Assembly: GCA_017999915.1 (NCBI GenBank)
Contig: JAGNKX010000005.1
Span: 186,001 to 250,000, forward strand
From: Spirochaetota bacterium
Lineage (GTDB): Bacteria; Spirochaetota; UBA4802; UBA5550
Reading direction: 5' to 3'
Length of the DNA: 64,000 bases
Shown piece by piece: positions 1-64,000 of this stretch. Each line of letters begins with the position of its first letter. Position 1 is the first letter of the stretch. The notes below the pieces were generated by a model. That model was not told the origin of the DNA. It did not search any database and saw nothing but the letters and a program-made list of their open reading frames with translations. The position numbers and the translations under genes were made by a program.

Positions 1-722
1 TCTTCATCGCCGGCGGCCCGGTCCTCCAGATCGTCGACGGCAGGAACCGGCCCCACGTGGTCAACGACAACGACGAAAGCATCCTGTACGACGGGCCGAT
101 GGTGGTGCTCATCGACAAGTTCAGCGCCAGCGCGTCGGAGATCCTCGCCGGCGCCATCAGGGACTATAACCGCGGGCTCATCGTGGGCCCCGACAGCACC
201 TTCGGCAAGGGGACCGTGCAGTCGTACAACGAGCTCCCCTTCAAGAAGGGAGCCATCAAGATCACCATATCGATCTTCTATCAGCCGGACGGCCTGTCGA
301 ACCAGCTCACCGGCATCGCGCCGGACATCCGGGTTCCGGACCTCTCCTCGATATGGGACATCGGCGAAAACAAGAACCGCTATCCCCTGAAGTGGAAAAA
401 GATCCCCGCGGCCGAGCACAAGAAATTCGGCCTGGTGACCCAGGGCGTGGTATCCCAGCTGAGCGGCAAATCGACGGCGCGGATCAACGAGAACGAGAAG
501 TACCGCAAGCTCATAGACAAGATCAGGAAATACAAGGAGCAGGTCAACAGCAAGACCATCAGCCTGAAGGAGGAGTCGACCCTCGAGAAGCAGAAGCAGA
601 AAGAGCTGGAGAAGACCTTCAACAAGGATAGCGGCAAAAAGCTGATCGACCTGGAGAACGACCTCTTCCTCGGCGAGGCCTTCAAGATAACCGGGGATTA
701 CATCGACATGGTTGGAAAATAA
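1..722 (+). CDS. prc: C-terminal processing (tail-specific) protease, S41 family, 3' part only
   Basis: The reading frame is open from base 3, so the gene starts before the window and only about the last 239 codons are seen. The fragment has the end of the S41 serine-lysine protease domain: FSASASEILAGA carries the nucleophilic serine region and STFGKGTVQ the general-base lysine, both as in E. coli Prc/Tsp. After about residue 110 comes the charged helical C-terminal tail typical of Prc (KWKKIPAAEHKKFG, then lysine/glutamate-rich coiled-coil-like sequence). This tail separates Prc from shorter CtpA enzymes. The family degrades or trims envelope proteins in the periplasm. PDZ domain and signal peptide lie outside the window. 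A perfect palindrome follows the stop codon. Confidence 0.9.
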   Translation, partial: FIAGGPVLQIVDGRNRPHVVNDNDESILYDGPMVVLIDKFSASASEILAGAIRDYNRGLIVGPDSTFGKGTVQSYNELPFKKGAIKITISIFYQPDGLSNQLTGIAPDIRVPDLSSIWDIGENKNRYPLKWKKIPAAEHKKFGLVTQGVVSQLSGKSTARINENEKYRKLIDKIRKYKEQVNSKTISLKEESTLEKQKQKELEKTFNKDSGKKLIDLENDLFLGEAFKITGDYIDMVGK

Positions 723-723
723 T

Positions 724-765
724 AAATCATGAAGGCGGGGTCACGTGACCCCGCCTTCATGATTT
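724..765. terminator. Perfect 42-bp palindrome, bidirectional terminator
   Basis: Bases 724-744 and 745-765 are exact reverse complements (arm AAATCATGAAGGCGGGGTCAC is 21 bases, given here by position). The outer AAAT/ATTT ends give a U-run on either strand and the core is GC-rich. It sits between two convergent genes, stopping at 722 (+) and 772 (-), so it can terminate both. Confidence 0.85.
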
Positions 766-771
766 ATACCC

Positions 772-1824
772 TCACGTCCTCCCGACATACTCCCGCACCT
801 TTTCAGCCGCGTCCGACGATGTCACCACCAGGGGATCGACGCCGTAGCGCATAAGGCGCACGCGCAGCGCCTCGATGTCCCTCATACGGGAGGGGCAGCA
901 GAGGTCCCTTATGAAGATGACCGTCTCGATGCCCTGGCCCTTCATCATCGAGTAAAACAGCGCGTTCCGCTCCTCCACGGTTCGCACCGATGGACAGCGG
1001 GGACGGTACGAGAAGGCGTCAAGGATCTCGCGGTACAGCTCAGCCGATTCGTAATTATAGGACATGTCGTACTGCCGCCTGCCGCCGCAGGCGTCATCCT
1101 CGACGAGAAGCAACCCCGCCTCCTCGATCCGGTCAAGGACCCCGTCGCCGCATCCAAAGGCGGCATAGACCAGGGCCGGCACCATGGCCCCGGCCCCGGG
1201 GCTCTCAGCGCGGTTCAGCCCGTCCAGGACCGCGGCGAGATACTCCGCCGTGACGGACGGGGGAAACACCATGACAGCGTCAAGGACGGACCCCAGGTCG
1301 CGGCAGGAGAGCAGATCCGGCTTTTCGCGGCGTGCCGACAGTATGCCCCGCACCATCCTCCGCACAGCGTTATAGCCCGCGGTGACCGCGGCGAGATTCC
1401 CGGGATCGATCGCTGAAAGGGCCGGCGCTCCCGCAGCCTCAAGGAGCTTCTCCAGGGAAGACTCCATGATGCGGCACGATTCCTCTCCCCAGCCGGGGGG
1501 GCAGGGGAACTCGTGGACCCGGATGCCCGCCTCGGGGAGATGGTCCCTGCCGGCGCAGCCGCGCGGCGCCACCAGGATATCGTACAATCCCCCGAGGGCC
1601 CCGATCTCCGCCGCTCCGGCCGCCGTGCAGTGCCCGGTCACCGGGGAGGGTATCCGGAGGGGGACCAGCCCCAGGGACGCGGTTATCTCCGGGGGAAACA
1701 TGTCGCAGGTGACGCCGGCGACGCGGGCGCCGCTCTCCTCGCGGAACCTGCCGATCACCATGGCAGGCTGATAGAGCATTTCCCTCAGGGGGTCGACGAG
1801 ATGTGAAAGCTTCGATTCCAGCAT
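772..1824 (-). CDS. 2-hydroxyacyl-CoA dehydratase family (D-component/HgdB-like) protein
   Basis: About 350 residues with the features of the iron-sulfur dehydratase subunits HgdB/FldC/BcrC: an N-terminal GVTCDMFPPEI segment, APRGCAGRD near residue 90, the EDDACGGRRQYD motif, and a C-terminal CCPSRMRDIEALR motif. Spaced cysteines in these segments are expected to bind a 4Fe-4S cluster. Family members dehydrate 2-hydroxyacyl-CoA or reduce aromatic-CoA after ATP-driven activation, but no activator ATPase or partner subunit lies nearby, so the substrate is unknown. The frame also opens at 1914, but that extra segment is made of repeat-like DNA and lacks a ribosome site; ATG 1824 has AAGG eight bases upstream. 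Confidence 0.75.
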   Translation of the reverse strand: MLESKLSHLVDPLREMLYQPAMVIGRFREESGARVAGVTCDMFPPEITASLGLVPLRIPSPVTGHCTAAGAAEIGALGGLYDILVAPRGCAGRDHLPEAGIRVHEFPCPPGWGEESCRIMESSLEKLLEAAGAPALSAIDPGNLAAVTAGYNAVRRMVRGILSARREKPDLLSCRDLGSVLDAVMVFPPSVTAEYLAAVLDGLNRAESPGAGAMVPALVYAAFGCGDGVLDRIEEAGLLLVEDDACGGRRQYDMSYNYESAELYREILDAFSYRPRCPSVRTVEERNALFYSMMKGQGIETVIFIRDLCCPSRMRDIEALRVRLMRYGVDPLVVTSSDAAEKVREYVGRT

Positions 1825-1825
1825 A

Positions 1826-1914
1826 GCTTCAGCCTTATCATCACGCCCTTCGACCGAGCCCAGAACAAGCCTGCCGAACTGTCGAGGCACGGTTGCCGAG
1901 CATAGTCGAGGCAT
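1826..1914. repeat. Dispersed repeat-like sequence (CCCTTCGAC type)
   Basis: The stretch contains CCCTTCGACCGAGCCC and a GTCGAGGCACGGTTGCCG segment. It resembles the complement of CTGAGCTTGTCGAAGGG at 27232-27248. Short intergenic repeats of this type are common in GC-rich bacterial genomes. It explains why the frame upstream of ATG 1824 is open but does not look like protein. Confidence 0.35.
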
Positions 1915-2072
1915 AATTTAAAAAAATGTTTGTATTTATGCAGATACCTCATTATTGTTGCTTTTTGCAAGAAGAAAACAGGCGCGCTGAAATATGCGCT
2001 CCCGCATCCCCGGCCCGCGCTGCCGGGGCCGGTCAGCGGCGCCGACAATCAACCATGACGTGGAGCTTTATT

Positions 2073-3068
2073 ATGCCAACTGCAAGATCAGCCCAGAAGA
2101 AAAAATCGACGGCAACCTATCTGTCCATCGTGCTGCCGGTCTACAACGAGCAGGACAACATCCGTCTCCAGTACGAGGAGATCATCAAGGCCCTGAAGCC
2201 GCTCAACGTCTCCTATGAAGTCATTTTCATCGATGACGGCAGCGCCGATTCTTCCCCGGAGATACTCCGCGACATCGCGAAAAACGACCGGAACATCAAG
2301 GTCGTCCTGTTCCGCCGCAATTTCGGCCAGACGGCGGCCATGTCGGCCGGCATCGATTACGCCTCGGGCGAGATCATCGTGTTCATGGATTCCGACCTCC
2401 AGAACGACCCGAAAGACATCGGCATGCTCTTCAGGAAGATCGAGGAGGGATACGACGTGGTAAGCGGCTGGCGGAAGAACAGGCAGGACAAGTTCCTGTC
2501 GCGGAAGCTCCCGTCGCGCATCGCCAACTGGCTCATCGCCAGGGTCACCGGCGTCAAGCTCCACGACCTGGGCTGCTCCCTCAAGGCGTACCGCAGCGAC
2601 CTGCTGAAGCAGGTCAACCTCTACGGCGAGATGCACCGCTTCATACCGGTGCACGCGTCCTGGATCGGCGCGAAGATCACGGAAGTCCCCGTCATGCACC
2701 ACGCGAGGAAGTACGGCAAATCGAAGTACGGCATCAAGCGCACCTTCAAGGTGATCCTGGACCTCATAACCGTCACCTTCATGGGCAAGTACTCGACCAA
2801 GCCGATCTACGTCTTCGGCGGCACGGGGTTCATCATGTTCGTCCTGAGCCTCCTCAGCGGGGCGGTGACCATCCTGATGAAGATCTTCCTCTACCAGCCC
2901 ATGAACAGGAACCCGCTCCTGATCCTCACGGTCATGCTCCTGCTCCTCTCCGTGCTGTTCATCCAGATCGGGATCCTCGCGGAGATCCTCATACGGATAT
3001 ACCACGAGTCCCAGAACAAGCAGCCCTACAACATCCTTGAGACGCACAACATCGTGAAGAAAAAATAA
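2073..3068 (+). CDS. Polyprenyl-phosphate glycosyltransferase, GT2 (DPM1/GtrB/ArnC type), membrane-anchored
   Basis: The N-terminal half is a GT-A fold: LSIVLPVYNEQDN nucleotide-binding start, VIFIDDGSADSS, then the metal-binding FMDSDLQNDP (DxD-like) and a QTAAMSAGID segment. The C-terminal part has two strongly hydrophobic segments (FGGTGFIMFVLSLLSG and LTVMLLLLSVLFIQIGIL), the layout of GtrB and ArnC, which move a sugar from a nucleotide donor to undecaprenyl phosphate on the inner face of the membrane. It would supply lipid-linked sugar for an envelope glycan or lipid A. Start chosen at 2073 because GGAG lies seven bases upstream; the longer frame from 1926 has no such site and a low-complexity leader. 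Confidence 0.88.
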   Translation: MPTARSAQKKKSTATYLSIVLPVYNEQDNIRLQYEEIIKALKPLNVSYEVIFIDDGSADSSPEILRDIAKNDRNIKVVLFRRNFGQTAAMSAGIDYASGEIIVFMDSDLQNDPKDIGMLFRKIEEGYDVVSGWRKNRQDKFLSRKLPSRIANWLIARVTGVKLHDLGCSLKAYRSDLLKQVNLYGEMHRFIPVHASWIGAKITEVPVMHHARKYGKSKYGIKRTFKVILDLITVTFMGKYSTKPIYVFGGTGFIMFVLSLLSGAVTILMKIFLYQPMNRNPLLILTVMLLLLSVLFIQIGILAEILIRIYHESQNKQPYNILETHNIVKKK

Positions 3069-3076
3069 CCCGGCGC

Positions 3077-3811
3077 CTACTGCTCCTTCTTGCCGCCGAA
3101 GAGGAATTTCATCGGGTTCCGCTTGATCTCGTTGGCCACCTCGTCCAGGGTCCGTGCGGTCTGGCGGATGCTGCCGATGATGTCGATGATGTCCTTCTGC
3201 GAGTTCTGCAGAATGTTGTTCAGGTTCGCGATGGTGCCGGCCAGGCTGCTGACGAGCTTGCGGATGTCGCCGCGGCTCTCCTGCGACACCTCGCGGTACA
3301 GGGTCACGATGCCGGTCACCTCGGTCAGGAGAGTGTTGACCTTGGCCATGATGTCCTCGATGCTGCCCGACTCGATCCCCTCGATGACATCCCCCTCGAG
3401 CAGGAAGGCCCCTTTCTTCTCCGGGTTACGCAGCTCCACCACGGGGTCGCCGATGACGTTCTGGTTTGTGATGATGGCGGCGCAGTCCTCGTACAGCTCA
3501 ATGTCCTTCTTGATGCGCAGGGTCGCGATGAAATGGAGGGCCGGCTTGAACAGGGGCTTCACGTCGACGACACGGCCCAGCTGGTAGCCCTTGATCTGGA
3601 CGGGCGTGCCCTTCTTGAGGGACGTGATGCTGTTCACCTTCACGTATACGTCCATGGTGGACGTCGACAGTGAATAGCCGAGCTTTATCAGGATGAAGAG
3701 CACGATGACGATCGCCGGTATGAGCACGAAGAGGCCCACCCGGTACTCGATCCGCCCGAGGCCCTGCCTCACCCTCGTGTATGCTTCCTTTCCCTTCAAT
3801 TGTAGTTTCAT
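3077..3811 (-). CDS. MCE-domain lipid-binding protein (MlaD-like)
   Basis: A 244-residue protein with one N-terminal membrane segment (VGLFVLIPAIVIVLFILI, about residues 25-42), then a single MCE/MlaD domain (VYVKVNSITSLKKGTPVQIKG ... NVIGDPVVELRN, about 54-130), then a helical tail with EDIMAKVNTLL and repeated leucine/isoleucine heptads. MlaD-type proteins form hexameric rings in the periplasm that pass lipids between inner and outer membrane. It is the last gene of a three-gene run (permease, ATPase-like, MCE), 11 bases after the ATPase-like gene, so the three should form one transporter. There is no MlaC or MlaA gene here. Confidence 0.9.
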   Translation of the reverse strand: MKLQLKGKEAYTRVRQGLGRIEYRVGLFVLIPAIVIVLFILIKLGYSLSTSTMDVYVKVNSITSLKKGTPVQIKGYQLGRVVDVKPLFKPALHFIATLRIKKDIELYEDCAAIITNQNVIGDPVVELRNPEKKGAFLLEGDVIEGIESGSIEDIMAKVNTLLTEVTGIVTLYREVSQESRGDIRKLVSSLAGTIANLNNILQNSQKDIIDIIGSIRQTARTLDEVANEIKRNPMKFLFGGKKEQ

Positions 3812-3822
3812 ACGCCCTCGCC

Positions 3823-4572
3823 TTAACGGATCTCCATGGGCCCTTCCATAGAGACGTCCCGGTACTGTACCAGATAGGGGTTATCCGATTCGAGGAATTC
3901 CCGGCGCGTCCCTGAGAAGACCATTCTTCCTTTATATAACATGCGGAATGTATCGGCAAAATCAAGAAATTTTTGCGGTTCATAGGTGACGAACACCACC
4001 GACTTTTCCGGGCTTGACACGCGATTTTTTAAAACGCCGAGGAAGGAGCGGATATTGAGGGGCGACAGGCCCGTGAAGGCGTGTTCGATGATCAGCAGCG
4101 AGGGATCATGGGCCACCGCCCTCCCGTAGGCGGTGCGGAAAATCTCCGACGCGGTGAGCGCCACCGGACGCGTCCCCCTGGCGTCGAGTATGTTCAGTTC
4201 CCTCATGAGGCGCTCGGTGATCCCCGAAATCTCCTCCGGGGAATAATCCGAGTAGTAATCGAGGCGCATGGCTATGTTCTGCTCCACGGTCATGTTCGAG
4301 ATGAGGCCATAATCGCCGTGAACATAGCCGATCTCGTTCTTGTAGCGCAGCTTCCCAAGGTAGTCGATGCCCTGTATCGTCGCGCCCCGGTACCGGATGT
4401 CGCCGCGGTAGATCTCCTCGATGTTCAGCATCAACTGCGTCAGCGTCCGCAGCCCCGACCGCTCCACGCCGAAAAAGACGATGTTCTCCCCCGCCCCTAT
4501 CGAGAAGGAGAGGTCCTCCACGGGATCGGCGGCGTCGCAGGTGACATTGATGAATTCCAGCAGGGGCTCCAT
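3823..4572 (-). CDS. MlaF-like ABC ATPase homologue with all catalytic motifs degenerate
   Basis: Overall it reads as a 249-residue MlaF-type ATP-binding subunit: the family frame is clear in IGYVHGDYGLISNMTVEQNI, in AYGRAVAHDPSLLII and in FADTFRMLYKGRMVFSGT. But every catalytic motif is changed. Walker A is GVERSGLRT (residues 35-43), without the invariant lysine. The Q-loop glutamine is glycine 86. The LSGGQ-type signature is LTASE (139-143). Walker B ends IIEH (161-164) instead of DE, and the switch histidine is tyrosine 197. It sits three bases after the MlaE-like permease and before the MCE gene. The reading frame is intact, so it is a conserved pseudo-ATPase rather than a decayed gene. 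It probably cannot hydrolyse ATP. Confidence 0.82.
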   Translation of the reverse strand: MEPLLEFINVTCDAADPVEDLSFSIGAGENIVFFGVERSGLRTLTQLMLNIEEIYRGDIRYRGATIQGIDYLGKLRYKNEIGYVHGDYGLISNMTVEQNIAMRLDYYSDYSPEEISGITERLMRELNILDARGTRPVALTASEIFRTAYGRAVAHDPSLLIIEHAFTGLSPLNIRSFLGVLKNRVSSPEKSVVFVTYEPQKFLDFADTFRMLYKGRMVFSGTRREFLESDNPYLVQYRDVSMEGPMEIR

Positions 4573-4575
4573 CGC

Positions 4576-5403
4576 CTACTCCATCCACGTGAAATAGAAA
4601 ACCACCGAGATGGCCGCATTCAGCAGGACGACGCAGAAAAGGGTGCGGCTCACGGCGCGGGACACGAAGATCGGGATCTCGAACTTGGACCGCGGCATCA
4701 GCCCGTAGTAGCAGCTGATCAGGGGAATGAGCAGGCCGAAGGCGAGGCTCTTGAGAATGGTGGCCACCAGGTCCTTCAGGGAAAAGGAGAGGACCAGGTT
4801 CTGGATGAACGTGTCCAGGGGGATGAATATCGTCGTGAGCGATATGATGTAGCCCCCCATGAACGCGACGATGTCAAAAAAGATGATGAGGGAAAAGATC
4901 GACAGTATGGACGCCGCGATCCGCGGTATGACGATGTAGAGGCGCGGGTCTATGCCCGAAATTTCCAGGGAAAGGATCTCCCTGCTCCACTGTTGCGTCG
5001 CGATCTCGGTGGCGATGGCCGTCCCCGACCGGCTTATCACGATGAGGGCCGTCACCAGGGGGCCCAGCTCGCGGGCGATGATGATGACCAGGAGGTTGCC
5101 GAAGTAGCCGTCGATGCCGTACTTCGGCAGGTTGGTCATGCCCTGGATGATGACCACGCCGCCCAGGAGCATGGCAATGACGATGATAAAGGGGAGCGCG
5201 TCGATGCCGGTGTACCTGGTCTGGTTCAGGATGATGCTGTTGAGCGCGCGAACGCGGATGAACCTGAGGGACTTGAAGGACTGGAAAATGGAATACACGT
5301 AGGCCCCGAAATCATGGACCCCGTCCCAGAAGCGCAGGACCCGCGCGCCCGTGGCGATCACCAGGGAGTGTTCCCGGATCGAGCTGTTCTGTTCGTCGGC
5401 CAT
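4576..5403 (-). CDS. MlaE-family ABC transporter permease
   Basis: Hydrophobic MlaE/YrbE-family permease with about five membrane segments. The family signatures are present: FIIVIAMLLGGVVIIQGM, the ARELGPLVTALIVISRSGTAIATEIAT block that forms the coupling region, and SREILSLEISGIDP. It should lie in the inner membrane and contact the ATPase-like subunit and the MCE ring. It is the first gene of the MCE operon; the ATPase-like gene follows after three bases. Start placed at 5403 (MADEQNSS), which has GGGAG ten bases upstream; an upstream ATG at 5442 would add 13 residues without a ribosome site. Confidence 0.9.
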   Translation of the reverse strand: MADEQNSSIREHSLVIATGARVLRFWDGVHDFGAYVYSIFQSFKSLRFIRVRALNSIILNQTRYTGIDALPFIIVIAMLLGGVVIIQGMTNLPKYGIDGYFGNLLVIIIARELGPLVTALIVISRSGTAIATEIATQQWSREILSLEISGIDPRLYIVIPRIAASILSIFSLIIFFDIVAFMGGYIISLTTIFIPLDTFIQNLVLSFSLKDLVATILKSLAFGLLIPLISCYYGLMPRSKFEIPIFVSRAVSRTLFCVVLLNAAISVVFYFTWME

Positions 5404-5525
5404 TATCGCACCGCTCCCGTTAATTTTTTCCGGCAGGGACATAGTATGGACGGGGACGATATTTTAATCAATAACAATTTGTGGCTGATGGCTCCTCGCG
5501 ATCAGGGAGCCATCTCGGTCATAAC

Positions 5526-5652
5526 ACCCTCACCCCCGGCCCCTCTCCCATTAAGAATTGAAAAAAGGAGAGGGTTAACGAAATATATGCTCTTTTCATC
5601 TCCCCTCTCCTTTTTTCAATTGTCATGAGAACGCGGGCCGGTGGGTGAGGGT
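5526..5652. repeat. Composite inverted-repeat element (MITE/REP-like), copy 1
   Basis: Outer arms ACCCTCACCC (5526-5535) and GGGTGAGGGT (5643-5652) are exact inverse repeats. An inner pair, AATTGAAAAAAGGAGAGGG (5556-5574) and its complement (5603-5621), can form a long hairpin. CCCGGCCCCTCTCCCA next to the left arm matches the element at 38028-38107 closely. It lies between the divergent MCE operon and the DUF362 gene. The rest of this 360-base gap shows no gene. Confidence 0.7.
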
Positions 5653-5764
5653 ACATACGCAGCACCCCTGCCTTAATACGAAAAACATTTTACAAATAGT
5701 TATTAGTTCTGTTAATGTGGAGCGGCAACAGGATATCACCATAACCGACGTAAAGGAGTATATA

Positions 5765-7420
5765 ATGGCGGAAATGAAAAGCTGTGTCGTAATTACCGAC
5801 GCCGAACCGATGGATTACACAAAAGACTACGTGGCCCTCCCCTCGGATTACGGCTCCGCCGCCTATTACGGCCGGAGCGACATCGCCGCCATAACCAAAA
5901 CCGTCCACGGCAGCCTTGACACCCTTGACAGGGAGACCGGGTTCACCAAGAAGCTCAAAGGCAAAAAGGCCCTGATCAAGCCGAACCTGGTGGGCACCTA
6001 TATTAAAATCGGGTTCCGCGAGAGGGAGTATCCGGAGAGCACCGACCCCAGGGTGATCGACGCGGTCGTGGATTATATCAGGAAGCACGCCGCCTCGGTG
6101 ACCATCGTGGAATCCTCGGGCCGCGGATTTCCCACCCGGGCCGCCTTCAAGATCACGGGAATAGACCGGATCGCGAAGCGCCACGGCGCCGAGCTCATGG
6201 CGCTGGAGGAGCAGCCGGTGGACCGCTACATCCTGCCGAAGGCGAAGGTGATGAAAGAGATCATCGTGCCCCGCATATTCAGCGAGGTGGCCCGCGGCGA
6301 GGCCTTCTATGTCTCGCTCCCCAAGATGAAGACGAACCTCTATACCGGCGTGACCCTGGGCTTCAAGAACGCCATGGGCACGATCCCCTACAACCTGCGG
6401 CAGCGCAACCACAACTATAATATAGAAGAAAAGCTGGTGGACATGCTCTGCCTTTTCAAGCCGGACCTCACCGTCATCGACGGCATCGTGGGGGCCGAGG
6501 GGAACTGCCCGGGCCCGGTCTTCCCGGTGAAAAGCAATGTCATCATCAGCGGCACCAACAGCGTCGAAGTGGACCGCGTCGCCACCGCCATGATGGGGAT
6601 CGACCCGTCATCGATAAAGCTGATGCAGTGCGCCGACGCCCGCGGCTTCGGCGATCGAAAAGTCAAGGTCATCGGCAGGCAGCGCAAGGTCCCCTTCAAG
6701 CAGGCCAATCCCTCGCTCCTGGACGATGATTTCCGCAGCCGCTTCCCCCTGGTCACCGTGCTGGTGGGCCACCGTATGAAGCACGCTCCCGTTCCCGGAA
6801 AGAATAAGAAAGCGGATGCCGCCTTCGCGCAGGAAATGGAGATGGCGTGCCGGGGCGGGTGCCTGGCAACGACCAAATTCGGCTTCGAGATGGTCTACCA
6901 TGAGGGCGTGGCGATGAAAAACCCCCTCACGGTGATCATCGGCGAGGGCGCCCTGGTGAACGGGAACGCCCTGTATTACGACAGGGACGGGAAGCCCTAT
7001 ACCCCGGAAGATATCGCCGCGCTTCCCGGCAAGATACTGGCGGTGGGCTCCTGCTCGGGGGCAGTCGCCGACATCGCCGACGCGCACTGCGACGGCTGCA
7101 TGCCTTTCCCCAACACGCCGCACATACTCATCCACAAGCTGACGGGGTCGCGGTGCCGCATCATGGGGCCGGCCAACCGCCAGCTCTTCACGATAGCGGG
7201 GGGCCTCCTGGCGATGACGATGGCGCGCAAGAAGCTCATCCGCTCCGGCCAGCGGCTCGACTGCGAGCTCCCGCTGCGGGACGAACTGGAGGACACGCCC
7301 GGGCTGAGCGCGGCAGACAAAAAGGAGGATTTCGTGCCGTGGCCCTTCCCGCCCCTGAGCAATGAGGAAAAAAAGCAGCTCATCAAGTTCGAAAATTACA
7401 TGATGATGAAGGATTTTTGA
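5765..7420 (+). CDS. DUF362 domain-containing protein
   Basis: A 551-residue soluble protein. The N-terminal half matches DUF362: KGKKALIKPNLVGTY, VTIVESSGRGFPTRAAFKITGI, then FYVSLPKMKTNLYTGVTLGFKNAMGTIP, and SGTNSVEVDRVATAMMGID. The family is found mainly in anaerobes, often fused to ferredoxin domains, and its biochemistry is not settled. Here no ferredoxin motif is seen; instead there is a C-terminal extension with a GSCSGAVADIADAHCDGCMPFPN segment whose cysteines could bind metal. The frame is open from 5645 but ATG 5765 has an excellent AAAGGAG six bases upstream, so that start is used. It is transcribed alone; the gene after it is convergent. Confidence 0.8.
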   Translation: MAEMKSCVVITDAEPMDYTKDYVALPSDYGSAAYYGRSDIAAITKTVHGSLDTLDRETGFTKKLKGKKALIKPNLVGTYIKIGFREREYPESTDPRVIDAVVDYIRKHAASVTIVESSGRGFPTRAAFKITGIDRIAKRHGAELMALEEQPVDRYILPKAKVMKEIIVPRIFSEVARGEAFYVSLPKMKTNLYTGVTLGFKNAMGTIPYNLRQRNHNYNIEEKLVDMLCLFKPDLTVIDGIVGAEGNCPGPVFPVKSNVIISGTNSVEVDRVATAMMGIDPSSIKLMQCADARGFGDRKVKVIGRQRKVPFKQANPSLLDDDFRSRFPLVTVLVGHRMKHAPVPGKNKKADAAFAQEMEMACRGGCLATTKFGFEMVYHEGVAMKNPLTVIIGEGALVNGNALYYDRDGKPYTPEDIAALPGKILAVGSCSGAVADIADAHCDGCMPFPNTPHILIHKLTGSRCRIMGPANRQLFTIAGGLLAMTMARKKLIRSGQRLDCELPLRDELEDTPGLSAADKKEDFVPWPFPPLSNEEKKQLIKFENYMMMKDF

Positions 7421-7430
7421 TCTTTCGCCG

Positions 7431-8537
7431 TTATTGTTCCGCCCTTCCGCGGTCGGTTTCCGCCAGCAGGTAGATGAAGCGCTCCAAAACCTGGATGACG
7501 ACGATATCCGGTTTGCAGCGGTTGATTATCGCTTCATCGGCCCTGTAATCCCACAGCGTATAGGTTTCCTTGAAATTGTATGAAATATAAGTGAAATAAT
7601 CGAAAAAGGAATCGTGAAGGATCAGAAGGGAGGGACCGCCGAGGCCGGTCCGGTAATGCCGTAATTCCATATACTGGTTATGGTAGGGATTGAATACCCG
7701 ATAATCCGAGGGAACCGTGTCACGGCGCGCTGGTTTTGCCGGCGTCAGCACATCGACGGTTTTTTCATAATAATCGAACAGGGTTATGATCTTGGCGATG
7801 TCGCCGCCGTTCGCCGATTTTTCATCGTATGCCATTCTCTTAACCGTAAAATCATCGAGCTCAAAGGGACGCACGGACGGGAAACGCTCGCGAATCGCCA
7901 TCATCAACTCGCGGTAACCCTTGTAGGCGCCGTAATAGTTCCAGTGGGTGTCGGCCTTCTGATACAGCCGGCGCCGCTTTTTTTCTTTTAGAACGGCCTG
8001 GCGGATATCGACGACCCGGATGCCCCCCGCTTCAGCGCAGATTCTCTTTAACTGCTCGACGCGCCTGCCGGAGGGATTCACCACCGTTACGTAATCGGGC
8101 AGATATTCGGGATAGATCGTCGACTTGTTGGGCGTGATCAACACGTAGAACGGGATATTCTTCGACTTCAGCAGCGACGACGCCTCCGAGAGATAGGCCC
8201 TGATCCTCTCCGTCTGCGCGCCGCTCAGGGGGGCCATGCCCCTGTGATCATCGATCTCGCACTCCGGGCCATGGAAACGCTCCGTTGTCATGACCGCTTC
8301 GGGTTTCAGGAAAAGCCATCCCTCTTTTCCGGGTACGACGTAGTTCACCGGCGACGCGTTGAAGATCGTTATTTTCATCAGGCTGTTCAGCTTCATCAGG
8401 TCTTTGCGGAACAGAAAGTTTTTCCGGAAATCCTTGAAATCGAGCCCTTTCTCAACCGGCATGAAGCCGACGGGGATGACCAGGCCGATACAGAAAACGG
8501 CGCACAATATGGTCTTGTATATCCTTGGTATGCTCAT
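7431..8537 (-). CDS. AlgX/AlgJ-type SGNH acetyltransferase-like protein
   Basis: An N-terminal membrane anchor (ILCAVFCIGLVIPVGFM) is followed by a periplasmic domain of the AlgJ/AlgX family: GKEGWLFL near residue 70, the ADTHWNYYGAY motif with the catalytic Asp-x-His (196-198), and LLILHDSFFDYF with the probable nucleophilic serine 310. These proteins transfer acetyl groups to exopolysaccharide or other envelope polymers, receiving them through an MBOAT membrane protein. The MBOAT gene lies immediately upstream on the same strand, a typical pair. The start is at 8537, with GGGGAG ten bases upstream; ATG 8564 is also possible. A much longer open frame reaches 8921 but only by reading through the MBOAT gene out of frame. 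Confidence 0.85.
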   Translation of the reverse strand: MSIPRIYKTILCAVFCIGLVIPVGFMPVEKGLDFKDFRKNFLFRKDLMKLNSLMKITIFNASPVNYVVPGKEGWLFLKPEAVMTTERFHGPECEIDDHRGMAPLSGAQTERIRAYLSEASSLLKSKNIPFYVLITPNKSTIYPEYLPDYVTVVNPSGRRVEQLKRICAEAGGIRVVDIRQAVLKEKKRRRLYQKADTHWNYYGAYKGYRELMMAIRERFPSVRPFELDDFTVKRMAYDEKSANGGDIAKIITLFDYYEKTVDVLTPAKPARRDTVPSDYRVFNPYHNQYMELRHYRTGLGGPSLLILHDSFFDYFTYISYNFKETYTLWDYRADEAIINRCKPDIVVIQVLERFIYLLAETDRGRAEQ

Positions 8538-8575
8538 TATGCCGGATCTCCCCTGGTCTTTCATACCGAACACCG

Positions 8576-10033
8576 TCAGAACCGCGAGTATATGAAGGGG
8601 CTGTAGGTCCCCCCCGCCATGGCCATGACGGAATAAAGAAAAATCGAAAGCAGCAGCGCCAATCCGCCGATGGCGAAGCCGTGTTTCGCAACGGCGCCGA
8701 GGGCGGAATTGCCGATGCGCGATATGCCCTCCCTGATCCTGTTTTCTAACCACGGCGCGATGGGCGTGGAAAAAAGCAGGGCCGCGGCCAGGGCGAATAT
8801 GACCTCGCCGGTCAGGTACATGGCGGGGAAATAGCTGCCATTGTGAAGGCCGTTGAAGCCGGCCATGGATTTCAGGTACGTGAAGGCGCCTCCGATGTCC
8901 GCCGATCTGAAGAAGACCCACCCGATCATGACAACCAGAAGGGCATAGCCATGGCGCAGGGGCCTGGCGCTTCTATTGATGATATCTCCGAGGCGCGTCC
9001 TCTCCACGAGCTGGAATAGGCCGTGCCAGAGGCCCCACACGATGAACGTCCAGTTGGCGCCGTGCCACAAACCGGTAAGGATAAATACGATCATGATGTT
9101 CATGAAAGTGTTGGCTTTGGACTGCCGGTTCCCGCCCAGGGGAATGTATACATAATCCCTGAACCAGGCGGACAGGGTGATATGCCATCGCCGCCAGAAT
9201 TCGCGCATCGACTGCGAGATATAGGGATAATTGAAATTCTCCGTCAGGGTGAAACCGAGCATGCCGGCGACCCCGATGGCCATGTCCGTATACCCTGAAA
9301 AATCAAAGAAGAGCTGGAACGTGTAGCATATGACGCCCAGCCACGCGACCTCGCAGGAGAGAAGATCCGGGGCGATGGCGAAGACCTGGTTCGCCACATT
9401 GCCCAGGGCCGTGGCTATTATCATTTTTTTCCCGAGTCCGATGATGAAGCGCCGTATCCCCTGTGTGAATCCGTCAAGGGTGATCTGCCTCCGCGCAAGC
9501 TGCCCGGCGATAACATCATACCTCATAATGGGACCGGACACGATCTGCGGAAACATTGTTATATAGAGTGATGTCTCCAGGGGGTTGTCATTGGCCCGGG
9601 AGTCCCGGCGATAGACATCGACGAGGTACGACAGTGTCTGGAACGTAAAAAAGGATATCCCTATGGGGATGTGCAGGGGCTTGATCAGGATCGGTGAAAC
9701 CTCGATCAGCGGCAGCACCGCGTTGAGATTGGCGACGATGAAGGCCGTGTACTTGAAAAAGGCCAGCATTCCCACGTTGACGATGATCGCGACGGTGATT
9801 ATCCGTCTTGCCAGGCGCGGCTTTCCGCCGTTACGGCCGATCATGCGGGCGAAGCCGTAATTCATCAGCGCCGAGGCGACCAGCAGGATCACATAGTATT
9901 TCTCTCCCAGGGCGTAGAAGACAAGGCTTGCCGCGAGCAACAGGGGATTGCGCCACTCCTTTTTTATAACGGTGTTGAGCGCCAGTACGATGGGAAGAAA
10001 AATGAAGAGAAAATCTACGGAATTAAATGCCAT
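8576..10033 (-). CDS. MBOAT family O-acyltransferase (AlgI/DltB type)
   Basis: A 485-residue polytopic membrane protein with the MBOAT landmarks in order: ISFFTFQTLSYLVDVYRR, FDFSGYTDMAIGVAGMLGF, REFWRRWHITLSAWFRDYVYIPLGGNR, and LTGLWHGANWTFIVWG. Both conserved histidines (RRWHI and LWHG, the second being the catalytic one in DltB) are kept. It moves an acyl group, usually acetyl, across the inner membrane for transfer to a polymer by the SGNH partner. That partner follows in the same direction, so the two should be one operon. A second, separate MBOAT cassette lies at 18665-21195. Confidence 0.93.
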   Translation of the reverse strand: MAFNSVDFLFIFLPIVLALNTVIKKEWRNPLLLAASLVFYALGEKYYVILLVASALMNYGFARMIGRNGGKPRLARRIITVAIIVNVGMLAFFKYTAFIVANLNAVLPLIEVSPILIKPLHIPIGISFFTFQTLSYLVDVYRRDSRANDNPLETSLYITMFPQIVSGPIMRYDVIAGQLARRQITLDGFTQGIRRFIIGLGKKMIIATALGNVANQVFAIAPDLLSCEVAWLGVICYTFQLFFDFSGYTDMAIGVAGMLGFTLTENFNYPYISQSMREFWRRWHITLSAWFRDYVYIPLGGNRQSKANTFMNIMIVFILTGLWHGANWTFIVWGLWHGLFQLVERTRLGDIINRSARPLRHGYALLVVMIGWVFFRSADIGGAFTYLKSMAGFNGLHNGSYFPAMYLTGEVIFALAAALLFSTPIAPWLENRIREGISRIGNSALGAVAKHGFAIGGLALLLSIFLYSVMAMAGGTYSPFIYSRF

Positions 10034-10364
10034 AGGGCGTCCAGGGTCCTTTCCTTTCGTGATGGCGCTTTCCAGGCATAACGGGTGTCATCGGGCCATC
10101 GGCCAGCCTGTTTACGCGGCATATTGTTGCATCCGGAACCGTTCATGCCGGCCCGATCGGACCGGAACAAACAAGATTCCCGCCATCGAAAATGGATGTC
10201 GAGGGGAATATTAGTCAATCAATAATTTATACATCGGGCGGTTTCAGGAGAATGCAAATCGCGTCAAATAGATCATGGAAGCTTCACATAATTATCCTCC
10301 CCCAGAAAAAATCATTGATAATAGACAACGAATATTATGTCATGTACCGCGAACGGGGCCCCCG
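10034..10364. other. Intergenic region without a recognised gene
   Basis: This gap separates the MBOAT cassette (leftward) from the glycoside-hydrolase gene (rightward), so it must hold two divergent promoters. The right half (10210-10345) is much richer in A and T than its surroundings. Short open frames here have no ribosome sites or recognisable motifs. Confidence 0.5.
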
Positions 10365-11843
10365 ATGAACAAGAACCTGAACAAGATCATTGTAGCCATA
10401 CTGGCCGCGTGCACCGTGGCGGCCGGCGTCATAACCCACTGGGACATGGTCCGCTACCTCCACGACTGCATCCTCGGCTTTTACATAGAGGCGGCGGAGA
10501 CGCTGATGCCGTCGAGCCCGACCTACACCATCGTCGACCACCGCTCCTACCGTCCCCAGGTGAGGACCTACCGCGACCTGCCGGAGGGCTTCATCCACAG
10601 CGGGAGCCTCCTCATGTACCGGGCCGGCGGCGAGGACGAGGACCTGGGCGACATCGCCTCCGGGGCCGTGGGCTACACCGATTACTACCGCGCCTCCAGC
10701 CTAGCCTCGGCGATCCGCGATTATAACGGCCTGCGGGGAAGCGACGTGCCGGCCGGGACCGCCCTGGTGATACCCGGGTCGGCGCCGGCCCTGCGCCACG
10801 ACCCGAGGAACCAGGTCATGCCTCCCCTGATCGCGGCCCGGGGCCTCTATTTCACCGGCACCAGCCTGGGCGGCAACAAGATCCTGGGCAACCTCGACCG
10901 CTTCAGGGAGCTTGGCATCAACACCATCGTCTTCGACGCCAAGGACATCGGCGGCGACCTGAGCTACTATAGCAGGGTACCGGAAGTCCAGCGCCTGGAT
11001 ACCCATGAAAAGCGCTCCATCGACAACATAGAAAAATTCATCCGCACCCTGAAGGAAAACGGCTTCTACACCGTGGCCCGCATGGCGGTGTTCCACGACC
11101 ACCTCCTCCGGAAAAAGGACCGCTCCCTGGCGATACAGTCGCGCGGCGGCGGCGCGTGGAGCCCCGGCGCCAAGGAGAAATGGTGCGACCCGACCAACAG
11201 GAAAGTGCAGGATTACAATATCGCCATGGCCGTGGAGCTGGCGGAGCTGGGCGTGGACGAAATCCAGTTCGACTACATCCGCTTCCCCACCACGGGCAAC
11301 CAGGGCGACATCGCCTTCAAATACGATTTCGGCAAAATGTCCCGCGAGCAGGCCATCACCCATTTCCTGAAGCGGGCCCACGACGCCATTGCCGCTCGCA
11401 AGTCGCGCCTGTCCATCGACATTTTCGGCGTCGTGGCCTGGGGCAAGACGGTGGACATCAACAGCACCGGCCAGCGGATCGAGCTCCTGGCCAGGCACTG
11501 CGATATCATATCGCCCATGCTCTATCCATCGCACTTCAACGACGATTTCGACGGATACGCCAGGCCCGGCGACAACCCCTATTACTTCATATACAGCGGC
11601 TGCCAGAAGGTGATCGCCCTGGCCGGGAAGAATGCCATCGTGCGGCCGTGGCTCCAGGCCTTCCGGTGGCGCGTTTCCAACTACAACAGCCAGTATATCA
11701 AGACGCAGATCAAGGCCACCGATGAATCGGGCGCAAAGGGCTACCTCTTCTGGAACGCGGCGAACGACTATGACACCGTCATGCGTGCCCTGGAGGACAT
11801 GAACGGCGTCAAGACTGCCAGAGACGACACCAAAGATAATTGA
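10365..11843 (+). CDS. Putative glycoside hydrolase (DUF4015 family) with LysM-like segment
   Basis: N-terminal hydrophobic anchor (IIVAILAACTVAAGVI), then around residues 75-140 a LysM-like stretch (GDIASG...YRASSLASAIRDYNGL, then VPAGTALVIPG), then a large domain that looks like a TIM barrel of the DUF4015 putative glycosyl hydrolase family. Strand ends include INTIVFDAKDIGGDL, VDEIQFDYIRFPT, LSIDIFGVVAWG and CDIISPMLYPSHF, giving the acidic residues expected of a retaining hydrolase. It should act outside the inner membrane on cell wall or an exopolysaccharide. Start taken at 10365, since the upstream frame to 10275 lacks a ribosome site. It is 45 bases ahead of the DapF-like gene in the same direction. 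Confidence 0.78.
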   Translation: MNKNLNKIIVAILAACTVAAGVITHWDMVRYLHDCILGFYIEAAETLMPSSPTYTIVDHRSYRPQVRTYRDLPEGFIHSGSLLMYRAGGEDEDLGDIASGAVGYTDYYRASSLASAIRDYNGLRGSDVPAGTALVIPGSAPALRHDPRNQVMPPLIAARGLYFTGTSLGGNKILGNLDRFRELGINTIVFDAKDIGGDLSYYSRVPEVQRLDTHEKRSIDNIEKFIRTLKENGFYTVARMAVFHDHLLRKKDRSLAIQSRGGGAWSPGAKEKWCDPTNRKVQDYNIAMAVELAELGVDEIQFDYIRFPTTGNQGDIAFKYDFGKMSREQAITHFLKRAHDAIAARKSRLSIDIFGVVAWGKTVDINSTGQRIELLARHCDIISPMLYPSHFNDDFDGYARPGDNPYYFIYSGCQKVIALAGKNAIVRPWLQAFRWRVSNYNSQYIKTQIKATDESGAKGYLFWNAANDYDTVMRALEDMNGVKTARDDTKDN

Positions 11844-11888
11844 CCGTGACCGTCGCGGGGAATATACTTTCATCAAGGGACCATCATC

Positions 11889-12752
11889 ATGGATTTCTAT
11901 AAATACCACGGATTGGGCAACGATTATATCGTCATCGACCCGGGCAGGAACGATGTGTCCCTCACGCCGGAAAATATCATCCTCATCTGCGACCGCAATC
12001 TCGGCATCGGATCGGACGGGATCCTCCACGGCCCGTTCTTTGACAACGGTTCCATCAGCGTGCGGATATTCAATCCCGACGGCAGCGAGGCGGAAAAGAG
12101 CGGAAACGGCGCGAGGATCTTCACGCGCCACCTCCATGAGCACGGCCATATCAGGGGGGACACCGCCGCCTTCGACACCCTCGGCGGGCCCATCACGGCG
12201 CGGGTGCTGGATACGGGAACATACGGCATCCGGGTCAACATGGGTACCTGCGCCTTTGACAGCGAAAAAATCCCGGCGGCGGGGCCGCGCCGCGAGGTGA
12301 TCAACGAGGCGATTGAAGTAAAAGGAAGAACATTCCGAATGACCTGCGTATCCGTGGGAAACCCCCACTGCGTGATTCCCCTGGACGACATATCCAAAGG
12401 CCTTGCCTGCGACATCGGCCCACTCATCGAGCGTCATCCCCTCTTCCCCAACCGCATCAACATGCAGCTGGCGAAGGTGATTGACCGCCGGACCCTGCGA
12501 ATAGAGATCTGGGAGCGCGGCGCCGGCTACACCCTCGCGTCGGGCAGCAGCAGCTGCGCGGCCGCCTGCGCCTGCCGCCGCCTCGGGCTGGTTGACGGCA
12601 GCGTCACGGTGCTCATGCCGGGCGGGCCCCTTTCGATAGAGATAGGCGGCGACTGGTCGGTTGCCATGACGGGGCCCGTGGCCAGCGTGTCCGAAGGAAA
12701 TTTTACGCCGGAATTCAGGAGGCTCCTGGACCGCGGCGCTCATAAAAGCTGA
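11889..12752 (+). CDS. Diaminopimelate epimerase-family protein with Ser-for-Cys at both catalytic positions
   Basis: 287 residues, normal length for DapF, with the family's two mirrored lobes: KYHGLGNDYIVID at the start, NPDGSEAEKSGNGARIF at 62-78, VSVGNPHCVI at 154-162 and ERGAGYTLASGSSS at 209-222. In characterised DapF enzymes two cysteines lie in CGNG and ACGSG-type motifs and act as the paired acid and base. Here both are serine (71, codon AGC; 218, codon TCG), and the glutamate before the second one is tyrosine 214. The frame is clean. It may be a slow epimerase, another racemase or isomerase of the fold, or a lineage variant. A gamma carbonic anhydrase gene follows after 17 bases. Confidence 0.85.
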   Translation: MDFYKYHGLGNDYIVIDPGRNDVSLTPENIILICDRNLGIGSDGILHGPFFDNGSISVRIFNPDGSEAEKSGNGARIFTRHLHEHGHIRGDTAAFDTLGGPITARVLDTGTYGIRVNMGTCAFDSEKIPAAGPRREVINEAIEVKGRTFRMTCVSVGNPHCVIPLDDISKGLACDIGPLIERHPLFPNRINMQLAKVIDRRTLRIEIWERGAGYTLASGSSSCAAACACRRLGLVDGSVTVLMPGGPLSIEIGGDWSVAMTGPVASVSEGNFTPEFRRLLDRGAHKS

Positions 12753-12769
12753 GACAGGATGACGAGGCC

Positions 12770-13294
12770 ATGAAATACGACCTGGGCGACCGGAGGATAA
12801 TCATCGAGGGAGACGACTGCTTCATCGCGGAAACGGCCGTGGTGGTCGGATCGGTGCGCATCGGCAACAACGCCAGCGTCTGGTTCAACGCCGTGGTGCG
12901 GGCCGATGACGGCGTGATAGTTATCGGCGAGAGCTCGAATATCCAGGACGGCGCCGTGCTCCACTGCGACAGTGAAAACGACCTGGTGATCGGCCGGGGC
13001 GTCACCGTGGCCCACAAGGCCATGCTCCACAGCTGCACCGTCGGCGACAACTCCCTCATCGGGATCAACGCGGTGGTGCTGAACGGGGCGGTCATAGGAA
13101 AGAACTGCCTGGTGGGCGCCGGCGCCCTGGTGCTGGAGAAGAGCGTTATCCCGGACAACTCCGTGGTGCTGGGGGCGCCGGCGAAGGTCGCGCGTCCCGT
13201 GACGCCGGAGCAGATCGACGAAATGCTCGACGCGGCTGAGCACTATATCCGGAATTTTAAGAACTTCAAGAAGAACCTGAAGAAGATCCAGTAG
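12770..13294 (+). CDS. Gamma carbonic anhydrase-like hexapeptide-repeat protein (YrdA/PaaY type)
   Basis: A 174-residue left-handed beta-helix protein made of hexapeptide repeats (VVVGSVRIGNNASVW, IQDGAVLHCD, VIGRGVTVAHKAMLHSC and later turns), ending in a helical tail. The three zinc histidines are present with the family's spacing (65, 82, 87). These trimeric proteins are called carbonic anhydrases, but many members have weak or other activity, so the function is only probable. It follows the DapF-like gene closely in the same direction, so they are likely co-transcribed. Confidence 0.88.
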   Translation: MKYDLGDRRIIIEGDDCFIAETAVVVGSVRIGNNASVWFNAVVRADDGVIVIGESSNIQDGAVLHCDSENDLVIGRGVTVAHKAMLHSCTVGDNSLIGINAVVLNGAVIGKNCLVGAGALVLEKSVIPDNSVVLGAPAKVARPVTPEQIDEMLDAAEHYIRNFKNFKKNLKKIQ

Positions 13295-13407
13295 CTGATT
13301 TTAGCCGCGATGACCGCGTCTCCCCATCCCGTCAGTCGGGACGATATCCCCCGCAATAGGGCACGTAGGCCGCGTCCATTTCCATCAGGTGATGCTCGAG
13401 CCGCTCC

Positions 13408-13815
13408 CTATTTCTTGTCCTTAAGATGGGGGACGAACACCATGTCCGATTTCAAGATATGGTTTTCCCACCACTTCCGGACCTCCTTGTCCACGTCCAG
13501 CGCCAGGTATGAATCAGCGCCCCTGGCCCTGTATTCATTCATTATTTTCGCGTATTTCCGGCGAAATACCTCATGTTCTCTGCGGTGCATGTCGAGGCCC
13601 GGGTAGACGGCGCGGACCATAAGACCTTCCTCCGCGTCGAAATGCTTCTCGACATATGATTCGAGGTATTCAAGCATCATCACCATCTCGACTTTCGACT
13701 TATTACTGTAAATCGACAGCTCCAGGGCATCGATCCTTTTAAAAAGCTCCCGGTGCTGGCTGTCGATCTCCTCGATGCCGGTTTCCAGTCGTTTATCCCA
13801 TTCCAGCGCCGCCAT
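13408..13815 (-). CDS. Bacteriohemerythrin
   Basis: 135 residues, the size of a single-domain hemerythrin. The di-iron ligands can be placed: His 21 (SQHRELF), His 58 and Glu 62 (KHFDAEE), His 77 and His 81 (MHRREHE), and the WWENHILKSD motif with the last His and Asp. It binds oxygen reversibly and in anaerobes is thought to store, sense or deliver oxygen. AAGGAG lies seven bases upstream of ATG 13815. The LarA-like gene is upstream on the same strand, 70 bases away. Confidence 0.92.
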   Translation of the reverse strand: MAALEWDKRLETGIEEIDSQHRELFKRIDALELSIYSNKSKVEMVMMLEYLESYVEKHFDAEEGLMVRAVYPGLDMHRREHEVFRRKYAKIMNEYRARGADSYLALDVDKEVRKWWENHILKSDMVFVPHLKDKK

Positions 13816-13885
13816 AACCGGACTCCTTATTTATCCTTTATCTTCAATAAACAAATAATCGCAAACTAATTTCATAACAGGGTCA

Positions 13886-15229
13886 TTATCGGCCCTGCAT
13901 GGATCCAGGCCCTTCCCCCACCATGGCGAATGTCGCTCCGCCCTCGGGGAACACCGCCACCGTGGCGTTTTTCCCGAGCTTTTTCATGGCGCGGCCGACG
14001 ACCTCGGCCGGGTCCTGGCACTTCACGAACATGCTCACGGCCTTTGCTTCCTCGTCGCTCAGCGACGGAACGAAGAAGAAGAGATCATACTGGCGCATCA
14101 GCTGCATTGAATAATAGAGCAGGAATTTATCCTCCACCGGAAGGCCCTTCCTCACCCTGTCAAGGAAGCCGCGGACCCGGGCCGGCCCCAGGAGGCGGAG
14201 AAGCGCCTTGAGCATCGGCAGGGGCAGCCGCTTATCCGGCGGCTTGATATCGTCGAGGCCGCGCTCGGCCTTCAGGAACCCCATGATGACGCCGCCGGGC
14301 CTCAGGGCCGGGAGGGAATTCCCGACGCATTTCATTCCCTGCTTGAAGTTGATGTCCATGGGGAAGGAATTGACGATGATGCCGTCCACCTGCCGCTCGA
14401 CGCGGAGGCCGCTTTCACGGCGGTTGTAATCTATGCACCGCCGGTGCGCCTCAATGGGATCCCCGGCGAAGGAGGCGATGACGCGGCCGCCGTGCTCGAC
14501 GACCACGTTCAGGCAGAAGATATCGGCGCCGATCATGGACCGGACCTCCTCCAGGTCCTGCCTGAAGGAGTTCTCCTCCGGCATCATGGCGACGCGGTTG
14601 AAGCGGTACGGCGGCTCCGCGATGATCTCGTGGTGCAGGCCGATGGTCTCGGCGTAGGCCACGCCGGGAAGGATGTTCTTCATGCCGCCGCCGAAGCCGG
14701 CCCAGAGGTGCGGCTCCACCAGGCCGATGAGCACAACGAGGTCCGCATCTTTAAGATTTTTATTGAGATAGACCGGGGTCTTGCGGGTCGTGGTGCCGAA
14801 GTAGTGGCAGGCCTTCAGGTCGAAGGCGTTATGGTTCTCCCACCGGACCAGCTTCAGGTTTTTCGGGCCGACCTTCGCCGCCATCTCCTGTTCGGTCATG
14901 GCGGTATGGACCCCCAGGGCGGGAATGACCGTGACGCCCTTCAGGGAGGCGCCGGCCTTCTTCAGGGAATCGAGGACCAGGTGGAAAAACTTGTGGGTCG
15001 GCGTGGGCCGGGTATTGTCGTCGACGATGATAACGATCTTCTTGCCCCTGAGCTTTCGCGCGGCCAGCGGCTTCGCGCCTACGGGCTTCCGCAGCGACTC
15101 CTTAACCAGGGAAAGCTCGTCCCCTTTTATCCTGCCGCCGCCCTGCCCTCGCCCGGGCATGATGACGTTCCACGTGTCCGGAAGATCCAATGATAGTGAA
15201 CCGGAGCCCCAGGGCATTGTTATTTCCAT
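13886..15229 (-). CDS. Nickel-dependent lactate racemase-family protein (LarA-like)
   Basis: About 447 residues. From the start at 15229, the catalytic residues fall on the same numbers as in Lactobacillus LarA: His 108 (ALGVHTAMTE), His 174 (VEPHLWAGF) and Lys 184 (GGGMKNILPG), the lysine that holds the pincer nickel cofactor. DDNTRPTPTHKF and ENHNAFD also match. So it is likely an active 2-hydroxyacid racemase or epimerase; the substrate cannot be read from sequence. The larB/C/E cofactor genes are not nearby. GAGG stands six bases before ATG 15229, which rules out the longer frame to 15343. Confidence 0.85.
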   Translation of the reverse strand: MEITMPWGSGSLSLDLPDTWNVIMPGRGQGGGRIKGDELSLVKESLRKPVGAKPLAARKLRGKKIVIIVDDNTRPTPTHKFFHLVLDSLKKAGASLKGVTVIPALGVHTAMTEQEMAAKVGPKNLKLVRWENHNAFDLKACHYFGTTTRKTPVYLNKNLKDADLVVLIGLVEPHLWAGFGGGMKNILPGVAYAETIGLHHEIIAEPPYRFNRVAMMPEENSFRQDLEEVRSMIGADIFCLNVVVEHGGRVIASFAGDPIEAHRRCIDYNRRESGLRVERQVDGIIVNSFPMDINFKQGMKCVGNSLPALRPGGVIMGFLKAERGLDDIKPPDKRLPLPMLKALLRLLGPARVRGFLDRVRKGLPVEDKFLLYYSMQLMRQYDLFFFVPSLSDEEAKAVSMFVKCQDPAEVVGRAMKKLGKNATVAVFPEGGATFAMVGEGPGSMQGR

Positions 15230-15583
15230 AAAACACCTCGCAGGACGGGAATGGGATATGTCTTTGAATCTCTTTGCGGCGAAAAATACTTCCGCAGACG
15301 CCTCTTTGTTTATTAAAGGCATTTTGAGGAAATTTGCAAGCATTTTATCGGGGCACTCAAAAACAGGGCGGCTCCGTCAAGGGGATGAGGACGAACGGTG
15401 CATAGTGCGACGCAAAAAATAATCACCCGGCAAAAACTATACTTTCTTTGAAAAATATATAGATTTCACTTCTTCATCATTTCTCAAAAGAGATTGACTT
15501 AAACTGATATTTTCAAGAAAATTTCCATAGATACAAGGCATCACCGGTATCCACTATATAAAAATAATATACAGGGGGATTCA
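15230..15583. other. AT-rich intergenic region, divergent promoters expected
   Basis: Between the leftward LarA-like gene and the rightward propeller lipoprotein. The right two thirds are clearly richer in A and T than the flanking genes. TTGACT at 15494-15499 is a possible -35 box, but no good -10 box sits at the right distance. No gene seen. Confidence 0.4.
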
Positions 15584-17071
15584 ATGAAGAAAAGTATTAC
15601 TCTTATTGTATCATTGCTGCTCACCGCTCTTTTCTTGAACTGCGACACCAATAAAAAAGACGACAAGAACAAGCTACTTTCGCTTCTTTTATTTTTACAG
15701 CCAAACTTTACCGGCGACGCGGTCTGGGCCAGATCCGTATCGGCGGGAACATCCGAATCAGGGATAAAATCCGTTTCGATTGGAAGCGACGGCATTTATG
15801 CGGCGGGGATTATTAACAGTAACTCGACCTACACTTTCGGAACTCAAAATGTGACCGGTATAAGCAGCAACAGCTATAATCCGGTACTGGTCAAATATGA
15901 CACAGCCGGCAACGCGATCTGGGCTAAATCGATCTCCGATGGACCGGCATCGGACCAAGAATCCTTATTTAACTGTGTCAAAGCAGGAAGCGACGGCATC
16001 TATGCAGTAGGGATTATTCAATCTACCACCAACTACAAATTCGGCACTGTAAACGTAGCCGGGATGTATTCCGGCAGCAATGTGGTTATTGTAAAATATG
16101 ATACGAATGGCAACGCGATCTGGGCAAAATCGGTCTCGGCAGGTTTAAACAGCTCCGAGTTCAATTCTGTCACAATAGGAAGCGATGGCATCTATGCTGC
16201 AGGTACGATTTGGGGAAACACTGAATATAAATTCGGCGATCAATCGGTAACCGGCAAATGGGCTGCACATAAAAACGCGGTTATTGTAAAATATGATACG
16301 AATGGCAACGCGATCTGGGCAAAATCAGTTACTACCGGTCCTAATCGTTCAGGTTTCAACGCCGTTTCAGCAGGAAGCGACGGAATCTATGCGGCCGGAT
16401 TTATAAGGGGCACCGTTGCTTTTTCATTCGACAGTCAATCTGTCTTAGGCACCTACAGCTCCTTTAACACGGTGCTGGTGAAATACGACACCAGCGGCAA
16501 TGCCCTCTGGGCAAAATCGGTTTCGGCAGGTTCGAACGACTCGTACCTAAATTCGGTTTCCGTGGGAAGTGACGGGATATATGCTGCTGGATACATCAAC
16601 AATACCGGGACCTACACCTTCGGCACTCAATCTGTGAATGGAACATTTTCAGGTTTTAATGCGGTGCTCGTAAAATACAATACGAGCGGCGACGCGGTCT
16701 GGGCAAAATCGGTGGCGGCCGGATCGAGCAACTCAATCATCAATTCCGTTTTCGCTGGTAGCGATGGCGTCTATGCGGCCAGACAAATTATGGGCACCAC
16801 GGCCTTCACGTTCGGCACCAAATCCGTTACCGGCACAACGATCGAGGACAATCCTGTCCTGGTGAAATACGATACCAGCGGCAATGCCCTCTGGGCAAAA
16901 TCAATATCAGCCGGATCAGCAAAATCATATTTCTATGGCGTTGTCAGCGGACCCATGGGCCTCTTTGCCGGCGGGCAGATATCCGATACAGGCACCTATA
17001 CATTCGGAACTCAATCCGTTAATGGCACCGCGGCGCTTGAGCTGAACAGCGTCCTGGTGAAATACCAGTAA
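15584..17071 (+). CDS. Seven-repeat beta-propeller lipoprotein
   Basis: A signal peptide ending in LTALFLNC gives a lipoprotein lipobox with Cys at residue 20. After a lysine/aspartate-rich linker come seven tandem repeats of about 62-66 residues. Each has the pattern GNAIWAKSVSAG, then NSVSVGSDGIYAAG, then TYTFGTQSVNG and ending VLVKYDTSG. Seven repeats suit a closed seven-bladed propeller on the cell surface or in the periplasm. The last repeat is the most divergent (GPMGLFAGG). Base composition is less GC-rich than in neighbouring genes, which may reflect transfer or surface-gene bias. Function unknown. A strong terminator follows. Confidence 0.85.
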   Translation: MKKSITLIVSLLLTALFLNCDTNKKDDKNKLLSLLLFLQPNFTGDAVWARSVSAGTSESGIKSVSIGSDGIYAAGIINSNSTYTFGTQNVTGISSNSYNPVLVKYDTAGNAIWAKSISDGPASDQESLFNCVKAGSDGIYAVGIIQSTTNYKFGTVNVAGMYSGSNVVIVKYDTNGNAIWAKSVSAGLNSSEFNSVTIGSDGIYAAGTIWGNTEYKFGDQSVTGKWAAHKNAVIVKYDTNGNAIWAKSVTTGPNRSGFNAVSAGSDGIYAAGFIRGTVAFSFDSQSVLGTYSSFNTVLVKYDTSGNALWAKSVSAGSNDSYLNSVSVGSDGIYAAGYINNTGTYTFGTQSVNGTFSGFNAVLVKYNTSGDAVWAKSVAAGSSNSIINSVFAGSDGVYAARQIMGTTAFTFGTKSVTGTTIEDNPVLVKYDTSGNALWAKSISAGSAKSYFYGVVSGPMGLFAGGQISDTGTYTFGTQSVNGTAALELNSVLVKYQ

Positions 17072-17097
17072 ATAAGTAATTTACTGCAATTGCACGG

Positions 17098-17129
17098 CAA
17101 GAAACCCCTCTTTTATGAGGGGTTTCTTG
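17098..17129. terminator. Bidirectional stem-loop terminator
   Basis: CAAGAAACCCCTC (17098-17110) and GAGGGGTTTCTTG (17117-17129) are exact inverse repeats with a six-base loop. It lies between the convergent propeller lipoprotein and the MBL-fold gene. Confidence 0.85.
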
Positions 17130-17140
17130 TCATAACCATT

Positions 17141-17875
17141 TCATTTCTTCAATCGCGCAGAATGCTTCTTATACTGCCCCAGCAGCGTTTCCCTGTCCCT
17201 GGGCCTGCCATGGGAGGGATGGAACAATCGGCACCCTGTGTCGAGCAGAATCTTCCAGCTTTTAATCATCAGATCCGCATCGGCAGCCCAGGGGGGGTAG
17301 ACCGAGCCGGGGAACACGCCGAAAAGGGCGTCCCCCACTATGGCGATCTCATCATCCACTATCACACTCTGTGAGCCAACCGTATGGCCCGGCGTGGGCA
17401 GAATGCAAGCGTCAAAGCCGAATTCGCCCAGATCGCAGCGGCCCTGAACGGCGATGTCCCATCGCAATGGGTTGAAGGTCATTCCATTCAATATGCTTTC
17501 GCCATGGGCAAGCCTGTAGAGCCATCGCGTCACAGGAAAAGCCCCGTCAAGGGGCGCGTTCCTTCCCGATTCCAGCAGGGCCGCCTCCCTCTCATGGACG
17601 ATGATCTTCACCCCGTATTTCTCCCTGATCCTGGCGGCATTCCCGACATGGTCAAAGTGAACATGGGTCAGTATCAGCGCCGACAGATTTTCGGCCGTGA
17701 CTGAAAGGGCATAAAGCCGCTTTTCGAGGCGCTGGAGATTATGCGCCGTGCCCGTATCGACCAGTATAAAGCGGCCGTTTTTCGATATTAAAAAGACATT
17801 GCTCCGCCCGCCGATGACGCGGCGGATTGTCGTTCCCTTCCCGGTCTGCCACCTGTTCATTTTCCCCGCCGCCAT
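17141..17875 (-). CDS. MBL-fold metallo-hydrolase
   Basis: A 244-residue metallo-beta-lactamase-fold protein. The metal motif THVHFDHVG is near residue 70, followed by TPGHTVGSQ, VGDALFG and a late SHGRPR, giving the histidine and aspartate ligands of a two-metal site. Family members include glyoxalase II, lactonases and many unassigned hydrolases; nothing here fixes the substrate. No signal peptide. It is six bases downstream of a CPBP-family protease gene in the same direction, so the two are probably one operon. Confidence 0.85.
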   Translation of the reverse strand: MAAGKMNRWQTGKGTTIRRVIGGRSNVFLISKNGRFILVDTGTAHNLQRLEKRLYALSVTAENLSALILTHVHFDHVGNAARIREKYGVKIIVHEREAALLESGRNAPLDGAFPVTRWLYRLAHGESILNGMTFNPLRWDIAVQGRCDLGEFGFDACILPTPGHTVGSQSVIVDDEIAIVGDALFGVFPGSVYPPWAADADLMIKSWKILLDTGCRLFHPSHGRPRDRETLLGQYKKHSARLKK

Positions 17876-17881
17876 CCGCGC

Positions 17882-18598
17882 CTATTGCTTCATCAGTCCC
17901 AGCGAAAGGAGCACGAAGACCGGCCCGTTATACAATCCATGGATGAAGATGCCGGTGAGGCTGTTCCGCGTCTTGTGAAACACATAGGGGATAATGATGA
18001 TAGCAGGGACGACCATGATCATCAGGTCCAGTCCGAAGGGAAGGTGGAAGACCAGCCACAGGAGCGAACAGAGGGCCCAGGTATGATTTCCGGAAAGTCT
18101 CGCCTGTATGTATCCGCGCCACAGCAGCTCTTCCCCTGCTATATTAAAGAAGAACATTGGCAGCCAGGCCAGCAGCAGCAGCTTTTCAGCTCCCTGGAAC
18201 GGTTTAAATTCCATGAACCATGGCATTGTTGATAACGGCCGCAGGCCGAAATATTTATTCAACAGGGCGGATACGCCGAAGATCATTCCGGTGAAAATGA
18301 AAACCAGCAGAAGACCCGCGATCGAATAGGCCCAGTCTTTTTTTGAAAAGGATTTGAGATGCAAAGCCTTCACTATCTCTTTCGGAGCGGAGTTCCCTTC
18401 GAGTCTTACCAATGCGACGGCGCAGACAAACAGCGGGACAAACAGGGCATATCCCGTGATGAACCAGTACAGGGCGGGATTGATGGAAAAAGTGTATTTT
18501 AAAAAAGGCAGTAATGTCAAAAGGAGCAGAAAAAAATAAACCATGAAGGCCAGGAAAATATACATTCCCTTCATGACGCTGACCCGGTATTCCGGCAT
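17882..18598 (-). CDS. CPBP-family intramembrane glutamic protease
   Basis: A 238-residue membrane protein with the CPBP (Abi/CAAX protease-like) motifs: EELLWRGYIQARL, holding the paired glutamates and arginine, then LLWLVFHLPFG, then IFIHGLYN. Several hydrophobic segments surround them. Such proteins cleave within the membrane or serve in bacteriocin immunity and protein processing; the target here is unknown. AAGGAG lies eight bases before the start. Followed by the MBL-fold gene. Confidence 0.85.
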   Translation of the reverse strand: MPEYRVSVMKGMYIFLAFMVYFFLLLLTLLPFLKYTFSINPALYWFITGYALFVPLFVCAVALVRLEGNSAPKEIVKALHLKSFSKKDWAYSIAGLLLVFIFTGMIFGVSALLNKYFGLRPLSTMPWFMEFKPFQGAEKLLLLAWLPMFFFNIAGEELLWRGYIQARLSGNHTWALCSLLWLVFHLPFGLDLMIMVVPAIIIIPYVFHKTRNSLTGIFIHGLYNGPVFVLLSLGLMKQ

Positions 18599-18664
18599 AG
18601 GGCGATCTCCTTTACATAATAGGGCCCGAAGCTTACCGTAACGCCGTCAACGGCCGCTGCCGGA

Positions 18665-19729
18665 TCACTTCTTCGCGGCGGCCGCCGCCTCCAGCATGAG
18701 CCTCCGGAGAAGGAGGATCTTCTCCTCAAGGTTCTTCCTGGTGATGCGCATGCAGATATCGGTGTCCCCCTCGGCCTTTTTGTTGTACATGGCGTCGATC
18801 ATCATGTCCGCCACGAAGGGGTAGTAGTGGTTCGGATCGTTGAAGTACTTCAGCTCGTCCCTCGAGAGGGTGTTGGGGAACATGAAATGATAGCACTCGC
18901 CATTGACCTCGACGACCTCCCTGATCCACCGCTCGTATTCGTCCAGCAGGTTGTGGCGGACGATCTCCACGAGGAGCTGCTGTATGACCGGCGTGGTGAA
19001 GGAGACGATGACGGCGCCGGGGTTGTCGTCGCGGATCGACTGCAGAATTGATCTATAGCTCTCGTTGTACTTGTAATTGTTGAACGAATAGGGAAAGGGC
19101 GAATTGAGGGCGTGCTGCAGCAGCGCCGCGATGTTGGCTTTCGCCTCCTCCGGGTTCAGTTGGGTCGTGCGCTTGACATTGTTCCGGTCGTAGTACACGT
19201 GGCGGTTGCTGCCGGCATTGATGAAATTCTTCCTGGAGAACTTGAGGGTGTCCAGGCTGATCAGCGTCTTGACCCGGTACAGGGGGCTGTTAGTGTCCTC
19301 GAAGATCTTTTCCGGGTCGAAGGGAGGCGGGCCGAGGGTGCTGGCCAGGAGGAAATCGAACCCGATAAAGATGTATTTAAAGGGTTTGCCGTTTCGCTTC
19401 CTCGCGTAGGCGATATAGGGTTTGAATTCCAGGGGCTGCAGCGCGTTGATGGCGTAATTGTACACCCTGATCCCCCTGAATGAGTGCTGGTCCAGGTTGG
19501 TGCTCGTGCTGCTGCCCACGATGATGCCGTCGTAGTCGAAGTCGTGGTAGGTTATGTAGTTCGTCTTCTGCTGGCGCTCGTTGAAGTCCTCCTGCTTCTG
19601 GTTGAACCGGTGGGAGGTGTTGCAGTACCAGAGCGGGTCCATGAAGCCGTTAATGCCGGCCACGATGCCCGGTATCACGAGGGAGAGGAGCAGCGTCAGT
19701 ATGATCCATTTCGTATAGGGTGTCTTCAT
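18665..19729 (-). CDS. SGNH-hydrolase-like partner of MBOAT acyltransferase
   Basis: 354 residues with one N-terminal membrane segment (WIILTLLLSLVIPGIVAGI) and a periplasmic domain. IIVGSSTSTNLD (70-80) looks like the GSS/GxS nucleophile block used by DltD- and SGNH-type proteins, and FNDPNHYYPF near the C-terminus looks like the Asp-x-x-His block. I do not recognise a named family, so the call rests on these motifs and on the MBOAT gene five bases upstream. It would pass the acyl group to an envelope polymer. The start at 19729 lies just past the MBOAT stop; the longer frame to 20071 overlaps the MBOAT gene out of frame and is rejected. Confidence 0.72.
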   Translation of the reverse strand: MKTPYTKWIILTLLLSLVIPGIVAGINGFMDPLWYCNTSHRFNQKQEDFNERQQKTNYITYHDFDYDGIIVGSSTSTNLDQHSFRGIRVYNYAINALQPLEFKPYIAYARKRNGKPFKYIFIGFDFLLASTLGPPPFDPEKIFEDTNSPLYRVKTLISLDTLKFSRKNFINAGSNRHVYYDRNNVKRTTQLNPEEAKANIAALLQHALNSPFPYSFNNYKYNESYRSILQSIRDDNPGAVIVSFTTPVIQQLLVEIVRHNLLDEYERWIREVVEVNGECYHFMFPNTLSRDELKYFNDPNHYYPFVADMMIDAMYNKKAEGDTDICMRITRKNLEEKILLLRRLMLEAAAAAKK

Positions 19730-19734
19730 GGTCC

Positions 19735-21195
19735 TCAAAAGTTCGCGTAAATGAATTGGCTCACCTGGGTCAGGTGGATGATGCTGATCCCGAAGAGCAG
19801 CGCCGTGTACAGGGCCCATTTCAGGTTCGGCTTGAGCCGCTCCGACAGCTCGATGGAATTCTTCGTAAAGAAAATGATCGTTCCGGACGCTATGATCAGG
19901 AATATGTAATAGTATTGCTTGTCGCCGAGCTGCCCCAGCCACGGCCCGAACTGGATTCCCAGCGACCTCAGGAACCCGCATTTCTCGAATGACGCCGGCA
20001 GTATCACTCCGTCGAGGCCGATCATGCCGCCCAGGACCTTCAGCGCGGCCTTGACCGAGGTGGCCCGCCACATGATGGCCGTGAAGTTCCAGTACATGAA
20101 GGTAAGGAACCAGGCCAGGAACCAGTGCATGCCCAGGCCGGTCTTTCTCCAGGCGCGGTGTATTATGAGGCCCAGTCCGTTGAGCGCCCCCCAGAGGACA
20201 TAGTTCCAGGTGGGGCCGTGCCAGAAACCGCTGATGATGAAGGTTATCACGAGGTTAACATAGGTCCGGAACTCGCCATTGCGGTTTCCGCCCAGGGGGA
20301 TGTAGATATACTCCCTGAGAAACCTTCCCAGGGTGATGTGCCACCGCCGCCACAGTTCCTGGAAGCTCAGGGACTTGTAGGGCGAGAGAAAGTTGTCCGG
20401 CACGCGAATATTGAACAGGAGCCCCGCGCCGATGGCAATGTCGGTATAGCCGCTGAAGTCGAAATAGATCTGGAAACAGAAGGAAAGGGCCGTAAACCAG
20501 GCCTCCAGCAGGGGAAGCACCGGCGCGACGTCGAAGCCCTGGGTGGCCCACACGCCGAGGTTGTCGGCCAGGACCAGCTTCTTGAAGAATCCCAGGGCTA
20601 TCAGGAAGAGACCCCGGGCGAAATTCTCGGGATTGAACCTCGATTTCTCCCGGTCCATGAACTGCGGCACCATCTCGAACTGGAGCGCGATGGGTCCCTG
20701 GCTGACCTTCGGGAAGAACGAAACGAAGAGGGCGTAGGGAATGAATGGGTTTTTGCCGATCCTTCCGCGGTAGGTGTCCACCAGGAAGGCCACCTGGGAC
20801 AGGGTGTAATAGCTGATGCCCAATGGCACGGCGATCTTCAGGAGGCCGATGCCCGACCCGAGGACCATATTCACGTTCTGGATGAGAAAATCGCTGTACT
20901 TCAGGTAGCCGAGGAGCCCCACGTTGAGGCATATTCCCACGGCAACGATGGCCTTTTTCGGGATCCTGATAAGGAAGCCGGCCGGGTTCGTCATTGCCCT
21001 GGCTATGTAAAAGTTCGCCACGATGGAGAGCAGGAGTAGCGGCAGGTAGATGACGTTCCAGAGTCCGTAAAAGCAGAGGCTCGCCCCAAGAAGAAATATC
21101 CTGCCCGCATCGGTATATCCGCTGCGATTAATAATAAAATACACCGCGATAACCGGCGGCAGGAAGAGGAATATGTACTCGAAATAACCGAACAT
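19735..21195 (-). CDS. MBOAT family O-acyltransferase, second copy
   Basis: 486 residues, polytopic. Landmarks in order: LGISYYTLSQVAFLVDTYRG, FDFSGYTDIAIGAGLLF, QELWRRWHITLGRFLREYIYIPLGGNR and ISGFWHGPTWNYVLWG. Both MBOAT histidines are present. It is clearly diverged from the copy at 8576-10033, so this is not a recent duplication. Its SGNH-like partner follows directly. The polymer it acylates is unknown. Confidence 0.92.
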   Translation of the reverse strand: MFGYFEYIFLFLPPVIAVYFIINRSGYTDAGRIFLLGASLCFYGLWNVIYLPLLLLSIVANFYIARAMTNPAGFLIRIPKKAIVAVGICLNVGLLGYLKYSDFLIQNVNMVLGSGIGLLKIAVPLGISYYTLSQVAFLVDTYRGRIGKNPFIPYALFVSFFPKVSQGPIALQFEMVPQFMDREKSRFNPENFARGLFLIALGFFKKLVLADNLGVWATQGFDVAPVLPLLEAWFTALSFCFQIYFDFSGYTDIAIGAGLLFNIRVPDNFLSPYKSLSFQELWRRWHITLGRFLREYIYIPLGGNRNGEFRTYVNLVITFIISGFWHGPTWNYVLWGALNGLGLIIHRAWRKTGLGMHWFLAWFLTFMYWNFTAIMWRATSVKAALKVLGGMIGLDGVILPASFEKCGFLRSLGIQFGPWLGQLGDKQYYYIFLIIASGTIIFFTKNSIELSERLKPNLKWALYTALLFGISIIHLTQVSQFIYANF

Positions 21196-21365
21196 TGCAA
21201 TACTATTGAATTCTTAAAATGATGAGCCTTTAAAAAACATGGTTGGTACATCTACATTTTGCGCATTAATAAGGCAAGTAAAATATTTATTTTGGATGGA
21301 TATCAGTTCTGGTAGCAGTCATAAATTAGGGGGCATGGGCCATCCCGCTCGTCCGCCTCGTATAA

Positions 21366-21507
21366 GCAGAGCCAAATGCGACATCCTGTCGCGGCTCTGC
21401 ACTCGGCCCTCCTGGCCAGCGCACCATGTTGACTCGGCGGAATCGGCGACATCCATGTCGCTGCTACTGCTAGGATGGCAGGAGTGTCGCGGAGGGCATG
21501 GATGCCC
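21366..21507. repeat. Cluster of hairpin-forming repeats
   Basis: GCAGAGCC (21366-21373) pairs with GGCTCTGC (21393-21400) and encloses GCGACA-TCC-TGTCGC (21378-21392). A related hairpin GCGACAT-CC-ATGTCGC is at 21446-21461 and GGGCAT-GG-ATGCCC at 21494-21507. They lie in the 449-base gap between the leftward MBOAT and rightward helicase genes. No gene is seen in the gap. Confidence 0.6.
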
Positions 21508-21644
21508 GTGAGCGACCTCGCCGGGATGGCTCCATACCCCAAAAAAGATACTGCACCCATCATTTCTTATGAGATTAAAATATTCTTGCCTTGATCTCTT
21601 TTTTTTATTAACACAGGATAGTCTTATCCGTTATACTCTTTATA

Positions 21645-24600
21645 ATGGAAGCTGACGAGGTGATGATAACCATGGATAATGCTCTGGAGTTGTTCCATCC
21701 CCTGGTGGCCCGCTGGTTCAGGGAGACACTGGGTGAGCCGACGGGGATCCAGACTCAGGCGTGGACGGAGATCGCCGCCGGGTCCCATGTCCTCGCCACC
21801 GCTCCCACGGGAAGCGGCAAGACACTGGCCGCCTTTCTCTGGGCCCTGAACCAGCTTGCGGCAGGAGCCTGGCAGGGCGGAGCGCCGCGCGTGCTCTACA
21901 TCTCTCCCCACAAGGCCCTCAACAACGACATCAGGAAAAACCTGACGATCCCGCTGGAAGGCCTCAGGGAGCACTTCGGGAAAAACGGCGCGGTCCTTCC
22001 GCCCATCGGGGTGATGACACGGAGCGGCGACACGCCCCCGGAGGAGCGGCGCCTCCTGTACCGGCACCCGCCGGAGATCCTCATTACCACGCCGGAAAGC
22101 CTGAACATCATGGTCACCAGCGGCAGCGGCAGGGCTCTCTTCCGGGGGATCACGACGGTCATACTGGACGAGATCCACGCCCTGGCAGGCACGAAGCGGG
22201 GCACCCACCTCATGACCGCGGTGGAGCGCCTTACCCTCATAAGCGGAGAGTTCCAGCGCATAGCTCTTTCGGCCACGGTGCGCCCCCTGGAGACCGTGGC
22301 TGATTTCATCGGCGGCTTCCGGCTGGTATCCGGAGCGACCGGCCCCCGCTACGAGAAGCGCCCTGTCACGATACTCCGCGCCGAGGACACGAAGTCCTAC
22401 GCGCTCTCCATCGAATACCCGGAGCGGCCCGGGGACGACGGCGAGGATGACACCTGGTGGCAGGTCCTTTCGCGCCGCATGAAGGAAACGATCAGGGGCA
22501 ACCGGTCGACGCTTTTCTTCGCCAACAGCCGCAGGGTGGCGGAAAAGATGGCGCGCTACCTGAACGAGGACGAAGGGGAGATCATCGCCTATTCGCATCA
22601 CGGGTCCATCGCCCGCGAGATACGCCTCGAGGTGGAGGAGCGGATGAAGCGGGGCGAGCTGAAGGCCATCGTGGCGACGAGCTCACTGGAGCTCGGCATC
22701 GATATCGGCGACCTCGACGAGGTCATCCTGGTGCAGACGCCCTTCTCCATATCCTCATGCCTCCAGCGCCTCGGACGGGCCGGCCACGGCGTGGGCGAAA
22801 GGAGCGCGGGGAGGATCTTCCCCACCCACGGCATGGACCTCCTCACGGCCGCGGTCATGGCCCGGTGCGTCGACGAGCGCGGGATAGAGCCGGTGCGGCC
22901 GGTAGAATGCCCCCTGGATATCCTGGCGCAGGTCATCGTGTCGATGACCGCGGCCGAGACATGGAACATCGACGACCTGTATAATTTTCTGAAAACCTGC
23001 CATCCCTATCATAACCTTTCGCGGAATCAGTACGGCCTCGTCCTGGAGATGCTCGCCGGAAGATACGCCGACAGCAGGCTGAAGGAGCTGTCCCAACGCG
23101 TCTCCATCGACCGCCTCGACAACACGGTCGCCGCCCGCGCCGGCGCGGCCTATATCATATACACCTCCGGCGGCACCATCCCGGACCGGGGCTATTACGA
23201 CATGCGCGTCCAGGGCGCGGGCTCGAAGATCGGCGAGCTCGACGAGGAGTTCGTGTGGGAGCGGAAGATCGGCGACACCTTCACCCTGGGAACCCAGGGC
23301 TGGCGCATCCAGAACATAACGCACAACGACGTGGAGGTGGTCCCCCTCCGGGGAACGGCGGGAATGCTCCCCTTCTGGAAGGCCGAGGAGCGGGACCGCG
23401 ACTTCTACTACTCCGAAAAGATCCTGTCCTTCCTGAAAGAGGCGGACGAGGGCCTTGGCGACCCCGAAGGCTTCATTGACCGCCTCCGGCACGTATATTC
23501 TATGGACGAAAACGCGGCCGCTTCCCTGGCGGATTTTCTCCAGCGCCAGAAAGCGGCCTCCGGCGGGAAGCTGCCCCACCGGGGCCGCGTCGTGATCGAG
23601 CATTACCACGACGGGAGCGGCGCATCGGACAGCACGGAAACGGTCCTTCACACCTTCTGGGGCGGCCGCGTGAACCGCCCCTATGCCATGGCCCTGGCCG
23701 CCGCCTGGGAGGAGCGCTATCACACGCCCCTGGAGATATTCGTCAGCGACGCCAATATCCTTCTCATACTCACCGGCGATGTTTCAATCAGGGAGGCGCT
23801 GAGCCTGGTCACGGCGGAAAACCTGGAGGAGCTGCTGAGGAAGCGCATGGAAAGCTCCGGCTTCTTCGGCGCGCGGTTCAGGATAAACGCGGCCCGGGCC
23901 CTCCTCCTTCCGCGGGCCACATTTAAGAAGAGGTATCCCCTCTGGCTGAACAGGCTCAGGTCGCGGAAGCTCCTGGAGACGGTCATGGCCTATCCGGACT
24001 TCCCCATCCTCCTCGAGACATGGCGGGAATGCCTCCAGGACGACTTCGACCTGGAGAGCCTTAAAATCCTCCTCGACGAGGCGGCCGCTGGACGGATCGA
24101 GTTCACGGAGACGACCAACAGCGCGCCTTCCCCCTTCTGCGGCAGCCTCATCTGGCGTCAGACCAACAAGTACATGTACCAGGACGACGCCCCGGAGGGC
24201 CGCGGTCAGTCGAACCTGAGCCAGGCGATACTGGACGAGGTCCTTCACTCGTCGCGGCTCCGGCCCCGGATACCGGCGCGCCTCGCGGCCGACCTGGAGA
24301 GCAGGCTCCAGCGCCTCAGGGCCGGGTACGCGCCGTCGAGTCCGGCGGAGCTCCTGGATTGGCTCAAGGAGCGTCTCCTCATTCCCCTTGACGAGTGGGA
24401 CAGGCTGGCGGCGGCGTGCCGGCGGGATTCTCCCGATTTCCCTGCGGAGCTCCCGCCTGCAATATCAGAAAAAATCTCTACTATTATACTTCCGGGAAGC
24501 ACCGTCACCCACCGGGCGGCCCTTGAGAACGTCCCCCTCATCCGCAGCCTCTTCGGCATGGCCGATGACGGCGGCGCCATATCCCCTGGGGCCGGCACCT

Positions 24601-26081
24601 CAGCCGTTGAAAGCGAAATGGACAGGGCTGACTTCCTGGCCCAGTGGCTCTCCTACTACGGGCCCCTCAGGCGGGAGCGGATAACGGAATCCCTCGGCAT
24701 ACGGGGAGGCGACCTGGAGGACCTCCTGGAGCGCCTCGCGGAGGAGCGGCGCATCATAGTCGACGCGATCATTGAAGGGAGCGACTCGGAGGAAGTCTGC
24801 TATACCGACAACCTGGAGCGCCTTCTCAGGATGGCGCGTCAGGACCGCCAGCCATCCTTTAAAGCCCTCGGTCCGGAATACCTGCAGCTCTTCCTGGCGT
24901 CCCACCAGGGCGCTGCGCGGCCGGGCGAGACCATGGAAGATATGCAGAAGCGGATGGAGAAGCTCTTCGGTTACCCGGCGCCGGCGCACCTCTGGGAGGA
25001 AGCGATCCTGCCGGCGCGGATGAGGGATTACCGGACGGAATGGCTCGACTCCCTGCTCCATACCACCCCGCTGAAATGGGTCGGCGCCGGGAAAAAAACG
25101 GTCACCTTTGTCCTTGAGGACGAGGCGCGGCTCTTCATCGAGCCGGGCCGGAAAGAGATCGAGCGGGCATTGCGGATATTCCCGGACCGGCGAGGCCGCT
25201 ACAATCTTTTCGACATAGCGGGCCACATGTCGGCGAATACCGGGGAAGCGGCCCGGGTCCTCTGGGAGCTCGCCTGGAAGGGAACGGTCGTCAACGACTC
25301 AATGGAAGCCTTGCGCAAGGGAATCCAGAACGACTTCGTGCCGGCCGGCCTGGAGAATGTCCAACCCCTGCGCGTACCGGGACGCCGCGCGGGCATGAGC
25401 AGATGGGCGGCGACCAGACCGGTACAGGAAAGCTGGAGGATGCTGGACACGGAGCAGGCGGAGCTCGACGGGATCGACCGCCAGGAAACGGACCGGGACC
25501 GCGCCCGGTCCCTCTTCGACCGCTACGGCGTCCTCTTCCGCGAGCTCCTGGAGAGCGAGGCCCCGGCCATGCGGTGGAAAAAGATGTTCCCGGTGCTCCG
25601 CCTCATGGAGCTCTCAGGCGAGATCATGAGCGGATATTTTTTCGAGGGAATTCCGGGGGCGCAGTTCATCTCTCCCGAGGCCTTCCGGATTCTCCGGGAG
25701 GGCCTCGACGAAGACCTTCTCTACTGGCTGAACGCCCGGGACCCTGCCTCACTCTGCGGCATCGCCATCGAGGGCCTGAAGGGCACAATGCCTCGGCGGG
25801 CCGTGTTCAACCATATCGTGTGCATTGGGAAACGCATCGTGATGGAACTCCAAAAAAGCGGCAAGGACCTCCGCATCCATATACCGCCGGACCATCCGCG
25901 GCTCCAGGAGGCCCTTGGCATATACAAGGCAATCCTTACCCGCGGATTCAATCCTGTGAATCCTCTTAACGTGGAGAAGATCAACGGCCTTCCAGCCATT
26001 GACAGCGAATACTGCGGCGTGTTGAAGGAATTCGGGTTCAGGCCAAGCTACAAGGCCCTGACGTTATGGAAGACGTACTAA
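21645..26081 (+). CDS. lhr: Lhr-type large superfamily-2 ATP-dependent helicase
   Basis: A 1478-residue protein, the length of full-size bacterial Lhr. The helicase core holds motif I ATAPTGSGKT (51-60), motif II ILDEIHAL, motif III LSATV, and motifs IV-VI in YSHHGSIAREIR, ATSSLELGIDIGDLD and QRLGRAGHG. After the core come winged-helix and Lhr-core domains and a long C-terminal region typical of Lhr. Known Lhr enzymes unwind RNA:DNA hybrids 3'-5' and are linked to DNA repair. Several ATGs (21645, 21663, 21672) could start it; 21645 is kept but MDNALELFHP at 21672 is the first conserved part. It stands alone. Confidence 0.93.
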   Translation: MEADEVMITMDNALELFHPLVARWFRETLGEPTGIQTQAWTEIAAGSHVLATAPTGSGKTLAAFLWALNQLAAGAWQGGAPRVLYISPHKALNNDIRKNLTIPLEGLREHFGKNGAVLPPIGVMTRSGDTPPEERRLLYRHPPEILITTPESLNIMVTSGSGRALFRGITTVILDEIHALAGTKRGTHLMTAVERLTLISGEFQRIALSATVRPLETVADFIGGFRLVSGATGPRYEKRPVTILRAEDTKSYALSIEYPERPGDDGEDDTWWQVLSRRMKETIRGNRSTLFFANSRRVAEKMARYLNEDEGEIIAYSHHGSIAREIRLEVEERMKRGELKAIVATSSLELGIDIGDLDEVILVQTPFSISSCLQRLGRAGHGVGERSAGRIFPTHGMDLLTAAVMARCVDERGIEPVRPVECPLDILAQVIVSMTAAETWNIDDLYNFLKTCHPYHNLSRNQYGLVLEMLAGRYADSRLKELSQRVSIDRLDNTVAARAGAAYIIYTSGGTIPDRGYYDMRVQGAGSKIGELDEEFVWERKIGDTFTLGTQGWRIQNITHNDVEVVPLRGTAGMLPFWKAEERDRDFYYSEKILSFLKEADEGLGDPEGFIDRLRHVYSMDENAAASLADFLQRQKAASGGKLPHRGRVVIEHYHDGSGASDSTETVLHTFWGGRVNRPYAMALAAAWEERYHTPLEIFVSDANILLILTGDVSIREALSLVTAENLEELLRKRMESSGFFGARFRINAARALLLPRATFKKRYPLWLNRLRSRKLLETVMAYPDFPILLETWRECLQDDFDLESLKILLDEAAAGRIEFTETTNSAPSPFCGSLIWRQTNKYMYQDDAPEGRGQSNLSQAILDEVLHSSRLRPRIPARLAADLESRLQRLRAGYAPSSPAELLDWLKERLLIPLDEWDRLAAACRRDSPDFPAELPPAISEKISTIILPGSTVTHRAALENVPLIRSLFGMADDGGAISPGAGTSAVESEMDRADFLAQWLSYYGPLRRERITESLGIRGGDLEDLLERLAEERRIIVDAIIEGSDSEEVCYTDNLERLLRMARQDRQPSFKALGPEYLQLFLASHQGAARPGETMEDMQKRMEKLFGYPAPAHLWEEAILPARMRDYRTEWLDSLLHTTPLKWVGAGKKTVTFVLEDEARLFIEPGRKEIERALRIFPDRRGRYNLFDIAGHMSANTGEAARVLWELAWKGTVVNDSMEALRKGIQNDFVPAGLENVQPLRVPGRRAGMSRWAATRPVQESWRMLDTEQAELDGIDRQETDRDRARSLFDRYGVLFRELLESEAPAMRWKKMFPVLRLMELSGEIMSGYFFEGIPGAQFISPEAFRILREGLDEDLLYWLNARDPASLCGIAIEGLKGTMPRRAVFNHIVCIGKRIVMELQKSGKDLRIHIPPDHPRLQEALGIYKAILTRGFNPVNPLNVEKINGLPAIDSEYCGVLKEFGFRPSYKALTLWKTY

Positions 26082-26129
26082 GCTTATCGCAAAATTGTCA
26101 CCGACGAATTCCTGTTTAATTCGCTTCTA

Positions 26130-26345
26130 TTATCCGCCCCTCATCTTATCGACAAGGCCATCGCTGTCACGCTTTTTTTTCAATATTCCATATACTTCAT
26201 TGAACGGGCTTTTCTGCAAGATACTCTTGACGATAAGGATGCCCTCCTCGACTGGAAAAATGTCAACCTCAGTATCGGGCTTCAGCCCATACTTATCCCT
26301 TATTTTCTTGGGGATTGTTATCCGTCCGCGTTCCATAATTTTCAT
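26130..26345 (-). CDS. AbrB/MazE/SpoVT-type DNA-binding protein
   Basis: A 71-residue protein beginning MERGRITIPKKIRDKYGL (after three residues), the swapped-hairpin AbrB DNA-binding fold, with EVDIFPVEEGILIVKS completing the domain. Such proteins are often antitoxins or local regulators. No toxin gene (PIN, MazF) is next to it: the nitroreductase gene stops two bases before its start, and the convergent helicase gene lies beyond. So it may be an orphan antitoxin or regulator of the nitroreductase operon. ATG 26336 is an alternative start. Confidence 0.8.
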   Translation of the reverse strand: MKIMERGRITIPKKIRDKYGLKPDTEVDIFPVEEGILIVKSILQKSPFNEVYGILKKKRDSDGLVDKMRGG

Positions 26346-26347
26346 TT

Positions 26348-26926
26348 TTATCGCTCCACCTTTGCGTTCATTTTCTCATTGAACGCGTCGACGGCGCAGA
26401 TCGTATCCAGGGGAAGACGGGGCGGCCGCTGCGGCTCCTGGCCCAGCTGCCACTCCGTGAGGGAGCTTGTATCGTCCGATTTTTTTCCCACGATGACCAG
26501 CGTGAGGACCATGTACTCATCGGGGATGCCGAGGGCCTGCCTCACCTTCCCGGGGTCGAAACCGGCGATGGGATGGGCCACCAGGCCGAGCTCCGTGGCG
26601 CGGAGGACCATGGCCGACACGGCCTGGCCCAGGTCGAAGAGATAGAACTCCCTCTCCTTGATGAGACAGTCGTTTTCCCTTTTCGCGAAGGCCGCGACAA
26701 TGGCCGATGCCTTGAAGGTCCACTCGTTTCCCTTGTTCATGCATCCGTGCATCTTCGCCAGGGCCTCCTTTGACCGGGCAAAGACAAAGCGCCACGGCTG
26801 GTTGTTGAAACAGGAGGGCATGAGCTGAGCGGCCGTGGCCATCTCCCTGATGATATCATCGGTTATTTCAACAGGCCCCAGGGCCCGGTAGGCCCGGCGT
26901 TTTTGAATGGCTTCTTGCACGTCCAT
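26348..26926 (-). CDS. Nitroreductase family protein
   Basis: 192 residues with the FMN-dependent nitroreductase pattern: an N-terminal RRAYRALG phosphate-binding segment, AAQLMPSCFNNQPWRFVFA, DLGQAVSAMVLRATELGL and a late VLTLVIVGKK strand. These dimeric flavoproteins reduce nitro compounds, quinones or enones using NAD(P)H; the physiological substrate is not clear. It probably shares a transcript with the AbrB-type gene that begins two bases after its stop. Confidence 0.85.
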   Translation of the reverse strand: MDVQEAIQKRRAYRALGPVEITDDIIREMATAAQLMPSCFNNQPWRFVFARSKEALAKMHGCMNKGNEWTFKASAIVAAFAKRENDCLIKEREFYLFDLGQAVSAMVLRATELGLVAHPIAGFDPGKVRQALGIPDEYMVLTLVIVGKKSDDTSSLTEWQLGQEPQRPPRLPLDTICAVDAFNEKMNAKVER

Positions 26927-27100
26927 GGCGACCTCCTTAGCGGTGTAAATTTATCCTGTCATCGCAGGCAAAGCGACGTGATCTTGTATTAAAATATAGC
27001 AAAGATGCGGTAAAATTAAAATGTTTTTCTTGTATTCATTGAAATTAATGAGAATCCCTCCCGTGGAAGGAATATTTTTATTTTCAGATACAGGGAATGT

Positions 27101-27315
27101 CTCTCGCAGAGACGCCGAGGCGCAGAGTGGTAAAACTGTCATTTCAACGAATCCCGGTATTCCGGGATGAGGAGAAATCATAACAGTCTATATTAAATTC
27201 AAGATTTCTCACCCCGCGAAGCGGGGCCTGTCCTGAGCTTGTCGAAGGGTTCGAAATAACAAATCAGGAAAAGTAGTGTATCAAAGTTCTCCGCGGCTCT
27301 GCGTCTCCGCGAGAA
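27101..27315. repeat. MITE-like element with imperfect inverted ends, copy A
   Basis: The left end 27101-27127 (CTCTCGCAGAGACG then GCGCAGAG) is an imperfect inverse of the right end 27289-27315 (CTCCGCGGCTCTGCG then CTCCGCGAGAA). Inside it is a CCCCGC-GAA-GCGGGG hairpin (27212-27226) followed by CCTGTCCTGAGCTTGTCGAA, a common dispersed repeat. A related pair of ends is at 28741-28847. The gap 26927-27454 has no gene. Confidence 0.6.
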
Positions 27316-27454
27316 CAATCTTTTTTGTTTACTCGCAATGACAAGATTAAGTTTTTTCTACTTGTCATGTTATCTGCCATGATATAATCTCCACCACCAT
27401 CCATGGTATAACCGCAAACAACGGAGAAATAACGTATTATCCGGCAGGACCGAG

Positions 27455-28723
27455 ATGAATAACGATTTTGCTTACATCCACGAGATCTGGACACGGGAAC
27501 AGGACTTCTTCGGCAGGGCGACGCCTCTTTCGCTGGTTGAAAAATATGGAAGCCCCCTGTACGTGTACAACGAGAACATGCTGCGGAGCCGCTGCAGGGA
27601 GATGAAGCGGCTCATCGACTACCCGGCCTTCGCCGTGAACTACTCCGCCAAGGCCAATACCAACCCAGCCATCCTCAAGATCATCCGCGAGGAAGGCCTG
27701 TACGTCGACGCCATGTCGCCCGGCGAGATATTCCTTGAGCTGAAAGCCGGGTTCAGGCCGGAGGACATTCTCTTTATCTGCAACAACGTGTCCGACGAGG
27801 AGATCCGCTACGCCGTCGACGCCGGCATCCTGGTGAGCGTGGATTCGATTTCGCAGCTGGAGCGTCTCGGACGGCTGAACCGGGGCGGCCGGGTCGCGGT
27901 GCGGATAAACCCCGGCATCGGCGCGGGCCACCATGAAAAGGTCGTCACCGCGGGGACGAACACAAAGTTCGGCGTGGACCCACGCTTCGCCGGCGAGCTC
28001 CGCGCCGCCCTCGGGCGCCACGACCTGCGCCTCGCGGGACTGAACCAGCACATCGGGTCCCTGTTCATGACCGGCGACGAATATATCGAGGCGGCGCGGT
28101 TCCTTTTCTCCTTCGCGGAGGATTTCCCCGAGATCGAATTTCTCGATTTCGGCGGCGGCTTCGGCATCCCCTACCACAAGGAGAACGGCGAGAAGAGGCT
28201 TGACCTCTCCCATGTCGGGAAACGACTTCAAAAAGCCGTGGAGGAATGGGTGGAAAAAACCGGGAGGCGGATAACAATCAAGATCGAGCCGGGGCGCTAC
28301 ACCGTGGCCGAATGCGGCCTGCTTCTCGGCACGGTCCACGCCCTGAAGGTCAACGGCGGTCGGAGCTACGCGGGCACGGACATCGGCTTCAACGTCCTTA
28401 TCCGGCGGGCCATGTACGACGCCCACCACGACATCGAGGTTTACTCTGACACCCCGAGGGAGAGCGCCCCCATGGCCCAGGTGACGGTCGTGGGTAACAT
28501 CTGCGAGACCGGGGACATCATCGCCAAGGACCGGATGCTGCCGCCGCTGATGGAAGGCGACATTCTCGGGATCCTGGACGCCGGGGCCTACGGCATGGTT
28601 ATGGCGTCGAACTACAACTGCCGGCTCCGGCCCGCGGAAGTGCTCATCACCGCAGGCGGCGACGATGTGCTGATCAGGTCCCGGGACACCCTCGAAGACC
28701 TGGCGAGGCATTACCCGGGGTAG
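27455..28723 (+). CDS. lysA: Diaminopimelate decarboxylase
   Basis: 422 residues of the fold-III PLP decarboxylase family. Signs: the Schiff-base lysine in AVNYSAKANTN, the HIGSLF and FLDFGGGFGIPY phosphate-binding segments, KIEPGRYTVAE, and VGNICETGDI plus DAGAYGMVMASNYN from the partner-chain active site. It makes L-lysine from meso-diaminopimelate, the last step of the DAP route. It is flanked by repeat elements on both sides and has no other lysine gene beside it; the DapF homologue at 11889 is far away and has altered catalytic residues. Confidence 0.93.
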   Translation: MNNDFAYIHEIWTREQDFFGRATPLSLVEKYGSPLYVYNENMLRSRCREMKRLIDYPAFAVNYSAKANTNPAILKIIREEGLYVDAMSPGEIFLELKAGFRPEDILFICNNVSDEEIRYAVDAGILVSVDSISQLERLGRLNRGGRVAVRINPGIGAGHHEKVVTAGTNTKFGVDPRFAGELRAALGRHDLRLAGLNQHIGSLFMTGDEYIEAARFLFSFAEDFPEIEFLDFGGGFGIPYHKENGEKRLDLSHVGKRLQKAVEEWVEKTGRRITIKIEPGRYTVAECGLLLGTVHALKVNGGRSYAGTDIGFNVLIRRAMYDAHHDIEVYSDTPRESAPMAQVTVVGNICETGDIIAKDRMLPPLMEGDILGILDAGAYGMVMASNYNCRLRPAEVLITAGGDDVLIRSRDTLEDLARHYPG

Positions 28724-28740
28724 GTTCAACAAAGAATTTT

Positions 28741-28847
28741 TCTCGCTGAGGCCCTGAGACGCAGAGTATTTTATGTTTGGCTTTTTTTAAATACATAAAA
28801 CTTGATTATTTTTTATTCTTCTCCGCGACTCTATGACTCTGCGAGAA
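28741..28847. repeat. MITE-like element, copy B
   Basis: TCTCGCTGAGGCCCTGAGAC...GCAGAG (28741-28766) and CTCCGCGACTCTATGACTCT...GCGAGAA (28821-28847) form imperfect inverted ends related to those at 27101-27315, around a short AT-rich centre. It follows lysA directly. Confidence 0.55.
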
Positions 28848-28959
28848 ACACTTTTTTCGCATATGCTATACCTGAATAATATTTTTGATTGCTGCCAGTA
28901 ACAATAATGCATCAGAATTATCTTATTTATAATTCATCCACATAAAATGAGGGATTCCC

Positions 28960-29472
28960 ATGAAAAAACACTTACTGCGCTTCCTGGTGATCGCCGCCAT
29001 CATATCCATCAACATCGGCTGCGACCAGTCGACCAAGTACCTGGCGAAGAAGCACCTGCCCCGGGAGATGACCATCCAGGTCATAGACAATCTCTTCGTG
29101 CTGCAGTACGCCGAGAACAAGGGCGGGTTCCTGAGCATGTTCTCGTCACTCTCAAAAACATTCCGGCTCTTTTTCCTCTCCATCATCCCACTGATCGCCC
29201 TTGTCCTGATGACCCTGTACATCATCGCCGCCGCGGATCTCTCGGGCCTGCACATCCTCGGCCTCAGCTGCATCATTGGCGGCGGACTGAGCAACATTGT
29301 GGACCGCCTGGCCAATGAATATGTCATCGATTTCATGAACATCGGCATCGGCATGGTACGGTCCGGCATTTTCAACTTCGCGGACCTCTCCATCATGGGG
29401 GGCACCGCCATCATCCTGGCCATGGCCATGAAGGATAAAAACAAAACGGCGGGCGGGATCATCCCCTCATGA
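28960..29472 (+). CDS. lspA: Lipoprotein signal peptidase (signal peptidase II)
   Basis: 170 residues, four hydrophobic segments, with the LspA signatures: GCDQSTKYLAKKHL, AENKGGFLS, IGGGLSNIVDRL, VIDFMNI and FNFADLSIMGG, including the two catalytic aspartates (VDRL and FADL). It cuts the signal peptide from lipid-modified prolipoproteins in the inner membrane. Its presence matches the many lipoprotein lipoboxes in the window and the lnt gene at 49346. The sequence is more divergent than typical proteobacterial LspA. Confidence 0.92.
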   Translation: MKKHLLRFLVIAAIISINIGCDQSTKYLAKKHLPREMTIQVIDNLFVLQYAENKGGFLSMFSSLSKTFRLFFLSIIPLIALVLMTLYIIAAADLSGLHILGLSCIIGGGLSNIVDRLANEYVIDFMNIGIGMVRSGIFNFADLSIMGGTAIILAMAMKDKNKTAGGIIPS

Positions 29473-29661
29473 CGGTCCAGGGCAGCCGCCGGGACCATCG
29501 ATTGCGCCGCCCGGGCCCACAATGAGCGGCTGGCGCCCGGCATCATGCAACCGCGGATTTTAATTTTTTTCGCTATAAATTTTTCTTGCAATATGCGTCA
29601 TCGGGCCGTCGATTGTTTGTGTTGCACATGGACAGGCAACAACAACTCCCTGGAGGAACCT

Positions 29662-30285
29662 ATGATTCATAAAAATGTCAAAACTGAATTTTCACCCGAA
29701 GAGCATATGCCGCAGATCGATCCGACCGCGTACGTCCATCCCCTGGGGGTGGTCATCGGCAACGTGATCATCGGCAAGAGGGTGTTCGTCTCCCCCTTCG
29801 CCTCCGTCCGCGGCGACGAAGGACAACCCCTCCATGTCGGCGACGACAGCAACGTCCAGGACGGCGTCATCATCCACGCATTGGAGACCTTCCATGAGGG
29901 CCATGTGGTGGAAAAAAACCTCGTCGAAGTCAACGGGAAGAAATACGCGGTCTATATCGGCAACCGGGTTTCCCTGGCCCACCAGGTGCAGGTCCACGGC
30001 CCCGCGGCCATCGGCAATAACTGCTTCATCGGCATGAAAAGCCTTGTCTTCAAGTCAAAGGTGGAGGACGGCTGCGTGATCGAGCCGAACTGCGTCCTCG
30101 TGGGCGTGACCATCAGGTCGGGAAATTACGTTCCCACCGGATCGGTCTGCTCCAGCCAGGCCGATGCCGACCGTCTACAGAAAAAGATCACGGAGGATTA
30201 CGCGTTCCGCACCCTCAACGACGGCGTGGTGCACGTGAACACCAACCTCGCCGAAGGATATCGGAAAGCGAACCTTAAGCTGTAA
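29662..30285 (+). CDS. cam: Gamma-class carbonic anhydrase, Cam type
   Basis: 207 residues that follow the archaeal Methanosarcina Cam sequence almost segment by segment: IDPTAYVHP, SVRGDEGQP, SNVQDGVIIHALET, KYAVYIGNRVSLAHQVQVHGP and IGMKSLVFKSKVEDGCVIEP. Zinc histidines are 72, 107 and 112. The acidic loop with the proton-shuttle glutamates is kept (Glu 53 and Glu 75, matching Cam Glu 62 and Glu 84), which the shorter gamma homologue at 12770 lacks. It should be a true carbonic anhydrase. Start at 29662 has GGAGG six bases upstream. No signal peptide is seen in this chain; the upstream open frame to 29545 has no ribosome site. Confidence 0.92.
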   Translation: MIHKNVKTEFSPEEHMPQIDPTAYVHPLGVVIGNVIIGKRVFVSPFASVRGDEGQPLHVGDDSNVQDGVIIHALETFHEGHVVEKNLVEVNGKKYAVYIGNRVSLAHQVQVHGPAAIGNNCFIGMKSLVFKSKVEDGCVIEPNCVLVGVTIRSGNYVPTGSVCSSQADADRLQKKITEDYAFRTLNDGVVHVNTNLAEGYRKANLKL

Positions 30286-30302
30286 GCCGATTGTTACAGA
30301 AG

Positions 30303-30353
30303 CGCGGAAACCCCCGATCCGCCGCCTGCATGGGATCGCGACGGGTTTCCGCG
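30303..30353 (+). terminator. Stem-loop after the carbonic anhydrase gene
   Basis: CGCGGAAACCC (30303-30313) and GGGTTTCCGCG (30343-30353) are exact inverse repeats separated by 29 bases. It starts 17 bases after the stop codon and has only a weak T-run, so it is a probable terminator or transcript-end structure. Confidence 0.55.
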
Positions 30354-30456
30354 TATTCTCCCGATCCGCCCTCCATCACCGCCCCGTGAACGCGTTACAA
30401 TCACCGGAATCGAATCTGTGCTAAAACCGTCGATCATTTACAATTTATAATACTTG

Positions 30457-30487
30457 TTGACGGATCGTATTGGCTTTGGTGTAGAAT
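30457..30487 (+). promoter_or_regulatory. Candidate sigma70-type promoter for the amidase gene
   Basis: TTGACG at 30457-30462 and TAGAAT at 30482-30487 are separated by 19 bases, a little long, with TG just before the -10 box. It lies about 60 bases upstream of the amidase start. Confidence 0.35.
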
Positions 30488-30546
30488 ACTTGTTATTCTG
30501 ATCATATGTATATCGGCGATCTATCCTGATATTCATGGAGGCTCCC

Positions 30547-32046
30547 ATGGGCGGATTCAAGGAATACGACAAATACGACGGTCTCGGCCTTGCCGATCTG
30601 GTGAAAAAGAAAAAGGTATCGCCGAAGGAATTATGCGAGGAAGCGATTTCCCGAATCGAGAAGCTCAATCCCGCTGTCAACGCGGTCATCCACCCCATGT
30701 TCGACATAGCGCGAAAAACGGCCCAGGGCCCCCTCCCCAACGGTCCCTTCAGGGGAGTTCCCTTCCTTCTTAAAGACCTCATCGCCTGCTACGCCGGCGT
30801 TCCCACATCGTGCGGCTCCCGCGCCTACCGCAACTTCGTGCCCGATTACGACACGGAGCTGGTGCGCCGCTTCAAGAGCGCGGGTTTCGTCATAGCGGGG
30901 AAGACCAATACCCCGGAGCTGGGCCTGAAGGGCATAACCGATCCGGAGCTCTTCGGCCACTCCCGCAATCCCTGGAACAGGGAGCGCATCACCGGCGGCT
31001 CCAGCGGCGGATCCGCCGCGGCGGTGGCGTCGGGCATGGTGCCCCTCGCCGCGGGAGGCGACGGCGGCGGCTCCATCAGGATCCCCTCGTCCTGCTGCGG
31101 CATTTTCGGTCTCAAGCCGACACGGGGCCGCAACCCCGTCGGTCCGGGCAGCGGCGAGGGATGGCAGGGCGCCACAGTCGAGCATGTTATTACTCGTTCA
31201 GTGCGGGACAGCGCCGCCGCGCTCGATTTCACCAACGGCGCCCGTGCAGGGTCCCGATGCGTCATAGGGCCGCCCGAGCGTCCTTATATGAAGGAAATCC
31301 AGACCAAGCCGGGGAAATTGAAAATAGCCTTCAACGTTAATTCGCCCCTTGAGGGCGGCAACGTACATCCCGAATGCGTCAAGGCCGTTACCGATGCGGC
31401 GGCTCTCCTTGAAAAACTGGGACATCACGTGGAAGAGGCGAAACCCGCTATTGACGGTATGGCCCTGGCCCGTTCATATATCACCATGTACTACGGCGAA
31501 ACCGCGGCGGACATCACTGCCAGCGAAAAGGCCCTGGGAAGAAAACCGCGCTCCGGCGATTTCGAGATCACCACGTGGATACTGGGAATCCTAGGCAGAT
31601 TATACTCAGCGGAGGATTTCGTCATGGCCATCAGGCAATGGGACGTCTTCGCCCACGAGATGGGGCTCTTCCATGAGCGGTTCGACCTCTACCTGACCCC
31701 GACGATCGCATACCCTCCCTTCGGCGTGGACGACCTGAAGCCGAAGGCCTTTGACCGGGCAGGCATGAGAATAATCAACACCCTGAAACTGGGAGGCATC
31801 TTAAAGAAAAGCGGCATGGCCGAAGCCATCGCCCTTCTGAACCTGGAGAAAACGCCCTTCACACAGCTGGCCAACCTGACAGGCCAGCCCGCCATGTCTG
31901 TGCCGCTCCACTGGACCCCGGACGGCCTGCCGGTGGGAGTGCAGTTCATCGCGCCCTTCGGCGACGAGGCCACGCTCTTCCGCCTGGCTGCCCAGCTGGA
32001 AAAGGCCCGGCCCTGGTTCGATAAGCGGCCGCCCATGGCCCGATAG
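30547..32046 (+). CDS. Amidase signature family protein
   Basis: 499 residues with the amidase-signature triad: Lys in VPFLLKDLIA, then the glycine/serine-rich ITGGSSGGSAAAVASG block with the cis-serine and, in GGDGGGSIRIP, the nucleophilic serine. The C-terminal FTQLANLTGQPAMSVPL and LPVGVQFIAPFG are typical. The family hydrolyses amides (glutaminyl-tRNA amidation, fatty amides, aryl amides); GatA is less likely because no gatB/gatC are near and this chain has its own insertions. GGAGG five bases before ATG 30547 selects that start over 30535. The stop codon TAG lies inside a CCGATAGTTATCGG repeat. Confidence 0.87.
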   Translation: MGGFKEYDKYDGLGLADLVKKKKVSPKELCEEAISRIEKLNPAVNAVIHPMFDIARKTAQGPLPNGPFRGVPFLLKDLIACYAGVPTSCGSRAYRNFVPDYDTELVRRFKSAGFVIAGKTNTPELGLKGITDPELFGHSRNPWNRERITGGSSGGSAAAVASGMVPLAAGGDGGGSIRIPSSCCGIFGLKPTRGRNPVGPGSGEGWQGATVEHVITRSVRDSAAALDFTNGARAGSRCVIGPPERPYMKEIQTKPGKLKIAFNVNSPLEGGNVHPECVKAVTDAAALLEKLGHHVEEAKPAIDGMALARSYITMYYGETAADITASEKALGRKPRSGDFEITTWILGILGRLYSAEDFVMAIRQWDVFAHEMGLFHERFDLYLTPTIAYPPFGVDDLKPKAFDRAGMRIINTLKLGGILKKSGMAEAIALLNLEKTPFTQLANLTGQPAMSVPLHWTPDGLPVGVQFIAPFGDEATLFRLAAQLEKARPWFDKRPPMAR

Positions 32047-32124
32047 TTATCGGTTGTACCGATAACTATCGGGAAACAAATTCCACCATCAATATCTTAA
32101 CATCCATTCACCGATAACTATCGG
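32040..32124. repeat. Three CCGATA-NN-TATCGG near-palindromes downstream of amidase
   Basis: Copies at 32040-32053 (centre GT), 32059-32072 (centre AC, so inverted) and 32111-32124 (centre AC). The first supplies the amidase stop codon. The first two form a larger inverted repeat with a five-base gap that could also act as a terminator hairpin. They lie 100-200 bases upstream of a TetR-family gene. Confidence 0.8.
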
Positions 32125-32224
32125 TATCGATGGCCGGCTCCCGGGCGGCTTATCGCCCCGGTCCCGAACACCATCCCGGCCCCGGGGACGGGATCATTAT
32201 TAATACACGGCTACAATGCTTTAC

Positions 32225-32255
32225 TTGACAAAAAAATAGTGCTAGTGAATAAATT
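32225..32255 (+). promoter_or_regulatory. Candidate promoter close to the TetR start codon
   Basis: A perfect -35 box TTGACA (32225-32230) is followed after 17-19 bases by weak AT-rich -10 candidates around 32248-32255. Transcription would then begin near ATG 32260, implying a leaderless or nearly leaderless message; no ribosome site precedes that ATG. Confidence 0.35.
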
Positions 32256-32259
32256 CATC

Positions 32260-32955
32260 ATGAACACTCAAGTGACGCAAACGGCGGCAAAAGACAAGAA
32301 AAGCATCCGCACAAAGGAAAAAATTATGCGGGCTGCCCGGAAGGTATTCTCCGAGCACCCTTACCACACGGCCAGCATGCGCATGATAGGCAAAGAGGCG
32401 CAGATAGAACACCCGCTGATCAACTATTACTTCCCCAACAAGGCGGTGCTCTTCGAAACCATAGTCGAGGACCTGTGCGAGAGTTTTGCTCAACGCACGG
32501 CGGAATGGCTCGACGAGGTATCCAGGGCCCGGAGTATCGCGGAAGGCTTCATGAGGCACATCGACCTGATGATCGATTATAACACCGTCAATCCGGAGAC
32601 GATAAGGATCCTGGCGATGAACCTGACCCAGGCCGACAACATATCCCTCATTCCCGGGTATCAGCGGTTCCCCGAGCTCATCGACCGGATACGCAAGATC
32701 TTCGTTGAAAAGATCTCGCCCGCGGGACCGGAATCGGAAATCAGCATGTTAATGAACAGCTTCAACTTCCTGGCCATTTCCTTCCTCGGATCCAGTACCT
32801 GCATTGCACAGATCCAGGGCATGGAAGCCGGCGGCAAGGAATATCGTGAATGGGTCAAGAACACCCTCGGCTTCATCTTCCTGCCGCGATTGAGGGAAAT
32901 TATCGTTCCCGACACGGCTGAAGGCAACGCGCGCAGAAAGAAGTCTCCCAAATAA
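32260..32955 (+). CDS. TetR/AcrR family transcriptional regulator
   Basis: About 231 residues. The N-terminal domain is a TetR helix-turn-helix: RTKEKIMRAARKVFSEHPYHTASMRMIGKEAQIEHPLINYYFPNK (quoted in part: AARKVFSEHPYHTASM and INYYFPNKAVLFETIV). The C-terminal helical domain would bind an inducer that is not known. It probably controls itself and the secreted-protein gene that begins 12 bases after its stop. GTG codons at 32239 and 32245 are alternative starts in frame; neither has a ribosome site. Three near-palindromic repeats lie upstream. Confidence 0.87.
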   Translation: MNTQVTQTAAKDKKSIRTKEKIMRAARKVFSEHPYHTASMRMIGKEAQIEHPLINYYFPNKAVLFETIVEDLCESFAQRTAEWLDEVSRARSIAEGFMRHIDLMIDYNTVNPETIRILAMNLTQADNISLIPGYQRFPELIDRIRKIFVEKISPAGPESEISMLMNSFNFLAISFLGSSTCIAQIQGMEAGGKEYREWVKNTLGFIFLPRLREIIVPDTAEGNARRKKSPK

Positions 32956-32967
32956 GGAACCATTACC

Positions 32968-34134
32968 ATGACAATAAACCATCACCTGCGAATCATCCTG
33001 GCCGTCGCGGCAATCATCTCGTTCCCTCTCACCGCGTCCCGGGCCGTGGGTGCGGGAAATGATTTTGTCAAGGACGCAAAAGCCATATACCGGGTGGCCG
33101 CGTGCGGGGCCGGGGAAATCCCGTCCAGCATCAGCGCTGCGACGGTCAACACGCACTGCTCGCGGATGGAGCAGAACGTAACGAGCTATCGCGCCAACTT
33201 CATCAAGAAGGCAGGGCCCTTCTTTTCCCAGACTGTCCCTTCGGGCGTGCCGGGCACCATAGTCGTTCCCTTCGGCGGCGGCGACCTCCTGCCGGCGCTG
33301 GTGGTATACCCGGGCGCCTCGGAGATAACGACCATCTCCCTGGAGAGCGCCGGGGACCCGCGGCGCCTGATGAAAGCCTCGCCGGGGCAGCTTGTCCAGG
33401 CATTAAACATGTACCGTTCCAACGTGGGTTACATGCTCCTCACGAATGACAGCTCCAACGAAAGCGTGCGCAACCTGGACCGGGGCGCCATCCCCAACCA
33501 GCTCGCCTTTTCCCTGACCGCGCTGGCCATTCTCGGCTATGAGCCGATGTCGCTGAAATATTTCCGCATCGAAAACGACGGGTCCCTTCATTATCTCTCC
33601 GCCGAGGAGATAGCCGCCATGGAACAATCGAAGGGGCAGCGACTCAAGGGAACCTGGATCGACACGGACTTTTCCGTGGCCTTCCGCAACATGGAGCTGG
33701 CCTTCCGGAAAAAGGGCGGCGGACGCACCATCATACACCGCCATATCGCCTTCAACCTGGACAACGGCCACTTCCAGGACTCTCCGCTGCGGAAGCACCT
33801 GGAAAAGAAAGGCAGGATTTCCGTAATGGTAAAAGGAGCGAGCTATCTCCTGTGGTTCCTTAATTTTTCTTCCATACGCGACTACCTGCTCAAGCATATG
33901 GCCTATTGCGTGTCAGATTCAACCGGCATCCTGCCGAAGCACGCTTCGGCAGCCGGCTTCAAGCAGACCACCTACGGATCTTTTTCCGGGGCCTTCCTGG
34001 AAAACGAGGGTGGAAGCGGCGCGGCCGAGCTTCGCAATCTCTTCAAATCACAGCCGGCACGGCAGCTTGATTTCCGGTTCGGCTATTCCGATGTGCACAA
34101 ATTGAACCATTTGATCATAACGACCCCGAGGTAA
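32968..34134 (+). CDS. Secreted protein of unknown function
   Basis: 388 residues with a clear signal peptide (LRIILAVAAIISFPLTASRAVGAG). The mature part has no family I recognise. It contains several cysteines (AACGAGE, NTHCSRME, MAYCVSD), a glycine-rich VPFGGGDLLPALVVYPGASE segment, and a block RTIIHRHIAFNLDNGHF. There are no clear membrane segments after the signal. AAGGA stands nine bases before the ATG. It follows the TetR gene in one transcript, so it is a likely target of that regulator. A soluble periplasmic or secreted role is inferred only from the signal peptide. Confidence 0.75.
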   Translation: MTINHHLRIILAVAAIISFPLTASRAVGAGNDFVKDAKAIYRVAACGAGEIPSSISAATVNTHCSRMEQNVTSYRANFIKKAGPFFSQTVPSGVPGTIVVPFGGGDLLPALVVYPGASEITTISLESAGDPRRLMKASPGQLVQALNMYRSNVGYMLLTNDSSNESVRNLDRGAIPNQLAFSLTALAILGYEPMSLKYFRIENDGSLHYLSAEEIAAMEQSKGQRLKGTWIDTDFSVAFRNMELAFRKKGGGRTIIHRHIAFNLDNGHFQDSPLRKHLEKKGRISVMVKGASYLLWFLNFSSIRDYLLKHMAYCVSDSTGILPKHASAAGFKQTTYGSFSGAFLENEGGSGAAELRNLFKSQPARQLDFRFGYSDVHKLNHLIITTPR

Positions 34135-34480
34135 GGGCAGCTCCTGTTGCATCAATGCCTAATCACGCGAACACGGGGCCGTGCATCGATTGCGCGAAAG
34201 AGTACATCATATCTAAGAAAAAGATTTTTCTTCATTGACAAAAAATACCCCCTTTTTTAGCGTTCAATAAGATCACAGAATAGCAACAAGCTGCTGTTTT
34301 ACAAAATCTGCTACCGTGAATGGCTGTCTTACCCCCAGCAGATGCACGGAAGTTAACATTTAGCGTTCTTTATAGCTTCGAATTGTATTGTTCTTTTAGA
34401 TAGATAAGCTGCCGTCACATAGCTCTGGCATTTGTAACAATTATAAATGTTCAGTATACCTAACTATAGTGGAGACGTAC
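34135..34480 (+). other. AT-rich leader region of the hdr-flx operon
   Basis: This gap precedes hdrC and must hold the operon promoter. It is AT-rich, with ATTATAAATG and AGTATACC just before the gene, but I cannot place a convincing -35/-10 pair. No gene or strong hairpin seen. Confidence 0.4.
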
Positions 34481-35062
34481 ATGAGCGCTACAACTCACGA
34501 ACATGATAATCATACACTGGCCGGAAGGCTTAAACAGGCCACCGGCGTCGCCGCCACCCGCTGCTACCAGTGCGGCAAATGCACCGCAGGCTGCCCCATG
34601 GCGGAGGAGATGGATTACACGCCGAGCCATATCCTGAGGCTCCTCCAGGTAAACCTTGATGGTTTCGAAGACAGGGTGCTCAAGGCCTATTCACCCTGGG
34701 TGTGCCTCACCTGCGAGATGTGCTACGCCCGGTGCCCCCAGGAGGTAGACATCCCCAAGATGATGGATTTTCTCCGCGCTGAATCGGTGCGACTAAAAAA
34801 GGTCAATCCCCGGGCGAAGGATTTCGTGTCGCTGCACAAAACGTTCCTCGACTCGATACATTACGTCGGAAGGCTCTACGAGGTGGGCCTCATCGCCGGG
34901 TACAAGGCGCGTTCCTGGCACCTGCTCCAGGACGTGCTCATGGCGCCAAGGCTCTACTTCAAGGGCAAGCTGAAGCTCTTTCCCCACCTCATCAAGAACA
35001 GAAAAAACATTTCGCAAATCTTTAAGAAAGCGGGCAAGGCCCGCATGGAGGCGGCCAAATGA
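34481..35062 (+). CDS. hdrC: Heterodisulfide reductase subunit C
   Basis: A 193-residue iron-sulfur protein with two 4Fe-4S motifs: CYQCGKCTAGCP (Cys 28, 31, 34, 38) and CLTCEMCYARCP (Cys 75, 78, 81, 85), followed by a helical C-terminal half with basic residues. HdrC wires electrons between HdrA and the HdrB active site. GGAG lies six bases before ATG 34481. The end overlaps the hdrB start by four bases (ATGA), so translation is coupled. First gene of a seven-gene hdr-flx operon. Confidence 0.92.
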   Translation: MSATTHEHDNHTLAGRLKQATGVAATRCYQCGKCTAGCPMAEEMDYTPSHILRLLQVNLDGFEDRVLKAYSPWVCLTCEMCYARCPQEVDIPKMMDFLRAESVRLKKVNPRAKDFVSLHKTFLDSIHYVGRLYEVGLIAGYKARSWHLLQDVLMAPRLYFKGKLKLFPHLIKNRKNISQIFKKAGKARMEAAK

Positions 35063-35994
35063 CAAAGATCGCATATTATCCGGGCTGTTCCCTCCTCGGA
35101 TCTTCACGGGAATACGACGAATCGCTGCGCGCCATCGCCGGGCCTATGGGGTTTGACCTCGTTCAGGTGCCCGACTGGAACTGCTGCGGCGCCTCATCGG
35201 CCCATACCCTCAACCACGAGCTGTCGCTGGCCCTGCCGGCGCGGATCCTGGCCCTTGCAGAGACCCTGGGTGTCGAGGAGATGCTGGTTCCCTGCGCGGC
35301 CTGTTACAGCCGCCTCGTTACCGCCCATCACGACCTCGCGGAAAGCACCGAAATGCGGGAAAGAATCGTCGAGATCATCGGCATGCCCTACAAGGGCACC
35401 GTCAGGCCGCTGAACATCCTGGAGTTCCTGGATCAGCACTCTGACGCCTTTAAAGACAAGATCAAGGCCCCCTTCGATAAGGACCTGGCCTGTTACTACG
35501 GCTGCCTCCTGGTTCGTCCGCCCAAGATCACCAAGTTCGACCGCCCCGAGGACCCGCGCACCATGGACAACCTCGTTGAATTGATAGGGGCGAAGGCCCT
35601 TGACTGGGACTTCAAGGTCGAATGCTGCGGAGCGAGCCATTCAATATCCAAGACCGACCTGGTCGGAAAGCTTTCGGCGAAGATAATCGGCAACGCCGTG
35701 AAAAAAGGGGCACAGGCCATTGTCGTGGCCTGTCCCATGTGCCAGTCCAATCTGGACATGCGGCGCAGCTTCATCAACAAGGCCGCCGGACAGAACTATA
35801 CCATACCGATCATCTTCATCACCCAGGCCATCGGCCTGGCCATGGGCCTGGGCGAAAAGGAGCTGGGCCTGCACCGCCATATCGTCAAGGTAAGGTACCC
35901 GGAAAAGGTGCGGGTTGAAGCGCCGGCCAAGCCTAAAGTCGCGGCCGCGGCGGCTGCCCCTGCCGCGCAATCAGAGCAGACGGAGGAAGCGTAA
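35059..35994 (+). CDS. hdrB: Heterodisulfide reductase subunit B
   Basis: 311 residues with two CCG domains: PGCSLLGSS, DWNCCGASS and PCAACY in the first, CYYGCLL, VECCGASH and ACPMCQSN in the second. These bind the noncubane 4Fe-4S clusters that reduce the disulfide. An alanine-rich tail of about 35 residues (AKPKVAAAAAAP and on) is an addition that looks flexible. Since the organism is a bacterium without coenzyme M/B, the disulfide substrate is another one; DsrC-type proteins are the usual suggestion, but no dsrC gene is in the window. Confidence 0.93.
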   Translation: MTKIAYYPGCSLLGSSREYDESLRAIAGPMGFDLVQVPDWNCCGASSAHTLNHELSLALPARILALAETLGVEEMLVPCAACYSRLVTAHHDLAESTEMRERIVEIIGMPYKGTVRPLNILEFLDQHSDAFKDKIKAPFDKDLACYYGCLLVRPPKITKFDRPEDPRTMDNLVELIGAKALDWDFKVECCGASHSISKTDLVGKLSAKIIGNAVKKGAQAIVVACPMCQSNLDMRRSFINKAAGQNYTIPIIFITQAIGLAMGLGEKELGLHRHIVKVRYPEKVRVEAPAKPKVAAAAAAPAAQSEQTEEA

Positions 35995-37986
35995 ATGTCA
36001 CGAATCGGTGTTTTCATTTGTCATTGCGGTGAGAATATAAGCGCGACAGTGGACTGCGCCAGGGTCGCAGAAACCCTGTCCCATGTGCCCGGCGTCGTCC
36101 ACAGCGTGGATTACAAATACATGTGCTCGGACCCGGGCCAGAACATGATCAAGGAAGCCATCAAGGAGAAAAAGCTCGACGGAGTGGTCGTAAGCGCCTG
36201 CTCGCCCCACATGCACGAGCCAACCTTCCGGCGTGCCTGCGCCGAGGCGGGATTGAACCCGTTCCTGTGCGAGATGGCCAACCTCCGGGAGCACTGCTCC
36301 TGGGTCCATGAAAAGAACGAAGCCACGACCGTCAAGGCCATCGACCTGGTCCGGAAGATGGTGGAGAAGGTCAAGAAGAACCAGCCCCTCTATTCCATCA
36401 AGGTGCCGGTCACCAAGACGGCACTCGTCATCGGCGGCGGCATCGCCGGCATCCAGGCGGCGCTGGACATCGCCAACGCCGGCCACAAGGTGGTCATGGT
36501 CGAGCGCTCACCGTCGATCGGCGGCCACATGTCCCAGCTCTCCGAGACCTTCCCGACCCTGGACTGCTCCCAGTGCATCCTGACGCCGCGGATGGTCGAG
36601 GTGGCTCAGCATCCGAACATCACCCTCCACACCTATTCCGAGGTCGAGAGCATGGAGGGTTTCATCGGCAATTTTAAAGTGAAGATACGCAAGAAGGCTC
36701 GCTGCATCGACGAGAAGCTCTGCACCGGCTGCGGCCTCTGCACGACGAAATGCCCCACCAAGAAGATACCGAGCGAATTCAACGAGGGCCTGGGAATGCG
36801 GTCCGCCATATATGTCCCCTTTCCCCAGGCGGTTCCGAACAAGCCCGTCATCGACAAGACCCAGTGCACCTTTTTCCTGAAGGGAAAATGCAAGGTCTGC
36901 GAAAAGGTGTGCCCCACCAAGGCGATCCGCTACGACCAGGAGGACCAGATCCTCGACGTGGAAATCGGCGCCATCGTGCTGGCCACCGGCTTCAACGTCC
37001 TCGGCACCGATTACTTCCCCGAATACGGGTACGGCAAATATAAAGATGTCATCAATGGCCTGCAGTTCGAGCGTATCGCGTCCGCATCCGGCCCGACCTC
37101 CGGGGCGATGAAGCGGCCGTCCGACGGGAAAGAGCCGGAAACCATCGTGTTCGTGGCCTGCGCCGGCTCCCGGGACGAGGCCAAGGGCCTCCCCTACTGC
37201 TCGAAGATATGCTGCATGTACACGGCGAAGCACGCCATGCTCTACAAGCACAAGGTGCATCACGGCAACGCCTACGTCTTCTACATGGACATCCGCTCCG
37301 GCGGCAAGATGTACGATGAGTTCGTGCGCCGCGCGATAGAAGAAGACGACGTAAAATATATCCGCGGCCGCGTTTCCAAGATATACGAGGAAGACGGCAA
37401 GCTCATCGTGATGGGCGCGGACACGCTCCTGGGCCACACGCCGGTCGAGATCAAGGCCGATCTGGTGGTCCTGGCCACCGCCGGGGTCGCCAACGACGGC
37501 GCCGAAGAGCTGGCGCAGAAGCTCCACGTGAGCTACGACCCGTACCATTTCTTCGCCGAGGCGCACCCGAAGCTGCGGCCGGTGGAGACCAACACCGCGG
37601 GCATCTTCCTGACCGGCGCCTGCCAGGCGCCCCGGGACATTCCCGAAACCGTCGCCCAGTCGTCCGGCGCGGCGAGCAAGGTGGCCGCGTTGTTCTCCCA
37701 GGACGAGCTGACCAGGGAACCGATCATCGCGGTCGTAAACCGCACCGCGCCGCCGCTCTACTCGACCTGCACCGGCTGCGCCCTCTGCGTGCCGGCGTGC
37801 CCGTACCAGGCGATCGAGATGGAAGAGATCAAGAACAGGGACGGCAAGGTCGTCAAGCGCGCCGCGAAAGTCAACCCGGGCCTCTGCCAGGGCTGCGGCA
37901 CCTGCGTCGCCCTCTGCCGGGTGAAAGCGATAGACATCCAGGGTTTCAGCAACGAGCAGATTTTCGCGGAGCTGATGGCATTGTAA
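35995..37986 (+). CDS. hdrA: Heterodisulfide reductase subunit A (FAD and iron-sulfur)
   Basis: 663 residues. The N-terminal domain begins VFICHCGENI and includes SACSPHMHEPTFRRAC. A FAD-binding Rossmann motif (LVIGGGIAGIQAALDIANAG) follows at about 143, with LSETFPTLDCSQC. Iron-sulfur motifs come next: CTGCGLCTTKCP, then CKVCEKVCP, and near the C-terminus CTGCALCVPACP and CQGCGTCVALC. This is the flavin-based bifurcating hub of Hdr complexes. It begins directly after the hdrB stop. No in-frame TGA or selenocysteine is seen. A hairpin and a repeat element separate it from flxD. Confidence 0.94.
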   Translation: MSRIGVFICHCGENISATVDCARVAETLSHVPGVVHSVDYKYMCSDPGQNMIKEAIKEKKLDGVVVSACSPHMHEPTFRRACAEAGLNPFLCEMANLREHCSWVHEKNEATTVKAIDLVRKMVEKVKKNQPLYSIKVPVTKTALVIGGGIAGIQAALDIANAGHKVVMVERSPSIGGHMSQLSETFPTLDCSQCILTPRMVEVAQHPNITLHTYSEVESMEGFIGNFKVKIRKKARCIDEKLCTGCGLCTTKCPTKKIPSEFNEGLGMRSAIYVPFPQAVPNKPVIDKTQCTFFLKGKCKVCEKVCPTKAIRYDQEDQILDVEIGAIVLATGFNVLGTDYFPEYGYGKYKDVINGLQFERIASASGPTSGAMKRPSDGKEPETIVFVACAGSRDEAKGLPYCSKICCMYTAKHAMLYKHKVHHGNAYVFYMDIRSGGKMYDEFVRRAIEEDDVKYIRGRVSKIYEEDGKLIVMGADTLLGHTPVEIKADLVVLATAGVANDGAEELAQKLHVSYDPYHFFAEAHPKLRPVETNTAGIFLTGACQAPRDIPETVAQSSGAASKVAALFSQDELTREPIIAVVNRTAPPLYSTCTGCALCVPACPYQAIEMEEIKNRDGKVVKRAAKVNPGLCQGCGTCVALCRVKAIDIQGFSNEQIFAELMAL

Positions 37987-37992
37987 CTGAAA

Positions 37993-38012
37993 GCGCGGCA
38001 TTTATGCCGCGC
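37993..38012 (+). other. Short hairpin after hdrA inside the operon
   Basis: GCGCGGCAT (37993-38001) and ATGCCGCGC (38004-38012) pair across a two-base gap, six bases after the hdrA stop. There is no U-run, so it may slow or partly end transcription, or protect the upstream message. Confidence 0.6.
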
Positions 38013-38027
38013 ATCAAATAGCAGATT

Positions 38028-38107
38028 CCTCCCCCTCGATGGGGGAGGTTAGGTGGGGGTGAAAATGGTTATCCACCCTCCCCCGGCCCCTCCCATCAAG
38101 GGAGGGG
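38028..38107. repeat. G/C-run inverted-repeat element, copy 2, inside the hdr-flx operon
   Basis: CCTCCCCC (38028-38035) pairs with GGGGGAGG (38041-38048), and CCCCTCCC (38087-38094) with GGGAGGGG (38100-38107); the two halves are also imperfect inverses of each other. CCCCCGGCCCCTCCCATCAA matches part of the element at 5526-5652. It sits between hdrA and flxD. Confidence 0.7.
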
Positions 38108-38142
38108 GGATTCGTGAAAGAATCAATGAACGGAGTACTACC

Positions 38143-38598
38143 ATGGCCGATTTCGAACCGAAAGTAATAGCCTTTGTCTGCAACTGGTGCACCTACACGG
38201 GCGCCGACCTGACCGGCACGAGCCGCATCAAGCACGCCTCCAACGTGAGGATCATCCGCCTGCCGTGCACCGGCCGGATCGACTTCATGCTCCTGATGAA
38301 GGCCTTCGCCAAGGGCGCAGACGGCATCATCGTGTCAGGGTGCCATCCCAACGACTGCCACTACACATCGGGCAACTTCCACGCCCGGCGCCGGTGGATC
38401 GTGTACCGGTCCCTCCTCAATTTCATGGGCGTCGACACCCGGAGGATCATCTTCTCCTGGGTCTCCGCGGCCGAGGGAGCGAAGTGGGCCGAGGTCGTCA
38501 ACAACGCGGTAAAGGAATTCAGGGCCCTGGGGCCCTATGAAGAATACAAGGATCTCGCCCCGATCCGCTCGAGCTGGAGGAGTGAACATGCAGGATAA
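38143..38598 (+). CDS. flxD: FlxD/MvhD-type iron-sulfur subunit
   Basis: 151 residues of the MvhD/FlpD family, with the conserved cysteines in AFVCNWCTYTG (13, 16), RLPCTGRID (42) and GCHPNDCHY (67, 72) that bind a 2Fe-2S cluster. MvhD-type proteins pass electrons from a hydrogenase, formate dehydrogenase or, here, an NADH-oxidising module to HdrA. GGAG seven bases before ATG 38143 fixes the start; the longer frame to 38053 runs into the repeat element. Its end overlaps flxC by 11 bases. Confidence 0.88.
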   Translation: MADFEPKVIAFVCNWCTYTGADLTGTSRIKHASNVRIIRLPCTGRIDFMLLMKAFAKGADGIIVSGCHPNDCHYTSGNFHARRRWIVYRSLLNFMGVDTRRIIFSWVSAAEGAKWAEVVNNAVKEFRALGPYEEYKDLAPIRSSWRSEHAG

Positions 38599-39376
38599 GA
38601 TAAGACAGAAAGCCAAGGAACTGCTCTCGAGCGGCGCCGTGAAAATGGTCATCGGCTACGGCGAAGGCAGCGGCAAGCGGGTGCGCGCCCTCTTCATACA
38701 GAAGCCGGAAGACGCCGACAAGCTCATCATGGACGAGCGCTGCGTCCAGAACCTGGCCGTATACCTCACCAAGCACGAGGTGCGCGCCGCGGGCAAGCCC
38801 GCCATCGTGGCGCGGATGCACGTTATCTGGTCCATCAACCAGCTCGCCTACGAGGAGCAGTTCAGGGACGGCGATATCGCCGTAATCGGCATATCCGAAA
38901 ACAACGAGCTCGTGGACCTGCCGGACCTCAAATCCATAAAAGATTACGCGGATAAAAATCCCCTGGTCCTCACCGCCGAGGAGCAGGCCGAGGTCGACAA
39001 GCTGGATAAAATGACCCGCGAGGAGCGGTGGAAGTACTGGCTCGACGAGCTTTCGAACTGCATCAAGTGCTACGCCTGCCGGGCCAGCTGCCCCATGTGC
39101 TATTGCCAGCGCTGCACCGTGGAGGTGAACCAGCCGCAATGGATCAGCGTCCCCTCCCATGAGCTCGGCAACGTTGAGTGGCACATCATGCGCGCCATGC
39201 ACCTCGCCGGCCGCTGCGTCAACTGCGGGGAATGCACCCGGGCCTGCCCGGTGAAGATACCCTTAAGGCTCCTGAACCAGAGAATCATCGCGGACATAGC
39301 CGCCAATTTCGGCCAGGAAGGGGAGTACGCCCTCGCCGCGTTTAAACCGAACGATAAAGAAGACTTCATCAGGTAG
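38588..39376 (+). CDS. flxC: FlxC-type 4Fe-4S ferredoxin-domain subunit
   Basis: 262 residues. The N-terminal 140 residues form a domain beginning with RQKAKELLSSGAVKMVIGYG, without cysteines for clusters. The rest has CIKCYACRASCPMCYCQRC and CVNCGECTRACPVKIP, two ferredoxin-like clusters plus extra cysteines. This matches FlxC of the FlxABCD-HdrABC complex described in Desulfovibrio. The start lies within the end of flxD and has GGAGGAG a few bases upstream. Confidence 0.82.
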   Translation: MQDKIRQKAKELLSSGAVKMVIGYGEGSGKRVRALFIQKPEDADKLIMDERCVQNLAVYLTKHEVRAAGKPAIVARMHVIWSINQLAYEEQFRDGDIAVIGISENNELVDLPDLKSIKDYADKNPLVLTAEEQAEVDKLDKMTREERWKYWLDELSNCIKCYACRASCPMCYCQRCTVEVNQPQWISVPSHELGNVEWHIMRAMHLAGRCVNCGECTRACPVKIPLRLLNQRIIADIAANFGQEGEYALAAFKPNDKEDFIR

Positions 39377-39382
39377 AAGGCC

Positions 39383-40396
39383 ATGACAGATAAAAAAATA
39401 CTGAAGAAAAGCTCCCTCGACGAGCTGTTCAAAAAGCTGAAATCAGGCGGGAAGCGCGTCATCGCGCCCGTGGACAAAGGCGGGAAGATCCTCTTCCAGG
39501 AGGTCGATTCCGCGGCTGCCATGGCCCCGGACTACGTGCAGACGACCATGTCCGCCAAGGACGTCATCCTGCCCCGGTGCGAGGAGATGATGCGTTTCAC
39601 GACCGGCCAGGGCACCGTTTCCATGGAAAAGGCGCCGGACATGCCGCCTCCCTCGGTGGTTTTCGGCGTGCGCCCCTGCGACGCGCGGAGCATCGCCGTG
39701 CTGAACGCGGTATACCTGAAGGACTACAACGACGCGCTGTTTAAATCGAAGATCGACAACACCACCGTCGTCGGGATCAGCTGCGCGAAATGCGACGAGT
39801 ATTGCTTCTGCACATCGGTCAACGGCACTCCGGGCGACACCGAGGGGAGCGACATCCTCCTCACCGAGGTCGACGGCGGCAATTATCTCGCTGAAATAAT
39901 AACCAACAAAGGCAAGGCCCTGGCGGATTCGGCGCCGGAGCTCTTCACGGCCGCCGGGAGCGAGGACAAGGGCAAACACCTGGCCGATGTAAAGGTCCAG
40001 TTCGACGTCAAGGCCCTGGAGAAAAAGCTCCCCGGCGTCTTCGACGCCGAGGTCTGGATAACACAGTCCCTCCGCTGCATCGGCTGCGGGACCTGCAGCT
40101 ACGTGTGCCCGGCCTGCACCTGCTTCGACATCCAGGACGAGACGGACGCAAGCAAGGGCATCCGCTTCCGCTGCTGGGACTCCTGCGGCTTCGGGCAGTT
40201 CACCCTGCACACCTCCGGGCACAACCCCCGGGAGGTCCAGAGCCAGCGGTGGCGCCAGCGTATCATGCACAAGTTCTCCTACCAGCCGGACCAGCTCCAG
40301 GTCACGGGCTGCGTCGGGTGCGGCCGCTGCTCGCGCGCCTGCCCGGTGGACATGAACATACTGCAACACATCAAAGACATACTTGAGGTCCGGTAA
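39383..40396 (+). CDS. flxB: FlxB-type 4Fe-4S subunit (sulfhydrogenase beta/AsrA-like)
   Basis: 337 residues. The front half is the domain shared with sulfhydrogenase beta and anaerobic sulfite reductase A subunits: VIAPVDKGGKILFQEV and VFGVRPCDARSIAVLN, then ISCAKCDEYCFCTS. The back half has CIGCGTCSYVCPACTCFD and CVGCGRCSRACPVDMN, two 4Fe-4S clusters. It carries electrons between the NAD-binding subunit (FlxA) and the rest. Stop and next start overlap by one base (TAATG). Confidence 0.87.
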   Translation: MTDKKILKKSSLDELFKKLKSGGKRVIAPVDKGGKILFQEVDSAAAMAPDYVQTTMSAKDVILPRCEEMMRFTTGQGTVSMEKAPDMPPPSVVFGVRPCDARSIAVLNAVYLKDYNDALFKSKIDNTTVVGISCAKCDEYCFCTSVNGTPGDTEGSDILLTEVDGGNYLAEIITNKGKALADSAPELFTAAGSEDKGKHLADVKVQFDVKALEKKLPGVFDAEVWITQSLRCIGCGTCSYVCPACTCFDIQDETDASKGIRFRCWDSCGFGQFTLHTSGHNPREVQSQRWRQRIMHKFSYQPDQLQVTGCVGCGRCSRACPVDMNILQHIKDILEVR

Positions 40397-41235
40397 TGGA
40401 AGAGAAAAACGTATATCAACCCTATCTCATGCGTGTAGCCGCCATCATCGACGAAACGCCGGACGTCAAGACCTTCCGCCTCGAGTTCATCAACGAGGAA
40501 GAGGGTAAAAACTTCAAGTTCAAGGCCGGCCAGTTCGGGGAATACTCCGTGTTCGGCGAGGGTGAGAGCACCTTCTGCATCGCCTCCTCGCCCACCCGCG
40601 AGGGATATATCGAATGCACCTTCAGGAAGATGGGTCGGGTCACCAAGGCCCTGGCGTCCAGGGAGATCGGCGACACCGTCGGCTTCCGCGGCCCCTACGG
40701 CAACACCTTCCCCATCGACCAGTGGAAGGGGAAAAGCCTTCTCTTCGTCACGGGCGGCATCGCCCTGCCCCCGCTCCGCTGCGTCATCTGGAACTCCCTG
40801 GACCTGCGCGACAACTTCAAGGACATCACCATCGTGTACGGCGCCCGGTCGGTCAACGACCTGGTGTACAAGCATGAGCTCGAGGAATGGGGCAAGCGCG
40901 GCGACGTGAAGCTCATCACCACGGTCGACCCCGGCGGGGAGACCAAGGAGTGGAAGGGCGAGGTCGGATTCGTGCCCACGGTCCTCGAAAAGGCGGCGCC
41001 GTCCAGCGCCAACACCATCGCGCTCCTGTGCGGCCCCCCCATCATGATAAAGCTCACCATGCCGGTCCTGACCAAGCTCGGATTCACGCCGGACAACATC
41101 TTCACCACCCTTGAGAACAGGATGAAGTGCGGCATCGGCAAGTGCGGCCGCTGCAACGTGGGCAAATACTTCGTGTGCAAGGACGGCCCGGTCTTCACCT
41201 TCTCCCAGGTAACCCAGCTGCCGCCGGAGTATTAA
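40396..41235 (+). CDS. flxA: FlxA-type FAD/NAD(P)-binding oxidoreductase subunit
   Basis: 279 residues of the ferredoxin-NADP reductase family as found in sulfhydrogenase gamma and PyrK. STFCIASSPTREG is the FAD-binding segment, LLFVTGGIALPPLR the NAD-binding start, ALLCGPPIM the later nucleotide segment, and CGIGKCGRCNVG with VCKDGPVFT the C-terminal 2Fe-2S motif. It is the entry point for electrons from NADH. As last gene of the operon it is followed by a strong terminator. Confidence 0.9.
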   Translation: MEEKNVYQPYLMRVAAIIDETPDVKTFRLEFINEEEGKNFKFKAGQFGEYSVFGEGESTFCIASSPTREGYIECTFRKMGRVTKALASREIGDTVGFRGPYGNTFPIDQWKGKSLLFVTGGIALPPLRCVIWNSLDLRDNFKDITIVYGARSVNDLVYKHELEEWGKRGDVKLITTVDPGGETKEWKGEVGFVPTVLEKAAPSSANTIALLCGPPIMIKLTMPVLTKLGFTPDNIFTTLENRMKCGIGKCGRCNVGKYFVCKDGPVFTFSQVTQLPPEY

Positions 41236-41264
41236 AAAAAGCGCTTAAACACTGGTTTGTACAG

Positions 41265-41292
41265 ATTAAGGCAGGTCAAGACCTGCCTTAAT
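41265..41292 (+). terminator. Terminator of the hdr-flx operon
   Basis: ATTAAGGCAGGTC (41265-41277) and GACCTGCCTTAAT (41280-41292) are exact inverse repeats with a two-base gap, 29 bases after the flxA stop, followed by TGTTAT. Confidence 0.85.
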
Positions 41293-41609
41293 TGTTATAA
41301 AATGCTATCCCATTCCCCGTTTGTTCCATATGCATGTAACTCCGAACGGGCAATATTGCGCGCCGCCCTGCCGGCCGGGAATGGACAGGCACTCGCCACA
41401 CAAGGGCGCGTGGCGGAAAATTTCCAGGCCTTTGTTCATTATTTTTCCCGATGACATGATCCGTAATTGGTGCATATAAAACGCATCGTGTTCCGTTTAG
41501 CTTGCCCGTGAGAGAAGGTAAATTCCTGGTTTGTCAAAATAAATCATTGACTCGACCGCTGTTATGTGAACTATTCCGGTATCCAGACCGACTGTTGCGA
41601 GGTAGAGCT
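41293..41609 (+). other. Intergenic region without a recognised gene
   Basis: This 317-base stretch separates the hdr-flx terminator from the nitrilase-family gene. An open frame at 41257-41454 has no ribosome site or recognisable sequence. Otherwise nothing seen. Confidence 0.4.
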
Positions 41610-42530
41610 ATGAGATTACGGATCGCTTCCATCCAGATGATTTCTGAAAATAACGACATCATGGGCAACAGGGTCAGGGCGATGCGGCTTATCGGGCAGG
41701 CCATAAAAAAGAAGGCACGCTTGATCCTGTTGCCAGAATTCGCACTGAACGGGTACACGTACACCGATGACATCTGGAAAACGGCTGAGCCCCTCGACGG
41801 CCCGACCGCGCGCTTGATGAAAGATATTAGCAAAAAACATAGGGTTTATATCGGCACCTGTATCCTGGAAAAGGCGGTCAATGAATTTTATGACACCTTC
41901 ATTCTCGTTGGTCCGGGGAAAGACGAATTCTGGAGCCACCGGAAAATAGAGCCTGCTACGTACGAGGCGTTTTTCTTCAGGGGCGGCGGCGTAATTCCAG
42001 GGGTATTTGATACGCCGCTGGGTCGCATCGGCGTTGCCATCTGCTTCGACACTTCCAAAACCCACACGTTGAAGTCCCTGGCGGACGGCAGGCCGGACCT
42101 TGTGCTTATACCCTTCTCATGCCCGGGCCTTCCGACGATTCTCCCTGCCGGCAGCAGGAAGAACTGGGACAAACTCTTTATCCGCATCCCCTTCGCGTAC
42201 GCCGAATACCTGGGCGTGCCAGTGATCACCTCAAATAAAACGGGCGGATTTATCAGCACCCTCCCCCTGACCCGTTTCATCAGGGCGCGGATGCCATTCA
42301 TTGATGTATCTCAGATCGTCGACCGCGACGGCACTCTCCTTGCCCGGGCGGAATCGGGAGAACAGGTTCTTGTCAGCGACATCGAGATCAGGCCTGATTC
42401 ATTCCGCGGGCTACACAGGGCAATCCCGGCCGGCCGATGGCTCATGCCATACACGTTCGTCACGAAGTTAACGACTGAACTCAGTTATATCCTGGGCAGG
42501 GTCCGTTACACTCTTCGCAAAAAATTTTAA
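41610..42530 (+). CDS. Carbon-nitrogen hydrolase (nitrilase superfamily)
   Basis: 306 residues with the nitrilase-superfamily triad in order: Glu in LILLPEFALNGY, Lys in WSHRKIEPATYE, and Cys in VAICFDTSK. Nothing fused at either end. Members hydrolyse nitriles, omega-amides, carbamoyl groups or move acyl groups; the Lnt at 49346 is another branch of the same family. The substrate cannot be told. GAGG seven bases before ATG 41610 sets the start, against a longer frame from 41502. Confidence 0.87.
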   Translation: MRLRIASIQMISENNDIMGNRVRAMRLIGQAIKKKARLILLPEFALNGYTYTDDIWKTAEPLDGPTARLMKDISKKHRVYIGTCILEKAVNEFYDTFILVGPGKDEFWSHRKIEPATYEAFFFRGGGVIPGVFDTPLGRIGVAICFDTSKTHTLKSLADGRPDLVLIPFSCPGLPTILPAGSRKNWDKLFIRIPFAYAEYLGVPVITSNKTGGFISTLPLTRFIRARMPFIDVSQIVDRDGTLLARAESGEQVLVSDIEIRPDSFRGLHRAIPAGRWLMPYTFVTKLTTELSYILGRVRYTLRKKF

Positions 42531-42809
42531 GACCCCTATCCAGCGCTTTTTCTGTTAGGGAGGCCTCATTTGAGAGGATGCCGGCGCCGATGCTTCGACA
42601 GGCCCGGCACAAATACAATGAAATGATCCCCTTTTATTTCCCCAGGGAGTGGCTTATTCCAGGATGGTCATTGATCCCGTTTCAGCTTGAATCGCCTCTG
42701 GCGCACGGCAAGAACGCGCCGGGGAACCAGGCCCGGAAAATGATTTGACCGCCGCAAGCATCCGTGATACAGACTTCATTAAATAATCACATCAGGCAGA
42801 GGTGGCATT

Positions 42810-43310
42810 ATGGCATTCTTCTCACGGGCCGCGCAGCGCGACCGAGGCAGAACATTGCGCGTGTATCAAAAGATGTCGCGCTTCCCCCTGGGAAAGCGCC
42901 TGTATAGCCGCATGGTCGGCTTCTACGCTCCCTATACATCGACCATCGGAGCTCATGTCGAGGAACTGCGCCCCGGCTACTGCGCCCTTATCGTGAAGGA
43001 CCGAAGAAAGGTGCGCAACCACCTGCGCACCGTTCACGCCGCCGCGCTGTGCAACCTGTGCGAGACGACCATGGGTCTCCTGGCTGATGTCACCATTCCT
43101 CCCCGGCTGCGCTGGATCCCTGCGGAGATGGACATTCAGTATCTGAAAAAAGCGAGGGGCGCCCTGCGCGCCGAAGGCAGTCTGGGAACGGAGGGACCCT
43201 ATCCGGACAAAATTCCCATAACGGTGGAAGTCACGGACCGGGGCGGAGACGCGGTGGCGCGGGCGGTCATCACGATCCTCGCAACCGAATATACCGCCGG
43301 AGCCCGCTGA
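42810..43310 (+). CDS. DUF4442 hotdog-fold (thioesterase-like) protein
   Basis: 166 residues. The order of features fits DUF4442 and PaaI-like hotdog proteins: a basic N-terminus, FYAPYTSTIGAHVEELRPGYCAL, RNHLRTVHAAALCNLCETTMGLL on the central helix, RWIPAEMDIQYLKKARG, and a last strand AVARAVITILATEY. A role as acyl-CoA thioesterase is possible but DUF4442 itself is not characterised. Good ribosome site (AGAGG, seven bases). Stands apart from its neighbours. Confidence 0.78.
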   Translation: MAFFSRAAQRDRGRTLRVYQKMSRFPLGKRLYSRMVGFYAPYTSTIGAHVEELRPGYCALIVKDRRKVRNHLRTVHAAALCNLCETTMGLLADVTIPPRLRWIPAEMDIQYLKKARGALRAEGSLGTEGPYPDKIPITVEVTDRGGDAVARAVITILATEYTAGAR

Positions 43311-43427
43311 AGGGGCCGCATCCGGCCGGTATCGCCATTGCCCCGGGGAAGGAAGAGGCTTTAACAAGCAGCATGAACATCGAAAACTAAAAAAAATCGC
43401 AATTCAACGACAGGGGGGGACCATCCC

Positions 43428-43886
43428 ATGATAAAAATAGTGTTTCTGACGCTTTTGAGCCTTGTCACTGCATTCGTTTCCTGCACAAAGATACAGGGGG
43501 CGATAGAATCCACGGGAGAAGCCCTGGGCACCTGGACCCTGACGCCGGACAAATGCATGACCGGCAACCGGGAAAGAATCGTAGGGGCTGCACTCTACAC
43601 CGAAAAAGACCCGAATGTAAGCGTGCGAATAGCCAGGGACATGCGGAACCAGCTGCTGATCACCGTCGCCATCCCTTCCACGTGCAAAAAGGACGGCACC
43701 TGTCAGGCCCTTCTCATCGACAAAAGCAGGTGCTCCGTGTTATCAGGGGACGTCAGGTTGACCAATGTCATGACGCCTGACGATTTTCATCATGCCGACG
43801 GGTCCCTGTCAATGGACTGCGCCGTGAATATCGGCGCGAAAAAAAGCAGGATAAAGGGCGAAGTACGGTTCGCCAACTGCAACTAG
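43428..43886 (+). CDS. Small lipoprotein of unknown function
   Basis: 152 residues. The signal peptide ends in LVTAFVSC, a relaxed lipobox with Cys at residue 19. The mature part contains an ALGTWTLTPDKC stretch, four further cysteine-containing positions (STCKKDGTC, KSRCSVL, SMDCAVN, FANCN) and no recognised domain. The cysteines could form disulfides outside the inner membrane. A G-rich ribosome site precedes the start. Confidence 0.72.
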   Translation: MIKIVFLTLLSLVTAFVSCTKIQGAIESTGEALGTWTLTPDKCMTGNRERIVGAALYTEKDPNVSVRIARDMRNQLLITVAIPSTCKKDGTCQALLIDKSRCSVLSGDVRLTNVMTPDDFHHADGSLSMDCAVNIGAKKSRIKGEVRFANCN

Positions 43887-44006
43887 CGGTAACAGATGAC
43901 GGCGGCAAACGGAGAGCAACAAATGCTATTTTTAAAGAAGCGGATAAATTTTAATTGACTTTTAAAATTTCCCCGCTGAAATACCCATTCATCTATGGAG
44001 GCGATA

Positions 44007-44363
44007 ATGACAATTCAGGAACTCATCACAACAGTGAAGGGTGCTTTATTAACAAAAAATGTAAATCTCAATCGCGAGGTCAATGGCGGATGCGGAGCAG
44101 ACCTGATGAGCGATGTCTTGGCTTCTATTCAACCCCACGCAGTCCTTTTAACCGGCCTGTGCAATCCGCAGATTGTCCGAACCGCGCAGGTGGCTGATAT
44201 TACGGCAATAGTTCTGGTACGCGGGAAAACACCTCCCAAGGAAACGGTTGAGCTCGCCAATCAGGAAAATATTCCTCTTATATCTTCCCCTTTCGGAATG
44301 TTCGAATTATGCGGCCGGCTGTATAAAGCCGGTCTGCCCAGCTTTGAAAATGACATAATATAA
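44007..44363 (+). CDS. DRTGG domain protein
   Basis: 118 residues matching the stand-alone DRTGG domain: TVKGALLTKNVNLNREV, GCGADLMSDVLASI, AVLLTGLCNPQIVRTAQV and ADITAIVLVRGKTPP, then IPLISSPFGMFELCGRLY. The domain is found in regulators and often beside an anti-sigma-type ATPase and an NADH-dependent hydrogenase in anaerobes. The next gene, 15 bases on, is that kind of ATPase, so they should form a two-gene signalling unit. GGAGG five bases before ATG 44007. Confidence 0.85.
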   Translation: MTIQELITTVKGALLTKNVNLNREVNGGCGADLMSDVLASIQPHAVLLTGLCNPQIVRTAQVADITAIVLVRGKTPPKETVELANQENIPLISSPFGMFELCGRLYKAGLPSFENDII

Positions 44364-44378
44364 CGCACAAGATTTTTT

Positions 44379-45389
44379 ATGAATAAAACCCGCAAAGACA
44401 ACAGCGATACAGCTATAACAAAAAAAATAACCGACAGAGCAGCAGGCGCCATCTCAAGAGTTGAAGAGCTGGCTTACGAGATCAAGGTCGAAGAGGTAAT
44501 GAGGCGCGACGTAAAAACGGTAAGTCCGGAGATGCGTCTTCTGGACGTACTCGATTTTTTCCGCGAAATACGAATATCCGGCGCGCCGGTAGTTTCGGAC
44601 AACAAACTCATAGGGATTATAAGCATCGAAGACCTGATCCGTTCACTCAGGACTGGGGACATGGAGGCTCCCGTATCCAGATATTCAAGCGCAGAGGTCA
44701 TCACGGTAAAATCTTATGATCCGGTGGTCGAAGCGCTCAAAATATTCAGGCGGACATCGGTAGGCAGGCTGCCAGTTCTGGACGAATCTGGCAAACTGGT
44801 CGGCATTCTTACAAAAGCCAACATTACGAGCGGCATTCTCAAAACGCTTGAATCCGATTATCAGGCCGAAGAAATGAGACGCTACAGGGCCAGCCATCTT
44901 TTCGAGGATATCGTGTCTGACCGCACGGGCCTTGTCCTCAGATACAACATAAAACCGCGGGACTTCATCAACGGCGGCGCAGCTTCAAGCTACATTAAAC
45001 GCGCCCTTGCGAGACTCGGCGAAAATCCCCAGATCGCCAGACGCTGCGCCATTGCCATTTATGAAGCGGAAATGAACCTTATTATTCACACTACAAACGG
45101 CGGAACAATCATGGTGGAAATAGAGCCGCACGTGATCTCCATAATCACGACGGATGACGGCCCGGGAATTCAGGATATTGAACAGGCAAAACAGGCGGGA
45201 TTCTCAACCGCTACGGAAGAAGTCCGGGAAATGGGCTTCGGCGCGGGCATGGGACTCAAGAACATAGAGCGCTGTGTGGACGAGATATCGCTGGAATCAA
45301 CCGTTGGGAAAGGCACCAGGCTGGAGTTAAAGATCAATCTCCAGGCAAAGGATTCATTCAGGGAAAACCGCCCTGGCGATGGTAATTGA
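44379..45389 (+). CDS. CBS-pair protein with RsbW-type HATPase domain
   Basis: 336 residues. Two CBS motifs come first: VEEVMRRDVKTVSPEMRLLDVLDFF... and AEVITVKSYDPVVEALKIFRRTSVGRLPVLD (given in part), about residues 35-160, which usually bind adenine nucleotides. The C-terminal 130 residues are an anti-sigma/serine-kinase-type ATPase: EAEMNLIIH (N box), TTDDGPGI (G1) and MGFGAGMGLKNIERCVD (G2). There is no histidine-kinase dimerisation domain. It may sense the energy state and phosphorylate or sequester a partner. It follows the DRTGG gene at 15 bases. Confidence 0.87.
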   Translation: MNKTRKDNSDTAITKKITDRAAGAISRVEELAYEIKVEEVMRRDVKTVSPEMRLLDVLDFFREIRISGAPVVSDNKLIGIISIEDLIRSLRTGDMEAPVSRYSSAEVITVKSYDPVVEALKIFRRTSVGRLPVLDESGKLVGILTKANITSGILKTLESDYQAEEMRRYRASHLFEDIVSDRTGLVLRYNIKPRDFINGGAASSYIKRALARLGENPQIARRCAIAIYEAEMNLIIHTTNGGTIMVEIEPHVISIITTDDGPGIQDIEQAKQAGFSTATEEVREMGFGAGMGLKNIERCVDEISLESTVGKGTRLELKINLQAKDSFRENRPGDGN

Positions 45390-45518
45390 AACGGGCCGTA
45401 CCCTGCGAATTTCGTGAGAAACACATTCATGCACACCTAACGGACCTGAGGCCGCGAGCCGGATCGGCCGGTCCTTAATTTCCTTGACATCCCCCATCGG
45501 TCCGCCCAAGGTTGGCCC

Positions 45519-46292
45519 ATGAACAAGATGCCGGTCCTCTTCATCGGCCACGGCTCGCCGATGAACATCGTCATGGACAATGAATTCACCCGGAGCCTCG
45601 CGAAACTCGGCCGGGAGCTGCCGCGGCCGAAATCGATCATGGTCATCTCCGCCCACTGGCTTGCCAAGGCGACCCTGGTCACGGCCATGAAAAACCCGGA
45701 GCAGTTATACGATTTTATAGGTTTTCCCCCGGAGCTCTACCAGGTGCGATACCCCTGCCCCGGCGCCCCCGAGGACGCGGAGAAGGTCACACGGGTGACG
45801 AAATACATGGTCAACTCTTCCATGGAATGGGGCCTCGACCACGCCTCCTGGGCGGTGCTGAAGCACATGTATCCTGATGCGGACATCCCGGTTTTCGAGA
45901 TGAGTCTGAACGACGCGATGGAGCCTCGTTATCATTTTGACATGGGCCGCCGCCTCGGGCCCCTGCGCCGCGAGGGGATACTGATCATCGGCAGCGGCAA
46001 CATCGTCCACAACCTGCAGCGCATGGATTACGACATGGAGGCCGAGCCCTATGACTGGGCCGTGGAGATCGACGAAAAAATCAAGACATTGCTGGTCGAG
46101 GGAAACCATGGAAAGCTGGTCAATTACCATGAGATGGGCAGGAACATGGGCCTGGCAGCGCCCTATAGCGGCGATCACTACCTCCCAATGCTCTATACCC
46201 TGGGTCTCCAGGAACAGGACGATGAGATAGCCTTCACCCATGAAGGTTTTCAGAACGGGACGATTTCGATGCGGTGTTTTAAAATCGGGTAG
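45519..46292 (+). CDS. 4,5-DOPA extradiol dioxygenase-family protein (YgiD type)
   Basis: 257 residues of the LigB/DODA class III extradiol dioxygenase family. Metal-binding histidines are in FIGHGSPMN, VISAHWL and WGLDHASWAVL; ILIIGSGNIVHNL and the late THEGFQNGTISMRCF are typical. E. coli YgiD is a zinc-bound member with dioxygenase activity on DOPA; oxygen use is odd for an anaerobe, so another role is possible. AAGG seven bases before the start. Seven bases after the stop begins the large repeat array. Confidence 0.85.
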   Translation: MNKMPVLFIGHGSPMNIVMDNEFTRSLAKLGRELPRPKSIMVISAHWLAKATLVTAMKNPEQLYDFIGFPPELYQVRYPCPGAPEDAEKVTRVTKYMVNSSMEWGLDHASWAVLKHMYPDADIPVFEMSLNDAMEPRYHFDMGRRLGPLRREGILIIGSGNIVHNLQRMDYDMEAEPYDWAVEIDEKIKTLLVEGNHGKLVNYHEMGRNMGLAAPYSGDHYLPMLYTLGLQEQDDEIAFTHEGFQNGTISMRCFKIG

Positions 46293-46299
46293 TTGGTCA

Positions 46300-46613
46300 G
46301 ATAGTTATCGGTACCCGGCTGATAGTTATCGGTACCCGGCCGATAGTTATCGGTGCCCTGACCGATAGTTATCGGTGCCCGTCCGATTGTTATCGGTGCC
46401 CTGACCGATAGTTATCGGTGCCCTGACCGATAGTTATCGGTGCCCGGCTGATAGTTATCGGTACCCGGCCGATAGTTATCGGTGCCCGTCCGATTGTTAT
46501 CGGTGCCCTGACCGATTGTTATCGGTGCCCTGACCGATAGTTATCGGTGCCCTGACCGATAGTTATCGGTGCCCTGACCGATAGTTATCGGTGCCCTGAC
46601 CGATAGTTATCGG
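46300..46613. repeat. Array of 15 phased near-palindromes (GATAGTTATCGG family)
   Basis: Fifteen copies of GATAGTTATCGG (three with GATTG) start at 46300, 46321, 46342, 46364, 46385, 46407, 46429, 46450, 46471, 46492, 46514, 46536, 46558, 46580 and 46602: steps of 21 or 22 bases. Most copies have CC in front, making CCGATA-GT-TATCGG. Linkers are of few kinds: TGCCCTGACC, TACCCGGCC, TACCCGGCT and TGCCCGTCC, and part of the pattern is itself repeated (units 1-4 and 8-10). The array fills the gap between two convergent genes. No open frame worth noting. Confidence 0.95.
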
Positions 46614-46682
46614 TATATAAATTTGAATTCGGTGTTTCAGGGTTGGGTAGCCAAGTGATCAACCAGAGGTATAAACCCCTGA

Positions 46683-47084
46683 TTATAACACCTCTTCCGG
46701 GACACAGGCCTGAATAGCGCCGATCAAACCTTCTCTGCTCCATGGCTTCTTGACCACTTCGGATACACCGGCTTCCGTCTTTGCCCTTCTGATGGCGGCC
46801 TCATCGGCCTGGCCCGTGATCATTATGGACTTGATGCCGGGATGCCGTTCCCTCACCTTTATAAGAAATTCATCACCTTTCAGTCCCGGCATAAGCCAGT
46901 CTGTAATTATCAGTATCACATCCACCCCTTCCGCGACGAGCTCATCGATTATCTTCATTGCCTCGTAGGCATCCATGGCGCTCTCATAGAGAAAGCGGTT
47001 TCCGAAATAATTTGCCAACTCCTGCTTCAGGGAAAGCAGAATGATCATTTCATCGTCAACGCACATTATCGCTTTTCTATTCAT
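46683..47084 (-). CDS. Single-domain response regulator (receiver)
   Basis: 133 residues, a receiver domain only. Acidic pocket DDE at 10-12, phosphoacceptor Asp 62 (IITDWLMPGLKG), Thr 90 (MITGQAD) and Lys 113 (VKKPW). No output domain, so it acts through protein contacts or in a relay. It follows the hybrid sensor kinase gene on the same strand by 77 bases and is very likely its partner. Confidence 0.92.
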   Translation of the reverse strand: MNRKAIMCVDDEMIILLSLKQELANYFGNRFLYESAMDAYEAMKIIDELVAEGVDVILIITDWLMPGLKGDEFLIKVRERHPGIKSIMITGQADEAAIRRAKTEAGVSEVVKKPWSREGLIGAIQACVPEEVL

Positions 47085-47161
47085 TGTACCGTCTCAATCG
47101 GAATTATTTTCCTATCGCAACATCACGTCGGATCACCCGTTGCCGGGGACCCACGCGCCAT

Positions 47162-49237
47162 CTACTCTTCACCCCGCTTCAGCAGCACGGTGAACCTGGT
47201 CCTGCCGGGCACACTGTCAAATTCGATTATCCCATTGTGGGTTTCAACGATTTTTTTGCAGATATCAAGGCCGAGGCCCATTCCTTCGCCATACTTTTTA
47301 GTCGTAAAGAAGGGCTCGAAAATCCTATCCTGTATCTCGGAAGGAATGCCGTGGCCCGAGTCGATTATGGACACCGATACCAGGTCATCCGCATCCTTTG
47401 TCTCTATTTCGATGGTCCCCTGCCAGTTCATGGCATGAAAAGCATTATTAAGCAGATTTATCCAGAGCTGGTTTAATTTATCGCGGTTACCGATGACCGG
47501 GCTGTTCGTCAGGTAATTCTTTTGAACGGTAATGCCATGCTTTATCTTGTTATTAAACAGGGTAAGGATGGTGTCGATCTCGCTGGCTACATGAACGCTG
47601 GCAAAATCGACAGCTTCGTCCTGCTTGAGATAATTCTGCAGTGCCCTGACCACGTTGGCCGCCTTTTCGGATGCCACGGAGATAATCTCCCCCAGCCGCC
47701 TGATGGCCGAAAGCATCTCAACGGCGGACAGGATCTCCCCTCTCTTTCCGACAAGGAGCAGTTCTCCCAGTTTTTCCTTCAGGCCGTACGCGCCCATATC
47801 TGTAATGCGCTTTGCCGTTGAATCAGGATCCGGGATTCCCGAGTTTCGAAGAATATCCTCGATATCCTTTACCAGTTTTCTGTCGGGCAGCGAATCGATA
47901 CGCGCCGCCTGTGCCAGGCTTTCATCGAGAAGCGCAAAGAACACGCGCAATTCCCTCTCGCTGAACTCCGGCAGGACATGGGCTCCTTCAGGCATCTTCT
48001 TCTGGATGATATCCACCATCGAGCGGATCGACGATGTAATCGCACCAAGGGGCGTGTTCAGCTCATGGGCAATGCCCGCCGCAAACTGTCCCAGGGCGGC
48101 CAGCTTCTCCGACTGCACCAGCTGGGACTGGGTTGTATTCAATTCATTGAGTGTCTTCTCGAGGTCATGGTTCGTCCTGACGAGGGTATCATTCATCCGC
48201 TCAAGCTCCTCGGTCCTCTCTGCGACCTTGCTCTCCAGCTCGATGCTCAGGGCGCGGTATTTCGATTCGCTCTCCCGCAGTATCGCCTCTATAGCCCGGC
48301 GCCGCGAGGCCTCCCGCCTCAGGATCCCGATCCATACGCCGGATATTACCAGCAGCATGACAAGAAGTCCGATCGCCCAGTAAAAGGTTTCCCTCAGCAT
48401 CTGTTCCCGTGTCTGGAAAACAACTTCCTTGGGCTCCCAGGCGGAATATATGCGGCCCATGGTTCCGTCGGCCTTCAATGACCTGAGAGCGGAATTGATT
48501 TCCGCCAGGAGCGAAGCGTTGCCTTTTCGGACGGCCACGGCCGATGGCAATTCCGCAACCGACTCCCCAACATGACGAACTTGCGGGATATGATTTTTCG
48601 CGATGATATATGTTCCTATCCAGTAATCGGCGATAACAGCTTCCAGTTTCCCGTCTTTTAGCATGCGGAATCCCTCAAGGTAATCGTCCATGAGATATGC
48701 CTTGATCAGGGGCTCCGCTTCCACTATCTTTTGATTCAGTCCGCCGGCGCGAACACCGACGCTGGATCCCCGCAGGTCGGATAGTTTTGCAACGCCTATC
48801 GTCCCGGAACGGACAAATATCGAATATCGTGAATTGTAAACCTCGTCGGAGAAGTCAAAAGTTCTTTTACGGGATTCATTTATGCTCATCTGCCCGATGG
48901 CATCCGCCTTTCCCTGAACCACCATCAACAGGGCCTTGTCCCATTCCATCAGGCGTATATCGGCGGGCCGCTTCATGCGCCGGGCCAGGGCGCGCATAAT
49001 GTCAACTATCAATCCCTTCGGTTCGCCCTTCTCCAGGTATGTCAGGGGGGGATAATCGGCATCGCCGACAAATACGACCGGTTCGGCACCGGCGGCGCCC
49101 GCGGCGGCGATCAGCATTACCATGCATGCGAGGATCACCTCTTGCACACCTTGTTGTATGACAGCCCGCTTCAGCTGTCTCGGGTTAAGATCATTAACAT
49201 CGCCATCGATAACCTGAACATTGCTGCCGAGAGACAT
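47162..49237 (-). CDS. Sensor histidine kinase with periplasmic SBP_bac_3 domain
   Basis: About 691 residues. A hydrophobic segment (EVILACMVMLIAAAGAAGA) near residue 35-55 acts as signal anchor, followed by a periplasmic amino-acid-binding-type domain (VVFVGDADYPPLTYLEKGEPKG ... DFSDEVYNSRYSIFVRSG), a second membrane segment (WAIGLLVMLLVISGVWIGIL), a coiled coil, then HisKA (FAAGIAHELNTPLGAIT) and HATPase with N (NLLNNAFHA), G1 (DSGHGIP) and G2 (GEGMGLGLDICKKI) boxes. An extra stretch of roughly 130 residues sits between the first part of HisKA and the ATPase. It probably senses a small amino-acid-like ligand. ATG 49237 has GGGAGG four bases upstream. Confidence 0.9.
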   Translation of the reverse strand: MSLGSNVQVIDGDVNDLNPRQLKRAVIQQGVQEVILACMVMLIAAAGAAGAEPVVFVGDADYPPLTYLEKGEPKGLIVDIMRALARRMKRPADIRLMEWDKALLMVVQGKADAIGQMSINESRKRTFDFSDEVYNSRYSIFVRSGTIGVAKLSDLRGSSVGVRAGGLNQKIVEAEPLIKAYLMDDYLEGFRMLKDGKLEAVIADYWIGTYIIAKNHIPQVRHVGESVAELPSAVAVRKGNASLLAEINSALRSLKADGTMGRIYSAWEPKEVVFQTREQMLRETFYWAIGLLVMLLVISGVWIGILRREASRRRAIEAILRESESKYRALSIELESKVAERTEELERMNDTLVRTNHDLEKTLNELNTTQSQLVQSEKLAALGQFAAGIAHELNTPLGAITSSIRSMVDIIQKKMPEGAHVLPEFSERELRVFFALLDESLAQAARIDSLPDRKLVKDIEDILRNSGIPDPDSTAKRITDMGAYGLKEKLGELLLVGKRGEILSAVEMLSAIRRLGEIISVASEKAANVVRALQNYLKQDEAVDFASVHVASEIDTILTLFNNKIKHGITVQKNYLTNSPVIGNRDKLNQLWINLLNNAFHAMNWQGTIEIETKDADDLVSVSIIDSGHGIPSEIQDRIFEPFFTTKKYGEGMGLGLDICKKIVETHNGIIEFDSVPGRTRFTVLLKRGEE

Positions 49238-49345
49238 TCGACCTCCCATGAAGATAAGGAAGATTCAACAGTCACCATCAGAGGCGTTGGTTATAATGTA
49301 TAAAAAATAATTGATGACGTCATATAGAAGGCTAAAAATATTATT

Positions 49346-50959
49346 TTATTTATTTGTCAATTTTGACCTTATCTTCTCAAAGCCGAGGATTGAGGCGATA
49401 ACTATCACGAACCCCATGGCCATATAGAGAAACAGGTCTCCGATCACGGAATAGACAGTCCGGTGATTGAGGGTAAAATCGATATCGCCTGCCAGGTAGC
49501 CTTTTTTCAGTATCGGGAACGATTTCCTGATCCTGCCGTAGGGATCGATTAAAACGGTGTACCCCGTGTTCCCGGCCCTGAGGTACCAGATGCCGTTTTC
49601 CACTGCCCTGAACAGGGACACCGAGAAATGCTGCATGTGCCCCCTGAAGGTGTCGGTCCAGCCGTCATTGGTTATATTGACGTAGAACTCCGCCCCCAGG
49701 TTGCGATAGTTCCGGCAGAGACGAAAAAAGATGCCTTCATAGCAGACCAGGGCGCCGAACTTCCGCCCCATCACGTCAAAGAGAACGGGCTTCTCTCCCG
49801 GTACGAAGCTCGAGCCACCGAAGCTCGTCGTGATCCGCTTGACAAAGGGGAGCGCCTTCTCGTAGGGAAACCATTCGCCGAAGGGGACCAGGTGTATCTT
49901 GGAATAGGTCTTGACCACCTCGCCGCTGCGGTTTATCAGCACGGCGTTGTTCTGGGGTGCCCGCATCAGATAGCTGTCGGCAAAATCCTCCTTCACGCCT
50001 ATCTCGCCAGTCAGGAGGGGCGTCTCGTAGGATTGCGCCACGGCCAGGACCTCCTTCTCGAAGTCATTCAGGGTCCCCCGCTCGTAATCGTAGGCGATGG
50101 TTTCCAGCGTGGCCGACTCCGACCAGACGATCAGGTCCGGGCGCTCCGATACGGACGCGGCGGTATACCGCTTCAACTCCTCCAGGTAATTATACCTGTT
50201 CTCGAACCAGTTCTCCCAGGGCGATATGCACGACTGGATCATGGCCACGCGAAGACCCTTCTTAAGTGGCCGGTCATTGATCGCCATGACAACGGCGCCC
50301 CAGACCGTGACCGCGGCAACGAAGAGTGCGACGGCCCCGAGCCGACGGGCCTCCGTCATGGCTAATAATTCCTTGAAAGACATTTTCCTGAAGGCCCAGG
50401 AGCGGACGAACTCAGCCGCGCAATAGTTGAAGGCCATGATGACAAAGGTTATGCCCATGATGCCGGTGATCGATGCCATCTGTATGAAGGGCGTCAGGGG
50501 ATACTGGGTATAGCCCCAGAAGGGAAGGGGATAGGCGATGTAGCCGATCGACTCGATCCAGTCGACCAGGACCCACACGGAGGGATACACGAGGACCCGG
50601 AGGGACTCGAAGCGCCGGGAGAGAATCTCGGCCACGGTTATCTTGATCGAGAAAAATACCGTCAGGGCCGGCATGAGAAATCCCACGATGACGGCGTAGC
50701 CGCCGGGAGCGGCCGCGCCGAAGTTGCCGATCCATTCGAAGGCGAGGAAGTGTCCCAGGAGGCCGGTGATGAACGACGTCAGGTATATGTCCTTTACGCT
50801 CTTATCGCGCACGTACAGGAAGAGGGGCACCATGGCAATCCACGCGAAGAAGGGGAATCCCTTGAGGAACCAGACATCATAGGTGGGGAACGAAAGATAC
50901 ATGAGGATTGCCGTCAGCAGGTAATAGTGACGCCTGGAGAACGCTATGATCTTATTCAT
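49346..50959 (-). CDS. lnt: Apolipoprotein N-acyltransferase
   Basis: 537 residues: an N-terminal half with six or so membrane helices and a C-terminal nitrilase-fold domain facing the periplasm, then a last membrane segment. The triad is visible: Glu in LIVWSESATLE, Lys in TYSKIHLVPFGEWFP and Cys in ALVCYEGIFF. It N-acylates the cysteine of lipoproteins, completing the LspA step. Its start overlaps the end of ligA by eight bases, so the two genes share a transcript. Note that many spirochaetal and other lipoprotein-rich diderms also have it. Confidence 0.93.
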   Translation of the reverse strand: MNKIIAFSRRHYYLLTAILMYLSFPTYDVWFLKGFPFFAWIAMVPLFLYVRDKSVKDIYLTSFITGLLGHFLAFEWIGNFGAAAPGGYAVIVGFLMPALTVFFSIKITVAEILSRRFESLRVLVYPSVWVLVDWIESIGYIAYPLPFWGYTQYPLTPFIQMASITGIMGITFVIMAFNYCAAEFVRSWAFRKMSFKELLAMTEARRLGAVALFVAAVTVWGAVVMAINDRPLKKGLRVAMIQSCISPWENWFENRYNYLEELKRYTAASVSERPDLIVWSESATLETIAYDYERGTLNDFEKEVLAVAQSYETPLLTGEIGVKEDFADSYLMRAPQNNAVLINRSGEVVKTYSKIHLVPFGEWFPYEKALPFVKRITTSFGGSSFVPGEKPVLFDVMGRKFGALVCYEGIFFRLCRNYRNLGAEFYVNITNDGWTDTFRGHMQHFSVSLFRAVENGIWYLRAGNTGYTVLIDPYGRIRKSFPILKKGYLAGDIDFTLNHRTVYSVIGDLFLYMAMGFVIVIASILGFEKIRSKLTNK

Positions 50960-52964
50960 CGGATTGCTTCCCTATCATGGTTATGAATTCATCTTCGCCT
51001 ATCACCGTAACGCCGAGGCTCCGGGCCTTGTCAAGCTTCGAGCCGGGCGATTCACCGGCGACCACGTAATCGGTCCTGGCGCTCACGGACCCCGCCGCCC
51101 TGCCGCCGAGTTTCTTGATGATATCCTCGGCCTCCTGGCGGCCGAAGCGCGACAGGGTCCCGGTTACGACAAAGGTCTTGCCGCTCAGGGGGCTTCCCGA
51201 TTCGGCAGCCGCCTCCTCCTCTTCCACGACGAGGCCCGCGCCGACCATGTCGTCGACCAGGGCCAGGTTCTTTGCGTCATGGAAATAGCCGTACACCGAC
51301 TCCGCCACGCCGGGCCCCACCTCGTGGATATCCATCAGGTCATCGACGCCCATCTCCCGGAGCCTGCCGAGGCTCCTCACGTGGCCGGCGATCACCGACG
51401 CCACGTGGCCGCCGACGTTCCTGATGCCGAGGCTCTGGAGAAAGCGCGACAGGGGCACGCTCCGCCGGGCGTTGATGGAATCGAGGACCTTGTCCGCCAG
51501 CTTGTCGCCCATGCGGTCCAGGCCCATCAGGTCGTCCCTGGTTATCTTGTAGAAATCGGCGATGGTATTGAGCCGCCCGGCGTCGTAGAGGCGCTGCACC
51601 AGCTCCGGTCCGAAGAACTCGATGTCCATGCCGTCCTTCGAGACGAAGAACTTGAGCGCCTCCATCCGCTTCGATTCGCAGGAGGGATTGACGCAGCGGA
51701 GGTAAATGTCCTCCTGCCGCAGCTCCTCGCCGCATGAAGGGCACCGGTCAGGCGGCACGATTGACTGGCCCCGGGCGGCGCCGTCGTGGCGCACCACCTC
51801 GATGACCTTGGGGATCACGTCGCCGGCCCTTATGATCCTGACCCTGTCGCCGATGCGCGCGTCCAGGCGCTCCACCTCCTTGAAGTTGTGGAGGGTCGCC
51901 CTCTTCACGATGACCCCGCCGATATTGATGGGATGCAGGTTCGCCACCGGGGTGATGATGCCGGTGCGGCCCACCTGGAAGTCGACCGATTCGAGGCCGG
52001 TGACCGCCTCCCGGGCTGGGAACTTCCACGCCACGGCCCACCGCGGGGCCTTGCTGGTGACGCCCATGCGGCCGCGGAGGGAGAAATCGTTCGCCTTGAT
52101 CACGATCCCGTCTATGTCGAAATCGAGGGTATGCCTGTTCTCAAGCCAGTACGCGTAAAATTCCTTTATTTGCTCCACCGTGCCCACCGCCGCCTGGGGG
52201 CTCACCGGCAGGCCCAGGCCGGGAAGTCCTTCGAAGAGCGACCGCTGGTCCGGCATCGGCAGGTCTTCGGAGACCCTGCCGACGGCGTAGAACACGGCGT
52301 CGAGGCTCCGCTCCGCGGTCACGGCCGGGTCGAGCTGGCGCAGGCTCCCCGACGCTGCATTGCGGGGATTGGCGAAGGCCGGCTCGCCTTTATCCGCGCG
52401 GGACGCGTTCAGGCGGTCAAACTCGCCGTGGCGCATGAAGACCTCGCCCCGGACGGAAAGGTATTCCGGCGCGGCGCCCTTAAGGGTGCGGGGCACCGCC
52501 CTGATGGTGGCCAGGTTCCGCGTCACATCCTCCCCCACCTCGCCGTTGCCGCGGGTCGACCCCTGTTTGAGCTTTCCCTTTTCGTAGACCACTTCCACCG
52601 CGAGACCGTCGTACTTCAATTCCATGGAATAGAGAGGCTCGCCCTCCGCCGCCTTCCGGCACCGGGCGTCAAAATCAGCCAGCTCTTCGCCGGTGAAGAT
52701 ATTGCCCAGGGAAAGCATGGGGGGATCGTGGGGCACCTCGGAAAAAGTCGCCGACGCGTAGCCGCCCACCTTGGCCGCCGGGGAATCGGCGCGCTTCAGG
52801 TCGGGGCGCTTCGCCTCGATATCGGCGAGCTCCGCAACGAGGCGGTCATATTCCGCGTCGTCCACCAGGGGCGCGCTCAAATCATAGTAATGACGGTTGT
52901 ATTCGAGGATAAGATCGCAGAGCTCATTATATCGCTTCGCGATATCGTCTTTTTTCCTGGCCAT
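50952..52964 (-). CDS. ligA: NAD-dependent DNA ligase
   Basis: 670 residues, full length for LigA. An Ia domain precedes the adenylation domain with the active-site Lys 117 in MELKYDG (tyrosine replaces the common leucine). Then come the OB-fold, a four-cysteine zinc site (CPSCGEEL and CVNPSC), helix-hairpin-helix repeats (GIRNVGGHVAS region) and a C-terminal BRCT domain (SGKTFVVTGTLSRFGRQEA). It seals nicks in replication and repair. lnt follows in the same transcript. Confidence 0.96.
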   Translation of the reverse strand: MARKKDDIAKRYNELCDLILEYNRHYYDLSAPLVDDAEYDRLVAELADIEAKRPDLKRADSPAAKVGGYASATFSEVPHDPPMLSLGNIFTGEELADFDARCRKAAEGEPLYSMELKYDGLAVEVVYEKGKLKQGSTRGNGEVGEDVTRNLATIRAVPRTLKGAAPEYLSVRGEVFMRHGEFDRLNASRADKGEPAFANPRNAASGSLRQLDPAVTAERSLDAVFYAVGRVSEDLPMPDQRSLFEGLPGLGLPVSPQAAVGTVEQIKEFYAYWLENRHTLDFDIDGIVIKANDFSLRGRMGVTSKAPRWAVAWKFPAREAVTGLESVDFQVGRTGIITPVANLHPINIGGVIVKRATLHNFKEVERLDARIGDRVRIIRAGDVIPKVIEVVRHDGAARGQSIVPPDRCPSCGEELRQEDIYLRCVNPSCESKRMEALKFFVSKDGMDIEFFGPELVQRLYDAGRLNTIADFYKITRDDLMGLDRMGDKLADKVLDSINARRSVPLSRFLQSLGIRNVGGHVASVIAGHVRSLGRLREMGVDDLMDIHEVGPGVAESVYGYFHDAKNLALVDDMVGAGLVVEEEEAAAESGSPLSGKTFVVTGTLSRFGRQEAEDIIKKLGGRAAGSVSARTDYVVAGESPGSKLDKARSLGVTVIGEDEFITMIGKQSDE

Positions 52965-53014
52965 AAATTGACAGCACCACTTGTTATGATTTCATCTCAT
53001 CCCGCAATCCGGGC

Positions 53015-54004
53015 TTAAATCCACGCCTTGACCCTTCGGACCAGCGTCTTCTCCGCCCTGACGCAGGCGAGATATCCTTCATTGATTATCTTTTTCGCGT
53101 CGGCAAAATCGAGGGTCTGGACATCGATGACATCCGGCTCGATCAGGACCGTGGGCGAATTATACCTTAGGAGGAGGGCGGTGTTGACATACTCCATGAT
53201 GTCGACGGATCCGGCCATCACCTCGAAAATATTGGGCATGGTCTTGCTATCCTTCTTCCTGTCGGCGTGGAGCCATGTTTCCAGGGCCTTGAGCCATTTT
53301 ATGCCGGTGCCCGGGGAGCGCACGTCCAGGGGCCGCCCGTCGCCGACCGGCACGAGCCTTTCCGGTTTGGCCTTCGGCTCACTATCCGCTGCGGGCATCG
53401 CAACATAATGCCTGAGGCCCCGTTTTTTCAGCCGCGGGTGAAGGTTCACCGCGATGGTTATGCCCGCGCCCATGCCCCGCACCACGTTGATCGGCAGCGG
53501 GTTCGCCACGCCGCCATCCACCAGGATGGTATCGCCGTACCTGACCGGCACAAGTACGCCGGGAATGGATACGCTGGCGCGGAGCGCCTCCAGGAGGTTC
53601 CCGGTCCGGAAAATGACCGAGGTACCGCTGACGTAATCCGTGGCCAGCACCGCCAGGGGAGTTTTCAGGTCCTCGATCCTGGCGTCGCGGGGGATATACC
53701 GCTCCATGAACCTGACGAAGCCCTTCCCCTCTATGAGACCGGACCGCGGCATCACCGGGTCCATGAATCCCAGGAGCTGGCGCAATGTCATCTTTTCCAT
53801 GTCTTTTTTGAATTTGTCCAGGCTGCCGATGCCATGGAGGGCGCCGATCACCGCGCCGATGCTGGACCCCGCGATAACGTCAATGGCGATCCCCGTTGAC
53901 GCGAGGTACTCGATCACGGCAATGTGGGCAAGGCCCTTGGCGCCGCCGCTGCCCAGGGCAAGGCCCACCGTGCGGTTCCGGAAATATTTCAAGGGGTTGA
54001 TCAT
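53015..54004 (-). CDS. Patatin-like phospholipase family protein
   Basis: 329 residues. GLALGSGGAKGLAHI supplies the oxyanion loop, AGSSIGAVIGAL the nucleophile Ser in a GxSxG motif, and LVDGGVANPLP the catalytic Asp (DGG). These are bacterial patatins with lipid acyl-hydrolase activity; they act on membrane lipids in the cytoplasm or after secretion. No signal peptide. The C-terminal 130 residues hold a long charged insertion (SEPKAKPERLVPVGDG). Start at ATG 54004 is preferred to the frame start at 54103, whose leader has no conserved sequence. Confidence 0.85.
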   Translation of the reverse strand: MINPLKYFRNRTVGLALGSGGAKGLAHIAVIEYLASTGIAIDVIAGSSIGAVIGALHGIGSLDKFKKDMEKMTLRQLLGFMDPVMPRSGLIEGKGFVRFMERYIPRDARIEDLKTPLAVLATDYVSGTSVIFRTGNLLEALRASVSIPGVLVPVRYGDTILVDGGVANPLPINVVRGMGAGITIAVNLHPRLKKRGLRHYVAMPAADSEPKAKPERLVPVGDGRPLDVRSPGTGIKWLKALETWLHADRKKDSKTMPNIFEVMAGSVDIMEYVNTALLLRYNSPTVLIEPDVIDVQTLDFADAKKIINEGYLACVRAEKTLVRRVKAWI

Positions 54005-54154
54005 GGTTTTCCCGCGTCCTGCAATGAACTGAGCATGGCCCGGTCTCGGCTGGCAGTCAATACTATTTTTGCGGGAAGTTATGAATGAAACGCGATTCGG
54101 CAAAGCGCGCGGCGGGTTGGGCTTCCTGTCCCCGCCCGCCGGAAATCAGCCAGG

Positions 54155-55048
54155 TTATTTAAAATAGGTGTCTGTATCCTTAAGCATCTGTGCCGCATTG
54201 ACGTGGTACCATGCAGCCCAGGGATACTCAAGCGCGTCGGCCTTGCGCGGGTCTATGGCGATAGCATGATGAAGGTCACCGGAAAACGCCTTGCGGTCTT
54301 TGAGCTTCGTCTGATAGTAGCGCGCCCGGCTCGCGTAGAACACGGACATGTGGGGGCCAAGGTCGAAGGCCTTTTTAAAGTATTCTTCCGCCTTTTTCAT
54401 ATCACCGCCCAGGATGCCCGGGCTGACGGTATACATGCAGGCCCAGGCAAAATAGACCCTGCCGCTACCCCACTGCGGATAGATTTTCAGCATATGCTCG
54501 AGGGTTGTTTTCGCCCTTCCGATCCAGTAAAAATTGGCCAGCTTCGCGCAGGGGCCAAGGCAGTCGGTCCACCAGTTGCCGACCGCCATGTACCAGAAGT
54601 AGAGCGCCCGCATGTTATCTTTTTTTATCACGCGGCACGCGTCCCATACCGGCTCACCCTTGTCAACGAGGGCCTTGAAGTCGGGATCCCCGTACAGGGC
54701 CCTCTCGTTATACTGGATCGCCTTCCGATAATTCTCCTTTTTTTCATCCAAGTTGTCGCAGTACGCATATCCCAGCAGGAACTGGTAGCAACCGAGGTCA
54801 TGAAGCGCCTCCCGGTTCTCCGGATCGGCCTTTAGCACCTCCTCCAGCGCCCTGATCAATTGGCGAAGCTTTTCCCCGGAATCAGCCTCCCCTTCAAGCT
54901 TCCCCGCTTTTTCCATCAGGATTTTTACATCACCCTTGACCGCCGCCGCCTTTGCCAGCTTCCAGCCGGGCTCCCATGATATGCATCCTGACAGAAAAGG
55001 AAGAAGGATACCGATGAAAATCGCGATGAAAAACCTGTAATATTTCAT
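54155..55048 (-). CDS. TatT-like TPR lipoprotein (TRAP-associated type)
   Basis: 297 residues. Signal peptide with lipobox LPFLSGC (Cys 21), then helical TPR-like repeats: LRQLIRALEEVLKADPENREALHDLGCYQFLLGYAYC, YRKAIQYNERALYGDPD and AEEYFKKAFDLGP (the first quoted only in part here by key motif). The order of blocks resembles TatT, the lipoprotein of Treponema that partners with a TRAP solute receptor. No TRAP permease or receptor gene is nearby, so it may serve another partner. A textbook AAGGAGG four bases before ATG 55048 fixes the start; the longer frame to 55231 is not used. Confidence 0.75.
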   Translation of the reverse strand: MKYYRFFIAIFIGILLPFLSGCISWEPGWKLAKAAAVKGDVKILMEKAGKLEGEADSGEKLRQLIRALEEVLKADPENREALHDLGCYQFLLGYAYCDNLDEKKENYRKAIQYNERALYGDPDFKALVDKGEPVWDACRVIKKDNMRALYFWYMAVGNWWTDCLGPCAKLANFYWIGRAKTTLEHMLKIYPQWGSGRVYFAWACMYTVSPGILGGDMKKAEEYFKKAFDLGPHMSVFYASRARYYQTKLKDRKAFSGDLHHAIAIDPRKADALEYPWAAWYHVNAAQMLKDTDTYFK

Positions 55049-55330
55049 TTCGCCTCCTTGAATTATTATATTCCCGATATCCGGCATACCCGGAATCATC
55101 TTCCCGACGATAGAAACGATTGTCATCCAGACAGGTACAGGATACCTCGGTTCAAGTAGGATAATGGAATAAGCGGGGGGAGGAACGTTCCCGCCGCGGG
55201 AAAAGGAACATCCTGGGAAGTAACGGTTCAAAGGGATTAATTAACTATAAGGTAGAAGATTATCCCGGAAAAGTCAATTATTTATAAAACATCCCGCCAT
55301 GAGCGAAACGAGGTCCTCGGAAATTGACTA

Positions 55331-55696
55331 TTATTTCGACGTCAGAATCCGCACGTTCCTGACGATATCGGCCTCAACCGGCGGTTTTGACATGATGATA
55401 TAGTTGTCGATATTCTTGAAACGTTCCTCATGAACAATCTGCCTGTTTCCGGTAATAAAAAGTATCGGCACCTTGAATTCGCCGTTGATGCGCTCCGCGG
55501 CATAGACGCCGTCCTTCTCGCCCCTCAGGAGCACATCCATGATGATGAGATCAGGCCTGTCCCTCAGGGCGGCGCTGATCGCATCCTCCGCGCTGGACAC
55601 GATGGCGGTTATGGAATATCCGGCATGTTCCATTATCATTTTCAGCTCGAGGCCGATGATGGCCTCATCCTCGACGATGATCATGGCGTCTTTCAT
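55331..55696 (-). CDS. Response regulator receiver protein
   Basis: 121 residues, receiver only: EDE at 9-11, phosphoacceptor Asp 54 (IIMDVLL), Thr 82 (FITGN) and Lys 104 (MSKPP). Overlaps the upstream kinase gene by four bases, so it is the kinase's partner. No DNA-binding domain; the output is unknown. Confidence 0.92.
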   Translation of the reverse strand: MKDAMIIVEDEAIIGLELKMIMEHAGYSITAIVSSAEDAISAALRDRPDLIIMDVLLRGEKDGVYAAERINGEFKVPILFITGNRQIVHEERFKNIDNYIIMSKPPVEADIVRNVRILTSK

Positions 55697-57672
55697 GATG
55701 ATCCATCCGTAAACGCTATGGTGAATTTCGCGCCCCGCCCGCTTTCGATCGCCAGTGTCCCTCCGATCTGCTCGCTGAGAATCTTTACCAGCTTCAGCCC
55801 GAGGGATTCCACTGCTTCGATATCAAAACCCGGGGGAAGTCCCCGGCCGTTGTCGCTGACGATCAGCTCATGGGAGCCCCCCTCCCCGGCCCTCAGGAAT
55901 ATGCCGATCGTTCCCGGGGCCATGCCGGGGAAAGCGTGCTTCAGCGCGTTCGAGACCAGCTCGTTCAATATAAGGCCGCAGGGAATGGCCATATTGATGT
56001 CGAGCAGCACATTGTCAATGCCATACTCGAGCGACACGTTGTTACCGACGGCATAGGCACGCATGAGCTCTCCCGCCATCTCCTCGATGTATTCCTTGAA
56101 ATTTACCCGGGTATAATCCTTGGTCTGGTACAGCTTCTCGTGGACCAGGGCCATTGAAAAGATGCGGTTCCTGCTTTCCCTGAATGCCTCGACAACCTCG
56201 CCTTTTCCTTCCAGCTGGTCCGATTGCAGGCCAAGGAGGCTCGTGATGACATTGAGATTGTTTTTCACGCGGTGGTGGATCTCTTTCAGGAGCACGTCCT
56301 TTTCCTTCAGATCGGTCCGGGCCTGCTCCTCCGCCCTTTTCCTCTCCGTGATGTCCCTGATAACGGCGATGGAGCCGCCGTAGACCCCTCCGATATTGTT
56401 CGGCGACACCTTGGCTGAATACCAGCGCGCCTCCCCGGCGCGATCAGCCGAGAAATCAAACTCGGCCTGGCCGCCCCGCCTGTTGGCGTCGAAGGCCGCG
56501 CCGAATTTTTCCGCCATGTCGCCGATCATGACATCGGAAAATATCTTGCCGACAGAATCGCAGCTGAATACACCGTCGCCAACGGAGCCGGGCGCATGGC
56601 AGAGCACGAACCTTCCCTCGCCGCTGAACACAAAGACCTGGTCGACCATGGCGGACAGGGTCGTCCGGAACTTTTCCTCGCTTTCACGAAGGGCGTTTAC
56701 GGCGTTGTTGATCTGGGCTGACTTTTCGCGGAAGCTGTCATACAGGAGAGATATTTCCTCATAGGCGATGAATTGTTTCGGCAGATCCAGGCCCACCCTG
56801 TCTATATTCCATGCTCCAAGGTACGCGCTCAGCCTGCCGAGGGGCTGTATCATCTTCACCGACTGCCAGATTACCTTTGAGACGATCACCATGAAGATGA
56901 CCGCCACGAACACAACTATGGATGCCTGCACCGAACGCACAATATCATATACGTTTTCAAGCGGGGTGAATATGGCGATATAATTGTCCAGTTTGGCGCT
57001 GTGCTTCTTCGTATACAGATATTTCTTTCCTGACAATTCCAATTCCTTTTCCGCACGGTCGGGAAGAACGTTCACCTGGTGGGACATGTCGGTGCTTAAC
57101 AGTATATACCCGTCATTGGTGGCCAGCATAATAATGCTGTTCGCGTACCCGGCCATGCGGGATAGATACTCACGGAACTTCTCCATGCCGATCCGCCCGA
57201 CGAGGAACCCGTCTCCCCTTTGTGCCGCAATATATACGCTAAGGCCGTCATTTTCAGGGGACCGGTACATAGGGGAATGACGCGGCTTTCCGGGACCCAG
57301 GCCCATCAGGAAAGGACCGACCTTGCTCTTGCCGAGGTCATAGCCGGCAAATATGTGGCTGTCTTCCTCCTTGGTTATTATCATGGCGATATGCAGTTTA
57401 TTGTCGCAATAATAGATATCGGAAAAAACCGGGCGGAGCATGCTTGCCCTTTCCCTGTTCGGCATCTCCATGAAATTCGCAAAGGCCATGGTGTTATCAT
57501 TTAAGAATTTTTCCACCATGATCTCGATGGTTTCTATTGATGTCACATGCCGCGCGATATACCGCTCCTTGATTCCCTTCTGCAGGGTATACAGGAGGAG
57601 TAGGGAAAAGAAGAGGGCAACGGCCAGAGTGAGGGCCTCGAGCAGGATGTAGGTGAACCGGATCGAACGCAT
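55693..57672 (-). CDS. Sensor histidine kinase (Cache-PAS-HisKA_2)
   Basis: 659 residues: membrane segment 1 (LLEALTLAVALFFSLLLLY), an extracytoplasmic domain of about 240 residues resembling a Cache sensor, membrane segment 2 (VVFVAVIFMVIVSKVIW), a PAS domain (FRTTLSAMVDQVFVFSGEG... to IAVIRDITERKRAEEQ), then HisKA_2 (LLKEIHHRVKNNLNVITSLLGLQ) with the phosphorylated His, and an HATPase ending SLGLKLVKILSEQIGG. This kinase class often controls signalling rather than gene-specific targets. Start chosen at 57672; the longer frame to 57837 overlaps the upstream gene. Middle gene of a binding protein-kinase-regulator operon, four bases after the first stop. Confidence 0.88.
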   Translation of the reverse strand: MRSIRFTYILLEALTLAVALFFSLLLLYTLQKGIKERYIARHVTSIETIEIMVEKFLNDNTMAFANFMEMPNRERASMLRPVFSDIYYCDNKLHIAMIITKEEDSHIFAGYDLGKSKVGPFLMGLGPGKPRHSPMYRSPENDGLSVYIAAQRGDGFLVGRIGMEKFREYLSRMAGYANSIIMLATNDGYILLSTDMSHQVNVLPDRAEKELELSGKKYLYTKKHSAKLDNYIAIFTPLENVYDIVRSVQASIVVFVAVIFMVIVSKVIWQSVKMIQPLGRLSAYLGAWNIDRVGLDLPKQFIAYEEISLLYDSFREKSAQINNAVNALRESEEKFRTTLSAMVDQVFVFSGEGRFVLCHAPGSVGDGVFSCDSVGKIFSDVMIGDMAEKFGAAFDANRRGGQAEFDFSADRAGEARWYSAKVSPNNIGGVYGGSIAVIRDITERKRAEEQARTDLKEKDVLLKEIHHRVKNNLNVITSLLGLQSDQLEGKGEVVEAFRESRNRIFSMALVHEKLYQTKDYTRVNFKEYIEEMAGELMRAYAVGNNVSLEYGIDNVLLDINMAIPCGLILNELVSNALKHAFPGMAPGTIGIFLRAGEGGSHELIVSDNGRGLPPGFDIEAVESLGLKLVKILSEQIGGTLAIESGRGAKFTIAFTDGSS

Positions 57673-57676
57673 CCCG

Positions 57677-58762
57677 CTAAAATTCCTTCGTAATATCGGT
57701 GATAAAATAGAGCGGCGCGTTGACATCGCCTTCCTTATCGAATACAATGGTGTTGAACCTGGTTTTGAATTTCTTCCTGTTGATGATATAGCGCCTGATC
57801 GAATCCGGGTCCCTGTGACCGGCCGAAACCGCGTCATGCAATATCTCCAGCGCGGTATACACGTTCAGGCTGATATACGTGGGAGAATAGCCGAACCTCT
57901 CTTTGAACCTTTTGAAATATTCGTCGATGGGCCCTCCCGGTTTTCTCGGTGGATAATGGGAGGGCATTACCGAATTGTTAACGGCATCGCCCAGGGTATC
58001 GAGGAGCGTCGGGGTCTTCATCCACGGCGTAAAGATGATGGGCGCCTTCGGGTTGACGCTCCGTATCGCCTGGGCGATGCTTCCGGACGCCACGTTGTAA
58101 CCGCCGATCAGGAGATAAGCTATGCCAAACCCCCTATTCCTGATAAGCCTGTTGATGTCATCGATATTGAACTTGCCGATGGATATCTCGATGATGCCGC
58201 TGATCTGTTTTTTCAGATGCCGCTTGAAGTGGTCCAGCGCCGGGCCGGTATAGGCGTTATTGTCTGTATCACGGATAATGATGATGCCGTCGCCGGGGAG
58301 CCCGTTGATATATTCGGCGATGCTTTTCTGCTCGCTCCCGACGTCCTGTATGTTCCTGATTATATAATCATCCTTGTCTTTCAGGAGGGGAGTCGCCGCG
58401 CCGGTTACGAAGGTCAGGACATGGTCTCGTTGTATTAATTTTTCAAGGGCCAGGGCGCAATTGGACGTATGGCTCGTAACAAGAATCCGGATCCCCCTCT
58501 TTTCCAATTCTCCGTACGCCTCTACCGCCCTGGCGGGATTCCACCCGTCATCGAGGGGAATGATCTCCATATTATTGACGTTATTGTCATCGAGGAAGAG
58601 CTTGGACGCGTTTATCTCGCTGGATCCGACGATGGAGCCGGCCTCAAGCTTGGTCATAACGGCCACTTTAACCCTGGAGGGTCCGCATCCGCAGATCGGC
58701 AGCAGTGAAGCAATGGAGAATGTGAACCAGCACAGGACCGGGAGAGCCCGCCGATATTTCAT
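57677..58762 (-). CDS. Periplasmic binding protein-like lipoprotein (type I fold) linked to a sensor kinase
   Basis: 361 residues. Signal peptide with lipobox SLLPICGC (a Cys pair near residue 23-25), then the two-lobed type I periplasmic binding fold: VKVAVMTKLEAGSIVG start, EINASKLFLDDNN, VLTFVTGAATPLLKD, GPALDHFKRHLKK, and YISLNVYTALEILHDAV. This is the ABC-type branched-chain amino acid receptor family, but no transporter genes are near; the gene leads a kinase-regulator operon, so it probably feeds the sensor. GGAGG five bases before ATG 58762. Confidence 0.85.
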   Translation of the reverse strand: MKYRRALPVLCWFTFSIASLLPICGCGPSRVKVAVMTKLEAGSIVGSSEINASKLFLDDNNVNNMEIIPLDDGWNPARAVEAYGELEKRGIRILVTSHTSNCALALEKLIQRDHVLTFVTGAATPLLKDKDDYIIRNIQDVGSEQKSIAEYINGLPGDGIIIIRDTDNNAYTGPALDHFKRHLKKQISGIIEISIGKFNIDDINRLIRNRGFGIAYLLIGGYNVASGSIAQAIRSVNPKAPIIFTPWMKTPTLLDTLGDAVNNSVMPSHYPPRKPGGPIDEYFKRFKERFGYSPTYISLNVYTALEILHDAVSAGHRDPDSIRRYIINRKKFKTRFNTIVFDKEGDVNAPLYFITDITKEF

Positions 58763-58864
58763 ATCCGCCTCCGGCATCCACAAGTTATCACGAATCGCTG
58801 CCAATTAAGTTAAGCATTTCGCATGGGGTTGTCAAGTGATAATGGGTAAACAGCGGACCATGCC

Positions 58865-59476
58865 CTACCTGCAATTTCTCCGTATCCGGTCCTTTGCCGG
58901 GCCATAGCCCTTTCGCAGGGCAATTCTGAAATCAACGCAGGCCCCTTTCCTGTCTCCCTTGAGGTTCTTGACAAGGCCCCGGTTGCAGTATCCCATCCCG
59001 TTATCCGGGTCCATCTCGATGGCTTTCTGAAAATCGCCCAGGGCGCCGGCGTAATCCTTCTTCTTCGCCCTGCACACGCCCCTGTTGTTGTAGGCTTTAT
59101 AATAATCCGGCTTCAATGCAATGGCCTTCGTGAAGTCGGCGATGGCGCCCGCGACGTCCCTCAGGGCCTCCCGTGAGACGCCCCTGTTGTAGTAGGAGAC
59201 ATGATACCCGGGCTTGAGTTGTATCGACCTGTTAAAATCAGCCACCGCCCCGCGGTGGTCCTTCAGCTCCTGCTTTGCCAGGCCCCTGTTGTTGTACGCC
59301 ACGTAATCATCCGGCCTGATCTCGAGGGCCCTGGTAAAAGAGTCAATGGCGCCTTTGAAATCGCCGGCTCTATACCTGTTTACCCCTTCATTCAGGGAAT
59401 CGGCGGCTCCGATCGGTGCCGGTGAAAGGACCGCCCACAGAAGTCCCATGGCGATAATGAGGCCGATTTTTTTCAT
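58865..59476 (-). CDS. Secreted tetratricopeptide-repeat protein
   Basis: 203 residues with a signal peptide (GLIIAMGLLWAVLSPAPIGA) and five TPR units of 34 residues, each with the pattern AIDSFTRALEIRPDDYVAYNNRG or close variant (shown here in shorter form: AIADFTKAIALKPDYYKAYN). It should act as a protein-binding scaffold in the periplasm. The last unit ends with a cysteine/arginine-rich tail. No partner is suggested by position; the next gene downstream is not linked functionally as far as seen. Confidence 0.82.
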   Translation of the reverse strand: MKKIGLIIAMGLLWAVLSPAPIGAADSLNEGVNRYRAGDFKGAIDSFTRALEIRPDDYVAYNNRGLAKQELKDHRGAVADFNRSIQLKPGYHVSYYNRGVSREALRDVAGAIADFTKAIALKPDYYKAYNNRGVCRAKKKDYAGALGDFQKAIEMDPDNGMGYCNRGLVKNLKGDRKGACVDFRIALRKGYGPAKDRIRRNCR

Positions 59477-59543
59477 GGAGCGTTACCGCGAATCAGAGCG
59501 ATCGTGCCGGAAGGGCCGTCAGTACCGCCGGCCCCCGCAATCG

Positions 59544-59927
59544 TTATTTCTTTTTAAAGAATATCTTCGTGTTGGCGGCGCTGGTTATGACCAGCTCCCT
59601 GTCGGTGAGCGCCAGGATACGCATCTTCACCGCGTTCTCGCTTCTCACGATCAGATCGCCCTGGACCTGGTAGGTGCCGCTCACTTCAGGCTTCTGCTTG
59701 TCCCCCAGCTTCGATTTTTCGCGATAGGTCCCGTCGGCGTTGAAGGTCATCAGCCATTCCGAGAAGACTTTCATGGCGAAGGGCTTCTTGCCGGTCAGAT
59801 TGGTTTCGGTCTTTTCATAGGACCAGGTGCCGACCAGCTTTTTCGCGTCAAAGGCCCATGCCGGCGCCGACACGACCGCGAACATGAGGATAAAAGCCAT
59901 CATGGTTAATAAGCGAAACCTTTGCAT
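59544..59927 (-). CDS. Small secreted protein, lipocalin-like pattern
   Basis: 127 residues. Signal peptide (MMAFILMFAVVSAPAWA) and mature part rich in beta-strands: KLVGTWSYEKTETN, EWLMTFNADGTYREKS, VSGTYQVQGDLIVRS. The GTW...GTY pattern is seen in small lipocalin-like proteins and similar domains that bind or report on small molecules; identity is not secure. AAGGAG precedes the start by about ten bases. Confidence 0.68.
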   Translation of the reverse strand: MQRFRLLTMMAFILMFAVVSAPAWAFDAKKLVGTWSYEKTETNLTGKKPFAMKVFSEWLMTFNADGTYREKSKLGDKQKPEVSGTYQVQGDLIVRSENAVKMRILALTDRELVITSAANTKIFFKKK

Positions 59928-60015
59928 TTTCCTGCTCTCCTTCTGATATTTTCATACCGCCCCCCAGTGCCGTCATCGATGGTACGGGCCGCGGCTGGGA
60001 CCTGCTATTATTAAT

Positions 60016-60759
60016 TTATTGCCGCACGATCTTCGGACATTTCACCTTCAGGAACCTGTCAAGCTCGTCATTGTTCTTGAATTTGAAAATGACCTCATCC
60101 GAGTCCCTGGGATCACGGATCGAAATGTCGCTGTTTTTTATCGCGCACCTATTCCCGTAGCCGTCAAGAATGACCGAGGGGCTCCAGAGCAGCGTGCTGT
60201 TGGTTTCACCGGTGCGCCATCCATAATCGATGATAAGGGATCCTTTCAGGGGCCGTATCTCAACGCCCCCCTTGTTTTTCACCATGCCGTCAAAATGCCC
60301 CAGCGGCATCAAGGTCACGGTATAGCCCTCAATCCCGGTAAGCTCCCCTGTTTCAGGAGAAAAATACGCGGTATGACCGCTCGGCAGAAGGGCCTCGACC
60401 GTGGATTCGTCCCTGCTGCTGAAGGAAGGGTCCCGGTTTTCCTTGATCGGAAGCAGGTGGTAGGTCCGCGATCCGGTGGCCTTCGACATCCTGTCATAAT
60501 CATCTGTCCCGATAAAAACCATCACCAGTCCGCTTGCGTAAAAGGAATAGGACCTGTTCCTGTTTGCCAGGGACTTTCTTTTCTGATACGCCTGGTCTGT
60601 CGATAAAAACAGTCCCTGCCACTTTGACTTCTGGATCTTCACCTCAAGGTTGTTGAAGGTGGCAAAGGTATTCTCCTGGGCCTCGCTCTTCCGGTCAGGC
60701 AGGATAAGGCAGCAGAGTGTTATCAGGAAAGCGGCCGATGCAGCCAGTATTTTTTTCAT
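60016..60759 (-). CDS. Secreted protein of unknown function
   Basis: 247 residues with an N-terminal signal peptide (ILAASAAFLITLCCLILP). Charged, mostly beta-rich mature part with NLEVKIQKSKWQGLFLS, GLVMVFIGTDDYD, TLLWSPSVILDGYG and a lysine-rich C-terminus. No domain recognised. GGAGGAG upstream of ATG 60759. Possibly transcribed alone; repeats CCGATAACTATCGG lie about 85 bases upstream of its start. Confidence 0.68.
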   Translation of the reverse strand: MKKILAASAAFLITLCCLILPDRKSEAQENTFATFNNLEVKIQKSKWQGLFLSTDQAYQKRKSLANRNRSYSFYASGLVMVFIGTDDYDRMSKATGSRTYHLLPIKENRDPSFSSRDESTVEALLPSGHTAYFSPETGELTGIEGYTVTLMPLGHFDGMVKNKGGVEIRPLKGSLIIDYGWRTGETNSTLLWSPSVILDGYGNRCAIKNSDISIRDPRDSDEVIFKFKNNDELDRFLKVKCPKIVRQ

Positions 60760-60843
60760 GGGAACTCCTCCATGTTTGCTGATGCAAAGATTGGCCTTTA
60801 TTTTCAGCAATTGTCAAGATAAAAAACTGCTACGCTGCAGGCG

Positions 60844-60899
60844 CCGATAACTATCGGCCATTCACCGATAACTATCGGCCTCCCACCGATAACTATCGG
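60844..60899. repeat. Three CCGATAACTATCGG repeats spaced exactly 21 bases apart
   Basis: Perfect copies at 60844-60857, 60865-60878 and 60886-60899 with linkers CCATTCA and CCTCCCA. Same core and step as in the 15-unit array at 46300, but different linkers and the opposite centre (AC). They lie between the secreted-protein gene (60759) and the NHL lipoprotein stop (61293), upstream of the former and downstream of the latter. Confidence 0.9.
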
Positions 60900-60958
60900 T
60901 TGTTTGATACCCGGAACCCCGGGATGGGGATAGCCCGTGACACGGGCCGGACTATTTT

Positions 60959-60999
60959 AAAAGGGAGGGGGGTGTCAACACGGACACCCCCTCCCTTTT
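60959..60999 (-). terminator. Stem-loop between NHL lipoprotein and repeats
   Basis: A stem of the type AAAGGGAGGGGGTGTC / GACACCCCCTCCCTTT (with one bulge) at 60959-60976 and 60983-60999, ending in T-rich/A-rich flanks. It lies about 290 bases beyond the stop of the NHL gene and probably ends its transcript. Confidence 0.6.
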
Positions 61000-61292
61000 G
61001 ATCCCACCCCCCGTGCCGCCTCAAGCGCCGGCGGAGGCTTTGGCGCTTAACTCGCCCTCATTCACTCCGCTCCGCTCCGTTCGGTGAGGGCTCAGACAAC
61101 AAGCGCCTATCAGTGTCCGCCCTGCGGGCGGACGTTTGAGGGCCTCAATGCATCATGGTCTTTTTTACCCTGGCGCCTGGATCATCGGCTGATGAATTCG
61201 AAAACAGTAGGAAACGGGGCGAGGGATTTGGATTGAAGCTCAAATCAGCCGGAGGGTGGTACCTGGCGGCAGAAAAGGCCGCCGCCACCGAC
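61000..61292. other. Intergenic region with hairpins, no recognised gene
   Basis: GTCCGCCC-TGC-GGGCGGAC (61115-61133) is an exact hairpin, and CCCTCA (61055-61060) pairs with TGAGGG (61085-61090). An open frame at 61155-61346 overlaps the NHL gene end and shows no recognisable sequence. Confidence 0.45.
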
Positions 61293-62750
61293 TCAATACC
61301 GGAGCACGCGGTGGTTATCCCAGTCGGTAATATATACCCTATCTGAATAAACAGCTATACCCCAGGGATGGTATAAGCTTGTAGCGGTGGGAGAAGCAGC
61401 TCCAGCCCCCTGATTGATGGCAGCGGATGTTAAGCTACCACCCTGGCCATAAACCCCAGTTGCGGTCACACTGGTTCCCCAGTAATGCAGTACACGATTG
61501 TTGTTATGATCAGCAATATAGACACCACTCGCATCAAGCGCAACACCTGTCGGGCCATTCAAACCTGTTGCGCTAGTAGAGGATCCGTTCGAGGTAAAAT
61601 TTGTTCCTGAAGCACCCTGACCATAGACCCGCGTCGCAGTCGTGCTGGTCCCTTCATAATACAGAACCCGATGATTCTGGTAATCAGCGATATATATACC
61701 ACCTGCATCAACCGCTAATCCGCAAGGATAATACAAACTACTGGCGCTGATGCCGCCTTTATTATCGTTACTGGTTGCGAAATTACCGCCCTGACCATAA
61801 ACACGGGTCGCCGTCGTGCTAGTTCCAGCATAATATAGAACTCGATTGTTCCCCGCATCAGCGATATAAATCCCAACTCCGTCCGTCGCTATTGCATAAG
61901 GAATATATAAACCGCTTTCAGCTAAACTAGGATAATTTAAAGCTTGAGTTGTAAAATCACCTCCCTGGCCATAAACCCGCGTTGCTGTTGTACTGTCCCA
62001 TTCAAAAAACAGCAAACGGTGGTTATTGGGATCAGTTATATATACATCGCCCGCATAAATCGCTACAGAATATGGGTCACTCATGCTTGCAGCGCTGACG
62101 CCGCCGTTATTATTAATAGCAGTTGAGAAACTGCCGCCCTGACCATAGACCAAAGATGCTTCTGTACTATTCCCTGCATAATATAATACTCGATAATTCC
62201 GACTGTCAGCTATATAAACACCATGATCATTAATTGCAATGCTTGCCGGCCTAACTAAACTTTTTGCACTTATACCGTCTTTATTGGGGTTTGATGTTGT
62301 AAAATCACCCCCCTGCCCGTACACTGCCACCGCGATCGGATTATAGGGCATCCGTGTCGCCTGCTTCACCGAATACCCCATGGCGTTCCGGGCCACTACT
62401 ATTATGCGATATGTTTTATTCATATCCAGGCCGGCGAAGACAAATCCCCCGGCCGCGGTATCGAGGGAGCCCTGGGTATAGATTCCGGACACTTCATGGC
62501 CGGTAACGCTTATTTCGCCGTCAATGCCGCAGTAGACGGCAATGGTCGTGTCAAGGTGCCCGTCAGTGGCCAGGGTCGGCCGCGGAACCAGGATTGAGCC
62601 GGAATCCGCTAACGGCCCCAGGTCGTTCAGCGCCGGCGGCGCCAAAAGAATGATCCCCATGTTTTTAAACACGCCGGTGTAGAGGTCGCCGCAGGCCAGG
62701 ACAGGCCAGATCAGGACCGCCACCAGTAATAATTTCATGAAGGTTTTCAT
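61293..62750 (-). CDS. NHL-repeat six-bladed beta-propeller lipoprotein
   Basis: 485 residues. Lipobox WPVLAC gives a lipidated Cys about residue 20. Residues 40-150 look like a fold rich in beta-strands (fibronectin-like, with AGLDMNKTYRIIVVARNAMG). Then six repeats of about 55 residues starting at VYGQGG: each has SLVRPASIAINDHGVYIAD or a relative and then NYRVLYYAGNSTEA or close. This is an NHL-type propeller. Composition is less GC-rich than neighbours. It resembles the lipoprotein at 15584 in layout but not in repeat sequence. Function unknown. Start chosen at ATG 62750; 62738 is an alternative. Confidence 0.85.
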   Translation of the reverse strand: MKTFMKLLLVAVLIWPVLACGDLYTGVFKNMGIILLAPPALNDLGPLADSGSILVPRPTLATDGHLDTTIAVYCGIDGEISVTGHEVSGIYTQGSLDTAAGGFVFAGLDMNKTYRIIVVARNAMGYSVKQATRMPYNPIAVAVYGQGGDFTTSNPNKDGISAKSLVRPASIAINDHGVYIADSRNYRVLYYAGNSTEASLVYGQGGSFSTAINNNGGVSAASMSDPYSVAIYAGDVYITDPNNHRLLFFEWDSTTATRVYGQGGDFTTQALNYPSLAESGLYIPYAIATDGVGIYIADAGNNRVLYYAGTSTTATRVYGQGGNFATSNDNKGGISASSLYYPCGLAVDAGGIYIADYQNHRVLYYEGTSTTATRVYGQGASGTNFTSNGSSTSATGLNGPTGVALDASGVYIADHNNNRVLHYWGTSVTATGVYGQGGSLTSAAINQGAGAASPTATSLYHPWGIAVYSDRVYITDWDNHRVLRY

Positions 62751-62772
62751 TACACCGCCCCCGCACAAATCG

Positions 62773-64000
62773 TTAAAACCTGAACCCGATGGCACCGGTC
62801 AGGCTTATAAAATCCATGAGACCTTTATTCTCGATAATGCCGCCGTACCGGGCGCCGGCGCGCAGCAGCAGGAATTTCTTTATGATGAAGGTGCAGTCCA
62901 GGCCCGCGGCGAACATGGGCTCCACCTGGCTCCTTGTCCGGTAGCGCTGGAACAGCAGCGACTCCACCAGACCTTCCATGAACACGCTCCGGTCAGCCCT
63001 GTTCCAGCTCCCGCCCATGGCGATCGACGGGTCCAGGGAGAACCACCGGGTGAGCTGTATCCGGTAGGATATCTTCCCCATGAAGGGGACCATGGCGGTG
63101 AAGGTGGACTTGCCGGTCTTGCCTTCCAGGTATGAATATCCCGTCTCAATCCCCAGGCCGAGTCCGTCCAGGAAGAGGTTGTCCACCCCGACGTAGAGGG
63201 CCACGCCGTAGCCCGGCTTATAGAGGCGCCCGAAATCGCGCAGGGGCACCACGCACCCTGACCGGGCGGTGAACACGGTGTAGCGCAGAAGGCCGGTGGA
63301 AACCGGGTAGCTGTCCTCCGACTCCATGCCCCGCACGTCAATAGAGCGCACCGTGAAGGTCTCTTTCTTTGCCGGCGATAGGTTCTTAACCGCGAAGTCC
63401 GTCCTTTCCGTGGCGCCGATGGCCCTGAATCCACCGCCTTCCCTGCGGTACACGCGGTAGCCGGCTATCCTCCTGAATTCGTCCTTTACCTCGCCCCAGG
63501 TTATAATGGCCGAGAGCTCCTTTGCGTCCTTCGACAACTCCTTCTTGCAGGTCACGGGGTAAGGATAGGCGGGACGGCTCACGCCGGTATTGAAGGCAAT
63601 CTCCGCCCCGGAATCCGATTCATCCTTCGTGTTGTCCACGGAGGTCACGATGACGCCGTACTGGGTGCTGTCCCTGAGGCCCTTTATCTGGAACACGCTC
63701 TCCGAGGTCCTGCCTACAAGCCGGTACCCCGATGGAATCTTCACCTTCCCGGCCGGTACCGCCTCTTTCGAACCGCCGTCCTTCCCGGGAACATCGAAGG
63801 TCTTCAGGTAGACATTGTAATCGCTGATGACGCCGCCGCAGGGGTCCTCCGCCCTCTCCCAGGCCAGGTGCGCGGTATAGACCCGGTCCCGGTCCGAGGC
63901 CATCTTCGCTATCCTCACGCCCCCGGGCGGGACCGGCCTCCCCTTTTCCGTCACGATCCTGATCTCGTTGCTCGGGAGGGACTCATAATTGTCCCGGTCC
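62773..64000 (-). CDS. Fibronectin-III and outer-membrane barrel protein, 5' part beyond the window
   Basis: The frame stays open to base 64000, so the N-terminus and signal lie outside. Visible part: two fibronectin type III-like domains (HLAWERAEDPCGG...STQYGVIVTSVDN and AIITWGEVKDEFRRIAGYRVYRREG...), then a region with alternating aromatic/glycine strands (GVDNLFLDGLGLGIETGYSYLEGK, LTRWFSLDPSIAMGGSWN, AGARYGGIIEN) ending GFRF, a phenylalanine end typical of beta-barrels. It should be an outer-membrane protein with periplasmic or surface Fn3 domains. The NHL lipoprotein gene starts 22 bases after its stop, so they may be co-transcribed and interact. Confidence 0.75.
   Translation of the reverse strand, partial: DRDNYESLPSNEIRIVTEKGRPVPPGGVRIAKMASDRDRVYTAHLAWERAEDPCGGVISDYNVYLKTFDVPGKDGGSKEAVPAGKVKIPSGYRLVGRTSESVFQIKGLRDSTQYGVIVTSVDNTKDESDSGAEIAFNTGVSRPAYPYPVTCKKELSKDAKELSAIITWGEVKDEFRRIAGYRVYRREGGGFRAIGATERTDFAVKNLSPAKKETFTVRSIDVRGMESEDSYPVSTGLLRYTVFTARSGCVVPLRDFGRLYKPGYGVALYVGVDNLFLDGLGLGIETGYSYLEGKTGKSTFTAMVPFMGKISYRIQLTRWFSLDPSIAMGGSWNRADRSVFMEGLVESLLFQRYRTRSQVEPMFAAGLDCTFIIKKFLLLRAGARYGGIIENKGLMDFISLTGAIGFRF

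Follow-up and report, generated by a model that had tools for sequence, protein, structure and literature searches.

A conserved MlaF-like subunit with a replaced ATP site in an MCE lipid-transport operon of a spirochaete order

The operon and its genes

The window analysed here is a 64,000-nucleotide stretch of DNA from a Spirochaetota bacterium. It contains a three-gene operon on the minus strand, in which an MlaE permease, an MlaF-like subunit (pseudo-MlaF) and an MCE protein are encoded in this order with intergenic gaps of 3 and 11 bases:

4576-5442, minus strand: MlaE-type permease, 288 aa, operon gene 1 (PF02405 at 6.3e-53; family comparison)
3823-4572, minus strand: pseudo-MlaF, ABC-ATPase-like subunit, 249 aa (open reading frame; ABC_tran; MlaF relatives in the PDB; structural Z of about 30; orthologues in 42 genomes)
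3077-3811, minus strand: MCE (MlaD-domain) protein, 244 aa, operon gene 3 (PF02470 at 2.6e-11; synteny)

A first-pass annotation of the locus had described the ATPase gene as free of stops and frameshifts, without giving its strand, and the permease and MCE subunits as normal in appearance. Both statements hold. Pseudo-MlaF is a single unbroken frame of 249 aa on the minus strand and matches Pfam ABC_tran at 1.3e-8; a plus-strand reading of the same interval is ruled out by four stops. The two partner proteins are ordinary members of the Pfam families PF02405 and PF02470.

The genes on either side of the operon have the opposite orientation and encode a GT2 glycosyltransferase (1926-3068) and a DUF362 protein (5645-7420). 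The glycosyltransferase is ArnC/PgfS-like and is accompanied by a 2-hydroxyglutaryl-CoA dehydratase-like gene at 772-1914. A similar pair (7434-8444 and 8599-9693) is found beside the operon in the distant member L058. Since the two genes flank the operon in both cases, they may be functionally linked to it.

State of the former ATP site

The positions at which a functional MlaF carries its ATP-site motifs are occupied in pseudo-MlaF as follows:

4444-4470, minus strand: former Walker A (P-loop), residues 35-43, GVERSGLRT (canonical GxxGxGK[ST]); Lys replaced by Leu41
4303-4329, minus strand: former Q-loop region, residues 82-90, GYVHGDYGL; Gln replaced by Gly86, preceded by His85
4144-4158, minus strand: former ABC signature, residues 139-143, LTASE (canonical LSGGM/Q)
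4081-4098, minus strand: former Walker B, residues 159-164, LLIIEH (canonical hhhhDE); Asp-Glu replaced by Glu163-His164
4060-4071, minus strand: former D-loop, residues 168-171, GLSP; Asp replaced by Ser170
3982-3984, minus strand: former switch His, replaced by Tyr197

Replacement of the Walker A Lys, the Q-loop Gln, the LSGG signature, the Walker B Asp-Glu pair and the switch His had been claimed from the sequence of the window, and it was reproduced in full by alignment with MlaF; the D-loop Asp is replaced too. In an hmmsearch with the family profile, the best solved relatives were MlaF structures (7d06, 6z5u, 7cgn, 6xbd), and the two best PDB matches aligned with the profile over 246 gap-free columns, so that the positions of the motifs in pseudo-MlaF are fixed. 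The AlphaFold single-chain model has an ABC fold with a mean pLDDT of 91.3. It superposes on the MlaF chains of P. aeruginosa, E. coli and A. baumannii with Z of about 28-31 (other ABC subunits give similar Z), and this also argues that the motifs are not misplaced. Misplacement, which the first-pass annotation had raised against its own finding, is thus rejected both by the alignment to solved MlaF, with its identical motif placement, and by the model.

The Q-loop calls for one qualification. A Gln lies one residue before the Q-loop position in 25 of 42 relatives, where the window has His85; judged from the alignment, a shifted Q-loop Gln is possible in these relatives and not in the window. 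As far as sequence can tell, the evidence for a dead ATP site in pseudo-MlaF is strong. The K47A and E170Q variants of E. coli MlaF each fail to complement (PMC7367683). Both residues being needed there, a protein with neither of them should not power transport.

Conservation across the order

Forty-six genomes of the order to which the window belongs were examined, and 393 spirochaete genomes were searched in all. An orthologue of pseudo-MlaF was found in 42 of the 46 genomes, with all seven families represented. The motif table consists of 42 full-length rows, two of them contributed by the genome G045; the partial copy of G013, likewise without the Lys, was left out. The Walker A Lys occurs in none of the 42 rows, and Glu37 and Gly40 of the P-loop occur in all of them. 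The P-loop of the order can therefore be written GxEx[SA]G, with a following residue that is never Lys. Glu37 is furthermore invariant across all full-length members of both the order and the sister clade described below. The Walker B position is occupied by Glu163 in 40/42 rows and by His164 in 39/42, and the signature position by Ser142 in 38/42 and Glu143 in 36/42. The switch position has Tyr197 in 36/42 rows of the order and in 13/13 of the sister clade, with His kept in 2/42; D-loop position 170 is Cys in 29/42 and 13/13, respectively. Rare exceptions of this kind aside, the LSGG signature, the Q-loop Gln and the switch His are absent across the order. For comparison, 26 rows of canonical MlaF from the same phylum, chosen by the [LI]SGGM signature, have the Walker A Lys, the Q-loop Gln and the switch His in 26/26.

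The ratio of non-synonymous to synonymous substitutions (NG86, window against genus) was 0.14-0.30 for pseudo-MlaF, 0.18-0.30 for the permease and 0.14-0.25 for the MCE gene. On this estimate, pseudo-MlaF is under purifying selection within the genus. The intact frame, the low ratio and the conserved replacement residues reject the pseudogene reading, in agreement with the initial view that the gene is not decaying. A recent loss of the ATP site, which would have left intact motifs in the relatives, is rejected in the same way by the absence of the Walker A Lys throughout the order (42 of 46 genomes carrying the orthologue); both clades, moreover, lack LSGG and the Asp-Glu pair.

The strong conservation of the replacement residues could also arise if Glu37, Glu163 and His164 formed a different catalytic site with an unusual mode of hydrolysis. 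This is highly improbable. We know of no P-loop enzyme with Glu at that place of the P-loop and without Lys, and no comparable case was found in the literature searched.

Two genomes of the order deviate in their copies. The orthologue of G013 (L034:2258-2944) lacks a stretch after about residue 187, through either an assembly error or a real deletion. G045, from another family than the window, has two copies of the operon (C242 and C254; L029, L182), one of which is nearest to the genus of the window; bin contamination or transfer is a possible source of the two copies.

Sister clade and origin of the loss

Among the 393 spirochaete genomes, members at E <= 1e-42 were confined to the 42 genomes of the order and 13 genomes from two other families. 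In this 13-genome sister clade, pseudo-MlaF has an MCE gene in its vicinity, and the permease is encoded elsewhere in the genome. As no ATPase lies beside that permease, the clade could be taken to have an ATPase-free system; this was rejected when the genome-wide search found pseudo-MlaF beside the MCE gene. Like the order, the sister clade has Glu in the P-loop, SE in the signature, Cys in the D-loop and Tyr in place of the switch His; it is without the Asp-Glu pair and keeps the Walker A Lys in 12/13. In the tree, with its root drawn at the midpoint, the two clades are joined with support of 100/100; the rows of the order are held together at 100/99 and the 13 sister rows at 100/96. The simplest reading of these sequences is that most of the ATP site was lost in a common ancestor of both clades, and that the Lys would have been lost later, on the stem of the window's order.

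The search beyond spirochaetes was made with peptide patterns of the window protein in one sequence collection. Three members, all from metagenome bins of spirochaetes (L056-L058), were recovered; the other matches had identities of 30% or less and were used solely as distant ABC rows.

The Lys retained in 12/13 of the sister clade, together with the ABC fold retained in the model, would agree with a regulatory role in which pseudo-MlaF binds but does not hydrolyse a nucleotide and switches the transporter open or closed accordingly. Degenerate sites in ABC exporters frequently bind ATP and serve as a hinge (PMC7756269). However, these sites belong to transporters whose other site works, and all 42 rows of the order lack the Lys and carry a P-loop Glu that should repel phosphates. 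A nucleotide-sensing regulator is hence unlikely.

Partnership with the permease and MCE genes

The type of permease encoded in the operon occurs in the same 42 genomes as pseudo-MlaF, and both are absent from the remaining four (G002, G021, G029, G030). Pseudo-MlaF adjoins the permease gene in 41 of the 42 genomes. An MCE gene follows the pair directly in 36 genomes; the contig ends there in G024 and G036, and no MCE gene was found beside the pair in G022, G031 and G035. In G008, the permease and MCE genes lie together without an ATPase between them, and pseudo-MlaF is found alone elsewhere, intact and with the same kind of residues.

At the scale of the order, the permease is the most conserved of the three genes: sequences from outside the genus are about 55-67% identical to the window's permease and 35-51% identical to its pseudo-MlaF. 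One feature of the permease was placed by family comparison:

4948-5007, minus strand: putative coupling helix of the permease, residues 146-165; Glu146, Glu155, Glu160 and Gly163 kept

All type-A permeases of the two clades carry Gln at position 150, where 97-100% of other MlaE have Met. The change could be explained by one shared ancestor and is therefore only suggestive.

An operon that has left transport, with the permease, the pseudo-ATPase and the MCE protein serving as an envelope scaffold or tether, would explain why all transport-driving residues are gone from the ATPase. Furthermore, no member of the MlaA or MlaC families was detected in the genome. The conservation of the permease, in which the core residues common to MlaE are kept, makes this explanation very unlikely.

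Intact MlaF elsewhere in the genome

A search for a second, intact mlaF gene, proposed in the first-pass annotation, found one at an unlinked position (G000:C16:36282-37010). Its motifs are GKNGCGKSV, LSGGMQKRV, DDPTAGLDP and THD. It lies apart from a second MlaE (C11) and a second MCE protein (C1), which are also apart from each other. The protein ends at ...EGPIDIF and, like pseudo-MlaF, is without the C-terminal handshake helix of the E. coli type. Intact MlaF is also present in genomes without pseudo-MlaF (G021, L256; G030, L258).

Such a protein could supply ATP energy to the operon, either by pairing with pseudo-MlaF in a mixed dimer or by replacing it on the permease. The single intact gene is indeed unlinked from its likely partners (C16 versus C11 and C1). 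In an ABC dimer, however, each ATP site combines the Walker A and B motifs of one subunit with the signature of its partner. In a mixed dimer both sites would be incomplete, because pseudo-MlaF has neither the Walker nor the signature halves. The permease of the operon occurs only where pseudo-MlaF does (both in 42 genomes, neither in four), and the presence of intact MlaF in G021 and G030 means that the intact subunit does not depend on pseudo-MlaF. Where the permease lies apart from pseudo-MlaF, in G008 and in the sister clade, no intact ATPase was found next to it. A borrowed motor is therefore distinctly unlikely, even with the precedent of one MceG shared by several mycobacterial Mce transporters (PMC9947336).

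Several other variants of MlaF were observed in the course of the comparison. In this genome and its relatives, Walker B of the intact MlaF reads Asp-Asp for Asp-Glu, the catalytic Glu being replaced by Asp (L140:4277-5032; L256, L258, L261, L264, L266, L268, L269). A genome of the same genus as the window has a second MlaE locus with a different ABC subunit, followed by an MCE-like gene (L143:5567-6361, G005:C46). This subunit is without the Walker A Lys (GGFKASSLIR) and without the signature (VPPEYQKR), keeps the Walker B DEP and possibly represents a separate, partial loss. Another group of spirochaete MlaF (L145, L146, L148-L152, L213-L239) retains Lys in Walker A and Asp in Walker B and has an altered signature (LS[IMT]G[EQ]RK and similar), often with no switch His; it forms its own group in the tree with support of 88/84.

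Proposed function of pseudo-MlaF

The preferred reading, to which a probability of roughly two in three can be given, is that pseudo-MlaF has been maintained as a pseudo-ATPase and serves to dock on, stabilise or gate the permease, so that the operon's own ABC subunit does not power lipid movement. Among passive operation, a borrowed ATPase and a scaffold, the options first put forward for this locus, the evidence favours a scaffold or gate without ATP use of its own.

Pseudo-MlaF keeps the ABC fold with its ATP sites swapped for fixed alternative residues, and the acidic Glu37 lies inside the P-loop, where the nucleotide phosphates would sit. We infer the transport mechanism as follows. Two pseudo-MlaF subunits would clamp two permease subunits and stabilise or gate them. 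Lipids would then follow their own gradient, or draw on outside energy, to pass between inner membrane and MCE channel without ATP hydrolysis by pseudo-MlaF, and the ATP-driven route would be left to the separate intact MlaF and the second MlaE and MCE genes. The transfer of lipid from MlaD to MlaC has been reported to be spontaneous.

A point against a simple scaffold comes from M. tuberculosis, whose Mce transporters were not stabilised by MceG carrying Walker B mutations (PMC9947336). A dead ATPase is thus insufficient as a scaffold in that system, and a dedicated pseudo-ATPase would need to have evolved this ability. Pseudo-MlaF must accordingly differ from a merely mutated ATPase, and fixed new residues would be the trace to be expected. 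The absent E. coli-type handshake helix also counts against the preferred reading, although the intact MlaF of the genome has the same kind of C-terminal end.

A more specific form of the preferred reading, for which the odds are about even, is that pseudo-MlaF, as the only motor of the transporter, forms a homodimer that lacks an active site and in which conserved protein contacts take over from ATP in holding the subunits together; the transporter would move lipids across the envelope without ATP, beside a normal ATP-driven copy in the same cell. In one such contact, Glu37 in the P-loop might face, across the dimer, the conserved Arg135 that neighbours the signature in the opposite subunit. 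Arg135 is found in 41/42 rows of the order, in 13/13 of the sister clade and also in 19 of about 27 rows of the Lys-retaining "relaxed" spirochaete group. As this Arg is not specific to the dead clade, the reciprocal Glu37-Arg135 latch is only a suggestion.

Comparison with known systems

Pseudo-MlaF resembles the MlaF of the MlaFEDB systems of E. coli, A. baumannii and P. aeruginosa in its full-length alignment, its structural Z values and its ...GP[MIV] end segment, and it is likewise encoded with MlaE and an MCE gene. It differs in having all catalytic motifs replaced, in missing the C-terminal handshake helix of E. coli MlaF and in belonging to a genome without a detected MlaA or MlaC family. 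The Mla system of Veillonella parvula (MlaEFD only) is also a minimal permease-ATPase-MCE operon without MlaA and MlaC.

The MCE lipid systems PqiABC and LetAB lack their own ABC ATPase. They use an unrelated inner-membrane protein (PqiA/LetA), whereas the operon of the window keeps an MlaE permease and an ABC-fold subunit; the parts of PqiABC are given in PMC10897342. MceG of mycobacterial Mce1/Mce4 is likewise the ABC subunit of an MCE lipid transporter and sets a precedent for separate locations of the ATPase and permease genes. Unlike pseudo-MlaF, it has intact motifs, and it depends on its Walker B residues for a stable complex as well as for transport (PMC9947336).

Heterodimeric ABC transporters with one degenerate site, such as TAP, TM287/288, TmrAB and Pdr5, also maintain a nucleotide-binding domain without consensus catalytic residues, but one of their sites stays active. 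The operon of the window contains no second ATPase, and a single intact MlaF lies elsewhere in the genome. As every motif is lost in the only ABC subunit of the operon, a pseudo-MlaF homodimer would have no consensus site at all. The open-licence literature searched yielded no account of an MCE or ABC system in which the only ABC subunit is a pseudo-ATPase. To our knowledge, an ABC operon like this one, with no consensus site in its single nucleotide-binding subunit, would be unusual.

Significance

The need for ATP in each direction of lipid movement in Mla-type systems is debated. An order-wide combination of a permease and an MCE channel with a fixed dead motor is a natural experiment on this need. 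Since the sister clade keeps part of the site, steps by which an ABC transporter can lose its motor are still visible. The replaced and strictly conserved motor site of this spirochaete order suggests a lipid machine that runs without ATP through its own motor.
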